Below, one piece after another: positions 1 through 64,000 of a DNA stretch of 64,000 bases (the first letter of the stretch is position 1; each line of letters begins with the position of its first letter). The notes below the pieces were generated by a model that did no database searches, was not told the DNA's origin, and saw nothing but the letters and a program-made list of their open reading frames with translations. The translations under genes and the position numbers were made by a program. The DNA comes from Collinsella aerofaciens (GTDB lineage Bacteria; Actinomycetota; Coriobacteriia; Coriobacteriales; Coriobacteriaceae), in assembly GCF_015670795.1 (NCBI RefSeq), contig NZ_JADPCJ010000006.1, positions 1 through 64,000 of the forward strand, given 5' to 3'.

Positions 1-756
1 GACCCGGCGGCCTACTCCAAGTACGACTGGTCGCTCTACGGCACCGTGATCAACTGCGGCGCCTACACCGCCGTGGACAGGGCGGAGACCCCCGAGGGCC
101 GTGTCATCGCCTGGAAGGCCAACGCGACCGGTCCGGCCCTTCTCGCCCGCACCTGCGCCGGGCACGGGATCACGCTCGTGCACGTGTCCAGCGACTACGT
201 CTTCGACGGCACCGCCGAGGTCCATACCGAGGACGAGCCCCTCAGCCCGCTTTCCGTCTACGGCCAGACCAAGGCCGCCGGCGACATCGCCGTGGCCGGG
301 TGCCCGCGCCACTACATCATGCGCAGCTCCTGGGTCATCGGCGAGGGGCACAACTTCGTCAAGACCATGAGGGCGCTCTCCGACCGCGTCGCCGACCCGG
401 AGGACAAGTTGGAGCAGGTCACGGTCGTGGACGACCAGCTGGGCCGCCTGACCTTCACGCGCGACATGGCCGAGGCCATCTTCCACGTGCTGGGGACGCA
501 CGCCCCCTACGGCACCTATAACTGCACGGGCTCCGGCGCCGTGAAGAGCTGGGCCGACATCGCCCGCGCCGTCTTCGAGGCCGCCAACGGCAACGGGGAC
601 AAGGTCTTGCCGGTTTCGACCGCCGACTACTACGCGAACGCCGCGGGCCCCGTCGCCCCGCGCCCGGTCCACTCCGCGCTCGACCTTTCCAGGCTCGAGT
701 CGGTCGGCTTCCACATGCCCGACTGGGAGGAAGAGCTGGCTGTTTTATTTATTTAG
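1..756 (+). CDS. rfbD: dTDP-4-dehydrorhamnose reductase, 5'-truncated by the window edge
   Basis: NADPH-dependent reductase that makes the last step to dTDP-L-rhamnose for cell-surface glycans. The reading frame is open from base 1, so the N-terminus with the Rossmann glycine motif lies outside the window. Visible family marks are INCGAYTAVDRAE, the SSDYVFDG strand, and the catalytic YxxxK as YGQTKAAGD. The start is unknown, and many relatives in this class carry an extra N-terminal epimerase domain that cannot be checked here. The last few codons (AVLFI and stop) are AT-rich and do not look like a normal family C-terminus, although the preceding DWEEEL does. The composition changes sharply at about 740, which suggests a recombination joint inside the gene end. 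Identification is firm; whether the tail is native is uncertain. Confidence 0.9.
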   Translation, partial: DPAAYSKYDWSLYGTVINCGAYTAVDRAETPEGRVIAWKANATGPALLARTCAGHGITLVHVSSDYVFDGTAEVHTEDEPLSPLSVYGQTKAAGDIAVAGCPRHYIMRSSWVIGEGHNFVKTMRALSDRVADPEDKLEQVTVVDDQLGRLTFTRDMAEAIFHVLGTHAPYGTYNCTGSGAVKSWADIARAVFEAANGNGDKVLPVSTADYYANAAGPVAPRPVHSALDLSRLESVGFHMPDWEEELAVLFI

Positions 757-789
757 CTCGTTATATCTAGTCTTAATTTGGAGTGACAA

Positions 790-1995
790 TTGATTTCATA
801 TTCTTCAGGAAAAATAGGTTATGCACAGCTATTAAATACCAAGTTTGAAGATATGATTTATTATATCGCATTTATAGCTTATTCGTATTCTTGTGTCTTC
901 GGTTTTACGACTGCTGAGTCATTGGTCGGACTGCCCATAAGTGCATTAATTATGTCACTCCAATTATTTGCTCTGTGCTGCTTGTTATTAAAAATCCTTT
1001 TTCAAAAAATGAATGGCTTCTCTTGGCTTTCTTTCTTTCTGATCGTTGCGATCGGTTTTATTTCATGGAGATGCTCTGGGGAGAACTACTTTCTATGGCT
1101 TGCATTGTTCGTGCTTTGTGGTATCGGCGTTGATATCGAGGCGCTTGCGCGAATTTCATTGTTTGTTTCAGTTTCGGCAATTATTTTTGTATGCGCTTTG
1201 TTGAATGTCGGGCTTGTTCGCGATGTGTTGATTTATGGAACAAATGGTGTCCGTCATTCCCTTGGTTTTGTCCATCCAAATACATTGGCAAGGTATCTTG
1301 TAGTCGCTTCTATTTCCTATTTAGTTTCACATTATAATGGCTCCATATTTGCTAATCTTGCAATGGCTCTTTCATGTGCGTTTATAGCTCAGACGGTGAC
1401 TGGCTCACGTACAGCGGTTTTATTATTGGTGTTTCAAGCCATTTTACTTGTATTTTTTTCGCGTGTTCAAAATATTGAGCTGAAGTTAGTGACTCTTAAA
1501 GTGCTTTTTGTCGGTGCTTTAATTTTAATAATTGCTAGCTTCTATTTTATGATCTGTTACAACGTCCAGGCTCCATTGCATAATCATCTTAATTTACTTC
1601 TTAGCGACAGACTGGCATTGGCAAACAAGTATGCAGAAGTGGCCCCATTTACCCTTTTTGGTCGTGACTTTTCTTCGTTAGCCTTCTTCGGTCTTCCTTT
1701 GACTTTCACCGTTGACAATGCATGGTGCCATTTATTTTTAAGAGAAGGAATTATTCCTACTGCTTTATTGCTTGCTGGAGTAATCGCGTTGATTATTCAT
1801 GCCATTCTTTCTAATCGTATTGACGGTATTTGTCTCGGTTTGCTTTTAATGGTTTTTTATTCATGTTCCGAGACAGTCGGAATTATGGTCGATTCAAATT
1901 ATTTTTTGATTGCAATGGCTCCTATTGTGCTTGGCAATCATTTGACCATCGGAGGTTCAATGTTTTATCCGCGCGACAAGAGCATTGGTGAATAG
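790..1995 (+). CDS. O-antigen polymerase-like (Wzy) membrane protein
   Basis: A 401-residue, very hydrophobic protein with about ten to twelve predicted membrane segments and a larger loop around residues 255-310, the usual architecture of Wzy/O-antigen ligase family proteins. These join lipid-linked repeat units on the outer face of the membrane. The start is TTG, chosen because GGAG lies a few bases upstream (about 779-782); no ATG near the N-terminus fits better. Sequence identity in this family is low, so the call rests on topology and neighbours: rhamnose synthesis upstream, glycosyltransferases and a flippase downstream. The DNA is AT-rich, unlike the core genes, which fits horizontal acquisition. 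A different multispanning transporter is the main alternative. Confidence 0.7.
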   Translation: MISYSSGKIGYAQLLNTKFEDMIYYIAFIAYSYSCVFGFTTAESLVGLPISALIMSLQLFALCCLLLKILFQKMNGFSWLSFFLIVAIGFISWRCSGENYFLWLALFVLCGIGVDIEALARISLFVSVSAIIFVCALLNVGLVRDVLIYGTNGVRHSLGFVHPNTLARYLVVASISYLVSHYNGSIFANLAMALSCAFIAQTVTGSRTAVLLLVFQAILLVFFSRVQNIELKLVTLKVLFVGALILIIASFYFMICYNVQAPLHNHLNLLLSDRLALANKYAEVAPFTLFGRDFSSLAFFGLPLTFTVDNAWCHLFLREGIIPTALLLAGVIALIIHAILSNRIDGICLGLLLMVFYSCSETVGIMVDSNYFLIAMAPIVLGNHLTIGGSMFYPRDKSIGE

Positions 1996-2007
1996 AGGAT
2001 TTCTAAT

Positions 2008-3069
2008 ATGAAAACTAATAGGATTACTTTTATATTCCACAGCTTTTCTCGCGTGCCTTGGGGCGGAGCTAAAATGGTCTTCATGTATGCGAACTATCTT
2101 TCAGATCATGGCTGCCTAGTTACTATTTGTTTCGATTGTTTAAATACGATGAATAGAGGTTTAGTTTTCGAGCCTATTAGGCGGTTGTTGTGCCGGTTGG
2201 CTGTTTCTGTTGAGCCAAGATGGTACCCCCTAAATCCTTCGATAAAAAAACAGTGCATTTTTGGTATAAAGGATTCTGAGGTTCCTGATTCTGACCATGT
2301 TGTTGCAACGGCAGCTGAAACTGCTTATGGCGTTTCTAGTCTCAGCAATAGCAAGGGCAAGAAGCACTACTTTATCCAAGATTTTGAAAAATGGGGCATT
2401 TCTGAGAAAGATGTGAGAGCATCTTTTAGATTTGGAATGTCAAATATTGTAGTTTCTGATTGGCTTTTTGATCTCGTGCAAAAGGAATCCGGTGTAAAGC
2501 CCACTCTTATCAAGAACCCAATTGACGCGACTGTATTCTATGAAGAGTCAATAAAAAGAAATAACAATGCGGTCGCAGTCCTTTATCACGAAGGGTCACA
2601 TAAAGGATTCGATGATTTATGGAAAGCTTTAACAATGGTTCATGAAAAGAATCCTGAATTAGTTGTTAATGCTTTTGGCACACCTGCCAGACCTTCGTGG
2701 TTTCCCGAGTGGGTTGTATATACGCAAAACGCAACCCAGAGCGAGCTGAGGAAGATTTACAGTTCCTCGCTTGTATATGCTTGCGCAACAATTAATGAAG
2801 GATTTGGTCTGACATTAGCTGAGAGTATGTTTTGCGGCTGTGCTCTATGCTCAACCGATTTTTTGGGCGTTCATGAATACGCGAATACCAATTGCGCACT
2901 TATTTCTCCGGTTGGTGACTATTCCGCGCTAGCAGATAATATTTGCAAGTTGCTTTTAAATCCCGATTACGCGTTGACCTTAGCTGCTAAGGGCAAGGCT
3001 TACGCTATGTCTCAGTGTTCAATGCGAAAGTCGTTTAATGCGCTTGAAGAAGAGTTTTGTCTGAAATAG
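2008..3069 (+). CDS. Glycosyltransferase family 4 (GT-B fold)
   Basis: A 353-residue GT-B glycosyltransferase, probably cytoplasmic and acting on a lipid-linked repeat unit. The N-terminal half has the acceptor-side pattern (FHSFSRVPWGGAK), and the C-terminal half shows the donor-binding segment NEGFGLTLAESMFCG with the paired acidic residues typical of GT4 (E-x7-E). HYFIQDFEKWG and KNPIDATVF recall rhamnosyl- and glucosyltransferases of S-layer and O-antigen clusters, but the sugar cannot be read from sequence. It starts 12 bases after the polymerase gene, behind AGAGGATT, in the same AT-rich cassette. Function as a glycosyltransferase is secure; specificity is unknown. Confidence 0.82.
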   Translation: MKTNRITFIFHSFSRVPWGGAKMVFMYANYLSDHGCLVTICFDCLNTMNRGLVFEPIRRLLCRLAVSVEPRWYPLNPSIKKQCIFGIKDSEVPDSDHVVATAAETAYGVSSLSNSKGKKHYFIQDFEKWGISEKDVRASFRFGMSNIVVSDWLFDLVQKESGVKPTLIKNPIDATVFYEESIKRNNNAVAVLYHEGSHKGFDDLWKALTMVHEKNPELVVNAFGTPARPSWFPEWVVYTQNATQSELRKIYSSSLVYACATINEGFGLTLAESMFCGCALCSTDFLGVHEYANTNCALISPVGDYSALADNICKLLLNPDYALTLAAKGKAYAMSQCSMRKSFNALEEEFCLK

Positions 3070-3083
3070 AGGAGGAATCGCTT

Positions 3084-4259
3084 ATGCGTATCAATGGTCA
3101 TGCGACATGTAGCAGCGATATGCGAATATGCAATTTTGATTCCAGTTCTGACACTCAAGATACATTCTTAACAATTATTATTCCTGCGTATAACGCTAAG
3201 GATACCATTGTGCGAAGCGTTCGAAGCGCTCTTGCAATTGGTCCCGTTCTCTCTAAAGTAATTGTTGTTAATGATGGCTCCTCAGATGGGACCCGCAATT
3301 TGCTTGAGCAGTTATCGAAAGATGATTCTCGACTTCTTGTTATAACTCAAGACAATTGTGGTAGATCTATCGCGCGAAATGTTGGCTTTGCAGCTTCATG
3401 CAGTGACTGGGTGATGTTCCTTGATGCTGATGACTATCTATTTCCAGGCGACTATAAAGAATTAATTTTGGCTGCTGAAAAAAAAGACCTTGATTTAGTT
3501 GTCTGCTCCTATCTTCAGCCGAATATTGTAAATAGCAGCTCTTCCGATGTATGTCAGGCAGTTTCTGATATGAAGGTTGTGCACAGCGGGGCTCTCTTGG
3601 ATGCAATGATAGATGGTTTATATAGTGAAACTATTGATAGGTCGTTATACGAATTAAATGCCTCATGGGCCCGTTTGTATCGAAGTGCCCATATTAGGCA
3701 GCTTGTTGATCGATTGGGTGATGATTTGGCACCCTTCCCTATAGGACTGAGGTTTTCCGAGGATAGATTATTTAATTTAGAGTATCTTTGGCAGCTTCAC
3801 GATGGTCGTGTTGGTTTTGTACCATTTTGTTTATATTATTGGGACCTTGATAGTTCCTCAACATGTGCAAACGTTCGTCCTCGTGACACAGACTCTCTTA
3901 TTCTTTTTGCCAACATTGTCGAACGGCTTAAGAATGCTTCTGTCTTTTCAGCCAAAGATGAGCATCTAATCGTTGGACGTGAATTCATGGAGCAATTCAA
4001 GAGAGCTGTTTTTGCGGGCTCCCAAAATAACTTAGTAAAGTCCTCGTGGCTGACTTCATTTGATAGGCAATGGCTTAGAAACCATTTATTGAATTTCCCA
4101 GTTGATTGTCTTGGAAAGCGGGGCGAATGGCGTGTTGCTGCAGCGTTACTGCCTATGGGTCATTTGAGTTTGGCGTTTGCAGTTTATGGCGCTATGACAA
4201 CGTTTAATTCTTTATTTAAACGATTTTGTAAATTCATTGAAAGGTTATTGGGTAAATGA
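3084..4259 (+). CDS. Glycosyltransferase family 2 (GT-A fold)
   Basis: A 391-residue inverting GT-A transferase. The nucleotide-binding start TIIIPAYNAKDTI, VVNDGSSDGT, the acceptor-side NVGFAAS and the metal-binding DADDY (DxD-like) are all present in the usual order within the first 150 residues; the rest is a less conserved C-terminal half. ATG at 3084 is preferred over an upstream in-frame start at 3057 because GGAGG sits at 3071-3075, just after the stop of the previous gene. It probably adds one sugar of the repeat unit. Its stop overlaps the next start as ATGA, so the two are translationally coupled. Donor and acceptor are unknown. Confidence 0.85.
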   Translation: MRINGHATCSSDMRICNFDSSSDTQDTFLTIIIPAYNAKDTIVRSVRSALAIGPVLSKVIVVNDGSSDGTRNLLEQLSKDDSRLLVITQDNCGRSIARNVGFAASCSDWVMFLDADDYLFPGDYKELILAAEKKDLDLVVCSYLQPNIVNSSSSDVCQAVSDMKVVHSGALLDAMIDGLYSETIDRSLYELNASWARLYRSAHIRQLVDRLGDDLAPFPIGLRFSEDRLFNLEYLWQLHDGRVGFVPFCLYYWDLDSSSTCANVRPRDTDSLILFANIVERLKNASVFSAKDEHLIVGREFMEQFKRAVFAGSQNNLVKSSWLTSFDRQWLRNHLLNFPVDCLGKRGEWRVAAALLPMGHLSLAFAVYGAMTTFNSLFKRFCKFIERLLGK

Positions 4260-5329
4260 ATGTTGGAATTATAACTTTCCATTGTTCCTATAATTTTGGT
4301 TCTGCTCTGCAATCGTTTGCAATGCAGGCAGCAGTGCAAAGACTGGGTCATGTTGCGTCTTTGATTGATTACAGAAGCAAAGATTTTGACCAGTATAGGT
4401 TGGTGCAATTTAAACACCCTAAATCCTTTATTAGATTCTGCATGCGTCCTGCGTCATATTTGAAACGTCGAAATGCGTTCCATTCTTTCTGGAAACGATT
4501 TTTTAATCTGACAAATAAATATAATGACAAAACTAGACATCGTATGGATGAGCTTGCCTCTGAGTTTGATTGTTTTGTCTGCGGCAGCGATCAGATTTGG
4601 AATCTTGATTGCACGAATGGCATAATTAAACCGTTTTTTCTCTCGTTTGCTGGAGATAGACGTCGTGTAGCCTACGCACCCAGCTTGGCTCACACGTCGT
4701 TCAAACCTGAGAATTTTGATAAAAGAAGAGTCTCTGCACTTCTTTCAAAATTCGATTATCTTTCTGTGCGTGAGGAAGAGACGGTATCGCTCTTTCAGCC
4801 TCTTGTTGATAAGCCTATTGAGGTGGTGCTCGATCCCACTCTCCTCCTGAACGCTGATGACTACGCTGTGATGACTTCAAGGAAGCTCCTGGAAGACGGA
4901 TATATATTCATGTATCTGCTGCGTGAATGTCCTGAGCTCGTCGAGAGTACCGTCTCAATGGCAACTGCAACAGGCAGGAAGGTCGCCTATATATCTGAAA
5001 ATAACTTGGATATTCCAAATTCGGTTAACCTGTTCGGCGTTGGTCCGGAGGAGTTTGTTTCACTTATTGCGCATGCGGGCCTTGTTCTCACCAATTCTTT
5101 TCATGCAACTGTATTCTCAGTCATCTTCCATAAACCTTTCCGTGTATTTGCTACGGATAAATCTGGCGCTCGCATGCGCGACTTGTTGGGAAATATTGGG
5201 CTTTCTTCACGTTGCGCTAATGCTATATGTGTCGACGATATTGTTCCCTGCGATTGGGACGATGTGGATTCTCATCTGGATTCTCTGCGGGAGCATTCCT
5301 GGTCCTATCTTAGAAAGGCGCTTTCGTAA
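4256..5329 (+). CDS. Polysaccharide pyruvyl transferase family protein
   Basis: A 357-residue member of the polysaccharide pyruvyl transferase family, which puts a ketal-linked pyruvate from phosphoenolpyruvate on a sugar and so makes the glycan acidic. The N-terminal IITFHCSYNFGSALQSFAMQ segment, CGSDQIWN near residue 112, the SVREEET segment and LTNSFHATVFSVIFHKPF near the C-terminus are the recurring blocks of this family. The gene overlaps its upstream neighbour by four bases and its downstream neighbour by one. An FrhB-type iron-sulfur protein two genes on often travels with these transferases in glycan clusters. The modified sugar is unknown. Confidence 0.85.
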   Translation: MNVGIITFHCSYNFGSALQSFAMQAAVQRLGHVASLIDYRSKDFDQYRLVQFKHPKSFIRFCMRPASYLKRRNAFHSFWKRFFNLTNKYNDKTRHRMDELASEFDCFVCGSDQIWNLDCTNGIIKPFFLSFAGDRRRVAYAPSLAHTSFKPENFDKRRVSALLSKFDYLSVREEETVSLFQPLVDKPIEVVLDPTLLLNADDYAVMTSRKLLEDGYIFMYLLRECPELVESTVSMATATGRKVAYISENNLDIPNSVNLFGVGPEEFVSLIAHAGLVLTNSFHATVFSVIFHKPFRVFATDKSGARMRDLLGNIGLSSRCANAICVDDIVPCDWDDVDSHLDSLREHSWSYLRKALS

Positions 5330-6732
5330 TGGGGGAGACGCGCCGACTTATTAAAAACACTGGTATTATCGCAGTGGGTGGAATGGCAACTAAGCTCGTT
5401 TCATTTCTTCTTTTGCCGCTCTATACTTCAGTTCTTTCCACTGGCGATTATGGTACCGTCGATTACATCAACACTATTGCTCTGTTTTGCGTCCCTGCCG
5501 TTTCCTTGCTTATGGATGAAGCGCTGTTTCGGTTCCTCATCGATTGCCGCACCGATGAAGATCGAGCTAAAACCGTGACGGCGTCTTGTGCTGTTCTTCT
5601 TGCTGGTTGCGTGTGCTTTACGGTTTTAGCGATTCTGGTCTGGCTGTTATTTAAGCCTGAAAATCTTGGCTGGGTCGTTGGGCTTGTTGTTGCAGGGGCG
5701 CTTCTGCAAATGGCTTCTGCGGTCTTGCGTGGCTTCGGAGATACTGTGGGATATTCCGTCATGAACTTTACCGCGAGTGTCCTAACTATCGTGCTCAACG
5801 TTCTGTTTATCGCCGTGTTGCGTTGGGGCGTTGTGGGCATGCTTTCTGCCACGGTCATTGCACAGGGCGTTGTTGCCCTTTCTTTCATGGTCATGCGAAA
5901 ACTCTGGCGTTATATCGATCCGTCGTCTTTCTCCATTATTTATGCTCGAGACCTTTTGCGGTATTCATTTCCGCTCATTCCCAACAAGGTTTCCTGGACT
6001 ATTAACAACCTGCTGGACAGGTTAATCATCATGAACACGCTCGGGGCTTCCTCCGCCGGCGTGTACGCCGTGTCCTACAAGTTCCCAGGCGTTATGGACC
6101 AGGTGTACGGATTCTTCTATCAGTCCTGGAAGGAGAGCTCGGCGCGTGCTCTTAACTCTGATGAGGATGAGTCGGCTTTCTACAACTCTGTGTATCGCGC
6201 GCTAAGGCGTTTCATGATGAGTGTTGTTCTGCTTATGTCTGCGCTTATGCCTCTCGTGTATGGCATCCTGATCAAGGGCTCATTCGGCGAGGGCCTGTTG
6301 TATGTGCCGATATTGCTCTTGGCCACATATTTCAGCAACATTTCCGGCTTTTACGGCGGTATCTTTACCGCGCATAAGGAGACTGGAATTATGGGTACCA
6401 CCACTGCGGTGTCTGCTGCTCTTTGCGCCGCGCTGTGTGTCCTGCTGATTCCGCACTTCGGTCTTTATGGCGCATCTGTTGCAACACTCTTGGCGATGAT
6501 CGTGGTGAATGAGTACCGTAGAATCAAGGTCGCTAAGTTTACGAAGCTTGTCGAAGACCGTTTTGAACAAGTTCTGACTTTGGTTTCGATTGTCGGCGTG
6601 TTCGTTTTTTATTATCTGTCCGCCTACGGTGCGGGCTTTTTGTGCGCGATCGCCTGCCTGGCAATTGCGCTGGCTTTTTCCGTTTATATGAATGCCGATA
6701 TTCTGCGCAATCTTATCTCGGCCCGCAAGTAG
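5329..6732 (+). CDS. Oligosaccharide flippase, Wzx/MATE-like
   Basis: A 467-residue polytopic protein with about fourteen predicted membrane segments, starting with the family pattern IKNTGIIAVGGMATKLVSFLLLPLYTSVLSTGDYGTVDY. It should carry undecaprenyl-linked repeat units across the membrane for the Wzy-like polymerase encoded upstream. The start codon shares one base with the stop of the pyruvyl transferase gene (TAATG). Codon use becomes more GC-rich toward the 3' end than in the preceding genes, so the AT-rich character fades through this gene. Family membership is clear; the substrate is inferred from context. Confidence 0.88.
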   Translation: MGETRRLIKNTGIIAVGGMATKLVSFLLLPLYTSVLSTGDYGTVDYINTIALFCVPAVSLLMDEALFRFLIDCRTDEDRAKTVTASCAVLLAGCVCFTVLAILVWLLFKPENLGWVVGLVVAGALLQMASAVLRGFGDTVGYSVMNFTASVLTIVLNVLFIAVLRWGVVGMLSATVIAQGVVALSFMVMRKLWRYIDPSSFSIIYARDLLRYSFPLIPNKVSWTINNLLDRLIIMNTLGASSAGVYAVSYKFPGVMDQVYGFFYQSWKESSARALNSDEDESAFYNSVYRALRRFMMSVVLLMSALMPLVYGILIKGSFGEGLLYVPILLLATYFSNISGFYGGIFTAHKETGIMGTTTAVSAALCAALCVLLIPHFGLYGASVATLLAMIVVNEYRRIKVAKFTKLVEDRFEQVLTLVSIVGVFVFYYLSAYGAGFLCAIACLAIALAFSVYMNADILRNLISARK

Positions 6733-6744
6733 GGGGATAACTGA

Positions 6745-7986
6745 ATGTCTATCGTGAAAAGGGGCGAAGTCCCCACACTGTTTGAGTCGCCGTCGCATTG
6801 CTGTGGATGCGGGGCGTGTGCCGCCGCTTGCCCGAAAGGCGCCATCACCATGTCTGAGGGCAAGAGCGGGTTTGTTCTTCCTGTAATTAACAGCGAACTC
6901 TGTATCGGTTGTGGCACGTGCACGAGGGCGTGCGGCCTCAACCGGGGGATAGGCTCTAATTCCGTCGGACCGTTCTTTGCCGCTGCTGGTAGGGACGATG
7001 TCTCGGAGTCCGCTTCCGGCGGAGTTTTCGGTGCCGTTGCACGTGAGCACATTTCCTCTGGTGGGGTTGCATACGGTGCTGCCTATGAGCGTGAGGGGAA
7101 TACGCTTCGTGTGCGACATCGTCGTGCAGTGAGCGTTGATGAGCTCCGCCCGCTTCTCAACTCTAAATATGTCCAGAGTGACGCCGGATCTTGCTTTGCC
7201 GACATCAAGGCGGATCTATGCGAGGGAAGGCGGGTCTTATTTTGCGGAACGCCTTGCCAGGTTGCTGGCCTTAGGGGTTTCCTCAGGCGCGATCATGAGG
7301 GCCTGACAACTATTGACTTGATTTGCCATGGCGTCCCTTCCGCTCGCATGTTCGCGGATTGCGTGGAGGACTATGGCAAGCAGTTTGGATCTCCCGTGGT
7401 TGATTTCCGGTTTAGGTGCAAGCGCGAGGGGTGGGGACACTCCCTTCTTCTTCTTCTTCTTGAGGACGGAAGAGAGGTTACCATTCCTGCGGCGAAATCT
7501 CCCTTCTACGACATGTTCTTGAACCTTAAGACGCTTCGCGACAGCTGTTATAGGTGCCCCTATGCAGGGAGATTACGTGCCGGTGATCTTACCATCGGCG
7601 ATTTTTGGGGTGTCGACGTTAATAGGCCCGACGTTCTAAAGGATTCTGAGAAGTTCAATCAGATGAAGGGCGTCTCCTGCCTGCTGGTTAATAACGACCG
7701 CGGAAGGGAATTCATTGAGTCCAGCAACGCTCTGGACTTGTGCCCTGTTGAGTTCGACGATATAGCCAAGGGCAACGACCAGCTCCGTCATCCTAGTGAT
7801 CTTCCCAACGACAGAGAACTGTATATTGATGCTTTTACGAAGGGCGGTTGGAAGTCAATCTACAAATTGTATTTGAGGCGCGAGCGAGGACTAAAATTTC
7901 ATTCAAAGAGAATGCTTAAAGTATTGCTCCCTGCCCCATTTATTTCTTTTGCTAAAAGCTTTAGGTCTCGGGGGCTGTCCTCTTAG
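6745..7986 (+). CDS. FrhB-type [4Fe-4S] protein (coenzyme F420 hydrogenase/dehydrogenase beta-subunit family)
   Basis: A 413-residue iron-sulfur oxidoreductase of the FrhB/FdhB family. Two ferredoxin-type cluster motifs are at the N-terminus (CCGCGACAAACPKGA and CIGCGTCTRACG), followed by the FrhB N and C domains with CGTPCQVAGLR, DLICHGVPS and a further Cys pair in SCYRCPYAGRLRAGDLTIGDFWG. Such proteins occur beside polysaccharide pyruvyl transferases in many glycan clusters, far from any F420 enzyme, where they may reduce or modify a sugar; the reaction is not established. It follows the flippase by 12 bases, with GGGGGAT as the likely ribosome site. A run of six CTT codons at 7444-7461 encodes six leucines. 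Confidence 0.82.
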   Translation: MSIVKRGEVPTLFESPSHCCGCGACAAACPKGAITMSEGKSGFVLPVINSELCIGCGTCTRACGLNRGIGSNSVGPFFAAAGRDDVSESASGGVFGAVAREHISSGGVAYGAAYEREGNTLRVRHRRAVSVDELRPLLNSKYVQSDAGSCFADIKADLCEGRRVLFCGTPCQVAGLRGFLRRDHEGLTTIDLICHGVPSARMFADCVEDYGKQFGSPVVDFRFRCKREGWGHSLLLLLLEDGREVTIPAAKSPFYDMFLNLKTLRDSCYRCPYAGRLRAGDLTIGDFWGVDVNRPDVLKDSEKFNQMKGVSCLLVNNDRGREFIESSNALDLCPVEFDDIAKGNDQLRHPSDLPNDRELYIDAFTKGGWKSIYKLYLRRERGLKFHSKRMLKVLLPAPFISFAKSFRSRGLSS

Positions 7987-8102
7987 TAGCGTTGCTTTTC
8001 TATTATTGCTGTTCTTGTGATTCGATTGATGCTACGTGAATGTCATTTGCACTTTATTTTTCAATTGAGTTTGCTTTAATTTGCGCCTTCTGAATTGTTG
8101 AA

Positions 8103-8140
8103 ATATGACCCGCCACGATTTGCGTCGCGGCGGGTCATAT
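8103..8140. terminator. Inverted repeat after the glycan cluster, probable terminator
   Basis: The 12-base arms ATATGACCCGCC (8103-8114) and GGCGGGTCATAT (8129-8140) are perfectly complementary around a 14-base loop. The stem stands about 115 bases after the last glycan gene. There is no strong T-run on either strand, so it may be a bidirectional or Rho-assisted terminator rather than a classic intrinsic one. The insertion element begins 26 bases to its right. Confidence 0.5.
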
Positions 8141-8157
8141 CATGTGTGTATCACTTG

Positions 8158-8165
8158 TAAATATG
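8158..8165. repeat. Target site duplication, left copy
   Basis: TAAATATG directly abuts the left end of the insertion element and is repeated exactly at the right end (9520-9527). Eight bases is the length expected for IS256-related elements. Confidence 0.9.
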
Positions 8166-8190
8166 GGCTTATAGGACAAAATGTGTGTCC
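8166..8190 (+). repeat. Left terminal inverted repeat of the IS
   Basis: Twenty-five bases that match the reverse complement of 9495-9519 without a mismatch. A near-copy of the inner core (GGACAGAATGTGTGTCC, one change) lies at 8264-8280 inside the left end. Confidence 0.92.
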
Positions 8191-8263
8191 ACGTTGGGGG
8201 CATCGGCGCAGGTCGATGCCCCTTTTTCAGCCGTTTAAATTCCGTGCCCGCTTTTAACCGCTC

Positions 8264-8280
8264 GGACAGAATGTGTGTCC
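8264..8280 (+). repeat. Subterminal copy of the IS end core
   Basis: GGACAGAATGTGTGTCC repeats the core of the terminal inverted repeat with one substitution, 90 bases inside the left end and in the same orientation, between the left end and the transposase start. It could be a second transposase-binding site, as subterminal repeats often are. No matching copy was seen inside the right end. Confidence 0.7.
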
Positions 8281-8351
8281 GGTTGCCTATCGTTCCCGCA
8301 GGTAGATAACCTTTTCCGGAACCGTTAAATACCCTTTCGGAAGAGGTGCCC

Positions 8352-9470
8352 ATGAAGGCCGTTTATTGCCCCTACTGCGGCGGTCGGACCAAGCGCAACG
8401 GCAGGACCTCATCGGGGTCCCAGCGGTGGAGGTGCACGGCCTGCGGCGCGTCGACGACGGTGAGGTACGACGACACGGCGGCAAGGCTGGACGAGTTCCT
8501 CGGGTGGCTCCTCTCCAAGGACTCCCAGGCGGCGATGCCGGGCGGCGGACGGTCCTTCAGGCGCAGGACGGCCGAGTTCTGGGAGGTCTGGCCCATGCCC
8601 GTCCCCGACGGCGAGCTGCACCGCGTGCTCTACGTCGACGGGATCTGGGTCGCGCGCGACCTCGTGGTGCTCATATGCTGCAGCGGCGAGAGGGTGGTCT
8701 CCTGGTACATGGCGAGGTCGGAGAGCTCGAGGGCGTGGTCGGCCCTCATGGCGCCGATCCCGGCGCCCGAGGTGGTCGTCACCGACGGCGGGAGCGGGTT
8801 CGCCAAGGCCGTGCGCGAGACCTGGCCGCGCACCAGGGTCCAGAGGTGCACCTTCCACGCCTTCTCGCAGGTCAAGCGCTACACGACGACGCGGCCGAAG
8901 CTCCAGGCGGGGCGCGAGCTCTACCTCATCGCGCGCGACCTCATGGGCATCGAGGCGCTGCACCAGGCCGAGCTCTGGGTCGAGCGCTACCTCGACTGGT
9001 GCGGGTTCTGGGCCGACTTCCTGGAGGACAGGACCGTGGTGGACGGCAGGAGGGTCTACACCCACGAGAGGCTGAGGCGGGCGCGCTCGTCGCTGTCGTC
9101 GCTGGTGTCGGCGGGGACGCTGTTCACCTACCTCGACCCCGCCCTGGCCAAGGCCGGCCCGCTGCCGTCGACCAACAACATGATCGAGGGAGGGGTGAAC
9201 TCGCAGCCGGGGGCCGTCCTGCGCAACCACCGGGGGCTGACGTCGGTCAAGCGCGTGAAGGCGGTGCTCTGGTGGTGCCACGCGCACTCGGGGGACGCGA
9301 GGGCGGCCCGCGGGAAGCCCGCCGCGATGCCGACCGACGCGGACATCGACTTCCTGTTCAGCGTCTGCTCCGCCTTGCCGTCGCGCGAGGCCGGAGGGCC
9401 GGAGTGGGGCGACAGGGCCGTGTGGGAGGACCTCCACCACAGGGACCCGTACCCGTTCTGGCTGGATTAA
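8352..9470 (+). CDS. IS1249-like transposase
   Basis: A 372-residue DDE transposase. An N-terminal zinc ribbon (C6, C9, C28, C31 in CPYCGG...RCTACGAS) precedes an RNase H-like core with D96 (LYVDGIW), D145 (VVTDGGSG) and E279 (NNMIEGGVNS), and the CTFHAF segment lies after the second Asp, as in IS1249/IS256-type enzymes. ATG at 8352 is chosen because AAGAGG lies at 8341-8346; a GTG six bases earlier is also in frame but sits on that ribosome site. The length is normal and no frameshift is seen, so the enzyme is probably active. The gene is very GC-rich. Confidence 0.93.
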   Translation: MKAVYCPYCGGRTKRNGRTSSGSQRWRCTACGASTTVRYDDTAARLDEFLGWLLSKDSQAAMPGGGRSFRRRTAEFWEVWPMPVPDGELHRVLYVDGIWVARDLVVLICCSGERVVSWYMARSESSRAWSALMAPIPAPEVVVTDGGSGFAKAVRETWPRTRVQRCTFHAFSQVKRYTTTRPKLQAGRELYLIARDLMGIEALHQAELWVERYLDWCGFWADFLEDRTVVDGRRVYTHERLRRARSSLSSLVSAGTLFTYLDPALAKAGPLPSTNNMIEGGVNSQPGAVLRNHRGLTSVKRVKAVLWWCHAHSGDARAARGKPAAMPTDADIDFLFSVCSALPSREAGGPEWGDRAVWEDLHHRDPYPFWLD

Positions 9471-9494
9471 TGGATGGAAACGGATGTTCTATCG

Positions 9495-9519
9495 GGACAC
9501 ACATTTTGTCCTATAAGCC
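9495..9519 (-). repeat. Right terminal inverted repeat of the IS
   Basis: Perfect 25-base inverse of the left end at 8166-8190. Confidence 0.92.
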
Positions 9520-9527
9520 TAAATATG
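9520..9527. repeat. Target site duplication, right copy
   Basis: TAAATATG, identical to 8158-8165 and directly next to the right end of the element. Confidence 0.9.
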
Positions 9528-9546
9528 TCTTGTAGTAATGAAATAT

Positions 9547-11913
9547 CTATCTCATTTCAAACATAAATAATGTCTCTATTGTTCCGCCGTTTGACCATGT
9601 TTGAACATTTGCTCCATCTCTTGCCATTGCAAGTCTAACGTTTAAGTATTCATTTGCTTCAGCTAGTTGTACGGTGAATCCATTTTTATGTTTTGATAGC
9701 TTCCAATGCTGAAGATTTGAACCGGTATATGTTGCCTGCGAAACGTTTGCGCCGTCCTTGACAGCTTCTGCTGTTAGCGCCTTTTTGGAGTGTACAAAAA
9801 TAAATGTGTATGTTCCGTCTCCCTGTCTTCTAAGATCAACTGATTGATTTGGGGAATTGTAGTCAGTCCAAATTTGAGCATTTGCAAAATCATCTTGGGA
9901 CGCCAAGCGAATGTCGATTGTTTTTGTCGTGTCAAGTTTGGTTTTTATGGCGTACCTACCGTTTGGAAGTGCATCGAGTTCAGTTGGAATAAGATTAAAG
10001 ATTGTTTCGGACACACCGCCATTTGACCAAGTTTGAATATTTGTGCCGTTTCTTGTGTCGGCTCTTCTAACATTTAGCCACTGGTTCCCTGCTTTATTTT
10101 TTATTGTATATCCTGCCCCCATTCGTTCGACAACCCATCTCTGTAGATCGGAACCATCTAAACTTGACTGACTAACATTCGATCCATCACGATTTGATTC
10201 AGCAGACATCGCTTTTCCTGAATGAACGAACGTAATAAGATAGGTGCCGTCATTTTGGAATTGGAGGTTGACCTTTTGTTGTCTGCCGCCATGATCTTGC
10301 CAGAGCTGTACATTCGCCCTATCGTTCTTCGACTCCATGCGAACGTCTAGGGCTTTTGATTGGTCGAGGCATGAGTATATGGAATACATTCCGTTGGGCA
10401 AAACCGGTGTAGCGGCTGGTTTGATTTGCAAGAACTTTGCCGTGAATTTGAACGTAGCAATCCAAGTAGTGCTGGTTTGTGTAGTGACTATTGATGCCGC
10501 TTTTAGCTCTGCCTGTTCAATTTCGGTCTTCCACTCTCTCAGATTCATCGCGTACGCAACAATCCCGTTCTGAATCCCCGAGATGCTCGGCGGGAACGAC
10601 TGGTTGTCAGCATCGATGGAAAAGCTCTCTTCCTTGGCATCCAGATGCTCCTGAATTCGGTCGGCATACTTCCCTGCCCATTCGTCTGCCTTGCCATTTC
10701 GCACAAAGTAATTGTTGGATAGGTCGGTCGAGCGGTAGGCGTAGTCGTCCATCTGGTAATTTGCCGTGTGATCGGAGTGGGCGATTGCCATGAGCTCGTC
10801 GGTCAGGCCAAAGTAAAGATGGCGCTGGTCCAGGTCTCCGTACCAGTTGTCGCTGGTATCGTCCCAGGTTAGGTCCATCTGGCACCATTTGCCGTCGATC
10901 TTTACGGCGTTCCAGGTGTGGCCGTTGCCGGTGATGCGGCCGTTGGCGATGCCCGCTGCGTCAAGGAGCTTGGAGTAGATGCGCTGGTAGCTCTCGCAGG
11001 TGCCCTGGTGGCGCGTGAGGCCGCTTTCGGCCGAGCACCAGTTGAGGCTGTGGTCGTACTCCAGCTGGTCGAGCGTCCAGTCGTGGAGCCACAGCGCCAT
11101 GTCGTATTCCGAGCCGTTTGTCTGCTGCCTGCACAGGTCCGCGGCGTCGTTGACGATCTGCGTGACGCTTGGGCGGGCGGCGTCGTTTACTGTTACCTCC
11201 GCCGTGGTGCGCAGGTAGTAGATCCCCTTGTCGTTTTGGGGGTCGTATCTGTCGTTGTCCATAAAGTAGAAGTAGATGCGGTACGTGCCCGATGCCGTGA
11301 AGTCAAAGGTAAAGTCGTGGCCCGCGGTGCCCAGGCTGCAGTAGCTGGCCCATGCTGGGCGCGACGGGTCGCAGACGCTTTCATGGCTACCGCCGTCCCA
11401 GTAGGTGGGCACGTCCATGCGCGCCTTGGCCTGGGACGAGCCGTTGGTTTGGGTTACGTGGAAGGTCGTCGCGGTGCCCGCGGGGGCGTCGTTCCACGAG
11501 ACGGTAAAGGTGACGCCGTTTTGGGTTGCGGTGGCGGAGTGGGCGTAGGTGGTTTGTGACGTGGTGGAGATGGCAGTGGGGGTGGGGTTGGCTTGGGCTC
11601 GGAGGGATGGGGTGGGGGTGCCGGTTGCGGCGGTGGTGCCTGTTGCGGTGGCGTTGCCGTCAGCGCTTTCCGTGTTGGCTGCGCTGGTGTCGATGAATGT
11701 TGCGGTGCTGTCCTCTGCGGTACCTGTTGTCGCATTTGTGTTGGTGCCGTCTTCAGTCTTGCCTGTGTCGCCGTTCGTGGCGTCGGCTTGTGCCTGCTGC
11801 TCGGCTGTTGCCTGAGGCTGGATGGCTTCCGCGATGGCCGCCATGGGCATCGTCGCGCTGAACATGGACGTGCACGCGATCGCACAGAGCAGGTAGTAAA
11901 GGGGTCGTTTCAT
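9547..11913 (-). CDS. Secreted transglutaminase-like protein with C-terminal ricin-type lectin repeats
   Basis: A 788-residue exported protein. The start at 11913 (MKRPLYYLL) has GAGAGG upstream and gives a clear signal peptide ending near residue 30 (AAIAEA); an earlier in-frame start lacks this. Residues about 35-125 are a low-complexity Ala/Thr linker. A transglutaminase/protease-like core follows with C306 (GTCESY), H332 (GHTWNAV) and D347 (QMDLTWDD), the expected catalytic triad. Residues about 505-788 form ricin-type beta-trefoil repeats with six QxW motifs (QLW, QRW, QTW, QIW, QHW, QTW). The lectin half is AT-rich and the first two thirds GC-rich, as if two sources were joined near residue 460. 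It may bind host or self glycans and process or cross-link proteins. No LPXTG anchor is seen. Confidence 0.85.
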   Translation of the reverse strand: MKRPLYYLLCAIACTSMFSATMPMAAIAEAIQPQATAEQQAQADATNGDTGKTEDGTNTNATTGTAEDSTATFIDTSAANTESADGNATATGTTAATGTPTPSLRAQANPTPTAISTTSQTTYAHSATATQNGVTFTVSWNDAPAGTATTFHVTQTNGSSQAKARMDVPTYWDGGSHESVCDPSRPAWASYCSLGTAGHDFTFDFTASGTYRIYFYFMDNDRYDPQNDKGIYYLRTTAEVTVNDAARPSVTQIVNDAADLCRQQTNGSEYDMALWLHDWTLDQLEYDHSLNWCSAESGLTRHQGTCESYQRIYSKLLDAAGIANGRITGNGHTWNAVKIDGKWCQMDLTWDDTSDNWYGDLDQRHLYFGLTDELMAIAHSDHTANYQMDDYAYRSTDLSNNYFVRNGKADEWAGKYADRIQEHLDAKEESFSIDADNQSFPPSISGIQNGIVAYAMNLREWKTEIEQAELKAASIVTTQTSTTWIATFKFTAKFLQIKPAATPVLPNGMYSIYSCLDQSKALDVRMESKNDRANVQLWQDHGGRQQKVNLQFQNDGTYLITFVHSGKAMSAESNRDGSNVSQSSLDGSDLQRWVVERMGAGYTIKNKAGNQWLNVRRADTRNGTNIQTWSNGGVSETIFNLIPTELDALPNGRYAIKTKLDTTKTIDIRLASQDDFANAQIWTDYNSPNQSVDLRRQGDGTYTFIFVHSKKALTAEAVKDGANVSQATYTGSNLQHWKLSKHKNGFTVQLAEANEYLNVRLAMARDGANVQTWSNGGTIETLFMFEMR

Positions 11914-12774
11914 AGCGGAGCCTCTCGGTGAGCAGCCAATAGGGTCCGAAGGCAGCTCCAGGCCAGCACTCCGCACATATTTTGTTGGGGATTATTTTAC
12001 GGGAACACCAGTCAACATCAGCGAACTTTCTGGGGGAATGTTGGGGTGGGGGAGAGGGAGCGGGCTCGCTTTAGTCCCCGGCGGCGTTCTGACCTGTGCT
12101 GGGTTGGCTATACGCGATGCTGAATCTTCAACATGAGGCCGTCTTGCGCCTCTTCGAGGCTCGGCACTGAGGCCTTCCAGGAAAAGTCTGCGAGGCTGCT
12201 GTCTAGTTTATTGCGGCTTACGACCGGGCAATAAGCGGGCGTCTCAACATGTTGGTCAAGCAAAATCTTTTGTTAATTTCGAACAGGTATTCGATGTGGA
12301 TGACTTTGTACCGGGCGAAAGCGATTGAGTCTAATTATGTTTTCATGCAGGTCAAGGGTGCTGTCTACAAGGGGATGAGCTGACTCGTAATTTCGCGTGA
12401 ATAAGTTCCGCATTATTTTAGCTGCGTTTACCTGTTAAAACACAACATCTTGTGCTCATCATCAAAAAAGAATACAGGATATGGAACTGGCGAAGGGCTA
12501 CAATTGAAACAACGAGAAGCGTCGTTTCCCCATTACAACCTAATTGTTCGGAAGGAGTCGGATGGAATAGTTGTCAAAATCGAGGCCATATTGATGGTCC
12601 ATTAAATTTCTTTAGGGGCGTGTGCGCTTATTGGTCAACAGCAGTATGCCCCCCCGTTTGTTCAAATCATTTCCAAATAGCTCTTCTTCAAGAACCTGAC
12701 ACTTGCGTGGCGGGGTGGGTTAGTTTGTAAAAAATGCGAAGGATGGCTTTTGGATTCTTGGAGGTGCGTAATTA
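11914..12774. other. 861-bp spacer without a convincing gene
   Basis: Holds the leader of the minus-strand transglutaminase gene on its left and the upstream region of the membrane/MBL pair on its right. The only sizeable open frame (12452-12730, GTG start) lacks a ribosome site, has no recognisable motif and an odd Trp/Cys-rich composition, so it is not called. No convincing promoter pair was found for either flanking gene. The stretch may contain decayed gene remnants. Confidence 0.5.
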
Positions 12775-13287
12775 TTGGCCAATAACTATCTAGATGATTT
12801 GCTTGGAAAAATCTCTGCTTACGATCTGTTCAATGTGCTCTTACCGGGTGCACTCGTAACATATTCCGTCAGTCAGATGCCGTTGGGCAGTTGTATCGAC
12901 TGCTCTAACTGGCTGGCACTATTTGTGATGAGTTATGTTCTCGGTCTTATTGCGTCGCGGATTGGCTCTCTTTGCATTGAACCGTTGGTCCGCAAACTAC
13001 AACCGACCGGAAAGCGGGACTATTCTGCCTTTGCATATGCTCAGAAACGCGATCCAAAGGTCGAGCAGCTCTTAATGATTTCAAATATGTATCGCAGCCT
13101 GGCGGGGGCCGGTGTCCTGCTCGTAATTATTCTGCTTGCATCATTGTTGCCGGAATCTCATCGGCTTCCAGCGGCGCTGTGCTCTTTTATCGCCTTATTT
13201 GTTGCCTCCTGGATCAAGCAGGAACGGTATGTAGAAAAACGAATCAACTTCAATCTTGAGGAGTGTGATAACCATGAGCGAGATTAA
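12775..13287 (+). CDS. Uncharacterised small membrane protein paired with an MBL-fold gene
   Basis: A 170-residue protein not assigned to a named family. It begins with an amphipathic stretch (LLGKISAYDLFNVLLPGALVTY), has two hydrophobic segments in the first 70 residues (about 17-32 and 45-63), a charged cytosol-like loop (PLVRKLQPTGKRDYSAF), then two more hydrophobic segments (about 110-126 and 130-146) and a charged tail, so about four membrane spans. TTG at 12775 is taken as start because GGAGGTG lies at 12759-12765. It overlaps the next gene by 14 bases, so the two are almost certainly co-translated. The compact spans, partner enzyme and accessory location suggest an effector or anchor of a defence-like pair; this is inference. 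Confidence 0.75.
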   Translation: MANNYLDDLLGKISAYDLFNVLLPGALVTYSVSQMPLGSCIDCSNWLALFVMSYVLGLIASRIGSLCIEPLVRKLQPTGKRDYSAFAYAQKRDPKVEQLLMISNMYRSLAGAGVLLVIILLASLLPESHRLPAALCSFIALFVASWIKQERYVEKRINFNLEECDNHERD

Positions 13288-14173
13288 GTCTCTGTCCGTT
13301 GATAACGGCGACATGTTTTATATCAATCACAATACTGATAACTTCAGCATGATTGACTGTAATATTACCGATGAGCGTAAGTCGGAAATCCTTGATGAGG
13401 TCAAAAACCTTGCAGGGAAAAAGGGCGTCGTTCGTTTTATCAGTACGCATCCGGACCAAGATCATATTCAGGGTATTGAGTATCTTGATGAGCTCGGGCT
13501 TATTAAGAATTTCTATTACGTTGACAATAATGTCTCCAAGTCCACGGAGACTGAGAGTTTCAAAAAGTATAAAGATCTGAAGGAGTCGTCGTGCGCTTAC
13601 AAAATATACAAGGGGTGTAAGCGCAAATGGATGAACGTTTCTGATGGTGAGCGCGGTTCTGCTGGGATTAGCGTCCTCTGGCCCGATGTGAATAATGAGA
13701 CCTTCCGGGATGCTTTGCGGGATGCCGAAAGCTCTGATAAACCCAATAATATTAGTCCTGCGATTGTCTACTCTCTTGATGAAGGGGTCCGTGCGCTTTG
13801 GCTTGGTGACATGGAGAATGACTACATGGAGGCGATCGAAGATGACATTGCGCTTTCGCCTGTGGACATTCTTTTTGCGCCGCATCATGGACGGAAGTCC
13901 GGTCGCGTTCCTAAGACATGGTTGGATAAGCTGGACCCTCGGTTGATCGTTGTGGGAAAAGCTCCGTCAGACGAGCTTGAGTATTACTCGAATTACAACA
14001 CTCTGACACAGAACAGCGCTGGCGATATTTTGTTCTGTTGCGAGGCCGGTAAGACTCACGTTTACGTTGGATCTCCTTCTTACAGTGTCAATTTTTTAGA
14101 CCGAGACCCTAATGCATCGGTTGTGAAGGGTTCGCTGTATTATTTGGGCTCTTTTGATTGCGGTGACCGTTAG
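13274..14173 (+). CDS. ComEC-like metallo-beta-lactamase-fold hydrolase
   Basis: A 299-residue MBL-fold protein. The metal ligands are visible: H59-x-D61-x-D63-H64 (STHPDQDH), D179 (LGDMEND) and H204-H205 (FAPHHGRKSG). The HxDxDH form and the HHG-x-K-S-G segment are those of the ComEC/Rec2 MBL domain, which acts on nucleic acid or phosphodiester substrates, rather than of beta-lactamases. ATG at 13274 is preferred, with GAGGAG at 13258-13263 in the end of the upstream gene. The protein has no membrane segment or signal peptide and so would act in the cytosol, perhaps docked to its membrane partner. The DNA is lower in GC than the core genes. The substrate is unknown; nuclease, cyclic-nucleotide and small-molecule hydrolase are all possible. 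Confidence 0.82.
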   Translation: MSEIKSLSVDNGDMFYINHNTDNFSMIDCNITDERKSEILDEVKNLAGKKGVVRFISTHPDQDHIQGIEYLDELGLIKNFYYVDNNVSKSTETESFKKYKDLKESSCAYKIYKGCKRKWMNVSDGERGSAGISVLWPDVNNETFRDALRDAESSDKPNNISPAIVYSLDEGVRALWLGDMENDYMEAIEDDIALSPVDILFAPHHGRKSGRVPKTWLDKLDPRLIVVGKAPSDELEYYSNYNTLTQNSAGDILFCCEAGKTHVYVGSPSYSVNFLDRDPNASVVKGSLYYLGSFDCGDR

Positions 14174-14300
14174 TCCTGCTGTCGTCTCGTTCATTCGTGG
14201 CCTGCCCACGCTTTTACCGGACAGGCCTAGATGCGTCCTTTCATTTCATTGAGATGGTGTAGGATATTGTCCTGTAATACAAAAGCTCTGCGGAGCTTTA

Positions 14301-14338
14301 AGGGTGACGCTTTCTGTTAGAGAGTGTTGCCCTTTTTT
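14301..14338 (+). terminator. Intrinsic terminator after the membrane/MBL pair
   Basis: A 14-base stem with several G-T pairs, left arm AGGGTGACGCTTTC (14301-14314) and right arm GAGAGTGTTGCCCT (14320-14333), runs directly into six T bases. A second small hairpin (AAAGCTC, 14282-14288, with GAGCTTT, 14293-14299) lies just before it. It closes the two-gene unit and separates it from the ATPase/RloB unit. Confidence 0.75.
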
Positions 14339-14445
14339 CATGCATGTAATGTGCGACGTGCTAGCTAAACGCCATTCCGGCAATGGGATGGTCGAGTATG
14401 GTCGGTTTGGCACCTTACGCCTGCTGTCATTGGTGTAGTAAGCAC

Positions 14446-14473
14446 TTGATTAAGACTACTTAAAGTCTATAAT
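14446..14473 (+). promoter_or_regulatory. Sigma-70-type promoter of the ATPase/RloB pair with an overlapping inverted repeat
   Basis: The -35 TTGATT (14446-14451) and the perfect -10 TATAAT (14468-14473) are 16 bases apart. An imperfect inverted repeat fills the spacer and both edges (14448-14474, core AGACT at 14453-14457 and AGTCT at 14464-14468), a placement expected for a repressor operator. The rest of the spacer from 14174 to 14521 holds the upstream terminator and no gene. Confidence 0.7.
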
Positions 14474-14521
14474 CAAAGAAAAACTCTGATATATCTTTTC
14501 AAAATAATGAAAGGAATGTTG

Positions 14522-15745
14522 ATGACGATGCTTTGCCAGTTCACCTTCAGGAACTATAGATCCTATCGCGATGAGGCGGAGCTTTCCATGCAGGCGACGC
14601 CGATGAAGGAGTTTGAGCGTTCCCTCATAGAGTGTTCCGACGGGCAGAGTTTCCTTCCGGTGGCTGCGGTGTACGGGCCCAACGCTGGCGGCAAGTCTAA
14701 TCTGCTCGAGGCTCTTGACTACGTTCGTTCGGCGGTAGCCAGACCAATTAGATTGCTGTCTGCCAGCGCTGATACACCAGAGGGTGATCGCCCTTTGATA
14801 GCCCGTTGTTCGGCGTTTGAGTTCGATGACGTGTCTGCTGCCGAGCCCACCGAGTTCGAGCTCTATTACCGCGCGGGCGAGCATGAGTACCGCTATGTTT
14901 TGTCTGTACACGCCGATGAGATCGTGTCCGAAGGGCTGTGGCGGCGTAAATTGGGAGCGTCGCGCACGGCGATGCTGTTCGAGCGCGAGGATACAAAGGT
15001 TGAACTCGGCCCCACACTGCGTAAGCTTGTGACGGCTGCGAGGTTCAACCCGAGCCTGCCGTACCTATCGTTCCTTTGCATCAACTTCGATGCTCCGGTG
15101 GTCCAGGAGGCGGCCAACTGGTTTCTCGACACTGTGTTTCTCAACTACAACAGTTCCTACCTGGAGCGGATGCTCGAGCAAATGCTCGACGAGGGCGACT
15201 CGCGCGAGGTCACGCGTTTTTTGCGCGCCGTTGATGTGCGTATTGATGGCTTCAGAGTGGAAAGGGCGCCGGAGTGGCGCGGCCAGCGCGTCTTCGTGAG
15301 GCACGAGGTGGGCGGCAAGTCATACGAGCTGCGTTTATCCGAGGAATCTGCCGGAACCCAGAAGCTTATGGGGTTGGCTGCGTATCTGATGACAGCGCTT
15401 GAACGTGGTGGCACCGTTGTGGTAGACGAGCTCGACGCCAAACTGCACCCGAAGCTTCTTCGCTATGTGATTCTGTTGTTTAAGGATCCTGAGGTCAACA
15501 AGAATGGCGCGCAGCTCATCTTCTCGTCCCAGGATGTGTCAACCATGCGAAACGATGTGTTCCGCCGTGACGAGATATGGTTCGCTGCGCGCGGCGAGGG
15601 GGAGGCGAGCCAACTGTGGTCTCTCGCCGACATCCACGAGGCAAACGGTAATCTGGTAAGCAAGAACGCGGCTTTCGACAAGCAATACCTGTCCGGTCGC
15701 TACGGCGCCGATCCGTATCTCACCCGCATCGAGGAGTGGGATTAG
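14522..15745 (+). CDS. AAA ATPase of the RloA/AbiLi/OLD type
   Basis: A 407-residue ABC/SMC-like ATPase of the AAA_15/21 group. It starts with the RecF-like LCQFTFRNYRSYRDEAEL, then Walker A GPNAGGKSN (about residue 55), the signature LSEESAGTQKL, Walker B TVVVDELDAKLHP, and a D-loop. The switch-histidine position reads LIFSSQDVSTM, with Gln where relatives usually have His. No nuclease domain is fused; the following gene supplies one. ATG at 14522 is preferred over in-frame ATGs at 14507 and 14516 because AAGGA lies at 14511-14515. With RloB it resembles AbiL-type abortive infection and split OLD nucleases. The role in phage defence is inferred from family and pairing. Confidence 0.85.
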   Translation: MTMLCQFTFRNYRSYRDEAELSMQATPMKEFERSLIECSDGQSFLPVAAVYGPNAGGKSNLLEALDYVRSAVARPIRLLSASADTPEGDRPLIARCSAFEFDDVSAAEPTEFELYYRAGEHEYRYVLSVHADEIVSEGLWRRKLGASRTAMLFEREDTKVELGPTLRKLVTAARFNPSLPYLSFLCINFDAPVVQEAANWFLDTVFLNYNSSYLERMLEQMLDEGDSREVTRFLRAVDVRIDGFRVERAPEWRGQRVFVRHEVGGKSYELRLSEESAGTQKLMGLAAYLMTALERGGTVVVDELDAKLHPKLLRYVILLFKDPEVNKNGAQLIFSSQDVSTMRNDVFRRDEIWFAARGEGEASQLWSLADIHEANGNLVSKNAAFDKQYLSGRYGADPYLTRIEEWD

Positions 15746-15746
15746 C

Positions 15747-16415
15747 ATGGTGGCGAAGAAGCCGAAGGGCTGGCGTAGCGGCAAGCGAGGGGGCCGCTCG
15801 CGCATGGTTCAGATGACGCGTCATCTTGTAGTGAGCGAGGGCAAGGAGACCGAGCCTCGCTACTTTGAGGGTATGCGTGCGGCGTTGGGCGCGGCTAACG
15901 AGCGTAAGGTTGCCATTGTCGTTAAGGGAACCGGCAAACACACGCTTGACCTGCTTGACTTCGCCGTCGAACACTGTCGCTATGCGCCCGAGACGTTCGA
16001 CCATGTGTGGCTCGTGTATGACAAGGATGACTTCCCTGCGTCCGACTTTGACGCGATGGAGCGCAAATGCACCGAGCTCTCCGATGAATCGAGGACCTTC
16101 CACGCGTTGTGGTCGAACCCCTGCTTCGAGCTGTGGCCGCTTTTGCACTTTCGTTATACGTCTGCCCCCATGTCGGCCGCGGAGTGTCAGCGCGCCCTTG
16201 CTCAGGCGATGTCTAAGGACTTGGGCATCGAGTACCGCAAGAACTTGGGCGGGCTGTTCGAAGCAGTGGACGATAAACGGGGCGAGGCACTTCAGCGTGC
16301 TGGGCGCCTCGATACGCACCATAGGGAGCTGGGTAACCTCAAGCCCTCTTTGCAAAATCCCGCAACCAAGGTGGGCGAAATTTTCGATGTAATCGGGCCG
16401 TATCTGGTTGGCTAG
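15747..16415 (+). CDS. RloB family protein (AbiLii-like, Toprim-like nuclease partner)
   Basis: A 222-residue RloB-family protein. A basic N-terminus leads to a Toprim-like pattern: a conserved Glu in VVSEGKETEPRYFEG, then an acidic pair in HVWLVYDKDDFP, and the family segment SNPCFELWPLLHF. Toprim folds cleave or nick DNA with these acidic residues and magnesium. The start codon is one base after the ATPase stop, so the two proteins are made together, as in OLD and Gabija-type systems where the same two activities act jointly. The pairing is the strongest evidence for function; the target and trigger are unknown. No third component is seen downstream. Confidence 0.82.
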   Translation: MVAKKPKGWRSGKRGGRSRMVQMTRHLVVSEGKETEPRYFEGMRAALGAANERKVAIVVKGTGKHTLDLLDFAVEHCRYAPETFDHVWLVYDKDDFPASDFDAMERKCTELSDESRTFHALWSNPCFELWPLLHFRYTSAPMSAAECQRALAQAMSKDLGIEYRKNLGGLFEAVDDKRGEALQRAGRLDTHHRELGNLKPSLQNPATKVGEIFDVIGPYLVG

Positions 16416-16759
16416 GCGAGTCGCTGGATTGGCTTTCCGGTTAGTGCGATTGGCGGATTGTACTGCGCTATTGCGAGTCCGGTGCGTAGGAGAAGTGCGG
16501 GGAAAATCGAAACTCGCCGAGCGCACATCGATTTTTGCCAACAAAACTGCAGGTCGCGGATGCCCAAAACAGGGGACTGTTTGACAGATCTCGGTTTTTC
16601 ACCGTACCCCCGATTGGGTGCGCATTTAGCACCCTCGATGTCCCCACATTCCCTAAAAAAGTTCTTAAAACAGCCTTAAAGACGTTTCAGCTCGCGTTGA
16701 CAGCGTAAAATACGCATGTTTGACTATGTCTAAAGTGGATTTTAGGGGGGGAGTGCGCC
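16416..16759. other. 344-bp spacer upstream of the pel operon
   Basis: No gene is supported. It ends in an A/T-rich stretch with TAAAAAAGTTCTT (16656-16668) and TTGACA at 16697-16702, which is a good -35 box, but no -10 at normal spacing was convincing. The promoter of the operon is probably here. The TAAAAAAGTTCTT string recurs just upstream of the tRNA-Asn promoter (about 50164-50176), where it may act as an upstream AT element. GGGGGGAG before 16760 is the ribosome site. Confidence 0.45.
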
Positions 16760-18898
16760 ATGGAGGTGCTGGTTGTTGGCAACACCGCATATGTTGACGA
16801 TGACTTTTGTGCCAAGGCGTTCCCCGGGGACCATGTCCAGGTCGTCGCTGCCGCGGAAGCGCGCCGCGACGAGTCATCGCCCCATGCCTCGTGGAAAGAG
16901 CTTCTGCAACACCTGGATCAGGCCTACGAGTTCGACCGCGTGGTCTACCTATCCAATTACCTTACCCCGCATACCGATACCGTGGGCGATATCGAGCTGC
17001 TGCGTTCGGTCTTTCGCGCGTGCATGGGTCGCCGGGTCCAACTGCTGTATGTAGCGGGGCCCGCGGGTGCCGAGGGCGCCGCCGATGCCGCGGGGCGAAC
17101 GGGCAAGGGCATTATCGCGCACGCAGCCAACGACCTGTGCCGCTACTACGCTGCTCGCGAGGGCGTTCAGACCAAGATTCTGCGCGTGCCGTTCCTGTAT
17201 ACCGCGTCTGCCGCGCTGGAGGACCCGTTTTTGGTGCCGTTGTTCGACGCGTGCTCAACCGGATCGGTCGCTCTGCAGGGCGCGCAGGATGCGGCGTTTC
17301 CCCTGCTGTGTGCCGAGGAGCTTGCGGTGCTGGTACGCCGTATCTTCGATAGCTGGGATGGTAACTTTGAGACGCTCGACGTAGCCGATACCTTCCATCA
17401 CACGGCGGGTGAGGTGGGCGACGCCCTCAAGGCGCTGTTCCCCGGCCTTGCCGTTGCCTATGGCGATTCTGCCGGCTACGCCCTGCCCGCCAGCGACGTC
17501 GCTCGCGTGCGCTATGGCTGGTTTCAGCGCTATGACTTGCTGCGCGATCTCTCGACCATTCAAGCGCGTTGGGATGCTGGCCGCGCAAAGAAGGTCAACC
17601 CCTTGCGCGCCGCCATCGACCGCATCCAGATGCGCACGCTGCCTATTAAATGCCTAGAGACGGGCGTTGCCTGGGTTCTGTTCGAGGTACTGGAGCATCT
17701 GTTCTCACAATCGGTCCAGCTCAACGTGCTCGATTATCGCCTGCTCTACGTGGTGCTGATCGGCACGCTGTATGGCTTGGACTTTGGCCTGGTTGCGGCG
17801 CTGCTGGCGTCGGTGGGTTTGGCAGCCAGCTACTTTACTCAGTACGGCTATACCTTCCAGGGTCTGTTCTACGAGCCGTCCAACTGGCTACCGTTTATTG
17901 CGTACTTTGTGGTGGGTGCCGTGTGCGGCTATGTGCAGCTGCGCAACAGCGAAGCCATTAGGGCGGAGCGCGATCAAAACGAGCTCGTGCGCAACCGCAA
18001 TACGTTCCTTACGCAGCTCTACCACGACGCGATCGAGGACAAGCGCGCGTACAGGCGCCAGATCGTGGGTCGCCACGACAGCTTTGGCAAGATCTTTGCC
18101 GTGACGCAGGAGCTCGACGTACTCAACCCTCGCGACATCTATCGCAAGTGCTGCGAGCTTCTGGGCGAGATCCTCGAGAACGATTCGGTGGCGATCTACC
18201 ATGTTTCGGGCGGGGCATTTGCACGCCTGGTGGCAGCAAGTCCTGCGATTGCCGAAGATGCCGCACGCTCACTCACGCTTGAGCAGCTTGCACCTCTTTT
18301 GGGTGACGGGGGTCGTTCGAACCTGTGGGTGAACCGCGAGCTGACGCCGGGGCTTCCCATGTTTGGATACACGATCGAGCGCGACGGGGCACCCGCCGTG
18401 TTGATCTTTGTGCGTCGTGCGGCCGAAAACCAAATGACCCTCTATTATCAAAACCTGTTTCGCATCTTGTGCGGGCTGGTCGAAAGCGCGCTGGGCCGTG
18501 CCTTTGATTATGAGGCGGTGGCGCAGGATAAACGCTGCGTTGACGGCACTTGCGTGCTCAAGCAGGTGGCCTTTGGCCAAGAGCTCGCGGCGGAGCAGGC
18601 GCTGGCAGATAGCAAGATGGGGAGTTTTTTGCTCCTGCGCGTGGTACCGGGCATGGAGCCTGTCGGCGAGCTGGTGGGCGCAATCGGGTCGGCAATCCGC
18701 GAGAGCGACGCGGCGGGCTTGGTCGACGGCGACGTGCTCTACCTGCTTATGCGCCAGGCAAAGGCGTGCGATCTGCCCATTATCCGCGAGCGCCTGAGCG
18801 CAAAGCAGATTGCGGTGGAGCCCGTCGATGGCGAGGACATCGTGGCGCTGTTGCAGCACATCTCTTACACCGGTGACGGTGAGGGGGGTGCCGCTTGA
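16760..18898 (+). CDS. pelD: PelD-like c-di-GMP receptor with N-terminal SDR-like domain
   Basis: A 712-residue inner-membrane regulator of Pel-type exopolysaccharide synthesis. Residues 1-270 resemble an extended SDR/epimerase fold, but the nucleotide-binding loop is degenerate (VVGNTAYVDDD) and the YxxxK site seems replaced (KGIIAHAAND, about 116-124), so this part is probably not catalytic. Four membrane segments follow (about 297-395), then a GAF domain (about 440-590) and a degenerate GGDEF domain. Its active-site motif is DGDVL (656-660), while an RxxD I-site, R647-E-S-D650, stands five residues before it, as in c-di-GMP-binding PelD proteins. It should bind c-di-GMP and switch on the PelF/PelG machinery. 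It heads an operon of overlapping genes. Confidence 0.85.
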   Translation: MEVLVVGNTAYVDDDFCAKAFPGDHVQVVAAAEARRDESSPHASWKELLQHLDQAYEFDRVVYLSNYLTPHTDTVGDIELLRSVFRACMGRRVQLLYVAGPAGAEGAADAAGRTGKGIIAHAANDLCRYYAAREGVQTKILRVPFLYTASAALEDPFLVPLFDACSTGSVALQGAQDAAFPLLCAEELAVLVRRIFDSWDGNFETLDVADTFHHTAGEVGDALKALFPGLAVAYGDSAGYALPASDVARVRYGWFQRYDLLRDLSTIQARWDAGRAKKVNPLRAAIDRIQMRTLPIKCLETGVAWVLFEVLEHLFSQSVQLNVLDYRLLYVVLIGTLYGLDFGLVAALLASVGLAASYFTQYGYTFQGLFYEPSNWLPFIAYFVVGAVCGYVQLRNSEAIRAERDQNELVRNRNTFLTQLYHDAIEDKRAYRRQIVGRHDSFGKIFAVTQELDVLNPRDIYRKCCELLGEILENDSVAIYHVSGGAFARLVAASPAIAEDAARSLTLEQLAPLLGDGGRSNLWVNRELTPGLPMFGYTIERDGAPAVLIFVRRAAENQMTLYYQNLFRILCGLVESALGRAFDYEAVAQDKRCVDGTCVLKQVAFGQELAAEQALADSKMGSFLLLRVVPGMEPVGELVGAIGSAIRESDAAGLVDGDVLYLLMRQAKACDLPIIRERLSAKQIAVEPVDGEDIVALLQHISYTGDGEGGAA

Positions 18899-19800
18899 TC
18901 TCGCTTGTCGTTGCTGCCGTCTTGCTGCTGATTCATGCGCTGGTTTGCCTGATGCTGTGGACGCTCATGAAGCTGGGCCTGCTGCCGGTGCGCGGGCACA
19001 TGTTGGCTGTGATAGTGCTGGTGCCGCTGTGGGGCCCGTTGCTGGTGGTTCTGCTATCGGCCCGCAGCGCGGTGTTTGGCGAGGGGCTGAAAGAGTCTGC
19101 GCTGGAGTCGCTGCGCTTCAACGACGACCTACATCGCAGCATCCTGGTGCACGACCGTGACGCCGATGCAGGCGTAGTGCCGCTCGAGGAGGCGCTCATC
19201 GTCAACGATCCGGCATGCCGGCGCCGCCTAATGCTCTCCATGCTCACCGAGGAGCCCGACGCGTACCTGGCGCAGCTGCAGGCGGCTAAGCTTAACGACG
19301 ACGTTGAGGTGGCGCACTATGCCGCGACGGCGGTGGCGCAGATCTCCAAGGAGTCCGACCTTAAACTGCAGCAGCTGGAGCGCGCCTTTAAGACGGACCC
19401 GAGCTCGCAAAACCTCAACGAATACTGCGATTTTCTTGGTGAATACTTGGGCTCGGGCTTGGCCGAGGGGCGCGTGGCTCAGATTCAGCGCCAACAGTAC
19501 GCGCGCCTGCTTGCGCGTCGCTGCGAGCGCGAGGACACCTTTGAGCTGCGCATTCGATATGCGACGGCGCTGGCCGATGTCGGACAGATTGACGAGGCGC
19601 AGGCCGTGATCGACCAGCTGGTGCTCGACGTGCCCGAGGAGCAGGAGGTTTGGATGCTTTGCCTGCGCCTGGCCGTGATGCGCCGCGATGGTGACGAGGT
19701 CCACCGTGTGATCGATGCGATTGACAAGCAACATGTATATTTGAGCGCCGACAACCGCGAAAAGTTGGCGTTTTGGCGCGACGGGGAGGAGGCCAGATGA
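18895..19800 (+). CDS. pelE: PelE-like membrane-anchored TPR protein
   Basis: A 301-residue protein with two membrane segments near the N-terminus (about 2-28 and 36-57) followed by an all-helical region with TPR-like repeats (about 75-295), the PelE layout. In Pel systems it links PelD and the transport complex. The TTG start shares bases with the PelD stop (TTGA), behind GAGGGGGG. Sequence conservation is low, and the assignment rests on architecture plus position between pelD and the deacetylase gene. Confidence 0.75.
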   Translation: MISLVVAAVLLLIHALVCLMLWTLMKLGLLPVRGHMLAVIVLVPLWGPLLVVLLSARSAVFGEGLKESALESLRFNDDLHRSILVHDRDADAGVVPLEEALIVNDPACRRRLMLSMLTEEPDAYLAQLQAAKLNDDVEVAHYAATAVAQISKESDLKLQQLERAFKTDPSSQNLNEYCDFLGEYLGSGLAEGRVAQIQRQQYARLLARRCEREDTFELRIRYATALADVGQIDEAQAVIDQLVLDVPEEQEVWMLCLRLAVMRRDGDEVHRVIDAIDKQHVYLSADNREKLAFWRDGEEAR

Positions 19801-21677
19801 GCGTGGCGCAACATATCCGCGACCGTGCAGGGCGCTTTCGTTGGATGGGACTCCTCGTGGTGTGGGCGGTCTTTATTGTCATGGCCGCCGTGCTGCTGGT
19901 GGAGCGTGCCGGCGTGCAGTACGGTGCGGGCCAGCATAAGCTGGGGATGCTTGCCGCCAACGATGCGGTGCCGGCCTCCTCGGCGATGTTTGGTCAAAAG
20001 CCCACGTGCCTGGTCATTTCCGATTCCGATCAAGCTGGCGTCGAGGACGTAAAGGAGCAGTTCGACCAGATCCTGCTTGACATGAAGATCGCGCACCGCG
20101 ACGTGGATCTTGCCCTGGACGGCGCGGATGCCATTCCCTCGCTGACGTCCTTCGATCGCGTGATTTTGCTCATGCCGTCGCTCGATGGGCTCGGTACGCA
20201 CCTGAGCGACATTATGAGTTGGATGAGTGCCGGCGGTTCGCTTATGCTCGCGATGCCGCCGGATAACTCGAGCTATCTGCAAGTGATTGCCTCCAAGCTT
20301 GGGATCGAATCGGCCGGATATGACTATGCGACAGCCGAAAGCATCGTGCCGAGCGAGGACTTTATGCTGGGCGGGGGAGAGCGCTACGAGCTCTCGGACC
20401 CCTTTGATTCGTCGCTTTCGGTTTCGCTGCGCGAGACGGCTCGTGTGTGGGCTAAGACCGGCGATGCGGGTGTCCCGCTCATTTGGTCGAATGACTGCGG
20501 TAGCGGGCGCACCGTGGTATGCAACATTGGTATCTACGACAAGGTCATGCGTGGCTTTTACGCCGCGGCGATCAGCCTGCTGGGTGATGCCACGGCCTAT
20601 CCGGTCATCAACAGCGCCGTGTTCTATTTGGACGACTTTCCTAGCCCCGTGCCCTCGGGTGATGGTACTTATATCAAGCGTGATTACGGCCTTTCCATTG
20701 CCGATTTTTACACCAAGGTCTGGTGGCCCGATCTGCAAAAGCTCGCGCAAAAATACGGCATTCGCTATACCGGCGTGATGATCGAAAACTACGAGGACGC
20801 GGTCAACCAGACTGAGCCCGCGCGCCAACCCGATACCACGCAGTTCCGCTATTTTGGCGGCATGCTGCTGCAGATGGGCGGAGAGCTGGGCTTTCATGGC
20901 TACAACCATCAGCCTCTGGCGCTCTGGGACACCGACTATGGCACGCTGTACGACTACAAGACGTGGAAGAACGAGGAGACGCTTGTCGCTTCGCTTAACG
21001 AACTTATCGCGTTTCAAGACGAGGTCCTGCCCAACGCTCATGGCTCGGTTTACGTGCCGCCGTCAAATATCCTTTCGGCCCGCGCGCGCAAGCTTATCGG
21101 TACCGATGTTCCGCGCATTAAGACCATTGCCAGTACGTATTTTGAGGATGGCACCGACCTGCCGTATGTGCAGGAGTTTGGCGTGGCGAGCGATGGCATT
21201 GTGGAGCAGCCACGTATTGTTTCGGGCGGCATGGTCGACGATTCCTATATGCGCCTGGCAGCCGTGTCCGAGCTCAACATGCACTACGTGAGCACGCACT
21301 TTATGCACCCGGACGATCTGCTCGATCCCGATCGCGGCGCCAGGCAAGGCTGGGAGGTCTACAAGGGCGGCCTGACCGACTACCTGGACTGGCTTACCAG
21401 GTCTGCGCCCGACCTGCGTCGCCAGACCGGCTCGGAATGCTCTGGTGCTATCCAGCGCTTTTCGTCCGTGACGGTGAGCGTGGATACCAGCGCGGATGCC
21501 TGGACGCTTAGTCTGGGCAATTTCTACGACGAAGCGTGGCTCATGTTCCGTGCCAACAACGGCGAGGCGGGTGCAGTCTCGGGTGGCGATATTACGCATC
21601 TGACGGGCGACCTGTGCCTGGTCAAAGCCACGGACAAGACGGTGACCATTGCGCGCAAGGAGGGTAGCGACAAATGA
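19797..21677 (+). CDS. DUF2194 protein, PelA-type polysaccharide deacetylase homologue
   Basis: A 626-residue exported protein: one N-terminal membrane anchor (about 17-40), then an extracytoplasmic region. The middle holds a flavodoxin-like part and from about residue 280 a carbohydrate-esterase-4-like part (AVFYLDDFPSPV, with the Asp pair; ELGFHGYNHQPL, with the His pair), the usual metal-site pattern of deacetylases. This matches the stand-alone PelA deacetylase proteins of Gram-positive Pel loci, which lack the hydrolase half of the Pseudomonas enzyme. ATG at 19797 overlaps the PelE stop (ATGA) behind GGGGAGGAGG. It should de-N-acetylate the exported polymer and give it positive charge. 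Confidence 0.82.
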   Translation: MSVAQHIRDRAGRFRWMGLLVVWAVFIVMAAVLLVERAGVQYGAGQHKLGMLAANDAVPASSAMFGQKPTCLVISDSDQAGVEDVKEQFDQILLDMKIAHRDVDLALDGADAIPSLTSFDRVILLMPSLDGLGTHLSDIMSWMSAGGSLMLAMPPDNSSYLQVIASKLGIESAGYDYATAESIVPSEDFMLGGGERYELSDPFDSSLSVSLRETARVWAKTGDAGVPLIWSNDCGSGRTVVCNIGIYDKVMRGFYAAAISLLGDATAYPVINSAVFYLDDFPSPVPSGDGTYIKRDYGLSIADFYTKVWWPDLQKLAQKYGIRYTGVMIENYEDAVNQTEPARQPDTTQFRYFGGMLLQMGGELGFHGYNHQPLALWDTDYGTLYDYKTWKNEETLVASLNELIAFQDEVLPNAHGSVYVPPSNILSARARKLIGTDVPRIKTIASTYFEDGTDLPYVQEFGVASDGIVEQPRIVSGGMVDDSYMRLAAVSELNMHYVSTHFMHPDDLLDPDRGARQGWEVYKGGLTDYLDWLTRSAPDLRRQTGSECSGAIQRFSSVTVSVDTSADAWTLSLGNFYDEAWLMFRANNGEAGAVSGGDITHLTGDLCLVKATDKTVTIARKEGSDK

Positions 21678-23101
21678 GAATCTGCTTGGTACTCGAGGGT
21701 TGCTACCCCTATGTGCACGGCGGCGTGTCTACCTGGATGCACGGCTACATTACGGCTATGCCCGAGCACGAGTTTGTGCTGTGGGTGATCGGCGCGCATG
21801 CTGCCGACCGTGGCAAGTTTGTCTACGAGCTGCCCGGCAACGTGGTCGAGGTGCACGAGGTGTTCCTGGACGATGCCCTGCGGCTTTCGGGCGAGCAGCA
21901 CGAAGCCAGTTTTAACGACCGCGAGCGCGAGGCGCTACGCCGTCTGGTGTCGCTCTCCAATCCGGACTGGGACGTGCTGTTCGATATCTTTCAGCGCCGT
22001 CGCGTGCATCCGCTCTCGTTTTTGCAGAGCCGAACGTTTATGGACATCTTCCGCGACGTGTGCCTTGCCGAGTACCCCTACACGCCCTTTGCCGACGCAT
22101 TCCACACCATGCGCTCTATGCTGTTGCCGGTGCTCTACCTGCTGGGCAGCGAGGTGCCGGTTGCCGATGTGTACCACGCTATCTCGACCGGCTACGGCGG
22201 CCTGCTCGCCTGTCTGGGCTCAAGCGTTCACCATGCGCCGGTGCTGCTCACCGAGCACGGCATCTATACCCGCGAGCGCGAGGAAGAGATCATTCGCGCC
22301 GATTGGGTGGTGCCGTCATTTAAGGACCGCTGGATTCGCTTTTTCTACCTGCTTTCGGAGGAGATCTACCGCCGCGCCTTCCGCGTGACGAGTTTGTTCC
22401 ATAACGCCCGCAAGACGCAGATTGATATGGGCTGTGATGCGGACAAATGCCTGGTTATCCCCAACGGCATCCAGTTCGATCGCTTTAAGGATATTCCCTT
22501 AAAGCCCGATGATGGCTGGGTGGATATTGGCGCAGTGGTGCGCTTGGCGCCCATCAAGGACGTCAAGACCATGATCTATGCCTTCTTTGAGCTGCACGAG
22601 CGCCTGCCTAAGGTGCGCCTGCACATCATGGGCGGCGTGGACGACGAAGAGTACGGCGCCGAGTGCCACGCGCTGGTCGATACCCTGGGCGTGCGCGACC
22701 TGATCTTTACCGGTCGCGTCAACGTGGTCGAGTACATGGAAAAGCTCGACTTTACCATTTTGACGAGCATCTCCGAGGGCCAGCCGCTCAGCGTGCTGGA
22801 GTCGCTTGCAGCGCGCCGTCCCTGCGTGACGACCGAGGTGGGCTGCTGCCGCGAGCTACTCGAAGGCGCCCCGGGCGACGACTTTGACGTGGCGGGTTTT
22901 GTGACGCCGCCTATGTATCGCAAGGGCTTGGCCGATGCCATGGAACGCATGTGCACAAGCCGCGCCCGCCGTATCGAGATGGGGGAGCGCGGCCAGCGCC
23001 GCGTTGCCACGTACTTTTTGCACGAGCAGATGCTCACCAACTATCGCGCACTGTACGACGAGACGGCGTGTGCGTTTAACCTGCCCAGAGAGGGGGAGTA
23101 G
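21674..23101 (+). CDS. pelF: PelF-like glycosyltransferase (GT4)
   Basis: A 475-residue cytoplasmic GT-B transferase. The N-terminal EGCYPYVHGGVSTWMHGYI is the hallmark of PelF, and the donor-binding end has TSISEGQPLSVLESLAARRP with the E-x7-E type pair, plus NGIQFDRF and a VVRLAPIKDVKTMIYAF segment. PelF polymerises the sugar chain from UDP-sugars together with PelG. The gene overlaps the deacetylase gene by four bases. Length matches the family. Assignment is strong, being supported by the diagnostic N-terminus and by pelG next door. Confidence 0.92.
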   Translation: MRICLVLEGCYPYVHGGVSTWMHGYITAMPEHEFVLWVIGAHAADRGKFVYELPGNVVEVHEVFLDDALRLSGEQHEASFNDREREALRRLVSLSNPDWDVLFDIFQRRRVHPLSFLQSRTFMDIFRDVCLAEYPYTPFADAFHTMRSMLLPVLYLLGSEVPVADVYHAISTGYGGLLACLGSSVHHAPVLLTEHGIYTREREEEIIRADWVVPSFKDRWIRFFYLLSEEIYRRAFRVTSLFHNARKTQIDMGCDADKCLVIPNGIQFDRFKDIPLKPDDGWVDIGAVVRLAPIKDVKTMIYAFFELHERLPKVRLHIMGGVDDEEYGAECHALVDTLGVRDLIFTGRVNVVEYMEKLDFTILTSISEGQPLSVLESLAARRPCVTTEVGCCRELLEGAPGDDFDVAGFVTPPMYRKGLADAMERMCTSRARRIEMGERGQRRVATYFLHEQMLTNYRALYDETACAFNLPREGE

Positions 23102-23104
23102 CCG

Positions 23105-24649
23105 GTGGCCGGAATCGGTTTTGAGCTCAAGCGCCTGTTTAGGCGTAAGGGTCTGTTTGCCACGATGCGCGCCTATGGCTACGCCGGCATTGTGTGTACG
23201 GGCCCCATGCTGCTGGGCGTGCTGCTCCAGGTGGGTATCTTGGTGCTGTGCGGTCTGTGGGGTGTGGGCCGTGCCAACCAAGATCTGCTGGTGTGCATGG
23301 TGACCTATACGCTGCTGGCGTCGCTCACGCTCACGAGTTTTTTCTCTATGCCGGTCACGCGCTTTTTGGCCGATATGCTTTTTGCCGAGCGCGAGGATGA
23401 GATCCTACCTTCGTTTTGGGGCTCCAACGCCATTATGCTCGTTGCGGGCACGGTGCTCTACGGCGTCTTTTTGCTGTTCTCGGGCGCCACGCTGCTGCAG
23501 GGGCTGCTGTGCCTGTGGCTGTTCAACATTATGATCGTCAACTGGAACGGCATGAGTTACCTCACGGCCATCAAGGATTACCGCGGTATCCTGTGCAGCT
23601 TTGCGGCTGCCATTGGCGTGGCGTGCCTGTGCGCCCTGGCCGCGCTGGCGCTGGGACTGCCGCCGGTCGAGGGCCTGTTGGCATCAATTGCTCTGGGCTA
23701 CGGCGTCATGCTCGCCTGGGACGTGGTGCTGCTGTACCGGTATTTTCCGCAGAGCGATCGCAGCCCCTGGCTCTATTTACGGTGGCTTGATCAGTTTATG
23801 CCGCTGGCGCTCACGGGCTTGTTTACCAACCTGGGCCTCTTTGCGCACTTGGTGATAATATGGGCCGGTCCCATTGGTGTGCAGGTCAAGGGCTTGTTTT
23901 ATGGTGCGCCCTACCACGATGTGCCGGCGCTCATCGCGTTTTTGACGATCCTGGTCACGTCCGTCAACTTTGTGGTCTCGGTCGAGGTCAACTTTTATCC
24001 GCGCTACCGCGACTACTACAGCCTGTTCAACGACGGTGGCGTGGTGGGCGACATTGTGGTGGCCGAGGAGGAAATGCTTGCCACGCTCAACCGAGAACTG
24101 CGTTTTTGTGCGCTCAAGCAACTGTTTGTGACGGCGGCGGTCATCTCGCTCGAGACCACGGTGCTGTCGGCCCTACCGTTGGGCTTTAACAACCTGATGC
24201 ACGGGTATTTCCGCACGTTATGCGTGGGCTATGGCCTGTATGCCGTGGGCAACACGATCCTGCTGATCTTGCTGTACTTTACCGACTACAAGGGGGCCGT
24301 GCTGGCTTCGCGACTGTTTGCCGGTGTGGCCGGGCTGGCGACTGCCGTTTCTCTGCTCTTGCCGCAGCAGTTTTACGGCTTTGGCTTTTTGTTGGGTGCA
24401 GCGGTGTTTTTTATCGTGGCGCTGCTGCGGCTCGATACCTATACCGCCAATTTGCCGTATCGTATCCTGAGCCAGCAGCCCATTGTGGCGACCGTCAAAA
24501 CGGGCTGGTTTACACAGCTGGGCCGCTTGCTCGACCGTGCCGAACAGCGCTATGAGGAAGGTCGCCATAAGGGTGAGCCACATGGCGCGTTTGAGCGCGC
24601 AGTAGTTCACGTGTATCGCAAGCATTGGGGAGGTTCTGATGACCGATAG
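23105..24649 (+). CDS. pelG: PelG-like polysaccharide transporter
   Basis: A 514-residue membrane protein with about twelve spans. It opens with MAGIGFELKRLF, the conserved PelG start, and belongs to the polysaccharide transporter superfamily. It moves the growing Pel chain across the membrane with PelF, PelD and PelE. The start is GTG three bases after the pelF stop, behind GAGGGGGAG. The C-terminal 50 residues are charged and probably cytosolic (RAEQRYEEGRHKGEPHG). Its end overlaps the cotH-like start by eleven bases. Confidence 0.9.
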   Translation: MAGIGFELKRLFRRKGLFATMRAYGYAGIVCTGPMLLGVLLQVGILVLCGLWGVGRANQDLLVCMVTYTLLASLTLTSFFSMPVTRFLADMLFAEREDEILPSFWGSNAIMLVAGTVLYGVFLLFSGATLLQGLLCLWLFNIMIVNWNGMSYLTAIKDYRGILCSFAAAIGVACLCALAALALGLPPVEGLLASIALGYGVMLAWDVVLLYRYFPQSDRSPWLYLRWLDQFMPLALTGLFTNLGLFAHLVIIWAGPIGVQVKGLFYGAPYHDVPALIAFLTILVTSVNFVVSVEVNFYPRYRDYYSLFNDGGVVGDIVVAEEEMLATLNRELRFCALKQLFVTAAVISLETTVLSALPLGFNNLMHGYFRTLCVGYGLYAVGNTILLILLYFTDYKGAVLASRLFAGVAGLATAVSLLLPQQFYGFGFLLGAAVFFIVALLRLDTYTANLPYRILSQQPIVATVKTGWFTQLGRLLDRAEQRYEEGRHKGEPHGAFERAVVHVYRKHWGGSDDR

Positions 24650-26408
24650 GATGATGTCTCGTCGTCGCCTGTTTGAGGCGGCCTCCGGTGCGCTGTTGCT
24701 TTCGGGCTGCTCGGTGCAGGAAGACTCCTCGACCAACAAGGTCAAAAAGCAGGACAAGATAAAAAAGGCCGAGGCCTCCGACCAGTCCAAGCACCTGCGC
24801 GATAAGGACGAGCTGTACGAGGTCTACGACGACTCGGGTATTGTGACCATGTACCTGACGGTCTCGCGCGGTAACAGCTCCGAGAACACCGACCACAGTT
24901 GGGCCGAGATCAACACGTACTCGGTGTATGACTATGCCGACATGGGCGTGATGCGCTATCAGGTTATGGGCCTGCTGCAGCCGGGCGACGAAGACGGCCC
25001 GGTGGCCGGCGAGGTTGGCTATGGCGAGGAAGCGCCCAATGCTACCGTGCAGGTGCGTGGCCAGACGTCGAGCTCCTACACGCAAAAGAATTACAAGGTG
25101 GAGCTCAAAAAAGGAAAAGGTACCTGGCGTCAGCAGCGCGCGATTGCGCTCAACAAGCACATGGGCGAGGGTATGCGTTTTCGCAACAAGATGGCCTACG
25201 ATCTTATCCGCGGGATTCCCCAGATGATGGGCCTTCGCACGCAGTTTGTGCATCTGTGGGTGTGCGACCAGACCGAAAAGTCCAACGATACCTTTGAGGA
25301 CTACGGCCTGTTTACGCAGGTGGAGCAGCTCAACAAGACGGCGCTTAAGGTGCACGGCTTGGATAAGAACGGGCACCTGTACAAGGTGAACAGCTTCGAT
25401 TTCCATCGCTACGAGGACACCATTAAGCTTGCCGACGATCCCGACTACAACCAGGCAAGCTTTGAGGGCATGCTCGAGATTAAGGGCGATTCGGACCACA
25501 CCAAGCTCATCGAGATGCTCGATGCGCTCAACGACGAATCGCAAAAGATCGATGACGTGTTCGACACCTACTTTGATACCGAGAACCTGGTCTATTGGTT
25601 GGCGTTTCAGATCCTGACGGGCAACTGCGATACGCAGAACCGTAACTGCTATCTGTATAGCCCGCTTAACTCCAAGGTCTGGTATATCCTGGATTGGGAT
25701 AACGACGGCATGCTGCGTAAGCTGGAGCTTTCTCTTACCGGGTTTTCGGACTACGCGAGCTGGGAGCGCGGCGTAAGCAACTACTGGGGCAACGTGCTGT
25801 TTAACCGCGCGTTGCGCAGCAAGTCGTTCCGCAGCGAACTCGACCGTGCCGTCAAGGACTTGCGCTCGTATTTAACCAAGGAGCGCCTGAGCAAGATGAT
25901 CGAGCATTATCGCGAGGTCACGGAGCCGCTTGTCTTTGCTGCGCCCGACCTGGAGCATCTGCCCGTGACCAAGGACGAATACGAGCAGATCGCCGCGGCG
26001 ATTCCCTCCGAGATCGAGGAGAACTATAAGAGCTACCGCGAGAGCTTTAAAAAACCCATGCCGTTCTACATCGGCGTGCCGCAGATCGATAACGGTAAGC
26101 TGCGCATTAACTGGGATGCGTCCTACGACTTTGAGGCGCGCGACATTCGCTACACCGTAGAGCTTGCGCGCGACTATGCCATAAGCGATGTGGTCTTTAA
26201 GGCCGAGGACGTGCTGCTTCCCGAGGTGACCTGTGATGCGCCCGATACCGGCCAGTATTTTGTGCGCGTGCGTGCCACCAACTCCGACGACTTTACGCAA
26301 GATGCGTTTGACTACTATGTGACCGACGACGGCAAGCACTACGGCATGAAGTGTTTTTACGTGCAGGACGGCGGTAAGGTCGTGGAGGACACGTATGAGG
26401 AGGGCTAG
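24639..26408 (+). CDS. CotH-family lipoprotein (predicted kinase), Tat-type signal
   Basis: A 589-residue CotH-domain protein. The N-terminus has a twin-arginine motif (SRRRLFE, residues 7-13) and a lipobox (LLSGC, Cys24), so export by Tat and lipid anchoring are predicted. The CotH domain (about 80-450) includes VRGQTSSSYTQKNYKVEL, FRNKMAYDL, GLFTQVEQLNK, HLYKVNSFDF and the metal-site WYILDWDNDGML. A fibronectin-like segment is possible near 470-560. Known CotH proteins are atypical secreted protein kinases. GGGGAGG precedes ATG 24639, inside the end of pelG. Together with the next two genes it forms a recurrent glycan-associated trio whose substrate is unknown. Confidence 0.85.
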   Translation: MTDRMMSRRRLFEAASGALLLSGCSVQEDSSTNKVKKQDKIKKAEASDQSKHLRDKDELYEVYDDSGIVTMYLTVSRGNSSENTDHSWAEINTYSVYDYADMGVMRYQVMGLLQPGDEDGPVAGEVGYGEEAPNATVQVRGQTSSSYTQKNYKVELKKGKGTWRQQRAIALNKHMGEGMRFRNKMAYDLIRGIPQMMGLRTQFVHLWVCDQTEKSNDTFEDYGLFTQVEQLNKTALKVHGLDKNGHLYKVNSFDFHRYEDTIKLADDPDYNQASFEGMLEIKGDSDHTKLIEMLDALNDESQKIDDVFDTYFDTENLVYWLAFQILTGNCDTQNRNCYLYSPLNSKVWYILDWDNDGMLRKLELSLTGFSDYASWERGVSNYWGNVLFNRALRSKSFRSELDRAVKDLRSYLTKERLSKMIEHYREVTEPLVFAAPDLEHLPVTKDEYEQIAAAIPSEIEENYKSYRESFKKPMPFYIGVPQIDNGKLRINWDASYDFEARDIRYTVELARDYAISDVVFKAEDVLLPEVTCDAPDTGQYFVRVRATNSDDFTQDAFDYYVTDDGKHYGMKCFYVQDGGKVVEDTYEEG

Positions 26409-27186
26409 CGCGCTGCTTGAGCGCTTGGCGGCTCCGCCTGCGCGTACCACGCAGGAGCGTTACCGCCACGAGCTCAAATATCTCATTAACGAGGGTGAGC
26501 ACGCCGCGCTTGCCTGTCGCATGGCGCCGGTTTTTAATCTGGACAAGCATGCGCGGGCGGGTGGTTACACCATTCGCAGCCTGTATTTTGACGACTACTG
26601 CAACTCGGCCTACGAGGAAAAAGACGCCGGCATTTTCATGCGCAAAAAGTATCGCGTGCGCATCTATAACGGCGGCGACAAGGTGATTAAGCTCGAGCGC
26701 AAAAAGAAGTACGGTAGCTGGATCTACAAGGAGGACGCACCGCTCACGCGTGGCGAGTTTGAGCTGATTCTTGCTGGCGACTACGACTTTTTGCTGAGGA
26801 GTCCGCACCAACTCTGCCGCGAGTTCTACATCGAGTGCATCTGCAACGTGATGCGCCCGCGGACCATCGTGGACTACGAGCGTGAGCCGTGGGTGATGGA
26901 CGAGGGCACCGTGCGCGTTACGTTTGACATGAACGTGCGTGCCGTGGTGGGAAGCTTCGATATCTTTGACGTGACGTTGCCCGTGCTGCCGGTCCTGGAG
27001 CCCGGCAAGCTGGTGATGGAGGTCAAGTTTACGGAGTTTTGCCCGCAGCTGGTGCGCGATTTGGTGCCGCCGGGCGCGGCCGAGCTTACGGCGGTCTCCA
27101 AGTACTGCCTGTGTTACGAAAAGACCGCCTACCTGCGCGGATTTAATTACTGGGAATCGGATTTTGAGAACCGAGGGGATATTTAG
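26395..27186 (+). CDS. VTC-domain protein (CYTH/TTM fold, polyphosphate polymerase-like)
   Basis: A 263-residue protein with the triphosphate-tunnel fold of the VTC domain. Basic and acidic tunnel residues are seen in strand order: RYRHELKY (22-29), IRSLYFDD, KYRVRIYN, VIKLERKKKYGSW, VRVTFDMNVRA and VMEVKFTEF near the C-terminus. Yeast VTC enzymes polymerise polyphosphate from ATP in such a tunnel; bacterial members are mostly untested. The start overlaps the cotH stop by 14 bases. No membrane segment is present, so it should act on the cytosolic face, perhaps with the DUF4956 membrane protein downstream. Confidence 0.85.
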   Translation: MRRASALLERLAAPPARTTQERYRHELKYLINEGEHAALACRMAPVFNLDKHARAGGYTIRSLYFDDYCNSAYEEKDAGIFMRKKYRVRIYNGGDKVIKLERKKKYGSWIYKEDAPLTRGEFELILAGDYDFLLRSPHQLCREFYIECICNVMRPRTIVDYEREPWVMDEGTVRVTFDMNVRAVVGSFDIFDVTLPVLPVLEPGKLVMEVKFTEFCPQLVRDLVPPGAAELTAVSKYCLCYEKTAYLRGFNYWESDFENRGDI

Positions 27187-27189
27187 ACC

Positions 27190-27855
27190 ATGAGCACCAG
27201 GGACTTTTTTAAGAACTCCGTTTTGGAGGCGTTTGGCCAGGTCGACCCTGCCAAGATTGGCCTGTCGCTGCTCGTGGCGCTCGCCATGGGCATCCTGATC
27301 TATTACGTCTATAAGCGCTTTTTTACCGGCGTGGTGTATTCGCGTAGCTTTGCCGTGACGCTTGTGGGCATGTGCGTGCTCACCTGCATGGTCACGCTCG
27401 CGATCTCGACGAACGTGGTCATCTCGCTCGGTATGGTCGGTGCTCTGTCCATCGTCCGCTACCGTACGGCGGTCAAGGACCCACTCGACCTGCTGTATCT
27501 GTTTTGGGCCATTACCACGGGCATTACGGCGGGAGCCGGCATGTATGCGCTCGTGGCGCTCACGGCGGTGGTGATCGTGGTGATGATCGCCGGCTTTGCG
27601 AGCCACCAGGACAAGGCGCGCGTGTACATGATGGTTATCCACTACACGGGCCAGACCACCGGCGACGATATCGTGCGTGCATTTGGGCGCACCAAGTTCA
27701 CCGTTAAGTCCAAGACTATGCGCGGCGACAAGGTCGAAATGGCCGCCGAGGTGTTCTCGGATGGTGTGGATATGCCCTATGCTGACGCCATTCGCGCGCT
27801 CGACGGCGTTGAAGATCTAACGTTGATCCAATACAACGGTGAATACCACGGCTAG
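27190..27855 (+). CDS. DUF4956 membrane protein
   Basis: A 221-residue DUF4956 protein with about four membrane segments in residues 20-140 (the strongest around 20-40, 48-70, 78-95 and 108-135), holding the conserved SLGMVGALSIVRYRTAVKDPLDLLYLFWAI, then a cytosolic ferredoxin-like C-terminal domain. It follows the VTC gene by three bases and ends the operon. The family is repeatedly found beside VTC and CotH genes, so a shared pathway, possibly phosphate or polyphosphate transfer to an extracellular product, is inferred. Its biochemical role is not known. Confidence 0.85.
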   Translation: MSTRDFFKNSVLEAFGQVDPAKIGLSLLVALAMGILIYYVYKRFFTGVVYSRSFAVTLVGMCVLTCMVTLAISTNVVISLGMVGALSIVRYRTAVKDPLDLLYLFWAITTGITAGAGMYALVALTAVVIVVMIAGFASHQDKARVYMMVIHYTGQTTGDDIVRAFGRTKFTVKSKTMRGDKVEMAAEVFSDGVDMPYADAIRALDGVEDLTLIQYNGEYHG

Positions 27856-28097
27856 AACCCTAGCGAGCAAATTGCGCAAAGAGGGGCCCTCCTGGTCGAG
27901 CGTACGTTAGCGAGCGGGCAGCTGCCGTGGCGAGGTGCCACGAAAGAGGAGCGACGCGTACTTCATGTACGCGAGCGACGGTTTGAGCGGCAGATCGCCC
28001 GGCAGATGTCCGCGCAGCGTCGAGCGGTCCGGCGTTCGTTAGAACGCCGGAACGAACAGGTATCATGGTGAAAGCGATTTCAATGACAGGGGTGCTC
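27856..28097. other. Structured spacer between the pel operon and the LacI gene
   Basis: Contains perfect short hairpins: GCGTAC (27957-27962) facing GTACGC (27968-27973), and CCGGCGTTC (28029-28037) facing GAACGCCGG (28042-28050), plus several shorter GC-rich arms. None has a T-run, so a classic terminator is not evident. It could be a mobile-type or REP-like repeat, or a structured leader of the regulator gene. Confidence 0.4.
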
Positions 28098-29078
28098 GTG
28101 GTAAAGATGAAAGATGTGGCCGAGTTGGCGGGCGTTTCGAGCGCCGCCGTCTCGCGCTACCTCAACGGTGGATATATCTCGGCGGACAAGGCCGAGCGCA
28201 TTAAGCATGCAATCGAGCTGACCGGATACGTGCGATCCAGCCAGGCTCGCGCGCTGCGCACCGGTTCCACCAAGCTCATCGGCGTCATCGTGCCTAAGAT
28301 TAACTCGGAATCCGTAAGCCGCATTACCGCCGGTATTGGCCAGGTGCTCGGTCGCCGTGGCTACCAGATGCTGCTTGCCAATACCGATAACGCGGCCAAT
28401 CGCGAGCTCGAATACCTCGATTTATTCCAAAACCACCCGGTCGATGGCATTGTGCTGGTGGCAACCATGATCACCGACGAGCACCGTCGCGCGATTGGGT
28501 CGTGCCGCGTGCCCATTGTGCTGATCGGCCAACATGTCGAGGGTACGGCGTGCGTCTATCACGACGATTACGAGGCTGCCTTTGAGCTCGGCCGTGCGCT
28601 TGCGGGTCGCGTTGATGGCAAGATCGCCTACATCGGAGTTACCGAAGAGGACCGCGCGGCCGGCTATGACCGCCGTCGCGGTTTTGAGGCCGGCGTGGGC
28701 GCCGCGGGCGTTGTGCTTGATCCGAGCCTGATTCGCCAGGGGTCCTTTACGCTCGACTCGGGCTATCGCGCTGCGCGCGAACTGCTCTCCGTCGATCCCG
28801 ATGTTTCGTTTATCGCCTGCGCGACTGACACCATGGCGGCGGGCGCGCTGCGTGCCATCGATGAGGTTCGCGGTATGGGCGAGGGCATACACCGCGTGAG
28901 CGGTTTTGGCGACAACGCGTTTTTGCGCGCGCTGACGGGCGGCATTCCCACTGTGCATTATGGCTACCTGACCAGTGGCGTCGAGGCGACCAATATGTTG
29001 CTCAACACGCTCGATGGCGTGGAGGGGGAGAGTGGTCTAAAGACGCTCAAGCTCGGCCATCAGCTTATGAATGTCTAG
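28098..29078 (+). CDS. LacI-family repressor, probable sucrose regulator (ScrR-like)
   Basis: A 326-residue LacI/GalR repressor. The N-terminal helix-turn-helix MKDVAELAGVSSAAVSRYLNGG and hinge RSSQARALRTGSTKLIGVI are canonical, followed by the periplasmic-binding-protein-like effector domain to the end (FGDNAFLRALTGGIPTVHY). GTG at 28098 is preferred because AGGGG lies six bases upstream; ATGs at 28083 and 28107 are alternatives. It sits directly before the sucrose PTS and hydrolase genes and their two operator-like repeats, so it probably represses them until sucrose or its phosphate is present. It may also repress itself, but no operator was seen upstream. Confidence 0.88.
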   Translation: MVKMKDVAELAGVSSAAVSRYLNGGYISADKAERIKHAIELTGYVRSSQARALRTGSTKLIGVIVPKINSESVSRITAGIGQVLGRRGYQMLLANTDNAANRELEYLDLFQNHPVDGIVLVATMITDEHRRAIGSCRVPIVLIGQHVEGTACVYHDDYEAAFELGRALAGRVDGKIAYIGVTEEDRAAGYDRRRGFEAGVGAAGVVLDPSLIRQGSFTLDSGYRAARELLSVDPDVSFIACATDTMAAGALRAIDEVRGMGEGIHRVSGFGDNAFLRALTGGIPTVHYGYLTSGVEATNMLLNTLDGVEGESGLKTLKLGHQLMNV

Positions 29079-29166
29079 GCTTTGGGCACGTCTGCCTGCC
29101 TCTGAGCCGCCTCTTTTTGCTTTAAAACTACCTTTCGCCGGCTTTTTCCTACCGTTCACCCTACTG

Positions 29167-29206
29167 TGAAAACGATTACAGACATATGAAACTGAAAACG
29201 ATTACA
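29167..29206. promoter_or_regulatory. Two LacI-type operators before the sucrose genes
   Basis: TGAAAACGATTACA occurs twice, at 29167-29180 and 29193-29206, in the same orientation and 26 bases apart. Each is an imperfect palindrome around a central CG, the form bound by LacI/GalR repressors. They lie between the repressor gene and the PTS gene, 57 bases before the latter, and probably overlap its promoter, whose boxes were not clear. Confidence 0.8.
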
Positions 29207-29262
29207 GTTTAAGTGTCAAAGATGGCCGGGTGCAAATGCGCCCGTTGGAGGAAAGGGAAGTC

Positions 29263-30663
29263 ATGGACTACCGCAAATCAGCCCAAGAGGTGCTCGACAA
29301 CATCGGTGGCGCCGGCAACGTTGTTTCGGCCGCACACTGCGCCACGCGTCTGCGCCTGGTGATTGCCGATAACGCCAAGGTCGACAAGGGAGCCCTCGAG
29401 AATATCGACGGCGCCAAGGGCGTCTTTGAGGCCCAGGGCCAGCTCCAGATTATTTTTGGTACCGGCACCGTCAACAAGGTCTACGAAGAGTTCATCGCGC
29501 TCGGCGGCGTCGAGGCTGCCACCAAGGCCGAGGTCAAGGAGGCCGCGGCGCAGCAGCAGAACATCTTTATGCGTGCCATTAAGGTGCTCGGCGATGTCTT
29601 TGTCCCCATCATCCCCGCCATCGTGGCCTCGGGCCTGCTGCTGGGAATCATGAGCGCCCTCAACTTTATGGCCTCCAACGGCTTTATCGCGCTCGACACC
29701 AATAACTTTATCTACAAGATTGCCGACCTGGTCTCGGGCACGTCCTTTGGTATTCTGCAGATCCTGATCGGTTACTCCGCCGCTAAGGCCTTTGGCGCCA
29801 ACCCGTACCTGGGTGCCGTCGTCGGAGGTGCGTTCATCAACTCCTCGCTGCAGAGCGCCTACACGGTTGCCTCCGAGGGCGTTCAGACCATGGTCACCGT
29901 CATCCCCGGCGTCTACAGCTTTGAGTGGGTCGGTTATCAGGGCCACGTGATCCCCATCGTCATCGCCTGCGCCATTCTGGCCTTCCTCGAGAAGCGCCTG
30001 CACAAGATCGTTCCCGAGATGTTCGACCTCTTTGTGACCCCGCTCGTCTCGGTGTTCGTGACCGTGCTCGTGACGCTCGTTGCCGTCGGCCCCATCTTTG
30101 TCTGGGCCGAGAACGCCATCCTCGGTCTGATCCAGGCCCTTCTGACCCTGCCCTTCGGCATCGGTTCCTTTATCGTCGGCCTGTTCTATGCCCCCACGGT
30201 CGTTACCGGTATCCACCAGATGTACACCGCCATCGACCTGGGCCAGCTCGCCCAGTACGGCGTGACCTACTGGCTGCCCATTGCTAGCGCCGCCAACATC
30301 GCCCAGGGTGGTGCCGCACTTGCCGTCGCCTTTAAGACCCGCGATGCCAAGATCAAGGGCCTGGCGCTTCCTTCGGCCCTGTCCGCCTTCATGGGCATTA
30401 CCGAGCCTGCCATCTTTGGTGTGAACCTGCGTTTCTTTAAGCCCTTCATCGCCGGCTGCATCGGCGGCGGTTGCGGTGCCCTGGTCTGCGCGCTCACTTC
30501 GCTGGCCGCCTCCGGCACGGGCGTTACGGGTATCTTCGGTATCCTGCTGTGCCTGGCCCAGCCCGTGCAGTACGCGATCATGTTTGCGGTCGCCGCGCTG
30601 GTTTCCTTTGCCGTCTCGTTTGTCCTGTACAAGGACGAGCCCAAGGCTTCCGAGCAGGCCTAA
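29263..30663 (+). CDS. scrA: Sucrose-type PTS enzyme IIBC
   Basis: A 466-residue PTS transporter of the glucose-sucrose superfamily. The IIB domain is N-terminal with the phosphorylated Cys in VVSAAHCATRLRLV, followed by the IIC domain with about ten membrane segments and the family motif FMGITEPAIFGVNLRFFKPF. It takes up and phosphorylates the sugar to sucrose-6-phosphate. No IIA domain is fused, so a separate glucose-type IIA must supply the phosphate. ATG at 29263 is preferred over an upstream start because GGAGGAAAGGG precedes it. The partner hydrolase follows after 106 bases, and the neighbourhood supports sucrose over other sugars. Confidence 0.88.
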   Translation: MDYRKSAQEVLDNIGGAGNVVSAAHCATRLRLVIADNAKVDKGALENIDGAKGVFEAQGQLQIIFGTGTVNKVYEEFIALGGVEAATKAEVKEAAAQQQNIFMRAIKVLGDVFVPIIPAIVASGLLLGIMSALNFMASNGFIALDTNNFIYKIADLVSGTSFGILQILIGYSAAKAFGANPYLGAVVGGAFINSSLQSAYTVASEGVQTMVTVIPGVYSFEWVGYQGHVIPIVIACAILAFLEKRLHKIVPEMFDLFVTPLVSVFVTVLVTLVAVGPIFVWAENAILGLIQALLTLPFGIGSFIVGLFYAPTVVTGIHQMYTAIDLGQLAQYGVTYWLPIASAANIAQGGAALAVAFKTRDAKIKGLALPSALSAFMGITEPAIFGVNLRFFKPFIAGCIGGGCGALVCALTSLAASGTGVTGIFGILLCLAQPVQYAIMFAVAALVSFAVSFVLYKDEPKASEQA

Positions 30664-30682
30664 GAGCTTTTGATTGAGGGGT

Positions 30683-30707
30683 GCCCGCGGGTTTTATGCT
30701 CGCGGGC
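30683..30707 (+). terminator. Hairpin between the PTS and hydrolase genes
   Basis: GCCCGCG (30683-30689) pairs with CGCGGGC (30701-30707), followed only by GTTTCCC. This is weak for a terminator; it may lower hydrolase expression or protect the 3' end of the upstream transcript. Confidence 0.5.
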
Positions 30708-30769
30708 GTTTCCCGTATCTGGTGCCTATCTTTGGCGCCTTGTAACTTTCGATCCGTTAGGACTTTGAT

Positions 30770-32311
30770 ATGTCTAATGCACTTGGTCGCGACCTTGCAA
30801 AGCTGGTCGCCGCTGTTGACGCCGCCGCCTCTGAGTGCGGTCATGGCGCGTATGGCCAACGCTTCCATATTATGCCGCCGGCGGGTTGGCTCAACGACCC
30901 CAATGGTCTTTGCCAAGCGGGCGGCGTGTTCCATGCCTATTTTCAATATGCGCCGTTTGATGTCGAGGGCGGCGTTAAGGCCTGGGGCCATGCGACGAGC
31001 CGCGATCTTATGACGTGGGACTATGTTGGCGCTCCGCTGCTGCCCGACGAGCCGTTCGATTGCCACGGTGTGTATTCGGGCTCCGCGCTTGCCGAGGACG
31101 GTCGCATTCGCGTGCTCTATACGGGCAACGTTAAGCTTTCCGATGCGGACGGCACGTACGACTACGTCAATACCGGCCGCCGCGCCGATACTGTTTATGT
31201 CGAGAGCGTTGATGGCCTTGCCGGTCGGGAGTTCAGCCAAAAGCGCGTGGTGCTGGCTTCCGAGGATTATCCTGAGGATTTGACCTGCCACGTGCGTGAC
31301 CCCAAGGTGTGGCGCGATGATGATGGGCGTTACCACATGGTGCTGGGCGCGCGTCGTCGCGTGGACGGGCCGCATGTCGATAGTCGATTTTGCGTCATGC
31401 ACGGCGAGGGTGCCGGGCGCGATGTGGGTGAGATCCTGGTGTATGGCTCGGCCGATATGCTGAGTTGGGAGCTCGAGAGCCGCGTGTCTACGCCCGAGCG
31501 TTTTGGCTTTATGTGGGAGTGCCCGGGATACCTTGAGCTCGAGGCGGATGGCGGTGTACCGGCAAGGTTTCTGTCTTTCTCTCCCCAGGGGCTCGAGGGC
31601 GGTCGTTGGAACCGCGGCAACGTATACGCTGCTGGCTACATGCCTGTAACGGGCGACATCACCGGTGGTGACGGTGCCTATGAACTGGGCGAGTTCCGCC
31701 TGTGGGACGCTGGTTTTGACTTCTATGCTCCGCAGGAGTTCACGGCCGAGGACGGTCGCCATATTCTAATCGGCTGGATGGGCATGCCCGATGAGCCGAC
31801 CTATGGCAACGCGCCTACCGTGGCGTGCGGCTGGCAGCACTGCATGACGGTGCCGCGTGAGCTTACAGTCGGTGCCGGCGGCGTAGTGCTGCAGCAGCCG
31901 GCGCGCGAGATTGAGCTCCATTATGCCTCGGTGCGTGTGGGGGAGGGCTCGTTGGAGGTTGCTGGCGATACCTGCTTTGACGTTGTTGTCGACGGTATCG
32001 ACGGCGCGTTTACCGCGACCGTTGTTGGCGAGCTGAAGCTGGCGTTTGTGCCCGCTGGGGACGAAATGCCCTCGCGCTTTGAGATGCGATTTACCGATGA
32101 GGGTCGCGCTTCTGCCGGCTGCGGTCGTACCGTGCGCTGGGAGCCCGTCGATGAGGTGCGCAACGTGCGTATTGTTGGCGATGTCTCGTCGGTCGAGGTG
32201 TTCGTGAATGATGGCGCGCTCGTGTTTTCGACGCGCATCTATCCTGAGGCCTATGGCGTGACCGTTGACGCTCCGGGTGCTAACGTGACCTATCACGCGC
32301 TCAACATCTAG
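30770..32311 (+). CDS. scrB: Sucrose-6-phosphate hydrolase, GH32
   Basis: A 513-residue glycoside hydrolase family 32 enzyme that splits sucrose-6-phosphate to glucose-6-phosphate and fructose. The nucleophile motif WLNDPNGL is near residue 40, the transition-state Asp in VRDPKVW near 175, and the acid/base Glu in MWECPGYLEL near 248, then a C-terminal beta-sandwich ends with the VEVFVNDG segment typical of the family. No signal peptide is present, which fits an intracellular phosphorylated substrate delivered by the upstream PTS. A strong terminator follows 38 bases after the stop. Confidence 0.92.
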   Translation: MSNALGRDLAKLVAAVDAAASECGHGAYGQRFHIMPPAGWLNDPNGLCQAGGVFHAYFQYAPFDVEGGVKAWGHATSRDLMTWDYVGAPLLPDEPFDCHGVYSGSALAEDGRIRVLYTGNVKLSDADGTYDYVNTGRRADTVYVESVDGLAGREFSQKRVVLASEDYPEDLTCHVRDPKVWRDDDGRYHMVLGARRRVDGPHVDSRFCVMHGEGAGRDVGEILVYGSADMLSWELESRVSTPERFGFMWECPGYLELEADGGVPARFLSFSPQGLEGGRWNRGNVYAAGYMPVTGDITGGDGAYELGEFRLWDAGFDFYAPQEFTAEDGRHILIGWMGMPDEPTYGNAPTVACGWQHCMTVPRELTVGAGGVVLQQPAREIELHYASVRVGEGSLEVAGDTCFDVVVDGIDGAFTATVVGELKLAFVPAGDEMPSRFEMRFTDEGRASAGCGRTVRWEPVDEVRNVRIVGDVSSVEVFVNDGALVFSTRIYPEAYGVTVDAPGANVTYHALNI

Positions 32312-32349
32312 GCGTTTCGTCGCATATCGGCGCTATACTGCAGCCGTTG

Positions 32350-32385
32350 CCCACGATGCGGGGAACACCCGCATCGTGGGTTTTT
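32350..32385 (+). terminator. Strong intrinsic terminator after the sucrose operon
   Basis: A perfect 13-base stem, CCCACGATGCGGG (32350-32362) and CCCGCATCGTGGG (32368-32380), with a five-base loop, runs into TTTTTG. Confidence 0.92.
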
Positions 32386-32407
32386 GTTAATGAAGGGAGG
32401 TTGCCGT

Positions 32408-33400
32408 ATGGGCGTACAGCAGCTAGAAGAGGCCTGGGCTTTGAGGACCGATGCGCGTGAGACGCGGTTGTTTGCGGCCCCGCATGTGCCGGTAGCGCTG
32501 TCGCAGCTGGGGATTGTGCGCCCCGGTGACCGCCTGGTGGCCTTTGCGGACGACTTTGCCGATGCGTTTGCGCGCGGCTTTGATGCCTGCGACGTGGCTA
32601 TGGTGGGCGAGCCGTCGGTTGCGGCGTTTGCTGCTGCGTCCGAGGGCTTTGATGTTTCGTTTGATGCCGAGGGGCCGCACCTGTGGTGGTTCGTTAACTC
32701 TATCGGCGGGTTTGGTCTTCGTGTGCCCGGCCTTCGCGCTCTGGGCCGCGCGGCTCGTGAGGTCCACGCGCTGCTGGTTGTGGACAACACCGTGGCGTCG
32801 GCTTTTGGCTGCAATCCGCTGCGGCTGGGTGCTGCGCTGTCGTTCGAGGCGCTCGATCGTGTATGTGCCGGTGATGCTCCGCACAAATTGGTTGCCGTAT
32901 CGGTCGCGCGCTCGCAGCTCAAGCGCCATCGCGTGGATGCCGCGGCTGAGTGCGCGCATGCCCTGCTTGAGGGCTGTGGCTTGGCCAAGCTTGATATGAC
33001 TGCTGACGAGGCCGGTGTGCTGGAGCGCGGGCTGGACACGCTCGATGCCCGCATGCAGGCGCATTTCGACCGCGCACGTGCGCTGGCCGAGTATCTGGCC
33101 GCCAATGAGATGGTGCGCAACGTGCGCTATCCCGGGCTGAGCTCGCATCCCGACCATGCGGCTGCAACGGGAATCCTCGAGCACGGCTTTGGCCCGACAG
33201 TTGAATTTGACCTTATCGAGCGCAGCGCGGGGGTGCTGTTCGATGCTTTGCCGGGGGAGTTTCGCACATCGCCCGCTGGCGGCGCAACGACGCGTCTTTC
33301 GACCCCACGTGGCAAACAGGGGAGCACCGTCCGCCTCTTCGCCGGCACCGACGACCCCTTGATCGTGGCCGCCACCCTAGACAACGCCCTCCGTAAGTAG
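32408..33400 (+). CDS. Cys/Met-metabolism PLP-family protein lacking the PLP lysine
   Basis: A 330-residue relative of cystathionine gamma-synthase/lyase (fold-type I). VVDNTVASAFGCNPLRLGA (D126), LERGLDTLDARMQAHFDRA, VRNVRYPGLSSHPDHAAA, and VRLFAGTDDP match the family blocks in order. However, an ungapped alignment from the DNT motif places R151 (ALDR) where the Schiff-base lysine belongs (S-x-TK), and no other SxTKY-like motif is seen, so it probably cannot work as a normal PLP enzyme. ATG 32408 has GAAGGGAGG upstream. The stop codon abuts that of the convergent regulator gene exactly. A binding or regulatory role, or decay, are both possible. Confidence 0.75.
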   Translation: MGVQQLEEAWALRTDARETRLFAAPHVPVALSQLGIVRPGDRLVAFADDFADAFARGFDACDVAMVGEPSVAAFAAASEGFDVSFDAEGPHLWWFVNSIGGFGLRVPGLRALGRAAREVHALLVVDNTVASAFGCNPLRLGAALSFEALDRVCAGDAPHKLVAVSVARSQLKRHRVDAAAECAHALLEGCGLAKLDMTADEAGVLERGLDTLDARMQAHFDRARALAEYLAANEMVRNVRYPGLSSHPDHAAATGILEHGFGPTVEFDLIERSAGVLFDALPGEFRTSPAGGATTRLSTPRGKQGSTVRLFAGTDDPLIVAATLDNALRK

Positions 33401-33748
33401 CTACTTTTTGGTGATGCTGGCGATGAGTTCGTTTGCTTTGTTGGCAATGACGTTGTTGATGTCGGCCTGCAGCTCCTCGTAGACCGCTATGGCTCGCTTG
33501 CCGGCGGGGGTGAGGGTGGACCCGCGGGCTCCGTCGCGCTCGATGAGTTTGCAGCCCAGCTGGCCTTCGGCTTCGTTCACAATGCGCCAAGCCTTGGAAT
33601 ACGCCATGCCCATGCTCTTGGCGGCACGGTTGAGCGAGTGCTCGCGGGCGATGCCCTGCAGCAGTAAGACGCAGCCGTGGCCGAACACGCCCGGCAGATC
33701 TTTGTCGCACGCTTGAATGACCAACTTTGCCGTCGTCTTGTACTCCAT
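33401..33748 (-). CDS. ModE-type winged-helix transcriptional regulator (DNA-binding domain only)
   Basis: A 115-residue protein made almost entirely of a LysR/ModE-type winged helix: LQGIAREHSLNRAAKSMGMAYSKAWRIVNEAE, then GCKLIERDGARGSTLTPAGKRAI. The molybdate-binding C-terminal domain of full ModE is absent, as in other short members, so it cannot sense molybdate by that domain. ATG at 33748 is chosen; a GTG at 33757 is in frame but only two bases from its possible GGGGAG site. It is convergent with, and touches, the PLP-like gene, and divergent from guaB. Its targets are unknown. Confidence 0.82.
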   Translation of the reverse strand: MEYKTTAKLVIQACDKDLPGVFGHGCVLLLQGIAREHSLNRAAKSMGMAYSKAWRIVNEAEGQLGCKLIERDGARGSTLTPAGKRAIAVYEELQADINNVIANKANELIASITKK

Positions 33749-33941
33749 GCGCTCCACGTCTCCCCGCTAAAGTGTTTGCTGGGCAAACGCAAAGCCTGCG
33801 TCAAACCCTCGTGTGCTCTTCTTATATCATGCATTGTAGCAGTCAAAGTGCGTTAAGATACTTCCCCAGTATTGGGCGCCCAAGGTTGGGCTGGGTCCTA
33901 CGAGGCCTGCAGCCGACCGGTCGCATGGAAAAAGGAGAAAC

Positions 33942-35453
33942 ATGGCTACGTTCTTTCCCGGTGAGTCCCACACGTTTTCGGAGTATCTGCTTGTCCCTGG
34001 TTACTCGTCCTCGCAGTGCATCCCCAACAACGTCTCTCTTAAGACGCCGCTAACCCGCTTTAAGCGCGGTGAGAAGCCGGCAATCACCCTGAACATCCCC
34101 ATGGTTTCCGCCATCATGCAGTCCGTCTCGGGCGTCGATATGGGTGTCGCGCTCGCTACCGAGGGTGGCCTGTCCTTCATTTACGGTTCGCAGAGCGCCG
34201 AGTCCGAGGCCGCTATGGTCAAGGCCGTCAAGGATCACAAGGCCGGTTTCGTTCAGTCCGATTCCACGCTGACCCCCGACATGACCATGGAGCAGGTCAT
34301 CGAGCTCAAGGAGAAGACCGGTCACTCCACCATGCCGGTTACCGACGACGGCACTCCCAAGGGTAAGCTCCTGGGCATCGTCACCAGCCGTGACTATCGC
34401 CCCAGTCGCGATGACCACCAGACGAAGGTCTCCGAGTTCATGACCCCGCGTGAGCAGCTCATCGTGGGCGACAAGAACATCAGCCTCAAGGTTGCCAACG
34501 ACGTCATCTGGGACAACAAGCTTAACGCCCTGCCCATCGTCGACGACAACGATCACCTCATGGGCATCGTCTTTCGCAAGGACTACGACAGCCACAAGAC
34601 CAACCCCAACGAGCTGCTCGACGGCGACAAGCGCTACATGGTCGGTGCCGGTATCAACACCCGCGACTATGCCGAGCGCGTGCCGCTGCTCATCGAGGCC
34701 GGTGCCGATGTCCTGTGCATCGACTCTTCCGAGGGCTTCAGCGAGTGGCAGAAGCGCACCATCGAGTGGATCCGCGCCAACTACGGCGAGGACGTCAAGG
34801 TCGGTGCCGGCAACGTCGTCGACGCCGAGGGCTTCCGCTTCCTGGCTGACTGTGGTGCCGATTTCATCAAGGTCGGTATCGGCGGCGGTTCCATCTGCAT
34901 CACCCGTGAGACCAAGGGTATCGGCCGTGGCCAGGCCACTGCGTTGATCGACGTCTGCCGCGCTCGCGACGAGTACTACGAGGAGACCGGCGTCTACGTG
35001 CCCGTGTGCTCCGACGGCGGTATCGTCTACGATTACCACATGACGCTCGCCCTGGCCATGGGTGCTGACTTTATGATGCTGGGTCGCTACTTCGCCCGCT
35101 TCGACGAGAGCCCGACCGAGCGCGTCAACGTCAACGGCCAGTACATGAAGGAGTACTGGGGCGAGGGTTCCGCGCGTGCCCGCAACTGGCAGCGCTACGA
35201 TCTGGGTGGCGCCGCGAAGCTCAGCTTCGTCGAGGGCGTCGACTCCTACGTTCCCTACGCCGGTTCCCTCAAGGACGGCGTGGGCGGCACGCTCTACAAG
35301 GTCAAGTCAACGATGTGCAACTGCGGCGCCCTCTCGATCCCCGAGCTCCAGGAAAAGGCACGCCTAACGCTGGTCAGCTCGACCTCGATCGTCGAAGGCG
35401 GCGCCCATGATGTAGTCGTGAAGGATTCTCAGCAGTCCGTATCTTATCGATAA
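33942..35453 (+). CDS. guaB: IMP dehydrogenase
   Basis: A 503-residue IMP dehydrogenase that oxidises IMP to XMP with NAD in guanine nucleotide synthesis. The barrel starts with [32 protein letters not shown]; two CBS domains occupy about residues 100-215; the catalytic Cys is in [18 protein letters not shown], the flap and DGGIVYDYH segments follow. ICITRE in place of the usual ICTTR is a small deviation that keeps the Cys. AAAGGAG precedes the start. It stands alone between a divergent regulator and a terminator. Confidence 0.93.
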
Positions 35454-35501
35454 GGTAAGAGCCTCACATAAAGGTTGAGTTTCAACCACGTTATTTAGAT
35501 A

Positions 35502-35536
35502 AAGCGAGATGCCCGCAAGTCGCAGGCATCTCGCTT
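35502..35536 (+). terminator. Intrinsic terminator after guaB
   Basis: AAGCGAGATGCC (35502-35513) pairs fully with GGCATCTCGCTT (35525-35536) around an 11-base loop; the T-rich tail is short. Confidence 0.75.
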
Positions 35537-35570
35537 GTCGTATTTGCTATCATCAGTCAAGTTAACCTTA

Positions 35571-35689
35571 GGGTCGGGTGGCTTGGCTTTGTTCGCTACA
35601 AGTTCCGCACGCAAAGAAGAGCACTTAATGTGCTCTTCGTCTTGCGCAGGACTGTCCGCAGTAGCAAATAAAGCCAAGCCACCCGACCC
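35571..35689. repeat. Long hairpin directly upstream of leuS
   Basis: Arms of 29 bases, 35571-35599 and 35661-35689, match at 27 positions (core GGGTCGGGTGGCTTGGCTTT against AAAGCCAAGCCACCCGACCC). A second perfect hairpin, GAAGAGCAC (35615-35623) with GTGCTCTTC (35629-35637... right arm ends before the outer stem), is nested inside. It lies 23 bases before the leuS start. It may be a miniature repeat element, an attenuator or a leader that controls leuS; no T-box core motif was recognised. Confidence 0.7.
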
Positions 35690-35712
35690 CAGCTAAGATT
35701 AAAGGAGCTGAT

Positions 35713-38289
35713 ATGTGCGATTGCACAGATCATAAGGACGAGATCCCTGCCTACGACGCGCAGGCCATTGAGTCCAAGTGGATGAAGGCCTGGGAGGATT
35801 CCAACCTCTTTGCCGTCGACACCGACGACAGCAAGCCCAAGAAGTACGTGCTCGAGATGTTCCCGTATCCGTCGGGCGACCTGCATATGGGCCACGCGCG
35901 CAACTATACCATCGGCGATGCCATGGCCCGTCAGGCCCGCATGCGCGGCTACGACGTGCTGCACCCCATCGGCTTTGACGCCTTTGGCCTGCCTGCCGAG
36001 AACGCCGCTATCAAGCACAACACGCAGGCTGCTGCCTGGACGTATAAGAACATGGACCAGGCGCTCGCTACGATGAAGCGCATGGGCTTCTCCTACGATC
36101 TGGATCGCATGGTCAAGACCTGCAGCCCCGACTACTACCGCTGGGGTCAGTGGATCTTTGAGAAGCTGTGGGAAAAGGGCCTGGTCTACCGCAAGAAGAA
36201 CCCGGTCAACTGGTGTCCTAACTGCAAGACCGTTCTGGCCAACGAGCAGGTCACCGAGGGTAAGTGCTGGCGCTGCGGCACCGAGCCCGAGAAGCGCGAC
36301 CTGGAGCAGTGGTACTTCAAGATCACCGAGTACTCCCAGGAGCTGCTCGACGACCTGGAGAAGCTCCCCGGCTGGCCCGAGCGCGTCAAGCAGATGCAGG
36401 CCAACTGGATCGGTCGCTCCGAGGGCGCCGAGGTCGACTTTACCCTTTGCGACCAGGATGGCGAGCCCATCGAGGGCGATGAGGGCAAGATCACCGTCTT
36501 CACCACGCGTGCCGATACCCTTTTTGGCGTCTCCTTCTTTGTCCTGGCTCCCGAGTACGCCGGCCTGCACGAGCTCGTCGAGGGTACGGAGTACGAGGAG
36601 GCCGTCACCAAGATCGTCGAGGACTCCAAGCATATCTCTGCCGTCGAGCGTGCCCAAGGCACCCTCGAGAAGCACGGTGCCTTCACGGGCCGCTATGTGG
36701 TAAATCCCGTCAACGGCGAGAAGGTCCCCGTGTGGGTTGCCGATTATGTCGTTGCCGACTACGGCACCGGTGCCGTCATGGCCGTTCCCTGCGGCGACCA
36801 GCGCGATTTTGAGTTCGCCCGCAAGTACGACCTGCCGATCGTACCGATCATCCTGGACGATGACGATCGCGCTGCCGTCGAGGCCAGCGGCGAGACCATC
36901 GATACCTTCCATGCCGAGACCGTCGACTGGGATTGCGCCCACGCTGCCGAGGGCACGCTCGTCCAGTCCGGCAAGTACACCGGCATGCGCGGCGGTAAGC
37001 ACTCCGAGGGCGAGGCTGCGATCGTGGCCGACCTCGAGGCCATGGGCTGCGGTCGTCGCAAGGTCGAGTTCCGTCTGCGCGACTGGCTCATTTCCCGTCA
37101 GCGCTATTGGGGCAACCCCATCCCGGCCATCCACTGCGAGCACTGCGGTATCGTGCCCGTGCCCGAGGATCAGCTGCCGGTGACGCTGCCCGAGAACCTG
37201 GACCTGGGCGCCGGCGAAACCCTTGCCGAGTGCAAGGACTTCTACGAGACCACCTGCCCGGTCTGCGGCCGCCCGGCCAAGCGCGAGACCGATACCATGG
37301 ATACCTTTACCTGCTCCAGCTGGTATTACCTGCGCTATACCGACCCGCACAACACCGAGCTGCCCTTCTCCCGCGAGGCGGCAGACCGTTGGATGCCCGT
37401 CGATAACTACATCGGCGGCATCGAGCACGCTATTCTGCACCTGCTCTACAGCCGCTTCTTTACCAAGGCCCTGCGCGACCTGGGCCTGCTGAGCGTGGAC
37501 GAGCCCTTCACCAACCTGCTGTGCCAGGGCATGGTCAAGGACGAGAACGGCGACACCATGTCCAAGTCCAAGGGCAATGTCGTGCCCCCGAGCTCGGTCA
37601 TCGAGCCCTACGGTGCCGACACCATGCGTTTGGCGATCCTGTTTATCGCCCCGCCCGAGAAGGACTTCGACTGGGATCCCAAGGCCGTCGAGGGCGCCAA
37701 CCGCTTTATCAAGCGCGCCTGGCGTATCGTTTGGCAGCTCGTCCAGTCCGGTGACGCCAACGTGGCCTTCGACAAGTCCGCGCTCGACGAGGTTGCGATG
37801 AAGCTCTATCGCGAGCGTCACCGCACCATCGCCAAGTGCACTGAGGACTTCGACCGCGGCCAGTTCAACACCGCGATCTCGGCCGTCATGGAGCTCGTCA
37901 ACGCGGCGAGCGCCTACCTCAACGCCACCGAGGGTACCGCCCGCGACAAGGCGCTGTGCTACGGCGTGGCCAAGGACATCGTGAGCGTCCTTGCCCCCAT
38001 CTGCCCGTTCTGGGCCGACGAGCTGTGGCACGAGGCGCTCGGCTGCGAGGGCAACGCCTACACCGCCGCCTGGCCCGATTTCGACCTGGCCGAGTCCGTT
38101 GAGGACACGGTGCAGATCGTGGTCCAGGTGCTCGGCAAGGTCCGCGGCCGCGTCGACGTTGCCCGCGATGCCTCCAATGAGGATATGCAGGCTGCCGCCG
38201 AGGCCGCCGTCGCCAAGTGGCTCGACGGCAAGACGGTCGTCAAGGCCATCTGCGTGCCCGGCAAGCTGGTCAACCTGGTGGTCAAGTAA
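35713..38289 (+). CDS. leuS: Leucyl-tRNA synthetase
   Basis: An 858-residue class I synthetase that charges tRNA-Leu. The HIGH-type motif is [15 protein letters not shown] near residue 55, the zinc-binding NWCPNC...CWRCG segment near 175-195, the CP1 editing domain at about 220-420 with the Thr-rich [10 protein letters not shown], and the KMSKS motif as TMSKSKGN near 620; an anticodon-binding domain ends the protein. AAAGGAG at 35700-35706 sets the start. The length is normal for bacteria. A long antisense open frame opposite the gene is a codon-bias shadow. Confidence 0.96.
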
Positions 38290-38321
38290 GCATTGCGCGC
38301 CTAGCTGACATGAAAAGGCGA

Positions 38322-38356
38322 GGGGGGACGATTCCGTATGGAGTCGCCCCCTTTTT
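38322..38356 (+). terminator. Intrinsic terminator after leuS
   Basis: The imperfect GC-rich stem GGGGGGACGATTCC / GGAGTCGCCCCC with loop GTAT ends in CTTTTT. Confidence 0.8.
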
Positions 38357-38441
38357 GGTTATGTATACTTGCGACAACACCCAATTATCCATTTCTTGTG
38401 GAGAACCTGTGCTCACGCTGACCTGCGGGTTTGTGTTGTGG

Positions 38442-38470
38442 TTGCACGTTTGTGCAGGTATTGGTATAGT
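38442..38470 (+). promoter_or_regulatory. Promoter of the rimP-nusA-infB operon
   Basis: TTGCAC (38442-38447) and TATAGT (38465-38470) at exactly 17 bases. Transcription should start near 38477, about 72 bases before rimP. Confidence 0.75.
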
Positions 38471-38495
38471 TTGCTTGCAAATGAAGTTGTAATTG

Positions 38496-38528
38496 AAAGA
38501 AGTGGGGTTTCGGCCCCGCTTCTTTTTT
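38496..38528 (+). terminator. Intrinsic terminator/attenuator in the rimP-nusA leader
   Basis: AAAGAAGTGGGG (38496-38507) pairs with CCCCGCTTCTTT (38514-38525) through one G-T pair, loop TTTCGG, and continues into a run of T. It lies between the operon promoter and rimP, about 20 bases after the expected transcript start, so it can only work as an attenuator. NusA acts on such terminators, which suggests feedback on its own operon. Confidence 0.75.
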
Positions 38529-38548
38529 GTATGGATGGAGGTGCCGCA

Positions 38549-39043
38549 ATGGTCAAGACCAAGACCGAGCAGGCGATCATCGACGCGCTCGAGGCCGTCG
38601 CTCCCCAGCACGATATCGACATCGTCGACGTCGAGCTCGTGGGTGCCACCAAGGCCCCCTGCGTGCGCGTGCGTATCGAGGGTGCCGAGGGTCAGAGCCT
38701 GTCGCTCAACGACGTCACGGCCAACACCAAGTGGGTCGGCGATGTGATTGAGGAGCTCGACCCCATCTCTTCGAGCTATACGCTCGAGGTGTCGAGCCCG
38801 GGTATGGCGCGCCCGCTGCGCCGCCCGTGCGACTTTGCCCGCTTTGTGGGCGAGAACTGTGAGCTTACCTCCACCGCCACCGAGGGCCGTCGCAAGTACG
38901 CCGGCAAGATTGCCGCCGCCACCGAGACGAACGTGACCCTCGAGCTCGAGGACGGCGAGTCCGTCACCCTCGATTTCTCTGATGTTAAAAAGTGCAAGTT
39001 GAAGCCCACCTACGACTTCAAGCCCGCGAAGGAAGGAAAGTAA
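38549..39043 (+). CDS. rimP: Ribosome maturation factor RimP
   Basis: A 164-residue RimP, needed for 30S subunit maturation. The N-terminal alpha/beta domain has VDVELVGATKAPCVRVRIE and the ELDPISSSYTLEVSSPGMARPLRRPCDF core; the C-terminal SH3-like domain follows (GKIAAATETNVTLELEDGESVTLDFSDVKKCKL). ATG 38549 behind GGAGGTG (38537-38543) is chosen; the open frame extends further upstream, but that part covers the promoter and attenuator. First gene of the nusA operon. Confidence 0.92.
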   Translation: MVKTKTEQAIIDALEAVAPQHDIDIVDVELVGATKAPCVRVRIEGAEGQSLSLNDVTANTKWVGDVIEELDPISSSYTLEVSSPGMARPLRRPCDFARFVGENCELTSTATEGRRKYAGKIAAATETNVTLELEDGESVTLDFSDVKKCKLKPTYDFKPAKEGK

Positions 39044-39044
39044 G

Positions 39045-40289
39045 ATGGCAGCATCCGACATGATGTCCGCCCTGATGGAGCTTTGCCAGGAGAAGCACAT
39101 CGACCAGCTCTACCTGATCGACCGCCTGGAGCAGTCGCTCGCCAAGAGCTATGCCGAGATCCTGCATCTTGAGTGGGGCGCCAAGGTGACCATCGACCGC
39201 ACCACCGGCAAGATCTACGTCTACCGCCTGGAGCCGATCGACGATTCCATGGACGAGGAGGGCAATTTCACCGAGTTCGAGGAGATCGACGTCACCCCCA
39301 AGAACACGAGCCGCATCGCCGCCCAGCACGCCAAGGCCGAGATCAACGCCATCGTGCGCAACTCCGCCCGCGAGCAGATCTACGAGGAGTTCTCTGGCCG
39401 CATCGGTGACCTCATCAGCGGTACCGTGCTGCAGTCCACGCCCGACTTCACGATCGTCAAGATTCGCGAGGGCGTCGAGGCCGAGCTGCCGCACTTCGAC
39501 CAGCGCCGTTACGAGAACGAGCGCAACGAGCGTCCGATGGGCGAGCGCTACCTGCACAACCAGCACATCAAGGCCGTGATCATCGACGTTCGCGACCCCA
39601 ACTCCAACCTGCAGCCGGTTCGTGGCGAGCACAGCCGTCCGCCGATTGTCATCTCCCGTACCCACCCCGAGCTCATGCGTCGTCTGTTTGAGCAGGAGGT
39701 GCCCGAGATCTATGAGGGCACCGTTCAGATCAAGTCGATCGCCCGCGAGCCCGGCCAGCGCTCCAAGGTCGCCGTCCATTCGCTCGACGACCGCCTGGAT
39801 CCCGTTGGCGCCTGCGTCGGCCCCAAGGGCAGCCGCGTTCGCGCCGTCGTGGGCGAGCTTCGCGGCGAGCGCGTCGACGTCATCCTGTGGGATGCCGACC
39901 CGGCCGTCTATGTCGCCAATGCTCTGTCGCCTGCCAAGGTCACCCGCGTCCTCATCGACGAGGAGAAGGCCTACGCCGGCGTCATCGTGCCCGACGACCA
40001 GCTGTCCCTCGCCATTGGCAAGGAGGGCCAGAACGCCCGCCTCGCCGCTCGCCTGACCGGCTGGCACATCGATATCAAGTCCGAGACCCTTGCCGCCGAC
40101 ATCCTCAAGAACGTCCCCGTTCATGAGGAGCCCGCCGCCGACCTGATCGGTGACGAGGAGGACGACGTCCGTCGCTGCGAGTTCGTGTCCGAGGACGGCA
40201 TCCAGTGCCGCAACCAGGCCCGTCCCGGCTCCCGTTTCTGCGGTGTCCACGACACCGACGCCTTCGATGATGCGGAGGACCTGATCTAG
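39045..40289 (+). CDS. nusA: Transcription factor NusA with a C-terminal zinc-finger-like tail
   Basis: A 414-residue NusA. The N-terminal RNA polymerase-binding domain, the S1 domain (about 132-200) and two KH domains (about 200-345, with [19 protein letters not shown] and [23 protein letters not shown]) are all present. It controls pausing and termination by RNA polymerase. The extra C-terminal tail carries C378-x9-C388-x10-C399-x2-H402 ([25 protein letters not shown]), which looks like a small zinc-binding knuckle and replaces the usual end. The gene starts two bases after rimP. No ylxR/ylxQ genes stand between it and infB, unlike many Bacillota. Confidence 0.95.
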
Positions 40290-40379
40290 CGCGCGGTCGC
40301 GCCGGACAGGTTTCGGCGCATCTCCCACGCTCGTTCAGTCTTTAGGCACCAAGGTGCCAGAAAGGGTAGGTGAAGTCAT

Positions 40380-43091
40380 ATGGCAAAAGTCCGTGTGTCC
40401 ACCCTGGCCAAAGAGTTCGGCATGACCTCCAAGGAACTGATGGGTCATCTCGCCGATATGAAGATTCCCGCTAAGTCCGCTTCCTCCGCCCTGGAGGACG
40501 CCTACGTCGCCATGGTCCGCAAGCAGCTCGCCCCGGTGATCGAGGCCCGCGCCCAGGAAGTCGAGGCCGCCAAGCAGGCCGAGGAGCAGGCTGCCGCCGC
40601 CGAGGAGGCCGCGCGTGCCGCCGAGGCCGAGCGCGAGCGCATCGCTGCCGAGAAGGCACGCGAGGAGGAGCGCCGCCAGTTCGCCGCTGCCCAGGCTGCC
40701 GAGGAGGCCGCCCGCGCCGAGGCCGAGGCCAAGAAGAAGGTCGAGCAGGAGCGCCTTGCCCGCGAAAAGGAAGAGGCTGCCCGCGAGGCCCAGCGTCGCG
40801 CCGTCCCCGCTTCTGACTCCGGGTCGCGTTTCCGCTCGCTGCTCGACCAGATCGCCGCGCAGGAGACCGTGCTCAAGGAGAAGAAGGACGCCGAGAACAA
40901 GGCCAAGGCCGAGCGCGCCGCCGAGCGCGGTAACCGTCGCGGCAATAACGATCGTCGTGGTGGTCGTCGTAATGACCGCAATGCCTCCGATAACAATTCC
41001 GAGCGCAACGCCTCTGAGAGCCGTCCGCATAGCCATCGCACCAACGCCAGCAACAATGTCGCTGCCGGCATGGACTTCCCCAACCCCGATAAGCAGGGCA
41101 AGGGCAAAAAGCGCAAGGGTGGCCACAACAACGAAGAGGACCACTACAGCCGCATGGCTCGCGAGGCCGAGGAGTACAGTCGCGAGAAGGTGCTCGAGGA
41201 GGCTCGTGCCGCCGTCGAGGAGGCCTCTCGCGAGTCCACCGGTCGTCGTAAGAAGCGCAAGGAGAAGCGCGAGCGCGAGGCTGCAAAGGCTCAGGAGGAG
41301 CGCAAGATAGAGGAGGCATTGGCCCAGGGCGTGAACCCCGAGGAGCTCGATGCCATCAAGGTCTCCCAGGGCGTTACGGTCCAGGAGCTCGCCGAGGCGC
41401 TCGACGTTCCGGCCAACGACATCATCAAACGCCTGTTCCTGCTGGGCACGCCGCTCACCATGACGCAGTCCATGTCCGACGACCTCGTCGAGCTGGTTGC
41501 CGACGACCTGGGCCGTCAGATCAAGATCATCACCCCCGAGGAGGAGAACACCTTCTCGTTCTACGACGATCCCGCCGACCTTAAGCCGCGCGCCCCGGTC
41601 GTCACCGTCATGGGTCACGTCGACCACGGCAAGACGTCGCTGCTCGACGCCATCCGTCACACCGGCGTCGCTGCCGGCGAGGCGGGCGGCATTACGCAGG
41701 CTATCGGCGCTTCGCAGGTCATGATCAACGACCGCAAGATCACCTTCATCGATACCCCCGGTCACGCGACCTTTACGGCCATGCGTGCTCGCGGCGCCAA
41801 GGTGACCGACATCGTCATTCTGATCGTGGCTGCCGACGACGGCGTCATGCCTCAGACCATCGAGTCGATCAACCACGCCAAGGCCGCCGGCGTACCCATC
41901 GTCGTCGCCGTCAACAAGATCGATAAGCCGGGCGCCAACCCCGACCGCGTGCGCCAGGAGCTCACCGAGTACGGCATCATCCCCGAGGAGTGGGGCGGAC
42001 AGAACATGTTCGTCAACATTTCGGCCAAGCAGAAGATCGGTATCGACGACCTGCTCGAGACCGTGCTGCTCCAGGCCGACGTGCTCGAGCTCAAGGCCAA
42101 CCCCGACACCTTTGCCTCCGGTAACGTCCTCGAGGCCAAGCTCGACAAGGGCCGCGGTTCGGTTGCCACGGTGCTCGTGACCCGCGGTACCCTGCACGTG
42201 GGCGATACGCTGGTCGCTGGCCTTACCTACGGCCGCGTCCGCGCCATGCTCGACCCCAAGGGCAACGCCGTCACCGAGGCCGGTCCCTCCGACGCCGTCG
42301 AGATCCTGGGCCTGCAGTCCGTGCCCAACGCCGGCGACGAGTTCCGTGTTTTCGAGGACGAGCGCGAGGCTCGCGCCCTGGCTGATGAGCGTTCGCTCAA
42401 GGCCCGTATCGAGGAGCAGAGCCGCGTGAAGCACGTCACGCTCGAGAACCTCTTCGAGACCATCGCCGACGCCGAGGTCAAGGAGCTCAACCTGATCATC
42501 AAGGCCGACGTCCAGGGTTCTATCGAGGCCCTTCAGGACTCGCTCGACAAGATGGATCAGTCCGAGGTGCGCATCAACACGATCCACTCCGCGGTCGGTG
42601 CCATCAACGAGACCGACGTCGTCCTGGCAGACGCCTCCAATGCCATCATCATCGGCTTTGGCGTGCGTCCCGACGGCAAGGCCCGCTCAGCTGCCGAGCG
42701 CGAGGGCGTCGAGATCCGTTGCTACGACGTTATCTACAAGTGCCTCGAGGAGCTCGACGCTGCCCGTATCGGCATGCTCAAGCCTACCGAGGTCGAGGTC
42801 TCCACGGGTACCGCGACCGTCCTGGACACCTTCAAGGTGCCCAAAGTCGGCATCGCCGCCGGTGTCCGCGTCGAAGAGGGCCAGATCGCCGCGACCGATT
42901 CCGTGCGCCTGGTGCGCGACGGCATCGTGGTCTTCAACGGCAAGATCGCCTCGATGCGCCACTACAAGGATGAGGCCAAGAGCCTTAAGAGCGGTTCCGA
43001 GGGCGGCATTGGCCTGGAGAACTTCCAGGACATCAAGCCCGGCGATCAGATCGAGGGTTACCGCATCGACCAGGTTGCCCGTACCGAGTAG
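40380..43091 (+). CDS. infB: Translation initiation factor IF-2
   Basis: A 903-residue IF-2. The N-terminal IF2-N domain (VRVSTLAKEFGMTSKELMGHLADM) is followed by a long charged, Ala/Glu/Arg-rich coiled region (about 55-300), a second IF2-N-like segment, then the GTPase domain with VMGHVDHGKTSLLD (G1), GITQAIGA, DTPGH (G3) and NKIDK (G4), and the domains II-IV that bind initiator tRNA. GTP hydrolysis drives subunit joining. GGGTAGGTG precedes the start. Size is at the high end because of the linker, which is common in Actinomycetota. Confidence 0.96.
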   Translation: MAKVRVSTLAKEFGMTSKELMGHLADMKIPAKSASSALEDAYVAMVRKQLAPVIEARAQEVEAAKQAEEQAAAAEEAARAAEAERERIAAEKAREEERRQFAAAQAAEEAARAEAEAKKKVEQERLAREKEEAAREAQRRAVPASDSGSRFRSLLDQIAAQETVLKEKKDAENKAKAERAAERGNRRGNNDRRGGRRNDRNASDNNSERNASESRPHSHRTNASNNVAAGMDFPNPDKQGKGKKRKGGHNNEEDHYSRMAREAEEYSREKVLEEARAAVEEASRESTGRRKKRKEKREREAAKAQEERKIEEALAQGVNPEELDAIKVSQGVTVQELAEALDVPANDIIKRLFLLGTPLTMTQSMSDDLVELVADDLGRQIKIITPEEENTFSFYDDPADLKPRAPVVTVMGHVDHGKTSLLDAIRHTGVAAGEAGGITQAIGASQVMINDRKITFIDTPGHATFTAMRARGAKVTDIVILIVAADDGVMPQTIESINHAKAAGVPIVVAVNKIDKPGANPDRVRQELTEYGIIPEEWGGQNMFVNISAKQKIGIDDLLETVLLQADVLELKANPDTFASGNVLEAKLDKGRGSVATVLVTRGTLHVGDTLVAGLTYGRVRAMLDPKGNAVTEAGPSDAVEILGLQSVPNAGDEFRVFEDEREARALADERSLKARIEEQSRVKHVTLENLFETIADAEVKELNLIIKADVQGSIEALQDSLDKMDQSEVRINTIHSAVGAINETDVVLADASNAIIIGFGVRPDGKARSAAEREGVEIRCYDVIYKCLEELDAARIGMLKPTEVEVSTGTATVLDTFKVPKVGIAAGVRVEEGQIAATDSVRLVRDGIVVFNGKIASMRHYKDEAKSLKSGSEGGIGLENFQDIKPGDQIEGYRIDQVARTE

Positions 43092-43102
43092 GGGGTAGCG
43101 CT

Positions 43103-43513
43103 ATGAAGCAAACGCAGGCAACCCGCCGACTGGGCGAGCAGCTTCGCGAGAAGCTCGGTTATATCCTGCTCTTTGAGGTTTCCGATCCGCGCCTCGACCT
43201 GGTCACCCTGACTGCGGTCGAGGTCGCGGTGGACCGTTCGTTCGCGCGCGTGTACGTGTCGTGCGATGCGAGCCGCTACGACGAGGTCATGGAGGCGCTC
43301 GCCAGCGCCAAGGGCCGCATTCGCAGCCTGCTGGCCCGCTCGCTCGATTGGCGTGTCACGCCCGAGCTCGATTTTCGCATCGATCGCTCGACCGATGAGG
43401 CCGAGCGCATCACGCGTGCGCTGGAAAACGTTCCGGCCACGCTGGCGATCGAAAAGGACGAGGACGGCTACCCCATAGCGGATGCCGCCCAGGAGGCAGC
43501 TTTAGATGACTAA
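43103..43513 (+). CDS. rbfA: Ribosome-binding factor A
   Basis: A 136-residue KH-like cold-shock factor for 16S rRNA 5'-end maturation. RRLGEQLREKLGYILLFEVSDPRLDLVTLTAVEVAVDRSFARVYVS and RSLDWRVTPELDFRID are family hallmarks. It starts eleven bases after infB and overlaps the following nrnA-like gene by eight bases. An acidic tail ends the protein. Confidence 0.93.
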   Translation: MKQTQATRRLGEQLREKLGYILLFEVSDPRLDLVTLTAVEVAVDRSFARVYVSCDASRYDEVMEALASAKGRIRSLLARSLDWRVTPELDFRIDRSTDEAERITRALENVPATLAIEKDEDGYPIADAAQEAALDD

Positions 43514-44549
43514 TTCCGCTGATCTCGCCGCTGGCGAGTCTGCAGATATTACGCGACGCATCCTCGAGCTCATCGAGGGTGCGTCCTCCATTGCGATTTC
43601 GGGACATACGTCTCCCGATGGTGACGCCCTGGGCTCCGTGCTGGGCCTTGGCTTATCGCTTATGAAGTTTTTCCCCAACAAGGACATTGCGCTGCTGCTG
43701 GCAGACGATGACCCGGTGCCGCGCATCTACCGCTTTATGGAGGGCGCCGATCGCTTGGTGCCCGCATCTGCGTACACCGGCAATCCGGACCTGTTTATCT
43801 CGGTGGATGTGCCGGTCGTCGAGCGCCTCAACAACTCGGCCGAGGTACTTCGCCGCTCCAAGCATGTGGTGTGCTTCGACCACCATCCGGCGCGCGAGGA
43901 GTTTACCGAGCTGAGCCTGAGGCGTGTCGATGCCGCGGCCTGCGCCATGATCATCGACCGTTTCTTGGATAATTGCGGCATCGTCGCCCGTGATGGCGTT
44001 GCGACTTGCTTGCTGTGCGGCTTGGTGACCGACACCGGTCGTTTTCAGTACCAGAACGCCGATGCTGCCGCGTTCCACGCTGCTTCGCGCCTGGTAGCAC
44101 ATGGTGCCGATCCGGCTCGTGTTGCTCTCGAGGTCTATCAGAGCATGCGCGTCGAGTTTTTGCACCTCAAGTCCATTGTCATGGGCCGTATTAAGACGGT
44201 CGCGCACGGGCGCGTGGCGTATAGCTATGCCTTCCAGAGCGACCTTGAGGCCTGCGGCGTCACCTCGGATGAATGTGACGGTCTGGTCGATGTGGTACGT
44301 TCGGTGATGGGCGTCGAGGTCTGTCTTTTCTTAAAGGGCATTGACGGCGATACCAAGGTGCGCGGCAACCTGCGCTCCAAGGGTGACCTCGATGTGTCCG
44401 AGATCGCTGCCAACTTTGGCGGTGGCGGGCATCATGCCGCCGCCGGTTTTACCAACAACGGAACGATTCGCGAGACGCTCGCCGTGGCACTTCCCATGCT
44501 GGCCGAGCTGGTGGGGGAGGATCCCGCTTCGGTGACCGTCGAGCTCTAA
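43506..44549 (+). CDS. nrnA: DHH/DHHA1 phosphoesterase, NrnA-like oligoribonuclease/pAp phosphatase
   Basis: A 347-residue bifunctional DHH phosphoesterase. Metal-site motifs appear in order: SGHTSPDGDALGS, SVDVP, the DHH-equivalent CFDHHPARE, and TDTGRFQYQNAD; the DHHA1 domain ends with FGGGGHHAAAGF. Relatives degrade nanoRNA and pAp, and some also cleave pGpG or c-di-AMP, so the precise substrate is not settled by sequence. It overlaps rbfA by eight bases, as is usual in this operon. Confidence 0.88.
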   Translation: MTNSADLAAGESADITRRILELIEGASSIAISGHTSPDGDALGSVLGLGLSLMKFFPNKDIALLLADDDPVPRIYRFMEGADRLVPASAYTGNPDLFISVDVPVVERLNNSAEVLRRSKHVVCFDHHPAREEFTELSLRRVDAAACAMIIDRFLDNCGIVARDGVATCLLCGLVTDTGRFQYQNADAAAFHAASRLVAHGADPARVALEVYQSMRVEFLHLKSIVMGRIKTVAHGRVAYSYAFQSDLEACGVTSDECDGLVDVVRSVMGVEVCLFLKGIDGDTKVRGNLRSKGDLDVSEIAANFGGGGHHAAAGFTNNGTIRETLAVALPMLAELVGEDPASVTVEL

Positions 44550-44564
44550 CTTATTGGATGGTAC

Positions 44565-45497
44565 ATGGCTCGTCGTACGCCTTCTCAATTGAATATGCTG
44601 CTCGCCGTCGATAAGCCGGTGGGCTGCACGTCCCATGACGTGGTCTCGCAATGCCGACGCGCTCTCCATGAGCGGCGCGTCGGCCATGCCGGTACGCTCG
44701 ACCCCATGGCATCGGGTGTCATGGTTGTGGGCGTGGGTCAGGCCACCCGTTTGCTGGGTATGCTCACGCTCAATACGAAAAACTACGTCGCCGACATTTC
44801 GTTTGGCTCCGAGACCAATACCGATGATGCGGAGGGCGAGGCGGTCCGCACGGTGGCTGTTGCCGACGAGCTCCGCGATCCTGCCTATGCGCGTGAGCGC
44901 TTGGCCGCCATGCTGGGTCCGCAGATGCAGGTGCCGCCGGCGTTTTCGGCTATCTCGGTCAATGGCGTTCGCGCCTACAAGTCTGCTCGCGAGGGCAATG
45001 CGGTGGACCTACCTCCGCGCCCCGTCGAGGTCTATGCCGCCGACCTGATCGCCGTGGGCGGCGAGGGTGATACGTGTGTGTGGACCGTGGCGTTTTCGGT
45101 AAGCAAGGGCACCTATATCCGTGCGCTCGCTCGCGACTTGGGCCGCGCCTGCGAGAGCGCCGCGCGCATTTCCGCGCTGCGCCGCACGGCCTCCGGTGTT
45201 GTTTCCATTGGCGCTTGTCATGCGGTCGAGGAGCTTTCTCCCGAGTCCGCGGCTGGCTTTGCCCTGGATCCCATTGCGGCCCTGGGCGCCACACGTGTTG
45301 ACTTGCCGGGCAATCTTGCCGACGACCTGCTCTGCGGCCGACGCATTCCCGTTGAGCGTGCGCTTGCCGATTTCGATGCCTCGAAGGCGCCGTTTGCGTT
45401 GGTGCTCGATGGGGGACTCAAGGCGCTCGCCCGCATTGAGGGCGGCCGCTTTGTCATGGAGCACGTGTTTCCGCAGGCAATCGGCGGTGTTCGATGA
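44565..45497 (+). CDS. truB: tRNA pseudouridine(55) synthase TruB
   Basis: A 310-residue enzyme that makes pseudouridine 55 in the T-arm of tRNA. The catalytic Asp is D46 in VGHAGTLDPMASGV; KPVGCTSHDVV at the N-terminus and GTYIRALARDLG near 185 are further marks. A PUA-like end is short. It overlaps ribF by four bases. Confidence 0.94.
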   Translation: MARRTPSQLNMLLAVDKPVGCTSHDVVSQCRRALHERRVGHAGTLDPMASGVMVVGVGQATRLLGMLTLNTKNYVADISFGSETNTDDAEGEAVRTVAVADELRDPAYARERLAAMLGPQMQVPPAFSAISVNGVRAYKSAREGNAVDLPPRPVEVYAADLIAVGGEGDTCVWTVAFSVSKGTYIRALARDLGRACESAARISALRRTASGVVSIGACHAVEELSPESAAGFALDPIAALGATRVDLPGNLADDLLCGRRIPVERALADFDASKAPFALVLDGGLKALARIEGGRFVMEHVFPQAIGGVR

Positions 45498-46501
45498 TGT
45501 TGTCCGTTCGCGAGCTCGCGCGTATCTTTTTCGCGGGCGAGTCGGACGAGGCTCGCATCGTTACTGCCGATGTGTTTGATAAGTGTGAGCACCTGGGTGC
45601 CGCATCGATTGCCATCGGCGTGTTCGACGGCGTTCACCGTGGACACCAGGAGCTCATTGCGGCGCTTGTCCGTGATGCCCGTGCCCATGGCTGCAAGGCG
45701 GTCGTAGTTACCTTCGATCCCGACCCGGACGTCGTGGTGAGCCCTTCGCCCGCTCAAAAATTGATGACGACGGCCGACCGTCTGCATGCCCTGGCTCAAA
45801 CTGGGGTCGATGCGGTGGTGGCCGTTCCCTTTACGCCTGAGGTTGCGGCGCTTGACCATGTTGATTTTCTCTCGCTGGTGTCGCGTCTGGTCGACATTCG
45901 ATCGATTCGCGTTGGCAGTGACTTTAGGCTGGGTCGTGGCGGTGCTTCTGGTGTTGCCGAGATGCGCTCCTGGGGTTCTGAGCACGGCGTTGACGTGTAT
46001 GGTCACGACCTGCTTTGCGAGGGCGGTGAGGCCATTTGCGCCACCCGCATTCGTCATGAGCTGGGACAGGGCCATGTGGAGCTTGCTGCTGGGTTACTCG
46101 GCCGTCCGTATATGGTGCGTGGCGGTGTTATTCGCGGCCGTCACGAGGGTTCTGGCATGGGCTTTCCCACGGCAAACTTGCAGGTTCCCGACGGCATTCA
46201 GGTGCCAGCCGATGGCGTGTATGAGGGTCTGGTGCTGGTCGATGACACCGCGTGGCCCGCTGCTGTGAACGTCGGCCTGCCGCCAACGTATGCTGACGAT
46301 GCGGCATCTGCGCATCTCGAGGCTAATTTAATTGGTTATACGGGCGACCTGTACGGCGCTTCCGTTTCGCTGGCGTTTACGCGCTGGCTGCGTCCCTCGC
46401 GTGTGTTCGATTCGCTGGATGAGTTGATCGCGACCGTCGAGGGTAATATCGAGGATATTCGTCACAACTTGGGCGATCAGGGGGTGAGCATCCGTGATTA
46501 G
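45494..46501 (+). CDS. ribF: Bifunctional riboflavin kinase/FAD synthetase
   Basis: A 335-residue enzyme that makes FMN and FAD. The adenylyltransferase half has IGVFDGVHRGHQELI and VTFDPDPDVVV; the kinase half has GRHEGSGMGFPTANLQV and VNVGLPPTY. It overlaps truB at the start and dnaG at the end (eight bases), so it is part of the same transcript. Confidence 0.94.
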   Translation: MMLSVRELARIFFAGESDEARIVTADVFDKCEHLGAASIAIGVFDGVHRGHQELIAALVRDARAHGCKAVVVTFDPDPDVVVSPSPAQKLMTTADRLHALAQTGVDAVVAVPFTPEVAALDHVDFLSLVSRLVDIRSIRVGSDFRLGRGGASGVAEMRSWGSEHGVDVYGHDLLCEGGEAICATRIRHELGQGHVELAAGLLGRPYMVRGGVIRGRHEGSGMGFPTANLQVPDGIQVPADGVYEGLVLVDDTAWPAAVNVGLPPTYADDAASAHLEANLIGYTGDLYGASVSLAFTRWLRPSRVFDSLDELIATVEGNIEDIRHNLGDQGVSIRD

Positions 46502-48602
46502 CGATGAGGAAAAAGACCAGGTACGCGCTGCGTCTGACCTGGTTGCCATCGTGCAGGAAACGGTCGAGCTCAAGCCTCGCGGCCATGAGTTTTGGGGATG
46601 CTGCCCCTTCCATGGCGAGAAGACGCCGTCCTTCCACATTATCCCCGCCACGCAGGTGTGGCATTGCTTTGGTTGCGGCGAGGGTGGCGACGTTTTCACG
46701 TATATCATGAAGCGCGAGAACCTGAGCTTTCCCGAGTCAATCCGTTACTTGGCCGATCGCGCGGGTATTGAGCTGCATGACACCGGAGATCGCCGCGAGC
46801 GCGGCACCAAGCGTGCCCGCATCTACGATCTGTGCGCCGAGACCGCCCAGTTCTACCACACCATGCTCATGCGCGGTAAGGACGGCCGTCCGCGCGAGTA
46901 CTTTGCCAGCCGCGGCATGGGCGGCGACGTCTGCCGCCGCTACTGCCTGGGCTTTGCACCGGGCCGTAACGCGCTGGTGTCGCACCTGTCCCAGGCGGGT
47001 TTTACCCCGCAGGAGATGATCGACGCCAACGTTGCCGTGAGTCGCGGGCGCGGGCAGCTTGCCGACCGCTTTTACGACCGCGTGATGTTCCCCATCTTTG
47101 ACGAGCAGGGTCACAACATTGCCTTTGGCGGTCGCATTATGGGCGACGGCCAGCCTAAGTATCTCAACACCGCCGAGACGAGCGTGTTTCATAAAAAGCG
47201 AAACCTCTACGGCTTTAATTGGGCCAAGGAGTTTATCGTCGCGCAGGATACCGCCATCGTGGTAGAGGGCTATACCGATTGCATCGCCTGCTGGGAGGCG
47301 GGGATTAAAAACGTTGTTGCCACGCTGGGCACCGCCCTCACGGAGCACCACGTCAAGACGCTCACTCGCTTTGCCAAGCGCATCGTGTATATGTTCGACG
47401 GCGATGCAGCGGGCCAGAAGGCCGCCCGTCGCGCGATTCAGTTTATCGAGCAGGATTCCATGGACCTGCGCTGCGTGGTGCTCCCCGACGGCAACGACCC
47501 CATGGAGTTCATCACCGCACATGGTGGCGAGGCACTGCAGACGCGCATCGACGCTGCCGAGCCGCTTATGGACTTTGTCTACCGTTCGCTGCAGGAGTCG
47601 AGTGACATCACCACGCCGGGCGGTCGCGCTAAGGCGCTGGAAGATGCGCTGACGCTTATCTATCCGTTGCGCAACAGCTATATGATCGACACGTACTTTA
47701 TCCAGATTGCCGATCTGCTGGGTTTGGATCTGGAGACGGTGCGCGCGAGCTCGGGTCGTGTGTTTCGCGATGTCGCCAAGCGCGAGGATGCGGAACGACG
47801 TCGTGAGCAGAACTATGAGCGCCAACGGGCACAGACTGAGCGGTCCGGTAGCGCGGGCGGTCGGGCGTCGGGTTCTCGCGATGCCGGTCGCGGTGCTTGG
47901 GCATCGGGCGCGACGCCGCCGGTGTCCGCGCCGGTCGAAGAAGAGCCGTACGACTACGTCCCGCTCGATGCCTACGGCGCCGCGCCCGTGGAGGTCGTCG
48001 ACGACCTGCCGCCGATCGATGTGCCTGATGGTATGGGCGCTGTGCCTGTGGCTGACGGTTCGGGCGCACCGGCTGCGGCGGCGCCGATGGTTCTTACCGA
48101 TCTTGAACGCAAGTCCTTGGCAGGGGAGCGCGAGCTGTTGACGATGCTCACGAGCTACCCCGACCTGTTCCGCACGTATGCCGACCGCATCTGCTCCATC
48201 GAGTGGGTTGACCCGCGTCACGAGTCCATTGCATGGGCCGTTCTGGCAACGCCGCCGGGAACCGATCCTGCAGCCTGCATGGATGCGGCGCGCTCAGTGT
48301 GTCCCGATGCGGCAACGCTTGTGAGTGCCGGGCGCATCTCCGCGACGAGCAAGCACCCCACCGAGACGAACATCGTGTTTATGCTTGATACGCTTGAGCT
48401 CTACACCATCAAGCGTCGCATGCGTGCCGCACAGGCCAAGCTGCGCCAGGACCGTTCACTCGATGATGAGGCCCGTCGCGCGCTGACCGTGCAGGCCGCG
48501 CAGGATTCGCAACGTCAACGCGAACTGCAAAAGTCGATCGGCGGCGTGGCGGACCCGTTCCGTTTGATCGGCCTGGAGGCCGCGGGCACCGAACAAGCCT
48601 AG
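46494..48602 (+). CDS. dnaG: DNA primase
   Basis: A 702-residue primase that lays RNA primers for replication. The CHC2 zinc ligands are C37, H40, C58 and C61 (CPFHGEKTPSFHI...CFGCGEGG); the RNA polymerase domain and Toprim segment follow (VVEGYTDCIACW, FDGDAAGQKAARRA). The linker near 430-520 is low-complexity, and the C-terminal helicase-binding domain (about 535-702) is divergent. The start is GTG 46494 inside the end of ribF. Confidence 0.95.
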   Translation: MISDEEKDQVRAASDLVAIVQETVELKPRGHEFWGCCPFHGEKTPSFHIIPATQVWHCFGCGEGGDVFTYIMKRENLSFPESIRYLADRAGIELHDTGDRRERGTKRARIYDLCAETAQFYHTMLMRGKDGRPREYFASRGMGGDVCRRYCLGFAPGRNALVSHLSQAGFTPQEMIDANVAVSRGRGQLADRFYDRVMFPIFDEQGHNIAFGGRIMGDGQPKYLNTAETSVFHKKRNLYGFNWAKEFIVAQDTAIVVEGYTDCIACWEAGIKNVVATLGTALTEHHVKTLTRFAKRIVYMFDGDAAGQKAARRAIQFIEQDSMDLRCVVLPDGNDPMEFITAHGGEALQTRIDAAEPLMDFVYRSLQESSDITTPGGRAKALEDALTLIYPLRNSYMIDTYFIQIADLLGLDLETVRASSGRVFRDVAKREDAERRREQNYERQRAQTERSGSAGGRASGSRDAGRGAWASGATPPVSAPVEEEPYDYVPLDAYGAAPVEVVDDLPPIDVPDGMGAVPVADGSGAPAAAAPMVLTDLERKSLAGERELLTMLTSYPDLFRTYADRICSIEWVDPRHESIAWAVLATPPGTDPAACMDAARSVCPDAATLVSAGRISATSKHPTETNIVFMLDTLELYTIKRRMRAAQAKLRQDRSLDDEARRALTVQAAQDSQRQRELQKSIGGVADPFRLIGLEAAGTEQA

Positions 48603-48712
48603 ATGTTGTGGTCAACCAGCGTATTCTCGCCTATATCCAGTCTTCTTTTTGGGTATAGACGTCAATGTGTGTGCTAAAGTATTGAGTCCTGTGGACTATG
48701 AAGGGAGAATCT

Positions 48713-50044
<1,332 letters not shown>

Positions 50045-50051
50045 TCAAGCA

Positions 50052-50087
50052 AGAGGCGCCCTCAAGCACATTCGCTTGGGGGCGCTT
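50052..50087 (+). terminator. Intrinsic terminator after rpoD
   Basis: AGGCGCCCTCAAGC and GCTTGGGGGCGCTT face each other around ACATTC, ending in a short T-run. Confidence 0.85.
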
Positions 50088-50092
50088 TCATG

Positions 50093-50148
50093 TAGTCGTT
50101 GGGGACGTTCTTGAATGACTAGTCGTTTAAGAACGTCCCCAACGACTA
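50093..50148. repeat. Perfect 20-base inverted repeat between rpoD and tRNA-Asn
   Basis: TAGTCGTTGGGGACGTTCTT (50093-50112) is the exact inverse of 50129-50148, with a 16-base centre that holds the palindrome GACTAGTC (50117-50124). It has no T-tail and is distinct from the rpoD terminator directly before it. It looks like a dispersed repeat or miniature mobile element. Confidence 0.85.
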
Positions 50149-50174
50149 GGTCGGAAAATTTCTTAAAAAAGTTC

Positions 50175-50202
50175 TTGCCCTAAGCTGATTCGTCCGTATA
50201 AT
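50175..50202 (+). promoter_or_regulatory. Promoter of tRNA-Asn
   Basis: TTGCCC (50175-50180) and TATAAT (50197-50202), 16 bases apart, 30 bases before the tRNA. An A-rich stretch with TTAAAAAAGTTC upstream may act as an UP element. Confidence 0.75.
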
Positions 50203-50232
50203 AAACTTCGTTGCTTGAGAGCACGCACCTAT

Positions 50233-50307
50233 TCCTCGGTAGCTCAATGGTAGAGCACGCGGCTGTTAACCGCGCTGTTGTAGGTTCGAGTCCTACCCGG
50301 GGAGCCA
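50233..50307 (+). tRNA. tRNA-Asn (anticodon GTT)
   Basis: A 75-base tRNA including encoded CCA. The acceptor stem TCCTCGG/CCGGGGA, D-stem GCTC/GAGC, anticodon stem CGCGG/CCGCG with loop CTGTTAA (anticodon GTT at 50265-50267) and T-stem GTAGG/CCTAC with TTCGAGT are all complete. Confidence 0.96.
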
Positions 50308-50312
50308 GGTTA

Positions 50313-50344
50313 CAAAACCCGTCGCATATGCGGCGGGTTTTTTC
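50313..50344 (+). terminator. Intrinsic terminator after tRNA-Asn
   Basis: AAAACCCGTCGC and GCGGCGGGTTTT around ATAT, then further T bases, six bases after the tRNA end. Confidence 0.9.
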
Positions 50345-50502
50345 ATGCCGCGATCGCCGTTCGCGAACGTTACCGTATCAACATTTCGTGTCGAGGATGT
50401 AATCCCGAGGCCCGCCACCTCAACATGGCGCGGTCGTTGTAGAATAATGCAATGATTGCTCCCACGACATGGTGCCGCGAGCACCAAGAAAAGGAGATTC
50501 TT

Positions 50503-50859
50503 GTGTCTGAGACCATTAACGGCAGCCTGAGCGTCTCGAACGACGTTATTGCCGATATTGCCGGTTATGCCGCGATGACGTGCTATGGCGTTGTCGGTAT
50601 GGCTGAGCAGCTCCAGGGCGCCGAGAGCGTGCGCCTGCTTGCCGGTCAGCGCCTCCGCAAGGGCGTGCTTGTCTCCGCCGACGAGAACGGCCTTACGGTC
50701 GATCTTCACGTCGTGCTCGAGAACGGCGTCAACATGAAGTCCGTCTGCCACAATCTTTCGAGCTCCGTTGCCTTCACCCTGCAGGAGATCGCCCAGATCG
50801 ATCCCGCCAGCCTTAAGATCGGCATCCATATCGACGCGCTCAAGAGCCGTCTGAACTAG
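50503..50859 (+). CDS. Asp23/Gls24 family envelope stress protein
   Basis: A 118-residue Asp23-family protein: SVSNDVIADIAGYAAMTCYGVVGMA at the start and the VDLHVVLENGVNMKSVCHNLSSSVAFTLQ core. In Gram-positives these sit near the membrane and are tied to cell-wall stress. GTG 50503 is chosen because AAGGAG lies at 50491-50496; the open frame continues upstream without a ribosome site. It precedes the fakA-like gene by 27 bases, the conserved yloU-yloV order. Confidence 0.88.
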   Translation: MSETINGSLSVSNDVIADIAGYAAMTCYGVVGMAEQLQGAESVRLLAGQRLRKGVLVSADENGLTVDLHVVLENGVNMKSVCHNLSSSVAFTLQEIAQIDPASLKIGIHIDALKSRLN

Positions 50860-50886
50860 CATCCGAAAACGGAGATTCAAATACCC

Positions 50887-52548
50887 ATGATTGCAAAGAC
50901 CATTCGCACCTGTTTTCCGATCGCTGCGGCTGCCGTTTCCGACAAGGCCGAGGAGATCAACAAGCTCAACGTCTTCCCCGTACCCGACGGCGACACCGGT
51001 ACCAACATGTCGCTCACGCTTGCCTCGGTGACCAAGGAGCTCTCCGCCCTTCCTGCCGATGCCGATATGGAGGCCATCGCCGGCGCCATCACCCACGGCT
51101 CCCTGATGGGTGCCCGCGGTAACTCTGGCGTTATCACGTCGCAGATTCTGCGCGGCGTGGCCGAGGGCCTTGTCTCTGCCGACGAGCCTATTACGTCCGC
51201 CAACATTGCCTTCGCCTTCCGTCGTGCCGTCAAGGTTGCCTTCCAGGCTGTCCGCAAGCCCATCGAGGGCACGATCCTCACGGTCCTGCGCGATGTCTCG
51301 ACCAAGGCCGATGAGTGCGAGAAGAAGAAGTTCTCGGCTGAGGATGCGCTCGATGCCATCGTCGTTGAGGCGTACCAGTCCGTCGCCCGCACACCCGACC
51401 TGTTGCCCGTTCTGAAGGAGAACGGCGTGGTCGACTCCGGCGCCTTTGGCTTTGCCATCTTCCTGGAGAACTTTGTTGCCGCTGCGCTCGGCCGCAGCAC
51501 CGTTGTCGAGGATTTCTCCGCCACGTTTGACTCCGCCGGCTCTGCCCGCGATGCCGCTCTTGGCCGTGTTGAGATCGAGGCTAACGACGACTGGGAGGGC
51601 TCGGAGTTCCGCTACTGCAACGAGTTCCTCTTTAAGGCCGACGCCCCGTTTGACGAGGACGAGTGCCTTAAGTTCCTAGGCTCCATGGGCGACTGTGAGC
51701 TGCTCGTGGGCGCCTATCCCGACTACAAGATCCATGTGCACTCCAACACCCCCAACCTGGTGCTCGAGCACATGCTGCAGCTCGGTCAGATCTATGAGGT
51801 CTTTATCCACAACATGGAGATGGAGGCCCACGACCGTACCGCCAAGATCCACGAGGATCAGGAAAAGGCCGCCGAGCCCGCCAAGGCGCTGGGCTTTGTC
51901 GCCGTTGCCGCCGGTTCCGGCGAGGCTGACATCCTCAAGTCCCTTGGCGTCGACGTGGTCGTCTCCGGTGGCCAGACTATGAATCCCTCGACCGCCGACC
52001 TGCTGGGCGCGGTGGACCAGGTCAACGCGACCTCGGTCATCATCCTGCCCAATAACGGCAACATCCGCATGGCTGCCGAGGCTGCCGCTTCTGCCTGCAC
52101 GGACAAGAAGGTTGCCGTTGTTCCCACCAAGACCGTTCCGCAGGCGTTCTCCGCGCTGTTCGCGGTCCTGCCCGATTCCGAGCTCGAGGACGCCGTCGCC
52201 GCCATGGTCGACGCCATCAGCGAGGTTCGCGATGGCGAGGTCACCCGCGCCGTGCGCGACTCCAGCGCATCTGATGGCTCGCCGATTCACTCCGGTGACG
52301 TCATGGGTATCATCGCCGGCTCCATCGACGTGGTCGGCTCCGACGTGAAACAGGTCACGCTCGACTGCATCAACCGCATGCAGGAGGAAGAGGAGGGCGA
52401 CGCGCTGACGATTCTGGCCGGCGAGGAGCTGTCCGATGAGGCCTTCCAGGAGATCGTCGACGCCATCGAGGAGGCTCAGCCCGATCTGGAGATCGACGCC
52501 CATCGTGGCGAGCAGCCGCTCTATCCCGTGATCTTCTCGATCGAGTAG
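50887..52548 (+). CDS. fakA: DhaL-domain fatty acid kinase-like protein (FakA/YloV)
   Basis: A 553-residue protein with an N-terminal DhaL/DAK2 ATP-binding domain (NVFPVPDGDTGTNMSLTL and GARGNSGVITSQILRG) and a C-terminal FakA middle and end region (FRYCNEFLFKAD, GDCELLVGAYPDYKIHVHSNTPN). FakA phosphorylates fatty acids held by FakB proteins and feeds PlsX/PlsY phospholipid synthesis; plsX lies 5 kb downstream. No fakB is present in the window. Confidence 0.88.
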   Translation: MIAKTIRTCFPIAAAAVSDKAEEINKLNVFPVPDGDTGTNMSLTLASVTKELSALPADADMEAIAGAITHGSLMGARGNSGVITSQILRGVAEGLVSADEPITSANIAFAFRRAVKVAFQAVRKPIEGTILTVLRDVSTKADECEKKKFSAEDALDAIVVEAYQSVARTPDLLPVLKENGVVDSGAFGFAIFLENFVAAALGRSTVVEDFSATFDSAGSARDAALGRVEIEANDDWEGSEFRYCNEFLFKADAPFDEDECLKFLGSMGDCELLVGAYPDYKIHVHSNTPNLVLEHMLQLGQIYEVFIHNMEMEAHDRTAKIHEDQEKAAEPAKALGFVAVAAGSGEADILKSLGVDVVVSGGQTMNPSTADLLGAVDQVNATSVIILPNNGNIRMAAEAAASACTDKKVAVVPTKTVPQAFSALFAVLPDSELEDAVAAMVDAISEVRDGEVTRAVRDSSASDGSPIHSGDVMGIIAGSIDVVGSDVKQVTLDCINRMQEEEEGDALTILAGEELSDEAFQEIVDAIEEAQPDLEIDAHRGEQPLYPVIFSIE

Positions 52549-52558
52549 GCAACTGCCC

Positions 52559-54736
52559 ATGTCCGAGCTGTGCTCCGTGCCGCGCGTCTCGGAGCGCTTT
52601 GCCCAGAGCAATGCGCTCGACGAGGATATCGCGCGACTCAAATGTGTTTCGGGTAAACGTGAGGAGGCCCTTCGCCGTCTGGGAATTCGGACGGTGGGGG
52701 ACCTCCTTCTCCATATCCCTCATCGATACCTCGACTTTACCCGTTCTTGGTCTATCGAGATGGCGCCCATCGGTACCGTGTGCACCATCGTCGCCACGGT
52801 CGACCGTATCGTCAAAAAGCAGCCGCGTCCGCGCATGCAGGTGACTGAGGTCTCACTTGTTGACGAGACGGGCGTGCTGCAGGTCGCCTTTTTCCGCCAG
52901 CCCTGGATTGCTCAGCAGCTTAAGCAGGGCGACCGCCTGGCCGTGATGGGCAAGGTCGAGTTTGCCTACGGCTTTAAACAGATGGCCTCGCCCCACTTTG
53001 AAAAGCTCGAGGACAGGCGCGCCGCAGGCACCATTCTGCCGGTCCATTACGTGAGCGATGGCGTGAGCCAGGCGTGGATGCGCCGCATCGTAAGCGGCGC
53101 GCTCGAGGTCGTCGGCAATCCGTTCGATCCGATTCCCGCGCCGCTGCGCGCAAAGCGGAAGCTCATGAGCAATGCCCGCGCGTTGCGTTCGATCCACTTT
53201 CCCTCGAGCATGGCTGAGCGCGACATCGCACGCCGGCGTCTTGCCTACGAGGAGTGCCTCTACCTGCAGCTGGCGCTGCGTCTGCGCAACGACGGTGGCC
53301 TGGTCGATGTGGTGCCCTATGCCCACACCGCGGGCGAGCATCTGGGCGCGCTTAAACAGGCCCTTCCGTTTTCGCTGAGCGACGAGCAGGAGGCCGCATT
53401 CCAAGACATCCTGCATGACATGTGCGATGGCGGGCGCGTGATGAACCGTCTGCTGCTGGGCGATGTCGGTACCGGTAAGACCGCCGTTGCCGCCTGCGCG
53501 CTAGCTGTGGCTGCCGATAGCGGCACGCAGGCCTGCGTTATGGCGCCCACGGGCGTGCTGGCGCGCCAATATGCCGATAAGACCGGCCCTCTGCTCTCGC
53601 AGGCCGGCATGTCCTGGGCGCTTCTGACGGGTGCCACGCCGGCCGCAGAGCGCGAGCGCATCCATGCACAGCTGGAATCAGGCGAGCTCGACGTCCTCTT
53701 TGGAACCCACGCGGTCCTTTCGGATAACGTTGCGTTCAAGCATCTGTCGCTCGTGGTCATCGATGAGCAGCACCGGTTTGGCGTCGGCCAACGCAACGCC
53801 CTGCGCGCGAAGGGCCCCGGTGCCGATCTGCTCGTTATGACGGCAACGCCCATCCCGCGTACGCTGGCGCTTTCGGTCTACGGCGATCTGGACACGAGTA
53901 TCATCCGTCATCGGCCTGTCCCCGGCGCTGGCGTGACGACACGCGTGCTCACCGAGTCGAGCCGTGACCTCGCCTATGGCGTCATCCGCGAGGCGCATGA
54001 AAAGGGTCAGCAGGCCTACGTGATTTGCCCACTCGTGGAGCCGAGTGACTCGGCCGATGAGCTGGAAGACGTGCCCGGTATTGCCCGCGACGATGAGGGC
54101 CGCGTAACCGTACCCGTGCCGCTGCACGATACGGCGACCGAGCTCGATCGCCTGCGTCTGGCGTTGCCGGGGCTTACCGTCGAGCGCCTTCACGGCCGCA
54201 TGCCGGCGGGGGAGAAGGACCAGGTTATCGATGCCTTCAAGCGTGCCGAGATTGACGTGCTCGTCTCGACTACGGTGGTCGAGGTGGGCGTCGATGTGCC
54301 TAACGCCACCGTCATGGTCATCGAGAACGGCGAGCGCTTTGGATTGGCTGCCCTGCACCAGCTGCGCGGCCGCGTGGGCCGTGGCAGTGTGTCGGGCACG
54401 TGCCTGGTCATGACGCACTCCAAGGGCAACGGCGGCGCGTCCGCAGCACAAGATCGCCTGCAATCGCTCGAAAAAACCGCGGATGGCTTTACGCTCGCCC
54501 AGATGGACCTGCGTCTGCGTCACGAGGGCGAAATCCTGGGTTATCGCCAGCATGGCGGTGTGACTCTGCGCTTTGTCGACCTGGATGCCGACGAGGAACT
54601 AATCGAGTGGGCCCATTTGGACGCGGTCGAGCTCTTGCGGTATGCTTGCACCCTTGACTCCGTGGCGACGCGCCCCCTGCGCGATGCGGTCGCCATGCGA
54701 TATCGACATATTTTTAAGGAGGTCAGCGGAGGATGA
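52559..54736 (+). CDS. recG: ATP-dependent DNA helicase RecG
   Basis: A 725-residue branch-migrating helicase that rewinds stalled forks. The wedge/OB domain occupies about 60-160; Walker A is LLLGDVGTGKTAVAA, motif II is DEQHRFGVGQR, and the C-terminal helicase motifs VSTTVVEVGVDVPNATVMVIENGERFGLAALHQLRGRVGRG are complete. The upstream ribosome site is weak, and ATG 52559 is the best available start. It overlaps rsmD by four bases. Confidence 0.95.
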   Translation: MSELCSVPRVSERFAQSNALDEDIARLKCVSGKREEALRRLGIRTVGDLLLHIPHRYLDFTRSWSIEMAPIGTVCTIVATVDRIVKKQPRPRMQVTEVSLVDETGVLQVAFFRQPWIAQQLKQGDRLAVMGKVEFAYGFKQMASPHFEKLEDRRAAGTILPVHYVSDGVSQAWMRRIVSGALEVVGNPFDPIPAPLRAKRKLMSNARALRSIHFPSSMAERDIARRRLAYEECLYLQLALRLRNDGGLVDVVPYAHTAGEHLGALKQALPFSLSDEQEAAFQDILHDMCDGGRVMNRLLLGDVGTGKTAVAACALAVAADSGTQACVMAPTGVLARQYADKTGPLLSQAGMSWALLTGATPAAERERIHAQLESGELDVLFGTHAVLSDNVAFKHLSLVVIDEQHRFGVGQRNALRAKGPGADLLVMTATPIPRTLALSVYGDLDTSIIRHRPVPGAGVTTRVLTESSRDLAYGVIREAHEKGQQAYVICPLVEPSDSADELEDVPGIARDDEGRVTVPVPLHDTATELDRLRLALPGLTVERLHGRMPAGEKDQVIDAFKRAEIDVLVSTTVVEVGVDVPNATVMVIENGERFGLAALHQLRGRVGRGSVSGTCLVMTHSKGNGGASAAQDRLQSLEKTADGFTLAQMDLRLRHEGEILGYRQHGGVTLRFVDLDADEELIEWAHLDAVELLRYACTLDSVATRPLRDAVAMRYRHIFKEVSGG

Positions 54737-55377
54737 GAATCATCGGCGGCGAATGGCGCGGTCGTAAGATCGAGGAGCCCCGTGGTCGCGATGTCACCCG
54801 CCCCACGACTGATCGCGTGCGTGAGGCGTGCGCATCTATGGTCATGTCGGCATTCGACTTCGATCTGGACGAGGTCCGCGTGCTGGACGCCTTTGGCGGC
54901 TCCGGCGCCTTAGGGTTAGAGATGCTCTCTCGTGGGGCCCGCTCGCTCACGACGTTTGAGATCGATCGCAACGCCGCGCGGCTCATTAGCAAGAATATCG
55001 AGTCGCTCTGCCGTGACCGTGCGCGTTGGCGCGTGGTCACGGGCGACATGCTGGTGAGTGCCTCGCGCGGTCGTGTACCAGGCGGCCCCTTTGATCTGGT
55101 CCTGCTCGACCCGCCCTATGCTTTTGGTGCCGAGCCGGTCGAGGAGCTGCTGCAGGACCTGGCTCAGCAGGGTATGCTTGCGTCTGGCGCTTACGCCCTG
55201 TTTGAGCATGCCGCCGCCGATGCGGGCGCGCATCCGGCAGGCTTTGAGACTGTACGTGAGAAGCGCTACGGCATTACCTCGGTCGACCTGCTCCGTTGGG
55301 TCGGCGATAGCAAGGACGGCGGCACTGATGCTAACGAAAATGACGAGGCAGTATCCCCGGAGGACGCCCATGAGTGA
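54733..55377 (+). CDS. rsmD: 16S rRNA (guanine(966)-N(2))-methyltransferase RsmD
   Basis: A 214-residue SAM-dependent methyltransferase: MRIIGGEWRGRKIEEP start, SAM loop VLDAFGGSGALGLEMLSRGA, and the catalytic LLDPPYAFG. An acidic, low-complexity tail follows. ATG overlaps recG behind GGAGG. Its end overlaps coaD by eight bases, the usual rsmD-coaD order. Confidence 0.93.
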   Translation: MRIIGGEWRGRKIEEPRGRDVTRPTTDRVREACASMVMSAFDFDLDEVRVLDAFGGSGALGLEMLSRGARSLTTFEIDRNAARLISKNIESLCRDRARWRVVTGDMLVSASRGRVPGGPFDLVLLDPPYAFGAEPVEELLQDLAQQGMLASGAYALFEHAAADAGAHPAGFETVREKRYGITSVDLLRWVGDSKDGGTDANENDEAVSPEDAHE

Positions 55378-55867
55378 CACTATTAATCGCGTGATCGTCC
55401 CGGGCACCTTCGATCCCATCACGTTTGGCCATATCGATGTGATCCGCCGCGCCCGCCGCATCTTTCCCAGCGTGATCGTCGCCGTGGCCGAGTCGCAGGG
55501 TAAAAACGGTGTGGGCACCACGTTTATGCTCGATGAGCGCGTGGCGCTGGCCCGCGAGGCGCTCGGTGATATCGACGGCGTCGAGGTCCTGCCCTTTACC
55601 GGCCTCTTGGTCGACTTCGCTCGTGAGCAGGGGGCGGGGGCCGTGGTCAAGGGTCTGCGCGCCATGACCGACTTTGAGTATGAGCTGCAGCAGGCCGACC
55701 TTAACTATCGCCTGGATAGCGAGCTGGAGTCCATCTTTGTCATGAGTGCGCCGCAGTACGGCTATATCTCGAGCTCGGTCGTTCGCCAGATCGCCTCGCT
55801 CGGCAGTGACGTATCGACGTTTGTCCCGTCCAACGTGGTCGAAGCGCTCAAACATCGCTTTTCGTGA
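55370..55867 (+). CDS. coaD: Phosphopantetheine adenylyltransferase
   Basis: A 165-residue enzyme for the penultimate step of coenzyme A synthesis. The nucleotidyltransferase motif is VPGTFDPITFGHIDVIRRA, KGLRAMTDFEYELQQADLN and the ISSSVVRQIASLG end segment are typical. ATG 55370 behind CCGGAGGA is used; the longer open frame upstream overlaps rsmD and is not the gene. Confidence 0.95.
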   Translation: MSDTINRVIVPGTFDPITFGHIDVIRRARRIFPSVIVAVAESQGKNGVGTTFMLDERVALAREALGDIDGVEVLPFTGLLVDFAREQGAGAVVKGLRAMTDFEYELQQADLNYRLDSELESIFVMSAPQYGYISSSVVRQIASLGSDVSTFVPSNVVEALKHRFS

Positions 55868-55935
55868 CGTTTCTTATTGCCTGGTGGCATGTGGTAAACT
55901 AGCACGATGATATGTTACCTATGAAAGGAGACCGG

Positions 55936-56433
55936 ATGCCGGGCGAGAATTTTCCTGGCGATAGGATCGTCAGCTTGGTCGATGAGCTCGAAGGGCTGAT
56001 CGAGGAAGCCAAGCCGCCTTTCGGCAAGAACGCTCAGTTCAAGGTCATCGACGCCGACGTGTTCTTCAACATCCTCGACGAGATCCGCATGAGCTATCCC
56101 GAGGAGTGGCAGAAGTCCCGCCGTATCCTTAAGGAGCGCGAGGAGCTTATGGCTTCCGCCGCCGCTCAGGCCGATTCCATCATCGCCGACGCTCAGCAGC
56201 AGGCCCTCACCATTGCCGGTGAGCAGGAGATCGTCCGCCTTGCGCAGCAGCAGGCCGACGACATCCGCGATCGTGCCCAGCAGTACGAGCGCGAGACGCG
56301 TTATGCTGCCGAGGACTACGCAGAGCAGGTCTTTACGCACCTGGAGGAGAACCTCAAGAGCCTGACCGGCACCGTTACCCGTTGCCGTCAGCAGCTCAAC
56401 GAGGGTGCCGCCCAGCAGAATGGTCAGTGGTAA
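55936..56433 (+). CDS. DivIVA-like coiled-coil protein
   Basis: A 165-residue hydrophilic protein with a short globular start (DRIVSLVDELEGLIEEA; FKVIDADVFFNILDEIRMSYPEEWQKSRRIL) and a long Glu/Gln/Ala-rich coiled coil (about 65-150). The same organisation occurs in ATP-synthase-B-like/DivIVA-like proteins placed before DUF177 and rpmF in Actinomycetota. AAAGGAG before ATG 55936 sets the start; an ATG at 55921 lies too close. A role in cell growth or division is inferred only. Confidence 0.75.
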   Translation: MPGENFPGDRIVSLVDELEGLIEEAKPPFGKNAQFKVIDADVFFNILDEIRMSYPEEWQKSRRILKEREELMASAAAQADSIIADAQQQALTIAGEQEIVRLAQQQADDIRDRAQQYERETRYAAEDYAEQVFTHLEENLKSLTGTVTRCRQQLNEGAAQQNGQW

Positions 56434-56987
56434 TGGCTGAGTTCCCGAGCGTTACCGTCGATCTTTCCGAGCAGCTCGAGTTTCCTGGAGATTCGTTTCC
56501 GCTGACCGGTAAGGTCGATGTCGCCACCTACACGGTGGGCGAGAAGGAGTACCAGCTACAGGACGGCATCGACTACGACGTTGTCTTTACCAATGCCGGT
56601 ACCGGTGTCTTGCTCACGGGCATGGTCCGCGCGCACGCCACCGGTGAGTGCGACCGTTGCCTGGAGCCCGCCTCGTTTGATATCGCCGGAGAGATCGAGG
56701 AGTTCTACCTCTTTGAGGAGCCCGAGGATCCCGAGGCCTACGAGGACGGCTACGAGCTCCTGGGTGAGGACCGCATCGTCGATCTGGGTGAGCCCATCAA
56801 TGACGCGGTCGTTATGGACACGCCGTTTGTGGTGCTCTGCAAGCCCGATTGCCGTGGTCTGTGCCCCACCTGCGGTTGCAATCTCAACGTCGAGCAATGC
56901 GATTGCGCCGCCCAGGCAGAGGCAGAATGGGCCGCTGCCACGGAAAATCCATTTGCAGCATTGAAGAATCTCAAGCTCGATGAGTAA
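56433..56987 (+). CDS. DUF177/YceD family protein
   Basis: A 184-residue YceD-family protein, next to rpmF as in most bacteria. It has GECDRCLEP near 75 and the C-terminal CKPDCRGLCPTCGCNLN with clustered cysteines, probably a metal site. YceD proteins are linked to 23S rRNA accumulation; the mechanism is unclear. The start shares one base with the upstream stop (TAATG). Confidence 0.87.
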   Translation: MAEFPSVTVDLSEQLEFPGDSFPLTGKVDVATYTVGEKEYQLQDGIDYDVVFTNAGTGVLLTGMVRAHATGECDRCLEPASFDIAGEIEEFYLFEEPEDPEAYEDGYELLGEDRIVDLGEPINDAVVMDTPFVVLCKPDCRGLCPTCGCNLNVEQCDCAAQAEAEWAAATENPFAALKNLKLDE

Positions 56988-57051
56988 AACTGTGGTAGTA
57001 TCGCTACTTGCGCGTAATCGCCACACTGGATAGTTCATAAGGAAGGTCACT

Positions 57052-57231
57052 ATGCCCGTACCTAAACAAAAGCAGGGTCGTATCCGCACTCACACCCGTC
57101 GTTCCGCCAACATGAAGATCTCGGCTGCGGCTCAGTCCACGTGCCCCCGTTGCGGCGCTGTCAAGCTTCCGCACCACGTGTGCCCCAGCTGCGGTTTCTA
57201 CAAGGACCGCGAGGTTATCGTTACCGAGTAA
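57052..57231 (+). CDS. rpmF: 50S ribosomal protein L32
   Basis: A 59-residue ribosomal protein, starting MPVPKQKQGRIRTHTRRS and with a zinc ribbon CPRCG...CPSCG. AAGGAAGG precedes ATG 57052. The position after DUF177 and before plsX is highly conserved. It is shorter than many open-frame cut-offs. Confidence 0.95.
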   Translation: MPVPKQKQGRIRTHTRRSANMKISAAAQSTCPRCGAVKLPHHVCPSCGFYKDREVIVTE

Positions 57232-57271
57232 CGGTATACTCTGGATGCGATGCCGTTCCAAATGGAACCAC

Positions 57272-57304
57272 AATGGCCGGCTCAATGAGTCGGCCATTTT
57301 TGTA
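57272..57304 (+). terminator. Intrinsic terminator between rpmF and plsX
   Basis: AATGGCCGGCTC and GAGTCGGCCATT pair through one G-T around a short loop and run into TTTTTG. Confidence 0.85.
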
Positions 57305-57318
57305 TAAGGAGCATGTAT

Positions 57319-58338
57319 ATGAGTAACGTTCGCGTTTGTGTAGACGTTGTGGGCGGAGACGAGAAACCTCAGGTTGTTCTCGATGGTATCGAGGCTGCAC
57401 TTGCTGCCGATCCCGATATCGATGTCTTGGCAGCTGGCCCCGCCGAAATCGTCAACCCCTTTGCCGCTTCCCACGCACGTGTTGAGGCCCTTGAGGCACC
57501 CGACGTTATCGCCATGGATGACGATCCCATTCGCGCCGTGATGACCAAGCGCAAGTCGTCGATCGTGCTGTCGTGCCGCGCCATTAAGAAGGGCAACGCG
57601 GATGCGTTCTTCTCCGCCGGCTCCACCGGCGCCATGACCGCCGCTGCGACCGCCTACGTCACGCCGTTTAGATATATGGCCGAAGGTAAGAAGCAGCCGG
57701 TGCGTCCCTGTCTGACCAATGCGCTGCCCAATCGCGCCGGCGGTCTGACGGTGCTGTGCGATATGGGCGCCAACCCCGATGTCGAGGTCGATGACATGGT
57801 GCGTTTTGCTCAGATGGGTAGCGCCTATGCTCGCGTCGTCCTGGGCATCGAGCATCCCCGCGTGGGCCTGCTTGCTAACGGCACCGAGGACGAGAAGGGC
57901 TCCAACTTTACCAAGGCCTGCTTCCCAGCCATGAAAGCCGCCGTTCCCGGCTTTGTTGGTAACTGCGAGGGAACGGACATCACCTCCGGTAACTTCGATG
58001 TCGTCGTTGCCGATGGCATGTCGGGCAATATTGCGCTCAAGGCCACTGAGGGCGCTGCCAAGTTTTTGCTGCAGGAGCTCAAGGGCGTCTTTATGTCTTC
58101 GCTTGGCACCAAGATTGCCGCGCTGCTCATTAAAAAGCAGATGCGCGAGATAAAGGCCAAGCTTTCGGGCGACGCCAAGGGCGGCGCGATTCTTTTGGGC
58201 CTGCGCGGCGTGGTCCTGATCGGCCATGGCGCCACCTCGGTCGAGGCTGTTAAAAACGGTACGCTCGCGGCGGCCGAAGCCGTGCGCGCCGGGCTGGTCG
58301 AGAACGTCGCCAACTCCATGGACGGCATCGTTTTATAA
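57319..58338 (+). CDS. plsX: Phosphate acyltransferase PlsX
   Basis: A 339-residue enzyme that makes acyl-phosphate from acyl-ACP for phospholipid synthesis. VCVDVVGGDEKPQVVLDGI, SAGSTGAMTAAA, LLANGTEDEKGSNFTKA and GAILLGLRGVVLIGHGATS are family blocks. ATG 57319 is preferred over 57313, which is only one base from the AAGGAG site. acpP, its substrate carrier, follows. Confidence 0.93.
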   Translation: MSNVRVCVDVVGGDEKPQVVLDGIEAALAADPDIDVLAAGPAEIVNPFAASHARVEALEAPDVIAMDDDPIRAVMTKRKSSIVLSCRAIKKGNADAFFSAGSTGAMTAAATAYVTPFRYMAEGKKQPVRPCLTNALPNRAGGLTVLCDMGANPDVEVDDMVRFAQMGSAYARVVLGIEHPRVGLLANGTEDEKGSNFTKACFPAMKAAVPGFVGNCEGTDITSGNFDVVVADGMSGNIALKATEGAAKFLLQELKGVFMSSLGTKIAALLIKKQMREIKAKLSGDAKGGAILLGLRGVVLIGHGATSVEAVKNGTLAAAEAVRAGLVENVANSMDGIVL

Positions 58339-58395
58339 CAGCGGCGTTATGCGTCTCGGGGCGTGCGTCGTGGGGTAGAATCAGAACCGTGTCTT

Positions 58396-58415
58396 GGTAC
58401 CGCCCGGGCGGTACC
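58396..58415. terminator. Perfect 20-base palindrome between plsX and acpP
   Basis: GGTACCGCCCGGGCGGTACC is self-complementary over all 20 bases, followed by ATTCTTTTG. It lies 38 bases before acpP. It may end plsX transcripts, or be an operator for a dimeric lipid-synthesis regulator. Confidence 0.55.
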
Positions 58416-58452
58416 ATTCTTTTGGTATTCATGCACTATGAGAGGAAGCGCT

Positions 58453-58695
58453 ATGGATCGCTCCGAAATCTTCGACAAGATCGCCGAGGTCGCTGCTGAC
58501 GTTCTGGGCGTCGGTGTTGCCGAAATTAGCGATGAGACCACCTTTGACGACCTCGATGCCAACTCGCTCGAGCGCCTGCAGCTGGTTACGGCTATCGAGG
58601 ACGAGTTCAACCTCGAGATCGATGACGAGACCCTGCTCTCGCTCAACTCTGTCGCCGACGCCGTCGACGCTATCGAAAACGCCAGGGAGGCCTAG
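58453..58695 (+). CDS. acpP: Acyl carrier protein
   Basis: An 80-residue acyl carrier with the phosphopantetheine Ser in DDLDANSLERLQLV; the usual Asp before that Ser is Asn here. The rest (EDEFNLEIDDETL...VADAVDAIE) is typical. GAGGAAG precedes ATG 58453. The order plsX-acpP-rnc is conserved. Confidence 0.92.
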   Translation: MDRSEIFDKIAEVAADVLGVGVAEISDETTFDDLDANSLERLQLVTAIEDEFNLEIDDETLLSLNSVADAVDAIENAREA

Positions 58696-58698
58696 GTC

Positions 58699-59424
58699 TT
58701 GGCTTTGTCTGAACGACTTACGCGCGCCCAGGAAATCCTGGGCCATGAGTTCAATAATAAGGTGCTGCTGCGCGCGGCCCTTACGCATCCCTCGGCAGTC
58801 GAGGGCCAGCCGGTTTCTGCCAGCTATGAGCGCCTTGAGTTCTTGGGCGATTCCATTTTGGGCGCTGTGGTCGCACGCTCCCTGTTTGAGTCCTATCCGG
58901 AGTTTGACGAGGGCAAGCTCACGCGCCTGAAGGTGTCGCTTGTCTCGGGCGCTACGCTGTCCGAGGTTTCTCACGAGCTGGGCATCGACGACATCATCAT
59001 CTTTGGTGCCTCCGAGACCGGTACCGGTGCGCGCGGCCTGCATTCGGCCCTCGAGAACGTCTATGAGTCGCTCGTGGGCGCGCTGTACCTGGATGCCGGC
59101 TGGGATGCCGCGGCAGAGTTCATTCACCGTACGCTTAAGCCGCATTTGGCTTCCGAGCGTGCCGAGCATCCTGCGAACCCCAAGTCGTTTTTGCAGGAGT
59201 GCGTGCAAGCCGACGGTCACGAGCCCCCGGCGTACAAGCTCGTTGGCTCCGAGGGCCCGGCGCATGCGCCCACCTTTACCGCCGTGGTTTTGATCGATGG
59301 TATTCGCCAGGGTCGCGGCTCCGGCTCCTCAAAGAAGGAAGCCGAGGGAGCCGCCGCGCTCGAAGCGCTCGACCGCATGGGTTACACCACCAACGGCGTG
59401 ATTCTGAACAAGAAGCACGTGTAA
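58699..59424 (+). CDS. rnc: Ribonuclease III
   Basis: A 241-residue double-stranded RNA endonuclease. The catalytic signature YERLEFLGDSILGAVV is near residue 44, the second acidic set is in ENVYESLVGALYLD, and a double-stranded-RNA-binding domain fills about 160-230 (DPKSFLQE-type KSFLQECVQ, GSGSSKKEAEGAAALEAL). It processes rRNA precursors. Start TTG 58699, just after acpP. Confidence 0.95.
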   Translation: MALSERLTRAQEILGHEFNNKVLLRAALTHPSAVEGQPVSASYERLEFLGDSILGAVVARSLFESYPEFDEGKLTRLKVSLVSGATLSEVSHELGIDDIIIFGASETGTGARGLHSALENVYESLVGALYLDAGWDAAAEFIHRTLKPHLASERAEHPANPKSFLQECVQADGHEPPAYKLVGSEGPAHAPTFTAVVLIDGIRQGRGSGSSKKEAEGAAALEALDRMGYTTNGVILNKKHV

Positions 59425-59434
59425 GCGAGGAACC

Positions 59435-62400
59435 GTGTATCTCAAGTCCCTCACGCTCAAAGGGTTCAAGTCGTTTGCCGACCGCGCCCATATGACGTTT
59501 GAGCCGGGCCTGACCGTCATCGTCGGTCCCAACGGCTCGGGAAAATCGAACATCTCCGACTCGATTCTGTGGGTCCTGGGCGAGCAGAGCGCCAAGCAGC
59601 TGCGCGGTCAGGCCATGGAGGATGTCATCTTCTCGGGCTCGTCAGCGCGCAAGCCGGTGGGTGTCGCCGAGGTCACGTTGGTGCTCGATAACTCGGACCA
59701 TATGCTGCCCGTCGATTTTGACGAGGTCGCCATCACCCGTCGCATGTATCGCTCGGGCGAGAGCGAGTACCTCATCAACTCGAGTCCGTGCCGCCTGATG
59801 GACATTCAGGACATCCTGCACGATTCGGGCCTGGGCAAGGATACGCATTCCATCATCAGTCAGGGCAAGCTCGACGCCATTTTGCAGAGCCGCCCCGAGG
59901 AGCGCCGCGCCCTCATCGAGGAAGCCGCCGGTATTTCTAAGCACAAGCGTCGCAAAGAGCGTGCGCTCAAAAAGATCAAGTCGATGGATGAGCACCTGAC
60001 CCGTGCCCGCGACATCAATAAGGAAATCGCCCGTCAGCTGCGCCCACTGGAGCGCCAGGTCGATCGCGCACGCAAGTACAAAGAGCTGTCCTCGCGCGCG
60101 AACGAGCTTACGCAGGTGCTGGCCGTCGACGAGCTTCGTTCGCTGCAATCGCAGTGGAACGATCTGGAGAGCCGCTCCAAGGAGGGTGCGGCCGAGCTTG
60201 AGCTTGCGCAGTACCGCTTGGGCGAGAAAGAGCGCGAGCTCGAGAAGCTTCAGGTCATGCTCGAGGAAAAAGGCCTGTTTGTGGGCGACCTGGGCGAGCA
60301 GCGCCGCCATATGCAAGATGTGGTCGGCCGCATTAACTCCGATATGCGCCTGCTCGAGGAAAAGGGTCACAACATGGTGTCGCGCCTGTCCGACATGCGT
60401 GGGCAGATCTCGAGCTCCGAGCATCAGCGTCGTCGCGTGGTCGAGGAGCTCGAGGACGCGCGTGCCCAGCTTGAGGAAGTGACCGGTGCGCACATGCTGG
60501 CCCAGGAGGACGTTGACGCCGCTGGTCCTGCCGCCGCTGAGCTCCACGAGCGGCGCGTGGCGCTCGACAATCAGATTTCGCAGCTTACGCGTGAGCAACG
60601 CGATGTGCAACGCGTGGCCGATAACGCCGCGCTCGAGCTCGCCAAGGTGAAGGATTCCTTGAGCAATGCCGAGGTCGAGGACAACATGTATGCCTCGCGC
60701 CTGGAGCAGATCGATGAACAGCTCGAGGAGGTCACGGCCTCGCTCGCGAGCCGTCGCGACCGCGCCGAGGAGCTTGAGGGCGCTCTTGAGGAAGCGCGCC
60801 AGGCTCAGGTCGATGCGCGTGAGGCCACCGAGACGGCACGCGTGGCCCTGAAGGACCTGCGTGCCCGCGAGAGCGAGGCGCGCAACAAGTTATCCGAGGT
60901 GCGCTCGGAGCTTGCCAGTCATAAGAAACTCGATGCCCGCATGGCCGACAGCTCGCCGCTCGTGAGCCGGCTGGTGGGTGCGCTGGGCGACGATGTCTCG
61001 GGTCGTCTGGGCGACGTGCTCGAGGCCCCGCGCGAGCTTGAGGGCCTGGTTGAGCAATTGCTCGCCGGCGATATCGATGCCCTGCTGTTCGACGATACGT
61101 CCGCGCTTGAGCGTGCCGGTCGTGTCGCTCTGGACCAGAAGAAGGCCTCGGGCGAGGCGCTGCTGGTGGCGCGCGGCGTGAGCGGCTCTACCGCCGCTGA
61201 GGGGGCTGCCGGTACCCGTCTGGTTGATCGTCTTTCCGTGCGCGCAGGCTACGGTCCCGTCGTCGAGGCGTTGCTCGGCGGATATTACGTAGTGGACGAT
61301 CTCGCTGCCGCGCTGTCGGCGCCGGTCGTTGACGGCGTGACTTACGTGACCCCCGATGGCGCCCGCGTCGCCTGCGGCGGCCTGGTGCGCGTGGGCCTCG
61401 ATGCCGGCGAGGCTTCGGGTGCGCTGGAGCGCAAGCGTCGCATTCGCGAGCTGGAGGGCCTGGAGCCCGATCTGGCTGCCGTGTTTGAGCATGTGTCGGA
61501 TCAGGTCGTCGAGGCCAATGCGGCCGTTGAGGAAGCGCGTGCCGCTGAGGGCGATGCCGCCGGCGAGATCGCCCGTCTTGAGGGCGAGCGCCGCTCGTTG
61601 CTCTCCGAGATCGGCCGCTTGGAGCAAAGCGCCAACAATGCCGAGGTCGAGCGCGTGCGCATCTCCAAGCGCCGCGAGCAGGCCTCCGAAGCCGTTCGCG
61701 CTGCGCGCCCGCGCGTTGACGAGCTAACCCGTTCGCGTGACGAGGCCCGCGCGCAGGCAAGCGATCTGGGCTTGCAGATTGCCGAGGCCAACGACGAGCT
61801 CGACCGTGTGCGCCGCGATGACTCCGAGGCCGCCGGCAAGCTCGCCGATGCCAAGGTGCGTCTGGCCCAGACGAGCGAGCGCCTGCGTTCGCTGAAGGGC
61901 CGCGTTCCCGATCTGGAGCATCGTCTGGAGGGTATCGACCGCCGTATCCGCGGGACGCGCCAGGCTTCGCGCTCGCTTGAGCTGCTGCGACTGCGCGTCG
62001 ACCCCATGCACGAGCGTTACTCGGCCCTGCTGGAGCGCGCCTCGGACTGGGCCGCGCGCCTTCGTGACCAGGCTTCGATCGAGGAGGCGGACTCCGCCTC
62101 GCTCAAGAAGACCATCGAGGACGCCAAGGCCGAAGTCGCTCGCGCCAAAGACAAGGTTGATACCGCCGCCGCGACGCAAAACGAGTTCAAAGTCGCACGC
62201 GGCAAACTCGAGGTGCAGGTGGAGGCAGCCATCAAGGCCATCACCGCCGACGGCACCACGGTGCTCGAGGAAGCGCTCATGCTTCCCACGCCCACCGACC
62301 GCGACGCTGCCGAGCGTGAGCTCAACCAGCTCGTTCGCCAAATTAACAACCTGGGTCCGGTAAACCAGGTTGCTATGGAAGAGTACGAGCAGCTCAAGCG

Positions 62401-62971
62401 TCGCGCCGATTACATCGAGGAACAGCTGGCCGATCTGGAGAGCGCGCGCAAGGCGCTCACCAAAATCACCGTGGCAATCGACCGCAAGATGCGCAAGGCG
62501 TTCCTGGTAACCTTCGAGAAGGTCGATGCGAACTTCAGAGAGATCTTTGCCATGCTCTTCCCGGGAGGCCAGGCTCATCTGGAGATGACCGACCCCGAGC
62601 ATCCGGCTGATACGGGTATCGAGGTCGTGGCTCAGCCGCGCGGCAAGCGCATCACCAAGATGATGCTCATGTCGGGCGGTGAGAAGAGCCTGACGGCGCT
62701 CGCCCTGCTCTTTGCCGTGTACCGTACGCGTACGGTGCCGTTTTATGTGCTGGACGAGGTCGAGGCGGCGCTCGATGACGCCAACTTGTCCAAGCTCATC
62801 GGCGCCCTTGATGTGTTGCGTTCCGATACGCAGCTCTTGGTCATTTCGCATCAGCGCCGTACTATGGAGGACGCTGACGTTCTCTACGGCGTCTCGATGC
62901 AAGCTGACGGCGTCAGTCGCGTCGTCTCGCAAAAACTCGATCGCGAAACCGGAAAGGTCGTGAATGCATAA
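59435..62971 (+). CDS. smc: Chromosome segregation protein SMC
   Basis: A 1178-residue condensin. MYLKSLTLKGFKSFADRAHMTF and Walker A GPNGSGKSNISDSI at the N-terminus, two long coiled coils (about 170-505 and 680-1010), a hinge (about 515-670, GLVRVGLDAGEA region), and at the C-terminus the signature LMSGGEKSLTALALLFA with Walker B FYVLDEVEAALDD. GTG 59435 starts it eleven bases after rnc. It overlaps ftsY by one base. Confidence 0.96.
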   Translation: MYLKSLTLKGFKSFADRAHMTFEPGLTVIVGPNGSGKSNISDSILWVLGEQSAKQLRGQAMEDVIFSGSSARKPVGVAEVTLVLDNSDHMLPVDFDEVAITRRMYRSGESEYLINSSPCRLMDIQDILHDSGLGKDTHSIISQGKLDAILQSRPEERRALIEEAAGISKHKRRKERALKKIKSMDEHLTRARDINKEIARQLRPLERQVDRARKYKELSSRANELTQVLAVDELRSLQSQWNDLESRSKEGAAELELAQYRLGEKERELEKLQVMLEEKGLFVGDLGEQRRHMQDVVGRINSDMRLLEEKGHNMVSRLSDMRGQISSSEHQRRRVVEELEDARAQLEEVTGAHMLAQEDVDAAGPAAAELHERRVALDNQISQLTREQRDVQRVADNAALELAKVKDSLSNAEVEDNMYASRLEQIDEQLEEVTASLASRRDRAEELEGALEEARQAQVDAREATETARVALKDLRARESEARNKLSEVRSELASHKKLDARMADSSPLVSRLVGALGDDVSGRLGDVLEAPRELEGLVEQLLAGDIDALLFDDTSALERAGRVALDQKKASGEALLVARGVSGSTAAEGAAGTRLVDRLSVRAGYGPVVEALLGGYYVVDDLAAALSAPVVDGVTYVTPDGARVACGGLVRVGLDAGEASGALERKRRIRELEGLEPDLAAVFEHVSDQVVEANAAVEEARAAEGDAAGEIARLEGERRSLLSEIGRLEQSANNAEVERVRISKRREQASEAVRAARPRVDELTRSRDEARAQASDLGLQIAEANDELDRVRRDDSEAAGKLADAKVRLAQTSERLRSLKGRVPDLEHRLEGIDRRIRGTRQASRSLELLRLRVDPMHERYSALLERASDWAARLRDQASIEEADSASLKKTIEDAKAEVARAKDKVDTAAATQNEFKVARGKLEVQVEAAIKAITADGTTVLEEALMLPTPTDRDAAERELNQLVRQINNLGPVNQVAMEEYEQLKRRADYIEEQLADLESARKALTKITVAIDRKMRKAFLVTFEKVDANFREIFAMLFPGGQAHLEMTDPEHPADTGIEVVAQPRGKRITKMMLMSGGEKSLTALALLFAVYRTRTVPFYVLDEVEAALDDANLSKLIGALDVLRSDTQLLVISHQRRTMEDADVLYGVSMQADGVSRVVSQKLDRETGKVVNA

Positions 62972-63888
62972 TGGGATTCTTCGATGCTCTCTCACGCGGA
63001 CTCGAGCGCAGCCGCGAGGCCCTCAACGAGGTCTTCTACTTTGGCGGCGAGGTCGACGAGGATTTTTGGGAGGACCTTGAGGACACTCTCGTCATGGGTG
63101 ACATGGGAGCCGAGGTCGCCATCCAGGTTTCTGATGACCTGCGCGATGCCGCGGCCAAGAAGAACCTCAAGACCGCCCCGCAGCTCCGTCGTGCCCTAGC
63201 CGAGCAGCTCGAACAGCACTTTGTGCCCATCGAGCGCGATCCGTTCGCCGACACGCCAAGCTGCGTGCTGTTTGTGGGTATCAACGGCGCCGGCAAGACC
63301 ACGACGGTCGGCAAGATCGCGAGCGCCATGGCCGCCCGCGGCAAGAACGTCGTGATCGGTTCTGCCGATACCTTCCGCGCCGCCGCCATCGAGCAGCTCG
63401 ATGTGTGGGGCCAGCGCGCCGGCGTTCCCGTCATCAAGCGCGACCGCGGCTCCGATCCGGCGAGCGTTTGCTACGACGTGCTCGACGAGGCCGACAAGCG
63501 CGGCAGCGACCTGGTGCTTATCGATACCGCCGGTCGTCTGCACACGAGTCCCGAGCTTATGCGCGAGCTTGCCAAGGTGGTTAACGTGACCCGTAAGCGC
63601 GCCGCCAATATGGCCGCCGGTCCCATGCCCGTCTCGGTCGTCCTCGTAATCGATGCCGCCACCGGCCAAAACGGCCTGAACCAGGCGCTCGAGTTTAATG
63701 AGGCTCTGGGCCTGGACGGTATTATCATGACGAAGCTCGACGGTACGGCAAAGGGCGGTATCGCCATGGCCGTTGCCGAGAAGCTCAAGCTTCCCATCCT
63801 GCGCATCGGCGTGGGCGAGCAGGTCGATGACCTGCAGGAGTTTAATGCCAAAGATTTCTGCCGCGCCCTGGTGGGCGAGTCCAACTAA
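62971..63888 (+). CDS. ftsY: Signal recognition particle receptor FtsY
   Basis: A 305-residue SRP GTPase with only the NG core, no long acidic N-terminal extension. G1 is GINGAGKTTTVGKIA, then DTFRAAAIEQL, DTAGRLH and TKLDGTAKGG. It docks the SRP-ribosome complex at the membrane. The start codon shares a base with the smc stop (TAATG). ffh follows directly, so the SRP pair is co-expressed. Confidence 0.95.
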   Translation: MGFFDALSRGLERSREALNEVFYFGGEVDEDFWEDLEDTLVMGDMGAEVAIQVSDDLRDAAAKKNLKTAPQLRRALAEQLEQHFVPIERDPFADTPSCVLFVGINGAGKTTTVGKIASAMAARGKNVVIGSADTFRAAAIEQLDVWGQRAGVPVIKRDRGSDPASVCYDVLDEADKRGSDLVLIDTAGRLHTSPELMRELAKVVNVTRKRAANMAAGPMPVSVVLVIDAATGQNGLNQALEFNEALGLDGIIMTKLDGTAKGGIAMAVAEKLKLPILRIGVGEQVDDLQEFNAKDFCRALVGESN

Positions 63889-63898
63889 GGAGTGACTA

Positions 63899-64000
63899 GT
63901 GTTTGATTCTCTGAGCGATCGCCTCAACGACACATTTGACCGTCTGCGCGGCAAGGGTAAGCTGACCGAGGCCGATATCACCTCGGCCATGCGCGACATC
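63899..64000 (+). CDS. ffh: Signal recognition particle protein Ffh, N-terminal fragment
   Basis: Only the first 34 codons are in the window: a GTG start behind AAGGAG (63887-63892), then FDSLSDRLNDTFDRLRGKGK and LTEADITSAMRDI, the standard N-domain start of Ffh. The gene runs off the right edge. Confidence 0.9.
   Translation, partial: MFDSLSDRLNDTFDRLRGKGKLTEADITSAMRDI

What the first reader, a model, noticed from the sequence alone, without database searches (positions are those of the whole stretch)
14446..16415. Compact AAA ATPase/RloB pair with its own promoter and an operator-like repeat
The ATPase has intact Walker A and B, and the RloB protein has the Glu and DKD acidic residues of a Toprim-like site. 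Together they look like an AbiL-type or split OLD/Gabija-like anti-phage system. A strong -10/-35 pair overlaps an inverted repeat, so the unit is likely repressed until needed. The switch-histidine position of the ATPase reads Gln (SSQD), which may change the coupling of ATP hydrolysis.
Basis: partly seen in the sequence, partly recalled or inferred. Interest (0 to 1): 0.6.

Follow-up and report, generated by a model that had tools for sequence, protein, structure and literature searches.

The report
AbiL-type phage-defence pair, glutamine-switch variant
A gut Collinsella genome carries a known kind of two-gene phage-defence unit (an ATP-driven sensor plus a probable nucleic-acid-cutting partner), and it belongs to a small lineage in which a normally invariant ATP-site histidine has been replaced for good by glutamine.

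Summary
The two genes are real and are an AbiL-type pair. The ATPase (14507-15745, probable true start 14528) matches PADLOC AbiLi at 4e-83. The second protein (15747-16415) matches AbiLii at 1e-21 and Pfam RloB at 1e-33. The ATPase is an ABC-type (Rad50/SMC/PtuA-like) ATPase, not AAA+. RloB has a conserved Toprim-like acidic site (E31, D92, D94) and weak, register-correct similarity to OLD Toprim domains. All intact members of one Coriobacteriia clade (about 55-98% identity, three families) have Gln at position 342; every other RloB-paired ATPase I could read has His. The change arose once in that clade, is fixed, and sits in genes under purifying selection. Its effect on ATP hydrolysis is untested, and published precedents point both ways. 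The -35/-10 promoter is conserved across the clade; the inverted repeat over it is not, and no regulator gene was found nearby, so 'operator' is unsupported. The pair sits next to candidate system PDC-M48, in a defence hotspot upstream of the Pel operon, where related genomes carry AbiD, AbiH, PDC-M12, PDC-S20 or a retron. Overall: a lineage variant of a known system, of moderate interest.

The parts
14446..14473 (+). sigma-70-type promoter, -35 TTGATT, 16-nt spacer, -10 TATAAT
   Evidence: recurs at the same place in nearly all clade members
14446..14476 (.). inverted repeat with one bulge; present here but not conserved in relatives, so probably not an operator
14507..15745 (+). AbiLi/RloA-type ABC ATPase, 412 aa as listed; probable true start ATG at 14528 (M-L-C-Q is where relatives begin), 405 aa
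14675..14698 (+). Walker A GPNAGGKS
15335..15361 (+). ABC-type signature LSEESAGTQ (core ES.GT nearly invariant)
15416..15430 (+). Walker B VVVDE
15530..15532 (+). switch (H-loop) codon CAG, Gln342; His in all other RloB-paired ATPases readable here
15747..16415 (+). RloB/AbiLii-type Toprim-like putative nuclease, 222 aa; starts 1 nt after the ATPase stop codon
15837..15839 (+). RloB Glu31 in EGxxTEPxYF, conserved acidic residue
16020..16028 (+). RloB D92-K-D94, conserved acidic pair (D92 invariant in 79 sequences)
16128..16130 (+). RloB Glu128 in PCFExW, invariant in 79 sequences

Best explanation
This is an AbiL-type (RloA/RloB) abortive-infection module that works much like PARIS. The ABC ATPase forms a homo-oligomer that holds the RloB Toprim-like nuclease inactive. 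A phage-made trigger changes the ATPase, RloB is released and becomes active, and metal-dependent cleavage of a cellular nucleic acid (possibly tRNA, as for AriB) stops growth and phage replication. In this lineage the switch His is replaced by Gln, which probably slows or retunes ATP turnover without abolishing ATP binding, so that the ATP-bound clamp is the resting or sensing state. Shown here: family membership, the strict gene pair, conserved active-site residues, fold class of the ATPase, selection on both genes, the fixed Gln, and the defence-hotspot context. Inferred: oligomer and sequestration, trigger, substrate, and effect of Gln.
For: PADLOC AbiLi 4.3e-83 and AbiLii 1.3e-21; Pfam AAA_21 8.7e-27 and RloB 9.8e-34, both above gathering score. 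Of 172 RloB-profile ORFs in fetched loci, 166 have the ATPase directly upstream. ATPase model pLDDT 87.7; best solved matches Rad50 (Z 20.4), SMC heads, Septu PtuA (Z 18) and retron PtuA. RloB model pLDDT 89.8; OLD Toprim domain 6nk8 among its matches, Z 6.6. Profile comparison RloB to OLD Toprim E 8e-4, aligning E31 and D92/D94 with the Toprim Glu and DxD; 20 column-shuffled controls gave E 0.3 or worse. dN/dS about 0.04-0.2 for both genes where dS could be estimated. Neighbour PDC-M48A/B, and the same site carries AbiD, AbiH, PDC-M12, PDC-S20 or a retron in related genomes. Published: F. nucleatum AbiLii is toxic in E. coli (PMC3985639); a C. algidicarnis RloB-type toxin was validated as a toxin-antitoxin pair with its ATPase (PMC10440598); PARIS sequestration and tRNA cleavage (PMC11455837, PMC12409363).
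Against: No phage assay for this clade. The RloB-Toprim fold match is weak: Foldseek has no hit at E <= 0.001, Z 6.6 is in the noise range, and unrelated lumazine synthases score as high. In F. nucleatum, AbiLi did not neutralise AbiLii (PMC3985639), which speaks against simple sequestration in every member. Lactococcal AbiLii was not toxic in E. coli in the same study. RloB has no AriB (DUF4435) match.
Confidence: 0.7

Rival explanations
1. Same AbiL module, but the Gln switch is functionally neutral: Gln donates the same hydrogen bond as His and the ATPase hydrolyses normally. The substitution is a lineage marker without consequence.
For: In MRP1 NBS2, H-loop mutants lose transport except Gln and Asn, which keep wild-type-like activity (PMC7756269). 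Walker A, Walker B Glu and signature are all intact in the clade (one MAG copy has a Walker B Asp change), unlike truly degenerate sites, where the Walker B Glu is usually lost too.
Against: His is otherwise universal in the family, so the site is under strong constraint and the change was tolerated only once among RloB-paired ATPases. ABCB2/B3 (TAP), whose degenerate site binds but does not hydrolyse ATP (PMC12422388), is listed in PMC7756269 among transporters with H-loop deviations.
Confidence: 0.4
2. The ATPase does not sequester RloB; both are needed together and ATPase-bound RloB is the active nuclease (OLD- or Septu-like holoenzyme that cuts phage DNA).
For: OLD and GajA carry both domains in one chain (PMC10568477). 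PtuA, the ATPase of the PtuA-PtuB Septu complex, is among the ATPase's nearest solved folds. AbiLi of F. nucleatum showed no antitoxin activity (PMC3985639).
Against: Some RloB-family toxins are toxic when expressed alone, and one is neutralised by its ATPase (PMC10440598).
Confidence: 0.25
3. An accessory of a type I restriction-modification operon (the context in which RloA/RloB were named), not a stand-alone system.
For: The RloB family has been seen in type I R-M operons (PMC10440598, citing earlier work).
Against: The pair has its own conserved promoter. The sampled neighbours are PDC-M48, Pel and polysaccharide genes, an IS and a transglutaminase-ricin protein. Relatives carry the pair in other contexts, including small plasmids.
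Confidence: 0.03

Closest known systems
AbiL (AbiLi/AbiLii) of Lactococcus lactis; RloA/RloB
   Same: Gene order, both protein families, best PADLOC match for each protein.
   Different: Only the Coriobacteriia clade has Gln at the switch. Profile coverage of AbiLii is partial (76 bits).
PARIS (AriA/AriB)
   Same: Two-gene ABC ATPase plus Toprim-like nuclease; AAA_21-type ATPase (AriA profile 8.6e-29).
   Different: The effector is RloB (PF13707), not DUF4435/AriB (PF14491 not matched).
OLD / Gabija (GajA)
   Same: ABC ATPase plus Toprim; weak profile similarity of RloB to OLD Toprim in the right register.
   Different: Separate genes, no UvrD-like helicase recognised next door, weak GajA profile score (4.6e-5).
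Septu / retron PtuA ATPases
   Same: Among the nearest solved folds of the ATPase; their H-loop His aligns with position 342.
   Different: Partner is HNH PtuB, not RloB; His retained.
PDC-M12 (PADLOC candidate; present in the same hotspot of L232 and L235)
   Same: Two-gene ATPase plus a partner protein that begins with a Toprim-like VEGAKRE motif.
   Different: Different protein families; the ATPase reads CSTHN, so His is retained.

Membership tests
AbiL / RloAB | AAA_21-type ATPase gene matching AbiLi | tested here: met
   PDLC02335 AbiLi 4.3e-83, 277 bits; PF13304 95 bits against cut-off 27
AbiL / RloAB | RloB/AbiLii gene directly downstream | tested here: met
   PF13707 117.7 bits against cut-off 31.5; PDLC02337 1.3e-21; 1-nt gap between genes
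AbiL / RloAB | Abortive-infection phenotype | not testable with these tools
   needs phage assay
PARIS (AriA/AriB) | Toprim effector of the DUF4435 (AriB) family | tested here: not met
   only Pfam match of the effector at E <= 0.01 is RloB; no DUF4435 match anywhere in G000
OLD / Gabija | ATPase and Toprim in one chain, with GajB helicase for Gabija | tested here: not met
   two separate ORFs; direct neighbours are PDC-M48B and a PelD-like DUF4118 protein
Toprim nucleases | conserved Glu and DxD metal-binding residues on a Toprim fold | tested here: inconclusive
   residues conserved in 79 sequences and aligned with OLD Toprim (E 8e-4); fold match weak
Canonical ABC-type (Rad50/SMC/PtuA) ATPase site | Walker A, Walker B, signature and H-loop His all present | tested here: not met
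   first three present; His replaced by Gln342. Fold match to Rad50 and PtuA is strong, so it is an ABC-type fold with a non-canonical switch

The most novel reading that the evidence does not exclude
In this clade the defence ATPase has become a slow or non-hydrolysing ATP-locked clamp through a fixed His-to-Gln switch, so phage sensing is coupled to ATP binding or ATP loss rather than to hydrolysis. If so, it is a natural experiment on whether ATP turnover is needed by ATPase/Toprim immunity.
Probability: 0.3. Interest if true: 0.5.

Novelty: new variant of a known kind. Interest (0 to 1): 0.35.

Why it matters
ATPase/Toprim pairs (AbiL, PARIS, OLD, Gabija, retrons) are widespread bacterial immune architectures, and the role of ATP hydrolysis differs between those studied (PMC10568477). 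A clade that replaced an otherwise universal catalytic histidine, yet keeps both genes under purifying selection, gives a clean single-residue test (Q342H against wild type) of whether turnover is needed for sensing or release. The Collinsella pel-upstream hotspot is also a compact place to look for new defence genes of gut Actinomycetota.

Tried and rejected
Operator: tested by conservation and shuffles, not supported; a second weak inverted repeat after the -10 (TCAGA...TCTGA) recurs in a few members, but single-sequence scores are mostly not above shuffles (best P 0.02). Shifted His: rejected; alignments place Gln342 exactly where all others have His. Sequence search of the PDB with RloB alone or as a profile: no meaningful hit. 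PH0156 (2p62, Z 8.6) tops the RloB fold list but is uncharacterised, and lumazine synthases score nearly as high, so no fold claim rests on it. A first attempt to collect OLD Toprim sequences by pattern got only 4 and an empty comparison; repeated by coordinates. A pattern scan for the switch in further plasmid ATPases printed nothing, so only L056 is claimed as a second Gln case. The first paper search returned unrelated hits because the term was read as a word start. Absence of AriA among the PDB profile hits is not evidence against relatedness. A literature search for a Collinsella defence hotspot found no paper on it.

Full report
What is there. The window lies in a genome of the Collinsella group: the nearest named relatives are C. 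aerofaciens strains whose ATPase is 92-98% identical. Two genes on the + strand, one nucleotide apart, encode a 412-residue ATPase (14507-15745) and a 222-residue RloB protein (15747-16415). Relatives begin at the M-L-C-Q motif, so the ATPase probably starts at 14528.

Family. PADLOC's best models are AbiLi (4.3e-83) and AbiLii (1.3e-21). Pfam gives AAA_21 and RloB above their gathering scores. The RloB/AbiLii family is part of the lactococcal AbiL abortive-infection system and is found in type I restriction operons (PMC10440598). Despite the 'AAA' label, the predicted structure (pLDDT 87.7) is an ABC-type head: Rad50 Z 20.4, SMC heads about 18-19, Septu PtuA 18, retron PtuA 17-18. The ES.GT signature is invariant or nearly so across the family.

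The partner. RloB is predicted with pLDDT 89.8. In 79 sequences D92, E128, H134, Y39 and Y163 are invariant and E31, E36, D94 and K165 are nearly so. The evidence for a Toprim site is moderate. Profile comparison with 27 Actinomycetota OLD Toprim domains gave E 8e-4 (hhalign probability only 25%) with E31 and D92/D94 in the Toprim register, against 0.3 or worse for 20 shuffled controls. The structural match to the B. pseudomallei OLD Toprim domain (Z 6.6) is within noise. The NetFlax authors reached the same assignment by HHpred.

The switch residue. Profile alignment of all ATPases in the fetched loci put His at the switch in 153 rows, Gln in 29 and a gap in 6. After removing duplicates, 102 distinct rows have His (rows were chosen by having His, so this is a count, not a test), and Gln342 is the sharpest clade-specific column. 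The Gln rows are all one clade of Coriobacteriia plus one distant plasmid ATPase; two more rows are damaged copies (L040/L014 and L042). On a tree of 51 ATPases the label needs two changes, one for the clade (SH-aLRT 99) and one for the plasmid copy (the switch column was left in when the tree was built). Within the clade, identity to the window falls to about 55%, and members lie in three families. Codons are CAG, once CAA. dN/dS is 0.04-0.2 for both genes where dS is not saturated. The Gln is therefore old, fixed and kept in working genes. Retron and Septu ATPases of known structure have His at the aligned place.

What Gln might do. Two published precedents differ. In MRP1, H-loop Gln and Asn mutants keep wild-type-like transport while others do not. 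In the ABCB2/B3 (TAP) heterodimer, H-loop deviation goes with loss of Walker B Glu in a site that binds but does not hydrolyse ATP (PMC7756269; PMC12422388). Here the Walker B Glu is kept, so slowed rather than lost hydrolysis is the more careful reading. This is untested.

Promoter and repeat. A -35/-10 pair with 16-17-nt spacing sits 54-72 nt before the ATPase start in nearly all clade members, including those at 55% protein identity whose upstream DNA otherwise shares little. That is good evidence for a promoter. The inverted repeat across it is perfect only in the window and close to perfect in one relative (L004). In others the inner arm has 1-4 of 5 pairs. I therefore reject the operator reading.

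Context. Directly upstream lie two genes of candidate system PDC-M48, and directly downstream a Pel exopolysaccharide operon (PelG 1e-135, DUF3492/PelF, DUF2194, DUF4118). In related genomes the stretch just upstream of the PelD-like gene holds PDC-M48 with AbiD (L231), AbiH with PDC-M12 (L232), PDC-S20 with AbiD-like (L233), or a retron RT-protease with AbiL and PDC-M12 (L235). In one genome (L234) the only gene just upstream of the PelD-like gene is an apparent threonyl-tRNA synthetase, by its sequence. This is a defence hotspot. RloB relatives occur in 43 of 397 Coriobacteriia genomes. The 91%-identical copy in Hugonella (L037), outside the Collinsella family, points to transfer between families, and there the RloB gene has a stop codon at about residue 88 while the ATPase is open.

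Mechanism. PARIS provides the best model: an AriA hexamer holds AriB, phage Ocr releases it, and AriB dimers cut tRNA (PMC11455837; PMC12409363). RloB-type toxins are toxic when expressed alone in some cases. Neutralisation by the ATPase was seen in one study (PMC10440598) and not in another (PMC3985639). Trigger, substrate and the effect of Gln342 are inferred or unknown.

Verdict. A real, complete AbiL-type module with a lineage-specific catalytic variant, in a defence hotspot. The family is known; the fixed Gln is the only part that would surprise a specialist.

Noticed in passing
window 12775-14173: Two-gene candidate defence system PDC-M48A/B (membrane protein plus metallo-beta-lactamase-fold protein; PADLOC 3e-44 and 2e-130) directly upstream, followed by a strong terminator-like hairpin at 14300-14334.
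   Followed up: partly
window 16600-16760 and loci L229-L237: The stretch just upstream of the Pel operon is a defence hotspot in Collinsella: AbiD, AbiH, PDC-M12, PDC-S20, retron RT-protease XI, PDC-M48 or AbiL in different genomes; one genome has an apparent threonyl-tRNA synthetase as the only gene just before the PelD-like gene.
   Followed up: partly
window 16760-24649: Pel-like exopolysaccharide operon (PelD-like DUF4118, TPR, DUF2194, DUF3492 glycosyltransferase, PelG).
   Followed up: partly
L056 1048-2820: Klebsiella ColRNAI plasmid ATPase related to AbiLi that also has Gln at the switch (AAVQDVNLM) and a 145-aa downstream partner without a Pfam match, not RloB.
   Followed up: partly
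window 16492-16607 and 14242-14362: Intergenic stretches of about 110 nt that recur at other positions in related genomes (75-87% identity): probably a dispersed repeat.
   Followed up: no
L037 6241-6900; L040 5001-6600; L034/L006 ATPase: Damaged copies: a stop in RloB with intact ATPase (L037), stops in the ATPase and a shortened RloB (L040), Walker B Asp changed to Gly (L034/L006).
   Followed up: no
window 9547-11976: Secreted-looking 809-aa protein on the minus strand with transglutaminase-like core and ricin-type lectin repeats.
   Followed up: no
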